DNA from: an uncultured Mycoplasmatota bacterium
GTDB taxonomy: Bacteria; Bacillota_I; Bacilli_A; RF39; UBA660
NCBI GenBank assembly: GCA_946497375.1
Contig: CAMMKE010000020.1
Coordinates: 1-16,602 of the forward strand
Reading direction: 5' to 3'
Length of the DNA stretch: 16,602 nt
Part shown: positions 1-16,602 of the stretch, piece by piece
Position numbering within the stretch: position 1 is the stretch's first letter
Layout of the letters: each line of letters starts with the position of its first letter
Notes under the pieces: generated by a model
Database searches by the model: none
What the model saw: only the letters and a program-made list of their open reading frames with translations
Told to the model about the DNA's origin: nothing
Made by a program: the position numbers and the translations under genes

Positions 1-11
1 TATCTCCTTTT
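1..11 (-). promoter_or_regulatory. Ribosome binding site of a gene beyond the left edge
   Basis: Read on the minus strand this is AAAAGGAGATA, a good Shine-Dalgarno sequence that ends at the window border. It lies about 30 nt after the gatB stop, so another co-oriented gene probably starts just outside and may be part of the same transcript. Its identity cannot be seen. Confidence 0.6.
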
Positions 12-40
12 GCATTTAAATTTATAAGTATTTTTATCAA

Positions 41-1459
41 TTACTTATTTAAAGCATCCTTTAACATATCACTAGCTTTTTTAGGATTAACAGCACCCTT
101 AGTCTCTTTCATTACTTGTCCCATCAAGTATTTTAAAGCTCTATCATGACCAGATTTATAGTCATTTACACTTTCACTATTATTTTCTATTACTTTGGTA
201 ATGATATCTTTAATAAAGCTGTCATCTGTAATATTTTTAATGTTAAATTCTTTTTTTAACTCCTCAAGAGTCAAATCTCTTTCCATTAGTGAATCTATTA
301 AGTCTTTAACATTTTTATTAGATAACTCTCCTTTTTCTAGAGCATCAACAACACTAACTAGTTTTTCATATGAAAGATGGGTATCAGTTATTACTTTATT
401 ATGTTTATTTAAGTATGATGAGATATCTGAAAGTAATAGATTGACAGCTGTTACATAGTTAGTTTTAAATTCTAGTAGTCCTAAGAAATAATCGTTTAAG
501 GGTCTATTATTGATTAGTTTTTCTATTTGTAGAGAACTAAGCCCTATCTCACTATATTTTTCTCTTAGTTCATCTGGAAGTAAAGGTAGAGTTTTCAAAG
601 AATCATTAATAAACTCATCAGTAAGTTCTAGATAAGGAATATCTGGTTCGATGAAGTAACGATAGTCATTTCCTGTTTCTTTAACACGCATTAGGATAGT
701 TTCGCCTAACTTATCATCAAAACGCCTTGTTTCTTCTCTAATAATGCCACCTGTTTCAAGAACTTTTTCTTGTCTTTCTATCTCTTTTTCAATAGCAAGT
801 CCAACATTATGAATAGAACCAATATTTTTAGTCTCTGTTCTTACACCAAGAATATCAGTCTTACTAATAGAAACATTAGCATCACATCTCATGCTTCCTT
901 CTTCCATTTTGCAGTCACTAATATTAGCATAAAATAACATCTCTTTTAATTTAGTAAGATAGGCCATCGCCTCTTTACCATTACTAATACTAGGAGTTGT
1001 TACTATTTCTATTAAAGGTACTCCTGCTCTATTAAAGTCTAAAAGACTTACACTACCACGATGGGCACTCTTACAAGTATCTTCTTCGATATGGATATCA
1101 GAAATACCTATTTTTTTCTTAACTCCATCTACTTCTATTTCAACATAACCATTAGTACCAATAGGAGTTCTATTCTGAGTAATCTGATAGTTCTTAGAGT
1201 TATCTGGATAAAAGTAATTTTTTCTATCAAAGTGCATTTTCCTAGTAATATCACAGTTTAGGACTTTACAGGCTCTAAGTGCTTGTCTTATTACTTCTTT
1301 ATTAAGTGTAGGTAATGTTCCAGGATAGCCTAAGTCAATTACATTAACAGAAGTATTAGTAGCCATACCATAGGCATTGGCACTATCAGAAAAAAGTTTA
1401 CTTTTACTTTTTATTTCGACATGTACTTCAAGACCAATAGTTGGAATATAGTTACTCAT
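41..1459 (-). CDS. gatB: Aspartyl/glutamyl-tRNA(Asn/Gln) amidotransferase subunit B
   Basis: This is the kinase and tRNA-binding subunit of the cytoplasmic GatCAB complex. The complex phosphorylates Glu-tRNA(Gln) or Asp-tRNA(Asn) and amidates it with ammonia delivered from GatA. The 472 aa length is normal for the family. Family signatures seen are GLEVHVEI (9-16), NYFYPDNSKNYQITQ (81-95), HIEEDTCKSAH (123-133, metal/ATP region) and DFNRAGVPLIEIVT (141-154). The helical YqeY-like tail, needed for tRNA recognition, fills roughly residues 390-472. The ATG directly follows the gatA stop with no gap, and its Shine-Dalgarno (GGGGGTG) lies in the last codons of gatA, so translation is coupled. The stop is TAA. 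It is last in the visible gatC-gatA-gatB order. Identification is secure. Confidence 0.98.
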   Translation of the reverse strand: MSNYIPTIGLEVHVEIKSKSKLFSDSANAYGMATNTSVNVIDLGYPGTLPTLNKEVIRQALRACKVLNCDITRKMHFDRKNYFYPDNSKNYQITQNRTPIGTNGYVEIEVDGVKKKIGISDIHIEEDTCKSAHRGSVSLLDFNRAGVPLIEIVTTPSISNGKEAMAYLTKLKEMLFYANISDCKMEEGSMRCDANVSISKTDILGVRTETKNIGSIHNVGLAIEKEIERQEKVLETGGIIREETRRFDDKLGETILMRVKETGNDYRYFIEPDIPYLELTDEFINDSLKTLPLLPDELREKYSEIGLSSLQIEKLINNRPLNDYFLGLLEFKTNYVTAVNLLLSDISSYLNKHNKVITDTHLSYEKLVSVVDALEKGELSNKNVKDLIDSLMERDLTLEELKKEFNIKNITDDSFIKDIITKVIENNSESVNDYKSGHDRALKYLMGQVMKETKGAVNPKKASDMLKDALNK

Positions 1460-2878
1460 TTAAAACACCCCCTCAAGAAAACTAGCAAGTTTATAAATAG
1501 TCGCTTCATCAAAGGCTTTACCAATTATATGTAGTCCAATAGGCATACCTTCACTATTTTTTCCTACAGGAATGTTTAAGCCAGGAAGTCCTGCCATATT
1601 AACAGGTATTACTAAAACATCATCCATAAAGGCTTTATGAGGGTCATCTTTGGAATTACCAAGAAGTGGAGCGACTCTTGTTGTAGTTGGTCCAATAATT
1701 AAATCATATTCTTTAAAGATACGATTAAACTCTTTAGTTATATCATCACGTACCATTAAGGCTTTATCATAATATGTTTTAGCATTCTCACCACTTAGGA
1801 TGTATGAACCTACCATAATTCTTCTTTTAACTTCATCACCAAAGCCCTCACCACGTGTTTTTCCATACATTTCATCAACACTATTTACATCACTGGCTCT
1901 AAAGCCATAACGAACACCATCAAAACGTGCTAAGTTACTACTAGCTTCAGCCATAGCGATTATCTGATAAAGGTTAACAGCTGTATCTAAGTATTGCATG
2001 TCAACAATATCGACAACTGCACCGTTTTTATCACAAAAAGAAATTACTTCTTTAATTCTTTTACTAATCTCTTCATCAACAATATCACTAACAAAGTATT
2101 TAGGTAAAGCTATTCTTAAACCTTTAATATCTTCACCAATTAGTCTTGTAAAATCTTCTTTATCTTTTTTTACACTAGTAAGGTCTCTATCATCTTCACC
2201 TACTAAGACATTTAGTAAACTAGCATTTTCATAGACAGTTCTAGTCATTGGTCCAATTTGGTCAAGACTTGATGCGAAAGCGACTAATCCATAACGTGAT
2301 ACTCTTCCATAAGTTGGCTTCATACCAACTATTCCTGTGTAACTAGCAGGTTGTCTAATACTTCCCCCAGTATCACTTCCAAGTGCTAGAGGAATAAGAC
2401 CTCCTGATACAGCACTAGCACTACCACCTGAACTACCTCCACTAACCCGTTTTTTATCATGAGGGTTTAGTGGTGAACCAAAGTAACTTGTCTCACTAGT
2501 AGACCCCATAGCAAACTCATCCATATTAGTTTTACCAATAATTAACATTTTATTTTCTCTAATTTTCTCTACAACTGTGGCATCATATATTGGTATAAAG
2601 TTTTCTAAGATATGAGAGGCACAGGTTGTCTTTAAATCTTTAGTAACAATATTATCTTTAACAGCGATAGGAATACCAAAGAAAAGATTATCAGGGTCTA
2701 CTTCACCTAATTTGCTTGCTTCTTCTCTTACTTTATCATTAATAGTAATAAAGGCATTTAAGTCTTTAGCATCTTCTATTCTACTTAAGGCTTCATCTAC
2801 TAAATCAAGAGGAGTTATTTCTTTCTTTACTAATAACTCATGTATTTTTCTTATATCTAAATCTAAATATTTACTCAT
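1460..2878 (-). CDS. gatA: Aspartyl/glutamyl-tRNA(Asn/Gln) amidotransferase subunit A
   Basis: This is the glutaminase subunit of GatCAB. It hydrolyses glutamine and channels ammonia to the active site in GatB. At 472 aa it is close to the usual length. It belongs to the amidase-signature family, and the Ser-cisSer-Lys triad can be placed: Lys74 in IAVKDN, cis-Ser149 in the VSGGSSGGSASAVSGG stretch, and the nucleophile Ser173 in DTGGSIRQPAS. Its ATG overlaps the end of gatC by 8 bp and its stop abuts the gatB ATG, so the three subunits are translationally coupled, which fits an equimolar complex. Presence of the complex implies that this organism makes Gln-tRNA and/or Asn-tRNA by the indirect transamidation route. 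Identification is secure. Confidence 0.98.
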   Translation of the reverse strand: MSKYLDLDIRKIHELLVKKEITPLDLVDEALSRIEDAKDLNAFITINDKVREEASKLGEVDPDNLFFGIPIAVKDNIVTKDLKTTCASHILENFIPIYDATVVEKIRENKMLIIGKTNMDEFAMGSTSETSYFGSPLNPHDKKRVSGGSSGGSASAVSGGLIPLALGSDTGGSIRQPASYTGIVGMKPTYGRVSRYGLVAFASSLDQIGPMTRTVYENASLLNVLVGEDDRDLTSVKKDKEDFTRLIGEDIKGLRIALPKYFVSDIVDEEISKRIKEVISFCDKNGAVVDIVDMQYLDTAVNLYQIIAMAEASSNLARFDGVRYGFRASDVNSVDEMYGKTRGEGFGDEVKRRIMVGSYILSGENAKTYYDKALMVRDDITKEFNRIFKEYDLIIGPTTTRVAPLLGNSKDDPHKAFMDDVLVIPVNMAGLPGLNIPVGKNSEGMPIGLHIIGKAFDEATIYKLASFLEGVF

Positions 2879-3164
2879 TAATCATCACCGGCACTTCTAT
2901 AAAACTTCCATTCTTTTTAGGAGCATTTATTGTCGCATCTTTTGCACTTAACATACTTCCTACTACATCTTCTCTTAATCTAGTAACTTCTTCTATTGGT
3001 GTATACATCATCTCATCATCATAGTCTTTAACACTTTTTATCTTATCTATATCATCCATTAGTACTTTAAGTTGTACTCTAAACTTCTCTATTTCTTCTT
3101 CTGTTAAAGAAATACGAGCTAGATAAGCAACATGTAGTACTTCTTCTCTACTTAATCTATCCAT
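2871..3164 (-). CDS. gatC: Aspartyl/glutamyl-tRNA(Asn/Gln) amidotransferase subunit C
   Basis: This is the small subunit that wraps around GatA and GatB and stabilises the complex. At 97 aa it has the normal size for the family, with the typical N-terminal helix pair (SREEVLHVAYLARISLTEEE) and the C-terminal LREDVV region that docks on the other subunits. The ATG has a strong Shine-Dalgarno (AAAAGGAGGAAC). It is first in gatC-gatA-gatB and overlaps gatA by 8 bp. An extended -10 promoter lies immediately upstream, so the operon starts here. Confidence 0.96.
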   Translation of the reverse strand: MDRLSREEVLHVAYLARISLTEEEIEKFRVQLKVLMDDIDKIKSVKDYDDEMMYTPIEEVTRLREDVVGSMLSAKDATINAPKKNGSFIEVPVMINE

Positions 3165-3188
3165 AGTTCCTCCTTTTCTTACTAGCTT

Positions 3189-3197
3189 ATTATAGCA
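3189..3197 (-). promoter_or_regulatory. Extended -10 promoter of the gatCAB operon
   Basis: The minus strand reads TGCTATAAT, a perfect extended -10 element. The 16-18 nt position upstream has only a T-rich -35, which fits an extended -10 promoter. Transcription would start near 3182, giving a leader of about 18 nt that contains the gatC Shine-Dalgarno. It lies just outside the end of the preceding gene (stop at 3236). Confidence 0.65.
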
Positions 3198-3235
3198 TAG
3201 TTTAGAAATTAAAAAAAGTAATAGTACTTATATTG

Positions 3236-3829
3236 CTATACTTTCCTATTACCTAATTTTAAAACTCTTTCATTCGCTTTCGCAATTTCTTCTTTTCTTT
3301 TATAATCATTTTCTAAAGCTATTTCAAGAAAATACTTTTGATCTAAAAAACGTTCAACTTTATAAAAATCTCTATTCTTCTCTAATTCATCTAACTCTCT
3401 TTTAATTATTTCATCTTTAACATAATTTTCTTTATATTCAAAGTTAAATATTTGTAAATATTCTTCTAAAGCTTTTAAATAATCTGGACTATTATTTTCC
3501 CTTAAAAATGTATCTATTTCCTTAAAACTAATTATATCCTGGTCATAATTAATAGATGTTAATGGTTTAATAAACGGACTTTCTTGTAAATATATTTTAT
3601 AAGTAGCAGGATAAACTTTCTTTCCTATCTTTCTTTTATCCTTTAATTTAATTTTTCTTAAATAATTATCATTAACTGGTATTAATCTATCAGTTATATC
3701 AACTACTCTATTACCAAAGCTTGTAGAGATTTTTTCTGTAATAAGATTAAAATCACTTTCTAAATAACTAATGTTATATAAACTTAAAACTCCTTTATTA
3801 GGTAAATAAAATTCTTTTTTAATTTCCAT
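3236..3829 (-). CDS. Hypothetical protein, tandem paralog 1
   Basis: I do not recognise this family. The 197 aa protein is charged and rich in Lys, Glu, Tyr and Asn, with no signal peptide or membrane segment visible, so it is probably cytoplasmic and largely helical. It is a tandem paralog of the gene just upstream (3842-4528). Both open with MEI(K/R)KEFYLPNKG and the shared block Y(N/D)ISYLESDFNL. Both carry a block with FNFEY at about residues 121-154, and both end with a helix of the form (R/S)NER(V/I)LKLG. The region between about residues 37 and 95 shows little similarity and differs in length. The start is clear: AAAAGGAGAAAATT before ATG, nearly identical to the paralog's site. The stop is TAG. 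The gap to the paralog is only 12 bp, so they are co-transcribed. Confidence 0.85.
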   Translation of the reverse strand: MEIKKEFYLPNKGVLSLYNISYLESDFNLITEKISTSFGNRVVDITDRLIPVNDNYLRKIKLKDKRKIGKKVYPATYKIYLQESPFIKPLTSINYDQDIISFKEIDTFLRENNSPDYLKALEEYLQIFNFEYKENYVKDEIIKRELDELEKNRDFYKVERFLDQKYFLEIALENDYKRKEEIAKANERVLKLGNRKV

Positions 3830-3841
3830 AATTTTCTCCTT

Positions 3842-4528
3842 TTATTTATTAATACAACCTAATTTTAAAATTCTTTCATTAGATTTCGCCATTTCCTGTT
3901 TTCTATGATACTCTTCTTCTATCTGTTTTTCAAGAGAATACTTATTACTAAATAGATTACTAAAATCACTCTTAATTATTTGATTTAACTCTTCTTTAAT
4001 TAAATCTTCTTTAGAATAAACTTCTCTATATTCAAAATTAAAAACTTTTAAATATTCTCTTAGATATTTTTGATATTTATCTATATTATCACTATTTAAG
4101 AAACTAGCAATTTTATCAAAGGTAACAATATTAGTAGGAAATGTTAGTCCATATAGACTTTCTTGATAAGTTATAGAATTAGTATTAATTTGGTTAAATA
4201 ACTGTAAATAAGACTGGTAATTATAATCAATAGGAGTTAAATATTCTATAAATTCATCTTCTAGCATAGTATCTTTAAACATATAAAATGGTTTTTCCTT
4301 CTTTTCTTCACTTCTTGTTTTTAAATCAGAAAAAATCATTTTCAAATCATTATCTTTAAATGAAGGCAATTTACTATTAATAGAATTATAAAGTTCTTTA
4401 GAAGCCTCACATTTTAAACTATCAGAAATATTTTTTATAACTAAATTAAAATCACTTTCTAAATAACTTATATCATATAAACTTAAAATTCCTTTATTAG
4501 GTAAATAAAATTCTTTTCTAATTTCCAT
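3842..4528 (-). CDS. Hypothetical protein, tandem paralog 2
   Basis: This 228 aa protein of unknown function is the longer member of the tandem pair with 3236-3829. The N-terminal 37 residues and the C-terminal third align well with the neighbour (LKVFNFEYRE against LQIFNFEYKE; NERILKLG against NERVLKLG). The central part is about 30 residues longer and Tyr/Ser/Asn-rich, and does not align by eye. No signal peptide, membrane helix or catalytic motif is visible. The ATG follows AAAAGGAGAAAATC. A candidate -10 (TATAAT, 4557-4562) lies 28 nt upstream. The pair may have arisen by gene duplication followed by rapid change of the centre, but no function can be given. Confidence 0.85.
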   Translation of the reverse strand: MEIRKEFYLPNKGILSLYDISYLESDFNLVIKNISDSLKCEASKELYNSINSKLPSFKDNDLKMIFSDLKTRSEEKKEKPFYMFKDTMLEDEFIEYLTPIDYNYQSYLQLFNQINTNSITYQESLYGLTFPTNIVTFDKIASFLNSDNIDKYQKYLREYLKVFNFEYREVYSKEDLIKEELNQIIKSDFSNLFSNKYSLEKQIEEEYHRKQEMAKSNERILKLGCINK

Positions 4529-4556
4529 GATTTTCTCCTTTTATTTATAAATATCC

Positions 4557-4562
4557 ATTATA
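4557..4562 (-). promoter_or_regulatory. Possible -10 element for the tandem paralog pair
   Basis: TATAAT on the minus strand, between the end of the broken zinc-ribbon gene and the start at 4528. There is no convincing -35 at 16-18 nt and no TG extension, so this is a weak call resting on a perfect -10 and on position. Confidence 0.35.
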
Positions 4563-4571
4563 CCGTTTCTA

Positions 4572-4818
4572 TTACTTAATAATATTTGATACTCTTTTTA
4601 AAACTTCTTTATTTTCAACGATTTCTTCTATATCTTCATACTCACTTAACTCTGTAAAATCATCTATAGAGTGAATATAACTACGTTTTAAATAGCTGTT
4701 ACCACCATCTACACTACAACAACCGCATTTACAACTAACAAAGTCGTGAGGGTATTTTGAAACTATAATATCTTGGCACCAAATTACACTTTATTGAGTT
4801 TTTAGTAATTCTTTTCAT
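4572..4818 (-). pseudogene. Frameshifted small zinc-ribbon protein (DUF7695-like)
   Basis: An ATG at 4818 with a good Shine-Dalgarno (GAGGTG, 7 nt away) opens MKRITKNSIKCN. The frame then goes wrong in a TTT run (minus strand, forward 4781-4783) and meets TAG 27 codons from the start. Removing one T restores an 81 aa frame ending at TAA (4572). This reads CNWC at 11-14, then SKYPHDFVSCKCG, then SVDGG and SYLKR. The arrangement CxxC, HDF, CxCG, VDGG, Y-x-x-R followed by an acidic tail is the layout I know for the small DUF7695 family, a probable zinc ribbon of unknown role. Both halves agree with one family, so a single-base insertion (real or a sequence error) explains it. It lies 54 nt after the radical SAM gene in the same orientation. 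The family assignment is from memory. Confidence 0.75.
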
Positions 4819-4872
4819 TTCTTAACACCTCATTTAAATATTTATATTGTAAATAAAATATTTATTCTAAAA

Positions 4873-5993
4873 TTAATTATATACATACCCTTCTCCATTT
4901 ATTTTAATTATTTTTCCTCTTTTCTTTAAAACCTTTGAATATATTCTAGTATGTTCTTCAATTTTTTCAGAACTTAATTGTGGAAAAGAATTTGAATTAA
5001 TAAAAGGAGAATTAGTATATCTATTTATATCTACCCTATATGGATCTAATTGTTCTAACACATCCAAAGTTCTTTTTACATCTTCTATATTTTCAGTAGG
5101 AAAGCCAGAGATAATATTCAAATATAATTTTTTATATTGATATTTTCTTATATTTGTTACAAACTCAATTATCTCATCACTTGTAAACCCTTTCCTAATA
5201 AGGTTTAATATTCTATCACTACCTGACTCTAACGATCCACATAGTTCTCTAACTTTTGAACTTTCTCTAATGTATTTTTCAAAATCGTTTTTTATCGCAT
5301 CTTTAAATGAAAAACCAGATAAACTAACACTTTTAATATTCTTTTTGTCCTCTAAATATTTAATTAATTCTTTTAGCATATAATCATTATAAAGATCAAG
5401 ACCATATTGACATATATTTGTTGCTTTTAAAATAAGTTCTGAATAATTTTGTTCGTCTATAATATCAATATATTCTTTAACCTCATTTATATCAGCACTT
5501 TTTAAAGGCATTTTTTGAAAACTTACCTTACAAAAAGAACAATTATTTTGACATCCTGTCGCTAAATACATTACTGCTGTTTTTCCGTCTCCATAAACAA
5601 ATCCAAAATCATTCTCATCTAAATCGCCATAAAAATCTTTTGAAATTAACTTAAGTAACATATTAGGCTTAGTATTAGGAATAATATAATCTATATGTTT
5701 ATTTAGCCATTTTTTATACGTATTTAATTCAGGATTATCTATAAACTCTCTAGTAAGGCATCCTGTTAAATAAACTTCTGCTTTCTCTTTTTTATCTTTT
5801 AATACAGAACTAATATAGTTAAGAGTGTATAAAATATGAAATTTTGTACAACTACAAGTACTAGCAAAAATTATTTTATCTGCTTCTTTAACATTATCAG
5901 TAATTTGGAAATTTTCTAATAATTTATTGTATATATATATGTATATTGATAATTTAAACCACAATTTATATCATTTCCAATAAAAATTTTCAT
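4873..5993 (-). CDS. Radical SAM methylthiotransferase-like protein, 5' end out of frame at an AT repeat
   Basis: This resembles MiaB/RimO-type methylthiotransferases, which use two iron-sulfur clusters to thiomethylate tRNA or ribosomal protein. The radical SAM triad is CQNNCSFC, and later blocks SLESGSDRILNLIRKG and GFPTENIEDV fit the family. The auxiliary-cluster domain shows its second and third cysteines in FASTCSCT and VYLTGCL. The first cysteine is missing from the continuous frame, which opens only at a poor TTG (5964). An ATG at 5993 overlaps the stop of the U32 gene (ATGA), has a GGGGGGAAAG ribosome site, and encodes MKIFIGNDINCGLN, supplying that cysteine. It runs out of frame at an (AT)5 repeat (forward 5931-5940). 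One AT unit fewer joins both parts into 372 aa. No TRAM domain is visible at the C-terminus, so the substrate is uncertain. The gene may be broken, switchable or misread. Confidence 0.8.
5930..5940. repeat. AT dinucleotide repeat at the frameshift point
   Basis: Eleven alternating bases, (AT)5 plus one T, lie within the 5' end of the radical SAM gene. With five units the upstream ATG (5993) is out of frame and ends at TAG; with four units it is in frame with the rest. Gain or loss of three units would keep the given phase, so only some lengths restore it. Confidence 0.8.
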
Positions 5994-7987
5994 AACTTTC
6001 CCCCCATAAAATAAACATTATCAAACTCTAACTCTTTCTCATCTAAATTAATGCTATAACTGGAATTAATATGAGTACATCTTCCATCAAAATATACTTT
6101 AAACTTATCATTTCTTACATTACCTAAAGTATAAGGAGTATCTTTATCTATATTTAAGATATTACCTTTAATTAACATTATTTCTACATAACCTTTAGTT
6201 TTAATAATTAAGGGAATATTACCAAACCTTTTTCTAATAGATTCTATTAAGTCTTTTAACTCTATATTATTAAGCTCTACTGATAAAGTAATGGCTTTAT
6301 ATCCTAACTTATAAAGATAATAGGCAGTATATGAATTAAAGACATTTAAATGATATGAGGCGATTACATCAGCAGTTGGTCTAAATAAATTACTAACAAT
6401 ACTTTTATCTTTTAAAACATCTTTTAGATAAAATGGATTTCTTTCTACTTCCTTGTAACTATCTAAGTCTATTATCTCTTTAGTATTTATTTTATCAAAA
6501 GTTACTTCTTTAATAATAGGTTCTTTATAATCATTAAGACGCTCTCCTATTAATCTTTCTGATAAAGTTCTTCTTGCAATATTTAAATCACCTATTCTAA
6601 TAAAGATATCTTCATCCATATCTATATTTATATGTTTAGTAATAAATGGAGTATTACCTAACTTTTCTAACTGACTAATTAATCTATCTTTAGATATAGG
6701 ATTATTAATAGATTTCTCTACTATGCTACCTCTATAAGTAACTGTATGTTTTAAATCACTAAAAGTTAGAACAAACTCTTCTCCTACTTTGGCTTTTACA
6801 TCTATATTAATAGGTACTTTTCTTGTAATGGTAAAATCTGTTATTTCAAGAGATTTATCTGTAGTCTTTCTAACTTCATCTAGACTAGTTAATTTAACTT
6901 TATTATCGACTTCAACTATTTGTTTAGAGTTACCTTTATTAATTAAATTATCTTTCATGTCATAGAGATAATTAACAATCATTCCTTTATTACTTTCCCT
7001 AAATCTAATACCATCTCCTTGTAATAAAGTTTTATCTAATTCTATTCTAATTCTCTCATCATTGACATCTATAACTTTACCTAAATGTCTTCCTAAATGA
7101 TTAGGACTTTTTTTATTAATTAAATCTTCATCATTAAATAAATGTCCTTTAGTAAAACCTCTATAAAACATACTCTTTAAGTCTTCTAAATCTTTAGTAG
7201 AAAGTTCTTCCCCATCAAGTATTTTACGATAATACTTAGTAATAAAACCTACATAAGATGGGCTTTTCATTCTTCCTTCTATTTTAAGACTAACAACATT
7301 ACGAGGTAACTTCTTAATACCTGCAGAAGTATTTAACTCTTTCATAGATAAGAGATATCCTTCATCAATTAGAGTTTTATCTTTATATAATTTATAAGGA
7401 AGTCTACAACTACCAACACATTCTCCTCTATTACCACTTCTACCTCCTAACATTGAGCTAAAAAGGCAGTTACCAGAATAACTTACACATAAGGCTCCAT
7501 GAATAAAGACTTCTAGTTCTATAGGTATATCTATTTGTCTTATCTCATCTATACTCATTTCTCTTGGAAGCACTACTCTTTTTACTCCCATAACATAAAG
7601 AAGTTTAATAGTCTCATAACTACTACTATTAACTTGAGTAGAAGCATGTATTACTAGATTAGGATACTTTTCTAGACATAAAGATATCATACCAAAGTCT
7701 TGCATTAAAATAGCATCTACTCCTAGATTATATAAAAACTCTACTTCTTTAAGAAAATCTTCCACTTCATTTTCTTTTACTAAAGTGTTCATCGTTACAT
7801 ATATCTTAATGCCATAGATTTTACCTAGTTTTAAGACTGTTTTTAACTCATCCTCTGTAAAGTTTTTAGCATAACTCCTTGCCCCAAACATTTTACCTGA
7901 TAAATAGACTGCATCTGCCCCATTATTAAGTGCCGCATAAAATGAATTTATATCTCCTGCTGGTACTAATAGTTCCATAAATATCAC
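5990..7987 (-). CDS. U32 family protein, RlhA-like RNA hydroxylase with DUF3656-type domain
   Basis: Proteins of this family were first called collagenase-like peptidases, but characterised members (RlhA, TrhP, UbiU/V) are Fe-S enzymes that hydroxylate 23S rRNA, tRNA U34 or quinones using prephenate-derived or O2-independent chemistry. The N-terminal barrel starts MELLVPAGD. The U32 signature EVFIHGALCVSYSGNCLFSS spans 159-178, and four cysteines (167, 174, 190, 194) fit the cluster ligands. At 665 aa with a long second half it matches the RlhA layout better than the shorter YrrN/YrrO type. The first codon of the longest frame is GTG; I prefer the ATG at 7978 (Met4), because GTGAT in front looks like the 3' part of the Shine-Dalgarno and homologs start MELL. 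The stop is TGA, overlapping the next ATG. A promoter lies at 8016-8044. The exact substrate is not determined. Confidence 0.9.
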   Translation of the reverse strand: MIFMELLVPAGDINSFYAALNNGADAVYLSGKMFGARSYAKNFTEDELKTVLKLGKIYGIKIYVTMNTLVKENEVEDFLKEVEFLYNLGVDAILMQDFGMISLCLEKYPNLVIHASTQVNSSSYETIKLLYVMGVKRVVLPREMSIDEIRQIDIPIELEVFIHGALCVSYSGNCLFSSMLGGRSGNRGECVGSCRLPYKLYKDKTLIDEGYLLSMKELNTSAGIKKLPRNVVSLKIEGRMKSPSYVGFITKYYRKILDGEELSTKDLEDLKSMFYRGFTKGHLFNDEDLINKKSPNHLGRHLGKVIDVNDERIRIELDKTLLQGDGIRFRESNKGMIVNYLYDMKDNLINKGNSKQIVEVDNKVKLTSLDEVRKTTDKSLEITDFTITRKVPINIDVKAKVGEEFVLTFSDLKHTVTYRGSIVEKSINNPISKDRLISQLEKLGNTPFITKHINIDMDEDIFIRIGDLNIARRTLSERLIGERLNDYKEPIIKEVTFDKINTKEIIDLDSYKEVERNPFYLKDVLKDKSIVSNLFRPTADVIASYHLNVFNSYTAYYLYKLGYKAITLSVELNNIELKDLIESIRKRFGNIPLIIKTKGYVEIMLIKGNILNIDKDTPYTLGNVRNDKFKVYFDGRCTHINSSYSINLDEKELEFDNVYFMGGKL

Positions 7988-8015
7988 TGTCTTTCTATTA
8001 ATTTAATACATTTAT

Positions 8016-8044
8016 ATCATACAAGATATTAATAATTTAGACAA
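8016..8044 (-). promoter_or_regulatory. Promoter of the U32 / radical SAM transcript
   Basis: The minus strand has TTGTCT (8039-8044), a 17 nt spacer and TATGAT (8016-8021), a good sigma-A match. It lies directly after the terminator at 8045-8075 and would start transcription near 8009, about 30 nt before the preferred ATG. Confidence 0.65.
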
Positions 8045-8075
8045 GAAAAAAGTACTAAGAGTTATCTTAATACTT
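8045..8075 (-). terminator. Intrinsic terminator after the interrupted membrane-protein gene
   Basis: On the minus strand AAGTATTAAGA and TCTTAGTACTT form an 11 bp stem (one G-U pair) around a TAAC loop, followed by a T run (TTTTCTT). The stem begins inside the last codons of the upstream gene and contains its TAA stop. It separates that gene from the U32 promoter. Confidence 0.8.
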
Positions 8076-8544
8076 TACTTCTTCCTTTATCGGCATATTT
8101 TTTTAATTGTTCTTTAGTAAAGTCTTCTACATCTAGTATAGTTATATCTTCTAAGCCTTCTTTTATTTCATTTTTATGTTCCATAAAATACTTTTGTTTA
8201 TCTTTTTCATCTACTGACCTTGCAGTATCAGAAAAAGCTCCAATTATTCCCCCAATAGTTGTCACTGCACCACAAACAATTGTAGTATGCCATGAAGATA
8301 AAGCATTAAACATAGTATTACAGAAATCAGCATACCAAGTTGTATTATTAATATTTAAATCAATACCAAAAACTTCTTTTGCAACCGTTAAACTAAGTGG
8401 TATAGCAGTTATAGTTAATGTTGCTTTAATACCCTAGGCTATATTATTTTTAAAAACATCCCTTTTATAAATTTCTAAATTAGTAATTTTTGCTTCTTCT
8501 TCCTTTTCACGAATTCTTTCTTCTTTAGTTTTTTCTTTAAACAT
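8062..8544 (-). pseudogene. Small membrane protein interrupted by an in-frame amber codon
   Basis: An ATG at 8544 with a strong ribosome site (AAGGGGGG) opens a frame that stays open to TAA at 8062 except for one TAG at codon 37 (forward 8434-8436). Read through, it is 159 residues plus the amber position. It has a charged N-terminus (KERIREKEEEAKITNL), a hydrophobic segment after the TAG (about 41-53), a second glycine-rich one around TTIVCGAVTTIGGIIGAF, then a charged tail. It is a paralog of the intact gene at 8613-8927: KITNLEIYKRDVFKNNIA against KVTNLKLHEKDLKKNYAL, on both sides of the lesion. TAG serves as true stop for other genes here, so this is more likely a nonsense mutation than a sense codon. 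Restart at the internal ATG (8313, 83 aa) is possible. The function is unknown. Confidence 0.75.
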
Positions 8545-8572
8545 ATTAATCCCCCCTTGTTAAAGTATCTGT

Positions 8573-8600
8573 ATTATATCAAAAAAACGATTTTTGTCAA
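8573..8600 (-). promoter_or_regulatory. Consensus sigma-A promoter of the interrupted gene
   Basis: The minus strand carries TTGACA (8595-8600), a 16 nt spacer and TATAAT (8573-8578), with TGA before the -10 giving an extended -10. This is the best promoter in the window. Transcription would start near 8566 and give a short leader with the AAGGGGGG site. It overlaps the region just after the stop of the paralog (8613). Confidence 0.85.
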
Positions 8601-8612
8601 ATATGCAACTTG

Positions 8613-8927
8613 CTATTTTGCTCTTCTTGCTTTTTCTTCTGCTTTATCTGTACCTATTGCAGCACCTATTGCAGTCATAGTAGCGCCTAGAGCAACGGCA
8701 CCAGGTAAAGTTCCTATAGCACCATATACATTATTGACGAAATCACCAACAAAAGTAGCATCATCCATTCTAATATTCATACCAAAAACATTACTTGCTA
8801 CTGCAATTCCAATAGGTATAGCAGAAAGTGCTACACCTGCTACTGCACCTTTAAGAGCATAATTCTTTTTCAAATCTTTCTCATGTAATTTTAAATTAGT
8901 AACTTTATTTTCTTTAGTATTTTTCAT
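8613..8927 (-). CDS. Small glycine-rich membrane protein, intact paralog
   Basis: This 104 aa protein of unknown family has a charged N-terminus (MKNTKENKVTNLKLHEKDLKK) and two hydrophobic, Gly/Ala-rich segments: about residues 27-48 (GAVAGVALSAIPIGIAVASN) and 69-92 (GAIGTLPGAVALGATMTAIG). A polar loop with FGMNIRMDD lies between them, and it has a Lys/Arg-rich end. Two membrane-spanning helices as a hairpin are the natural reading. It aligns along most of its length with the interrupted gene downstream, but lacks that gene's extra 40-residue tail. The ATG follows AAAGGAGGAATTATTTT, and an extended -10 promoter lies at 8959-8967. The stop is TAG. A holin-like, peptide-toxin or small membrane-scaffold role is possible; nothing in the sequence decides. 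Confidence 0.8.
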   Translation of the reverse strand: MKNTKENKVTNLKLHEKDLKKNYALKGAVAGVALSAIPIGIAVASNVFGMNIRMDDATFVGDFVNNVYGAIGTLPGAVALGATMTAIGAAIGTDKAEEKARRAK

Positions 8928-8941
8928 AAAATAATTCCTCC

Positions 8942-8967
8942 TTTACTAAAGTAAACATATTATACCA
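8942..8967 (-). promoter_or_regulatory. Extended -10 promoter with dyad at the start site
   Basis: The minus strand has TGGTATAAT (8959-8967), an extended -10 without a clear -35. Just downstream lies an inverted repeat, TTTACT and AGTAAA separated by two bases (8942-8955), covering the expected start of transcription and reaching the Shine-Dalgarno. The dyad could be an operator or chance; it is short. Confidence 0.55.
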
Positions 8968-8982
8968 TAAAAAAGAAAAAGT

Positions 8983-9417
8983 CTATAGAAATTGTTTTAA
9001 CTTTTCTATCGCTTCTTCTTGCATCGTAACATATTCTTTAGTTAGTCTTGTTACATTAGGGTCTGTTTCTTTATGATTTAAAAGTCTTCTTCCTTCAATT
9101 ATTCCCATATTAGTTCCTTGTACTAAAAGTTCTGCTATTTTAGAAGTACTATCATCAGTTATTGTTTTCATATTAACTCCATACCAAGTCATTACTTTAT
9201 TCATAGCATTTGTCTCATGTGGCTTTTTATCACTATATTCTGGATATAGTTCACATATTTCCTCAGATATCTTCTTATACTTTTCATACTGTCTATTTAA
9301 CTCAGTACGAAGATTATCATCTTTAACCTTCTCTAATACAAAATGAATAGCATCCATGCCCATACAAGCACCTTTATTAAGTTCATCTAAAACATTAACT
9401 TCATTTTCATCGTCCAT
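8983..9417 (-). CDS. Hypothetical helical protein (possible four-helix bundle)
   Basis: This is a 144 aa soluble, acidic, almost wholly helical protein without a name that I can give. Its sequence style (ELNKGACMGMDAIHFVLEKV, then a helix with LNRQYEKYKKISEEI, then MNKVMTWYGVNM, then LLVQGTNMGIIEGRRLL and a final helix) suggests a bundle of four or more helices like ferritin-like or DUF2383-type proteins. I recall similar unnamed proteins in other Clostridia and Bacilli. Conserved-looking GTNMG and KPHETNAM could be functional, but no metal site is clear. The ATG has a GGAGGG Shine-Dalgarno that lies within a potential hairpin (9420-9449). It follows relP by 46 nt and is probably co-transcribed with it. 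The stop is TAG. Confidence 0.85.
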   Translation of the reverse strand: MDDENEVNVLDELNKGACMGMDAIHFVLEKVKDDNLRTELNRQYEKYKKISEEICELYPEYSDKKPHETNAMNKVMTWYGVNMKTITDDSTSKIAELLVQGTNMGIIEGRRLLNHKETDPNVTRLTKEYVTMQEEAIEKLKQFL

Positions 9418-9419
9418 AA

Positions 9420-9449
9420 AAATCCCTCCATATATATTATGAAGGATTT
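9420..9449 (-). promoter_or_regulatory. Hairpin covering the ribosome binding site of the helical-protein gene
   Basis: On the minus strand AAATCCTTC can pair with GAGGGATTT (9 bp, one G-U) around a 12 nt AU-rich loop. The 3' arm contains most of the GGAGGG Shine-Dalgarno of the gene starting at 9417. It may lower translation or act as a weak terminator between relP and this gene. Confidence 0.4.
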
Positions 9450-9463
9450 ATCTTTTTTTATAC

Positions 9464-10090
9464 TTAAATTATTTCTTGGTCATCTTTAATTATTTGCATT
9501 TCCTTATTTAATTCTAACATTTTCTGGTCAAGGGCATGAATATCATCAGCACATTTATGCATTCCTTCTTTTATCTCTTCTGGTATTTCACCTTTAAATT
9601 TATAAGTAATTTTATGGTCTAAACTAGCCCAGAAGTCCATAGCAACTGTTCTTATCTGTATTTCTGCTTCCACTAAGGTAACTCCATCTATTAAATAAAC
9701 GGGAACATAAACACTTAAATGATAACTAGAATAACCTGTTTCTTTAGGGCTTGCTATATAATCTTCTTTATCATGAACTGTTATTTGGTCACTATTTTCT
9801 ATTAACTCTACTATTTTATAAACATCTGATAAGAAAGAACATACTATTCTTATACCTACCATATCATGAACATGTTCTTCGATATTTTTAGTTGTTACTT
9901 CATACCCCCTAGATATTAATTTCTTACTAGCACTTTCATATGTTTTTAATCTTGATTTTATATGCTCTACGGGATTATAGTTATTTTCAAGTTCATAATC
10001 TTGTAATAAAATACTAATTTCTGTTTCTAAGGTCTTTAAGGCAGCGGAATATTTTAAGATTAACTTTTCTAATTTCTTTTCTTCTTTCAT
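9464..10090 (-). CDS. relP: Small alarmone synthetase, RelP (YwaC) type
   Basis: This enzyme transfers pyrophosphate from ATP to GDP or GTP to make (p)ppGpp. The 208 aa protein has only the synthetase domain, with no hydrolase, TGS or ACT domain, so it is a small alarmone synthetase. Signatures seen are VEHIKSRLKTYES (41-53), HVHDMVGIRIVCSF (73-86) with catalytic-site Asp76, the G-loop YIASPKETGYSSYH (111-124), and EIQIRTVAMDFWASLDHKI (143-161). The AEIQIRT-AMDFWAS form and the helical tail resemble B. subtilis YwaC/RelP more than RelQ. In B. subtilis this enzyme answers cell-wall stress by transcription; here it lies after sepF and divIVA, which may link it to envelope and division control. 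The ATG has AAAGGAGGATT in front. A hairpin at the divIVA stop precedes it. Confidence 0.9.
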   Translation of the reverse strand: MKEEKKLEKLILKYSAALKTLETEISILLQDYELENNYNPVEHIKSRLKTYESASKKLISRGYEVTTKNIEEHVHDMVGIRIVCSFLSDVYKIVELIENSDQITVHDKEDYIASPKETGYSSYHLSVYVPVYLIDGVTLVEAEIQIRTVAMDFWASLDHKITYKFKGEIPEEIKEGMHKCADDIHALDQKMLELNKEMQIIKDDQEII

Positions 10091-10112
10091 AATCCTCCTT
10101 TCTTAGAAGAAT

Positions 10113-10146
10113 AACACTAGACTATTTATCTTCTAAGTCTAGTGTT
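10113..10146 (-). promoter_or_regulatory. Perfect hairpin across the divIVA stop codon
   Basis: AACACTAGACT and AGTCTAGTGTT form an 11 bp perfect stem around a 12 nt loop on the minus strand. The 5' arm encodes the last codons of divIVA, and the loop and 3' arm hold its end and TAG. It is followed by ATTCTTCT rather than a run of T, so it is not a classical terminator. It may be a weak attenuator or an mRNA-processing or stability hairpin between divIVA and relP. Confidence 0.65.
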
Positions 10147-10568
10147 TCTATTTCTTCTACTACAGCCATTTGTTGTTCTACTATGATTTTTAACTTGCGT
10201 TTAAATATTTTGACATTCCTCTCTAGTGTATCCGCCTCTTGTTCTATCTTTCTAGCTTTTAATAATGACTCTCCTACTATCCTTGAAGCATTATGTTTAG
10301 CATCACTAACTATAATATCAGCTTCTTCTCTTGCTAGTCTCTTAACATTATCAGCAGTCTTTTCAGCATTAATTAAAGATTGTTTTAAAGTGTTCTCTAA
10401 ATCCTCATAGTGACTTAGTTTATCTTTAAGGTCTCTTATTTCTTTTTTCTGGTCTTTACACTTTTTTATTATACCTTCTGTCTCTTTAATTACATCTGTT
10501 ACAAATTTATTAACTTCAGCACGATTATAACCATTCGCTTCATAGTTAAATTTGTCCATTAATATCAC
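10122..10568 (-). CDS. divIVA: DivIVA-family cell division / polarity protein
   Basis: DivIVA proteins bind negatively curved membrane at the septum and poles through the N-terminal domain and recruit partners through coiled coils. The start MDKFNYEANGYNRAEVNKFV matches the family lipid-binding domain. Residues from about 20 to 140 are heptad-rich coiled coil, with a Lys/Glu-rich centre. The protein is somewhat shorter than B. subtilis DivIVA (164 aa). The longest frame starts at GTG (10568), but I favour ATG at 10559 (Met4), because AAGGG and GTGAT in front together form the ribosome site; this gives 145 aa. It follows sepF by about 27 nt. The YlmG and YlmH genes that often lie between sepF and divIVA in Bacillota are missing here. 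The stop is TAG. Confidence 0.9.
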   Translation of the reverse strand: MILMDKFNYEANGYNRAEVNKFVTDVIKETEGIIKKCKDQKKEIRDLKDKLSHYEDLENTLKQSLINAEKTADNVKRLAREEADIIVSDAKHNASRIVGESLLKARKIEQEADTLERNVKIFKRKLKIIVEQQMAVVEEIETLDLEDK

Positions 10569-10586
10569 ATCCCTTAGTCCGGGTTA

Positions 10587-11015
10587 TTACCAATCAAATT
10601 CATCGTCTTCTTGTTTTTTAGATTTTCTAGGTATTTTTGGTGGAGCATCATCACTAATTTCTCCTTCTACATTAACATTATTCGGAGTACATAAAAATAT
10701 TCCTCCACCTAACTTTTGTAAATCTCCTCCAATTGCATATAAAGTACCACTTAAAAAGTCTACTATTCTTTTCGCTTGATCTGGTGTTACTCGTTTTAAA
10801 TTAACAACTACAGCATTTCTTTCTTTTAAGTAATCTGCTATTTGTTGACTTTCAGAATAAGCACGTGGTTCTAATAACATCATTTTACTGCCAGCGACAC
10901 CGTTTTCATCCATATATTCTTCTTTACTCACTTTATAATACTCCTCCTCTTTAGTCTCTTCTTCAAAATCGCCATCATCACTACCTATTAGTTTTTTTAA
11001 TTTATCTAAAGCCAT
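10587..11015 (-). CDS. sepF: Cell division protein SepF
   Basis: SepF binds FtsZ, bundles its filaments and tethers them to the membrane. At 142 aa it has the normal size. The N-terminal region ([15 protein letters not shown]) is the expected amphipathic membrane anchor, followed by an acidic linker. The C-terminal DUF552/SepF domain covers about residues 47-118, with [39 protein letters not shown] and the Gly-rich [16 protein letters not shown] stretch that forms the FtsZ-binding dimer. The acidic, Lys-rich tail is ordinary. The ATG follows AGGAGGATAAGAT, with a -10 element 25 nt upstream. It appears to be first in a sepF-divIVA-relP unit, with its stop TAA 28 nt before the preferred divIVA start. 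Confidence 0.95.
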
Positions 11016-11039
11016 ATCTTATCCTCCTATTAACTATAT

Positions 11040-11045
11040 ATTATA
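11040..11045 (-). promoter_or_regulatory. Probable -10 element of the sepF transcript
   Basis: TATAAT on the minus strand, 25 nt before the sepF start and after the stop of the HerA-type gene. No good -35 is visible at 16-18 nt and there is no TG extension, so the assignment rests on the perfect -10 and its place. Confidence 0.45.
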
Positions 11046-11075
11046 CTATCATATTTTTTTGAATTAGAAAAGTGT

Positions 11076-12845
11076 TTAATTAGTTTTATACCAAATATTT
11101 TTAATATCAACGTTATTAGACAAAGGTTCAGGGTCTGCTTTTTGAAATTGCATATTAATTGGTACTTTGAAAGCACTACCAAAGGCAATGGCATTACCTG
11201 GTTTTAAATTTTTAAGTTGATTAGCAACTTCTAAAGAAATAGATGGTACCATATCTTTGATGTATGCTAAATCTTTAGGATGCAAAGTTCTTAAAATAAC
11301 AAAGTTTGAACACTGGGATATTGCAGTGTCAGAAAGTTCACTAGGTCTTTGGGTAATTAAGCCTAATAAAACTCCATACTTACGTCCTTCTTTAGTTATA
11401 CGGTCAAAGATATTATAACCAAGTATTTCAGTATCAGTATCTTTTTGAACATATCTATGAGCTTCCTCAATAATTATATGATATGGAATACTACCACGAT
11501 TCTCATTAGTAACAGCAGTGTCAAAAATAAGCTTAGAGATTATTTTAGTTATTACTTTAGCAAGTCTATCTTCTATATAACTTATATTAAAGTTTACTAT
11601 TTGACATCTATTACCATCCATATTGGTAAATAATCTATCTAGATATGTATCTTTAGTAATATAAGAAGTTGAGTCAAAGAATACATGATTAGGACTATTA
11701 GCAAGACTATGTAATCTAACACTTAAAACATTAGCATAGTCATATACTTTATCACTCTTTAGTATTCCTTCACTTATAAGGGCAAAGTCCATTGCTGTTT
11801 CTAAATCTTTTAAGGTATAGGCAATAAACTTCTCTGGTCTATCTTCTAAGTTAAAGTCATCCATAATGAATTGTTTTACAAAGTTAACTACTAACTCCAT
11901 TTCCATTAATTTACCAGTTTTATCTATATATAAACATTGTTTAAAAGTTCTAACATAACCAGGTTGTACTATTTTAGCCTCAAGACTCAAGTCTTTAGTA
12001 TTAAATTTAGTTAAGACTGCTATTACTTGGTCCCTAATTTTAGTAGACTGATGGCCACTTAATAATATATCAAGTACTGCTCTTGCAATTATGTCATTTT
12101 TATATTTAATAACATCAGGATCATCTCCTGTTAGAATATTAACAAGTGATAAAGCTTTCTCAATTATTGGTATTTGATTAGGAGTTGTTACATCTAAAAG
12201 CAATGCTAAATCATCTACTCCTAGCAACCATAAAGGAATATTTAAAACTTCACTATTTGGATTATCAGGATTAGTTGTATAAGTTTTATAATGCATATTA
12301 GGATTTACTTTATCAATATTACCTAAAGCTCTTGTATATTCTCCATAAGCATCAAACATTATAACATGGGCACCTACTGGACTTTTCTTAGAATCGGCAA
12401 AGACATTTTGTAAGATACGACTAACAGAAAATGATTTACCAGCACCAGAGTTACCTAATATAGCAAAATGATTACTAAAGAAACCATTTATATCTACATT
12501 AATTTTATAATTCTGATAAATATTAGAATAACCGAATGTAACTTCATTAGCAGTTGGTTCCATTGGTCCTAATATTAAAGAAAGTTCCTCCATATTTACA
12601 ATTCTAGTAGTAGATCTATAAGACGGTTTAACACTTATACCAGGTAAAAACTCATTATTCTTAATTTCTCCAACAATATTTATTTTTAAAGTTGTCTTAG
12701 TACTATTAACAATCTCCCCTACTATTTTTGTTCCATTATCTTCAAAAATAACATGCAAATTCAATAAATTAGCTTGTTTAGTTATATCTATAGTTAAATC
12801 TAAAATAACATTATTATCTACTATTTCTCTAATTGTACCTAACAC
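11076..12845 (-). CDS. HerA/DUF87-type DNA-translocating ATPase
   Basis: This is a 589 aa hexameric-translocase type ATPase of the HerA-FtsK group. An N-terminal beta-barrel (about 1-85, the HASA-like domain) precedes the motor. Walker A is GNSGAGKSF (131-139), VIMFDAYGEY is at 161-170, Walker B is HIIIEEAH (456-463), the sensor-like TQRPSELS is at 498-505, and GNAIAFG is near 550. A long helical insert lies between about 200 and 400, as usual for bacterial HerA. Archaeal HerA works with NurA in end resection; bacterial relatives join defence systems (for example with SIR2 or other nucleases) or act alone. No NurA is present in the window. The start codon is GTG with GAAGGTG 5 nt before it and a near-perfect promoter. 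Whether it is DNA repair or defence is open; the restriction enzyme is its only defence-type neighbour. Confidence 0.88.
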   Translation of the reverse strand: MLGTIREIVDNNVILDLTIDITKQANLLNLHVIFEDNGTKIVGEIVNSTKTTLKINIVGEIKNNEFLPGISVKPSYRSTTRIVNMEELSLILGPMEPTANEVTFGYSNIYQNYKINVDINGFFSNHFAILGNSGAGKSFSVSRILQNVFADSKKSPVGAHVIMFDAYGEYTRALGNIDKVNPNMHYKTYTTNPDNPNSEVLNIPLWLLGVDDLALLLDVTTPNQIPIIEKALSLVNILTGDDPDVIKYKNDIIARAVLDILLSGHQSTKIRDQVIAVLTKFNTKDLSLEAKIVQPGYVRTFKQCLYIDKTGKLMEMELVVNFVKQFIMDDFNLEDRPEKFIAYTLKDLETAMDFALISEGILKSDKVYDYANVLSVRLHSLANSPNHVFFDSTSYITKDTYLDRLFTNMDGNRCQIVNFNISYIEDRLAKVITKIISKLIFDTAVTNENRGSIPYHIIIEEAHRYVQKDTDTEILGYNIFDRITKEGRKYGVLLGLITQRPSELSDTAISQCSNFVILRTLHPKDLAYIKDMVPSISLEVANQLKNLKPGNAIAFGSAFKVPINMQFQKADPEPLSNNVDIKNIWYKTN

Positions 12846-12870
12846 GTTAACACCTTCTTATTCTATATAG

Positions 12871-12899
12871 ATTATACTATAAATTTATTTTAGTAACAA
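12871..12899 (-). promoter_or_regulatory. Sigma-A promoter of the HerA-type gene
   Basis: The minus strand has TTGTTA (12894-12899), exactly 17 nt, then TATAAT (12871-12876). Transcription would begin near 12864, giving a leader of about 19 nt before the GTG start. It directly follows the terminator, so this gene is transcribed independently of what lies upstream. Confidence 0.8.
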
Positions 12900-12908
12900 G
12901 TGCCTTTT

Positions 12909-12951
12909 AAAAGAAAAAAGACACCTAACTTCTTCCTAGAAGTATGGTGTC
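12909..12951 (-). terminator. Strong intrinsic terminator upstream of the HerA-type gene
   Basis: On the minus strand GACACC...GGTGTC (6 bp), a 2x2 internal loop, ACTTCT...AGAAGT (6 bp) and an AGGA tetraloop make a stable hairpin, followed by TTTTTTCTTTT. It ends either the restriction-modification transcript (after a 290 nt 3' region) or a separate small RNA. Confidence 0.88.
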
Positions 12952-12952
12952 G

Positions 12953-12966
12953 ACCACAATTGTGGT
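12953..12966. repeat. 14 bp perfect palindrome
   Basis: ACCACAATTGTGGT reads the same on both strands and touches the upstream side of the terminator hairpin. It may be a further RNA hairpin (with a short loop) or a protein-binding dyad. It is more GC-rich than the surrounding DNA. Confidence 0.7.
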
Positions 12967-13106
12967 GATAATATCTAACAGACAAGATTAAAATATATCT
13001 CTTTTTTATACAAATTTCTTTGACATATTCATAGTAATACTTGTCAAAGATATTAGTAACTACTGGCGTCCCCAGAAGAGAACGAATATATATAATATCT
13101 ACTAAT

Positions 13107-13134
13107 ATTTTATAATAAAATGTATATTTCACAA
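13107..13134 (-). promoter_or_regulatory. Possible promoter of the candidate small RNA
   Basis: The minus strand has TTGTGA (13129-13134), 16 nt and TAAAAT (13107-13112). Each box has mismatches and the region is very AT-rich, so a chance match is possible. Confidence 0.4.
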
Positions 13135-13241
13135 GAAATTTTAAGATTATATTTTACCAATTATTATTTGATAACATACTTTTAAGAGGTAAATAAGGGA
13201 TAAAAAAGCTGAATATAAATTACTCATTTCTATTTAGCACC

Positions 13242-16200
13242 TTAATCTTTAAATAATTTGTATACTTCCTCTTGCAGCTTTGTTTCCATAGTAGAATAAT
13301 CTTTTTCTTCCTTTGCTAAATTGTGAATATTTTTGGAAAGATTAGAAATACTAGCATGTAACTTATTATTCTTGTCAAATTTTGGTATAGCCACATATTT
13401 AAGTACATCCACACCTCTATTGGTAGATACTGCATATCCATCTATAACGGCTGTAACATTAGGTGAATTAATTATTCCACAAACATAATATGCCTCTGCC
13501 TCATCATATACATCCAACATTAAGACTTTCGAGTCAACAACAATTGGCTTATCCTCTGAAAAAATATTAGGATTAGGATTTGGAATGCTATTATAGTAAG
13601 TACTAACCACAACAGCAGCCATACTTCCCGTTTGTTCTTTCCATAGTACTTTATATGGAGAATAAGTATATTCACCAACATTATCAAGTCTATAAAAAGG
13701 CTGAGTATTTGGATTGAAGAATTTTCCATTTTGTATTCTAGTTTTCAATAGTTCATCATGATAAAAGTCTAGCCATTGATAAGTTTCAGGGCATTCCTTA
13801 GCAAGCTCTTCCTCTGGAATTCCATACTTATAATGTGGTGTATGTGGAACAAGCATAAATTCATTTGATTTTACTTTCCACTTAGCAATATTTCTTCCGC
13901 CCAACATTGGATAAATATATTTTTCTTCTATTTTACCTTTATTTATTCCTTTATCTATAATATCTTGTCTTCTTTGTCTAGTAATATCATTTTCTATTTC
14001 CAACAAACCATTATTAGATTTATGCGGTTCTTTTAAAATATAAACACCTTTTGCACCAGCTGGTTCAATACCTTTTCTGCCCTTATAATATCTTGGTTTA
14101 CTGCTATCCAAAACATTATTAGCAAAAGTCATATCATTCAAAGTTAGCCATGCTGATTGTTTGTTATTCATATCTACTGGTTGTGCTGATAAAACTTCTA
14201 CTGATAATTTTTTTCTAACATCTTCCCAATTAGAATGTGTATCTATTTTACTCTTTCTTCCGATTTGAGAAAAAACATTATAATCATTCATCGGATATTT
14301 CATAACTTCACCTTTTTTAAATTTAATAGCAACTGCTGGTATAGTAAACAGACTAACATTTGAAAAGTCATGAACACTTGAAACACTAAAAGGTATGTTT
14401 TGATTGTTTCTGATTATTTCAAACTTTCTAAATCCTTCGCCACCTTTTGTTGATTTCAGAAATGAGGCTGGTAATAGAAATACCATAGTTCCATCATTTT
14501 TTAGATATTGGTCCAACGAAACATATGTAACTGCCATTCCAAAATCATCATGTGTTGTTTTCTTGTCATATGCATTTTTTTCAAAAATTCCATAACTTTG
14601 CCAGATAGCCAGAGTTCCCTCACGATAACTTTTACTCATTGATTTCCAAGCAATCCATGGTGGATTTCCGACTACAAAGTCAAACTTATTGCCAATCATA
14701 GTAGGAGCAAAACTATTTTTCAAGATTATAGGCCAGAAAGAATCTTTTCCACTTCTATGTAATACATATAATTTATCAAACAACTCTTTTACAACCGGCA
14801 AATCATTTTCTTTTATAAGTTTCTTACCCAACATTAGATTTTTAAAGACTTCATATTTAGGTTTTTCATGTATAAAATAACTCAATTGTTTTAAAAACTC
14901 ATTACATTTTTTAAAACTTTCAAACTTAGGAAGTTCTAACTTCCCAACAGATGTTGTTAATTTAAGGGTATCTCCGTTTTCTTCCGTGTATACAACAGGA
15001 GATAATATTGAATCGGCAATAAATACAGGAATACTTACAGGATTTCCAAATTCCTCATCACAATTATCAAAAAAAGCAGAAAACATTATTAATATATAAT
15101 TTGCTTTGGCTGATACAACAGAAATTGGATTAATATCAAAGCCAACAATATTATTAGTTATTTTTACAATATCTTCTTTCGTAAGAATACCTTTTTTCTT
15201 TAGGATTATCCGTTTAATGGATTGAGTTAAAAATGAGCCTGAGCCTGCACAAGGATCAATTAATGTTTTATCTATATTTCCATCATAACCAGCCATATCT
15301 AATACATGTTCAACAATCCAATCTGGTGAGAAATATTCTCCCATTAAATGTCTCATTTCTGATGGAATTAATTCCATATATACTTCTTGTAAAATATCTT
15401 GTACATTTTCTGGTTTTAATACAAAAGTACTTAAATCAAATTTATCAATTATTTTTAAAGTATCGTTTACTATTTCTTCTTCAAACCCACTGTCCGTATA
15501 AGTAAACCATTCCATAAAATGAGCTTCAAAAAAGTTATCTACTAAGTTAGTTCCATAATCATAAGTACCATCAAATAAACTATCTATTTCGGCTTTAGAC
15601 AATTCTTGTTTTGTGCAAAATCCCGGATTCACAAGTTGTGATAAGAATGAATAGATTAGTAACTTTAAGAATATATTAAAAAATGTTTGCATTGAAAATA
15701 AATACATTTTACTATTTATTTCAATATCATCTTGCATTCCATATGTTTCACGAATCTTAGAGGTAACTTCTGTAAAATCTGTTGCCTCCTCATCCTCACC
15801 ATACATTATTCCGAAAACACGATCCCATTCATTATATAAGGTTCTAACACGATTACTTCCATCCATATTATTTAAATTAAATTCTATTTCTTTGTATGTA
15901 TTTAAGATACACTTTCTTACAAACTTACTTTTTGTATTTAATACTGCAAGTAAGTTTTTCTTATTTAATGCTCTTTTATCTTGTTGTTTTAATATTAAAT
16001 ACAATCTCTTTAATCCTGATTGAAAATCTTTAATTTCAAAATGAAAATCAAGATTTAAATTTAATTCAATTGATATACTTACTTTAGATGTATTTAATAT
16101 ATTCTTCTTGCTGGATGGAATAAACCTTGCAAAAATGAATTTTCTTCCATCAAAGCCTACACCAATACCATTTAGTAATTTCCTAGTAATATCATCTATA

Positions 16201-16535
16201 TTGTCCTTCTCATTAATATCGGCATTACTTATTAAATAGTCATATAACCCATGGTCTTTATCATCTCGACCATATAAAGCCTCATTAACACCTGATTCAT
16301 TTGAGAATTTATTATCTTTTTTTAATTCAAAAGTAATATTTTGAAATGTTGCATCAGTTCTTCCTCCAGCCAATAAAATATCTTCACTTTTATACTGATT
16401 TGCCATTTCAGGATTAAACTTTTTTAAAATAGGCTTAATTATATCTGAATGAAAATGAATCTTAATATCATCTTCATTATTAAAAATATTACTCTTAAAC
16501 TCTTGTTCTATTTTTTTGAAGTTCATTATATCCAT
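13242..16535 (-). CDS. Type IIG restriction-modification enzyme (nuclease, N6-adenine methyltransferase and specificity in one chain)
   Basis: This protein of up to 1097 aa should both cut and methylate DNA at its own recognition site (Eco57I/MmeI-like plan). The N-terminal PD-(D/E)xK nuclease shows RTDATF then ITFELKK, with Asp61, Glu70 and Lys72. A helical connector follows. The methyltransferase has GEYFSPDWIVEHVL (399-412, motif X), DPCAGSGSFL (427-436, AdoMet motif I), GFDINPIS (465-472) and catalytic NPPW (624-627), which indicates adenine-N6. From about 720 to the end is the target-recognition and specificity part (GRKGIEPAGAKGVYIL near 819; AVSTNRGVDVLKY near the end). The first ATG (16535) abuts GGAAGG; the ATG at 16526 (Met4) has AAGGA at a proper distance and is the better start (1094 aa). 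All key residues are present, so it looks active. An extended -10 promoter lies upstream, and no separate subunits are seen. Confidence 0.92.
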   Translation of the reverse strand: MDIMNFKKIEQEFKSNIFNNEDDIKIHFHSDIIKPILKKFNPEMANQYKSEDILLAGGRTDATFQNITFELKKDNKFSNESGVNEALYGRDDKDHGLYDYLISNADINEKDNIDDITRKLLNGIGVGFDGRKFIFARFIPSSKKNILNTSKVSISIELNLNLDFHFEIKDFQSGLKRLYLILKQQDKRALNKKNLLAVLNTKSKFVRKCILNTYKEIEFNLNNMDGSNRVRTLYNEWDRVFGIMYGEDEEATDFTEVTSKIRETYGMQDDIEINSKMYLFSMQTFFNIFLKLLIYSFLSQLVNPGFCTKQELSKAEIDSLFDGTYDYGTNLVDNFFEAHFMEWFTYTDSGFEEEIVNDTLKIIDKFDLSTFVLKPENVQDILQEVYMELIPSEMRHLMGEYFSPDWIVEHVLDMAGYDGNIDKTLIDPCAGSGSFLTQSIKRIILKKKGILTKEDIVKITNNIVGFDINPISVVSAKANYILIMFSAFFDNCDEEFGNPVSIPVFIADSILSPVVYTEENGDTLKLTTSVGKLELPKFESFKKCNEFLKQLSYFIHEKPKYEVFKNLMLGKKLIKENDLPVVKELFDKLYVLHRSGKDSFWPIILKNSFAPTMIGNKFDFVVGNPPWIAWKSMSKSYREGTLAIWQSYGIFEKNAYDKKTTHDDFGMAVTYVSLDQYLKNDGTMVFLLPASFLKSTKGGEGFRKFEIIRNNQNIPFSVSSVHDFSNVSLFTIPAVAIKFKKGEVMKYPMNDYNVFSQIGRKSKIDTHSNWEDVRKKLSVEVLSAQPVDMNNKQSAWLTLNDMTFANNVLDSSKPRYYKGRKGIEPAGAKGVYILKEPHKSNNGLLEIENDITRQRRQDIIDKGINKGKIEEKYIYPMLGGRNIAKWKVKSNEFMLVPHTPHYKYGIPEEELAKECPETYQWLDFYHDELLKTRIQNGKFFNPNTQPFYRLDNVGEYTYSPYKVLWKEQTGSMAAVVVSTYYNSIPNPNPNIFSEDKPIVVDSKVLMLDVYDEAEAYYVCGIINSPNVTAVIDGYAVSTNRGVDVLKYVAIPKFDKNNKLHASISNLSKNIHNLAKEEKDYSTMETKLQEEVYKLFKD

Positions 16536-16547
16536 CCTTCCAAAAAA

Positions 16548-16556
16548 ATTGTACCA
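16548..16556 (-). promoter_or_regulatory. Extended -10 promoter of the restriction-modification gene
   Basis: The minus strand has TGGTACAAT, an extended -10; the -35 (AAGACT at 17 nt) is poor. The start of transcription would be near 16541, so the leader is very short, about 15 nt before the preferred ATG at 16526. This may matter for expression of a potentially toxic enzyme. The rest up to 16602 shows nothing clear. Confidence 0.5.
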
Positions 16557-16602
16557 AATTTCTGACGAAAAGTCTTTAGTTCTATCAAAAAAATATATTG
16601 CA

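Follow-up and report, generated by a model that had tools for sequence, protein, structure and literature searches.

A frame break at a short AT tract in a methylthiotransferase-like gene of an uncultured Mycoplasmatota bacterium

The window analysed here, a 16,602-nucleotide stretch of DNA from an uncultured Mycoplasmatota bacterium, carries a frameshift at an (AT)5 tract near the 5' end of a gene for a predicted methylthiotransferase (MTTase)-like radical SAM enzyme. The most likely reading, to which we assign a probability of roughly 0.6, is a recent slippage frameshift that inactivated an optional, accessory gene. The added unit would have arisen by slipped replication at an AT tract present by chance, once the gene block had already spread among these species. 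The extra unit breaks the frame some 21 codons in and ends it at a TAG; translation would then yield a peptide of 25 residues but no enzyme, since neither a credible start codon nor the first cluster cysteine is left in the remaining frame. The outcome would be plain loss of function, whether the mutation is fixed or still segregating; loss of a unit could in principle reverse the frameshift, with no sign of selection as a switch.

The frame break and the predicted enzyme

The features under study are collected in Table 1. On the minus strand, the U32 open reading frame (ORF) ends in ...AAG TTA TGA and shares bases with the ATG at 5993–5991, directly 5' of which lies the stretch GGGGGGAAAG; the overlap of this ATG with the U32 stop and the accompanying ribosome site, both claimed in an earlier note on this DNA, were thus found. 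Translation from the ATG at 5993 gives MKIFIGNDINCGLNYQYTYIYTINY and ends at the TAG at 5918–5916, 12 bases beyond the (AT)5 tract. This is the MKIFIGNDINC start running into (AT)5 and TAG that the earlier note had described, the TAG lying just outside its interval of 5928..5993. In the alignment at the tract, the window carries two bases more than each of three close relatives (the siblings L001–L003). The remainder of the gene is open in the other frame, one AT unit away as had been proposed, and the relatives are one unit shorter and intact. Residues 8–363 of the 363-residue TTG-started ORF (5964–4873) match the siblings, and its first seven residues fall outside the match. The claim that the first auxiliary-cluster cysteine is cut off and the other two remain also held: Cys11 lies 5' of the break, while Cys46, Cys78, and the CxxxCxxC motif (147/151/154, P0001 numbering) lie downstream of it. 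After the tract, 3–5 non-synonymous and 7–9 synonymous codons of 356 differ between the window and the siblings, suggesting that the break is young.

Table 1. Coordinates of the features discussed, numbered from the first letter of the window.
Feature	Position	Strand	Remarks
ATG start of the MTTase-like gene	5991..5993	-	Overlaps the U32 stop (ATGA); same protein position in 10/10 genome copies
25-codon frame MKIFIGNDINC...TINY	5916..5993	-	Terminates at TAG 5918–5916
Codon of Cys11, first auxiliary-cluster cysteine	5961..5963	-	5' of the frame break; aligns with the MiaB cysteine
(AT)5 tract	5931..5940	-	Site 2 bases longer than in 3 siblings
Remainder of the MTTase-like radical SAM gene, other frame	4873..5964	-	363 codons from an unlikely TTG
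U32-family gene (Peptidase_U32 + DUF3656), upstream	5990..7987	-	ORF and Pfam
Hypothetical 228-residue protein	3842..4528	-	Shares the exchanged block with the MTTase-like gene
High-identity block, window against all three siblings	~3950..6020		97–100% from 5876 to 4077; 93–99% at the edges

The gene product, about 372 residues long, is a predicted methylthiotransferase-like enzyme with an MTTase fold that lacks TRAM. A radical SAM core with CxxxCxxC was found (Pfam Radical_SAM, 55.1 bits against a cut-off of 29.5), and its cysteines are kept in nearly all aligned relatives (Cys147 in 110/113, Cys151 in 111/113, Cys154 in 111/113). The intact relatives have an N-terminal UPF0004 domain with the three cluster cysteines (Cys11 in 108/113 aligned rows, Cys46 in 103/113, Cys78 in 109/113), from which the window's continuous frame is missing Cys11. 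UPF0004 was matched at E 0.01 or better by 41 of 42 aligned proteins, a set that takes in four more distant MTTases (P0114–P0117); P0001, the closest protein-database cluster, itself scores 24.0 bits, below the 27-bit cut-off. A C-terminal TRAM domain was matched in one of the 42 at E 0.01, and not in P0001. In line with the lack of TRAM, MTTase structures already span model residues 1–361 of 372; together with the conserved cysteines they bear out the earlier assignment to an MTTase-type enzyme.

The assignment stops short of the known families. The window frame scores 126 bits against the TIGR00089 cut-off of 251, with the intact sibling copies also below the curated cut-offs, and it does not reach the cut-offs of the NCBIfam equivalogs for MiaB, MtaB, and RimO proper (75.8/355.3, 122.9/357.1, and 90.4/357.0 bits); the intact G001 copy scores 77.6, 123.0, and 93.8 bits with the same three models. 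The siblings' other MTTases include MiaB over the cut-off in 3/3 and MtaB in 2/3, suggesting that the MTTase-like gene encodes an additional enzyme. P0001 had no family at E 0.1 in PADLOC and PHROGs, and a literature search for MTTases without TRAM returned no paper.

Intact relatives and the exchanged block

In a scan of genome contigs, the three siblings (MAGs of uncultured Bacilli, Bacilli, and Tenericutes) shared 99% protein identity with the window, and a Candidatus Culexmicrobium profundum MAG shared 25%; on these matches the window probably comes from a related uncultured member of the Bacilli of gut type. All three siblings have an uninterrupted 372-residue frame; the close-relative comparison comprises these three genomes. 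The AT run at the site has four units in two of them and five in L001, where a C-to-T change lengthens the run and the frame is kept, showing that the frame is not set by run length alone. Four units in all reads and relatives was the earlier note's criterion for a sequence error, and among the relatives it is borne out in part: each sibling has two bases fewer than the window, and two have four units, but the third has five, in frame.

The gene is sparsely distributed, and the copies found were open. In the genus of L001 it is present in 4 of 35 genomes (E < 1e-150) and intact in all four; in a draw of 386 genomes from the family it is present in eight, including G001 and G003 (E < 1e-80), again all intact, after five of 13 matches had been excluded as other MTTases (28–33% identical, with open frames of 426–492 residues, one with an internal TAA). 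Ten different genome copies (G001, G002, G003, G019, G263, G416, G292, G095, G400, and G153) have a single open frame from residue 1. P0001, which represents 195 member sequences, is likewise intact. At the Cys11 column, 108 of the 113 relatives in the alignment have Cys, five have a gap, and none has another residue; the alignment is doubtful for the fragment P0095, one of the 108. As a separate observation, the database relatives P0113, P0052, and P0104 have only the N- or C-terminal part although their longest contigs are 13–45 kb; these may be further broken copies of the accessory gene.

The window and the siblings are far more alike over the high-identity block than over U32, gatA, gatB, and RelQ. 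At fourfold sites, 3 of 85–87 differ from the siblings in the MTTase-like gene, compared with 47–54 of 170–177 in U32 and, against L001 and L003, 35–43 of 116–123 in gatB; DivIVA and SepF are intermediate (3–6 of 38–40, with 3/39 and 6/40 against L001). The block, which consists of the MTTase-like gene and most of the 228-residue protein, next to a U32 gene that is mostly 83–94% identical, is the predicted product of a recent gene exchange among these species. The complete block occurred in just two of the 386 family genomes, G001 and G003 (98–99%), G002 being outside the draw. In a sample comparing G001 with G003, 63 of 416 pieces of 500 bases were at least 97% alike, suggesting that gene exchange is common in the genus; given these pieces and the fair likeness of DivIVA/SepF to L001, the idea of the block as something unusual was weakened.

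The frame break is probably younger than this recent exchange, which would explain why the rest of the gene is undecayed; the lack of decay is therefore no evidence for a switch.

The surroundings of the gene vary. Several members of the genus have U32, then relatives of the 228-residue protein, then gatC, and in the window and the siblings the MTTase-like gene sits between U32 and the 228-residue protein. Across the genus, the stretch from U32 to gatC (window 3236–5990; L169, L170, and L173–L188) may contain the MTTase-like gene, a single paralogue or a pair of paralogues of the 228-residue protein, or different ORFs; in L169 and L170 the ORF after U32 is presumably Fic-like, as judged by eye. 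The 228-residue protein is broken in L003, where an A run (8014–8020) has lost one base, and its 3' end in L002 is swapped for unrelated sequence after about 7993. A conserved operon with U32 was rejected, because among nine loci U32 adjoins the gene only in the three siblings, as in the window. At the six other loci (L072–L077) none of 11 other window proteins was matched at E 1e-6 and the neighbours differ, L075 ending at a contig end. A search of viral contigs for the site found nothing. Elsewhere in the window, at 13242–16535, a large ORF gives a near full-length match to a type IIG restriction-modification model (PADLOC PDLC03625, 1097 bits).

Competing explanations and the AT tract

A sequence or assembly error, with the extra AT absent from the organism and the gene intact, is the second-ranked explanation, and we regard it as possible though unlikely. 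It agrees with the ten in-frame genome copies and with the undecayed downstream frame, a feature that would also be explained by an error or a switch and in this respect counts against a loss-of-function frameshift. However, 10 of 14 other window ORFs have a gap-free alignment, with the frame unbroken, to one or more of the siblings, and no break was seen on the window's side (the remaining four had no proper counterpart in the compared loci), and 33 homopolymer runs of at least six bases lie within eleven open window ORFs; both results argue against an indel-prone assembly. A gain of two bases in a 10-base tract is, moreover, an uncommon short-read error.

The earlier note had proposed a possible phase switch, in which slipped-strand changes of the AT tract alternately silence and restore an enzyme that modifies RNA or the ribosome. 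We consider this highly improbable, and no less so for the tract as a low-rate genetic switch, across strains, of an extra MTTase-like enzyme acting on tRNA, the ribosome, or another target. The tract does lie close to the 5' end with the frame set by one unit, and both states occur when the window is compared with the siblings, but the open state is found in 10/10 genome copies and a substitution has altered the tract in G001 (L001, five units) without a change of frame. The window's (AT)5 tract is not more than chance: the expectation is 0.41 per window at 28% G+C, and 64 of 200 shuffled windows had at least one. Nor is the repeat kept as a repeat in homologues, since in the seven distant copies, which do not belong to the sibling group, the first 90 bases contain no run of at least four AT units. 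With five units, the tract is also short for high-rate slippage, falling below the minimum of six dinucleotide units required by PhasomeIt for Campylobacter (PMC6321876, in excerpt); rates under about 1e-5 are described there as potentially inefficient for switching. Excerpts of a comparison of four H. influenzae genomes describe eight loci of five dinucleotide units, seven of which varied without a change in length, and give 9–11 TA units for the known dinucleotide switch of that species (PMC2651432). A DNA methyltransferase dinucleotide switch has been described with 10 and 12 AG units, on the switch's side of the ledger (PMC3498834, in excerpt).

In 391.8 kb of G001 there are 80 AT tracts of at least four units, five of at least five, one of at least six, and none of at least seven. 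Over the whole genomes a ten-base AT pattern had 14 (G001), 10 (G002), and 17 (G003) matches, some overlapping; from the overlapping matches, G001 and G003 each have one run of about eight units, which is in favour of a switch. Between the G001 and G003 samples, tract length was equal in 77 of 83 sightings with conserved flanks, the 16 of 99 sightings with poor flanks being left out; at two loci (four sightings) the difference is a single base in the flank, and at one locus, picked up from each of the two genomes, the tract has four units in one and five in the other. The last case, also on the side of a switch, indicates that AT length changes do occur in the genus. At this locus (L079/L116) the tract appears to lie between a ribosome site and an ATG, as read by eye, and the unit change would alter spacing, not frame. 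Of the 35 genus genomes, 33 have MutS and 33 have MutL over the cut-off, G001–G003 being among them in both cases; the presence of these mismatch repair genes counts against a switch, and the idea that slippage is fast because mismatch repair has been lost was rejected for the siblings. A switch, if real, would make this an example of phase-variable methylthiolation. In the open-licence literature, with subscription journals mostly outside it, we found no paper on phase-variable, slipped-strand tRNA-modifying enzymes and none on a phase-variable rRNA methyltransferase frameshift; the terms "phase variation" and "methylthiotransferase" co-occur in one paper, PMC12593503. Of the readings in the earlier note, its fallbacks of an error or a fixed mutation agree better with the data than its switch does.

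Residual expression of the longer allele, through the downstream TTG or through ribosome or polymerase slippage, to give some enzyme or a shortened protein, is the least likely explanation, for although a TTG-started 363-codon frame is present and slippage by one AT unit during transcription or translation would restore the frame, the TTG product lacks Cys11, which is never replaced by another residue in the aligned relatives, its first seven residues lie beyond the sibling match, the next in-frame ATG (Met111, from P0001) comes after all three cluster cysteines, and a classical slippery site was not seen by eye.

Comparison with known systems

As it stands, a recent loss-of-function frameshift here is one more frameshifted accessory gene and carries little weight; the gene itself points to a small, patchy subfamily of TRAM-less MTTase-like enzymes among uncultured Bacilli, in addition to the MiaB and MtaB that their relatives possess. 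Young pseudogene alleles arise by slippage in short repeats, and the window allele resembles them in its single short-repeat indel, accessory gene, intact relatives, and little other decay, with no difference seen. The enzyme differs from MiaB, MtaB, and RimO of the TIGR00089 superfamily in that neither the window frame nor the intact siblings reach the curated cut-offs and P0001 is without TRAM. Its cluster cysteines are spaced X34/X31, compared with X35–36/X32–33 in excerpts of an MTTase review (PMC5352715). The frame break is like that of the mod gene of M. mycoides, where, in the excerpted report, a change of dinucleotide units in the coding region (12 AG units in the parent and 10 in a progeny clone) likewise leads into a frame with a nearby stop (PMC3498834). 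Unlike the long AG repeat of mod, which according to the same excerpts is kept in several homologues, the tract here has 4–5 units, and no run of at least four units is present in the distant copies (PMC3498834).
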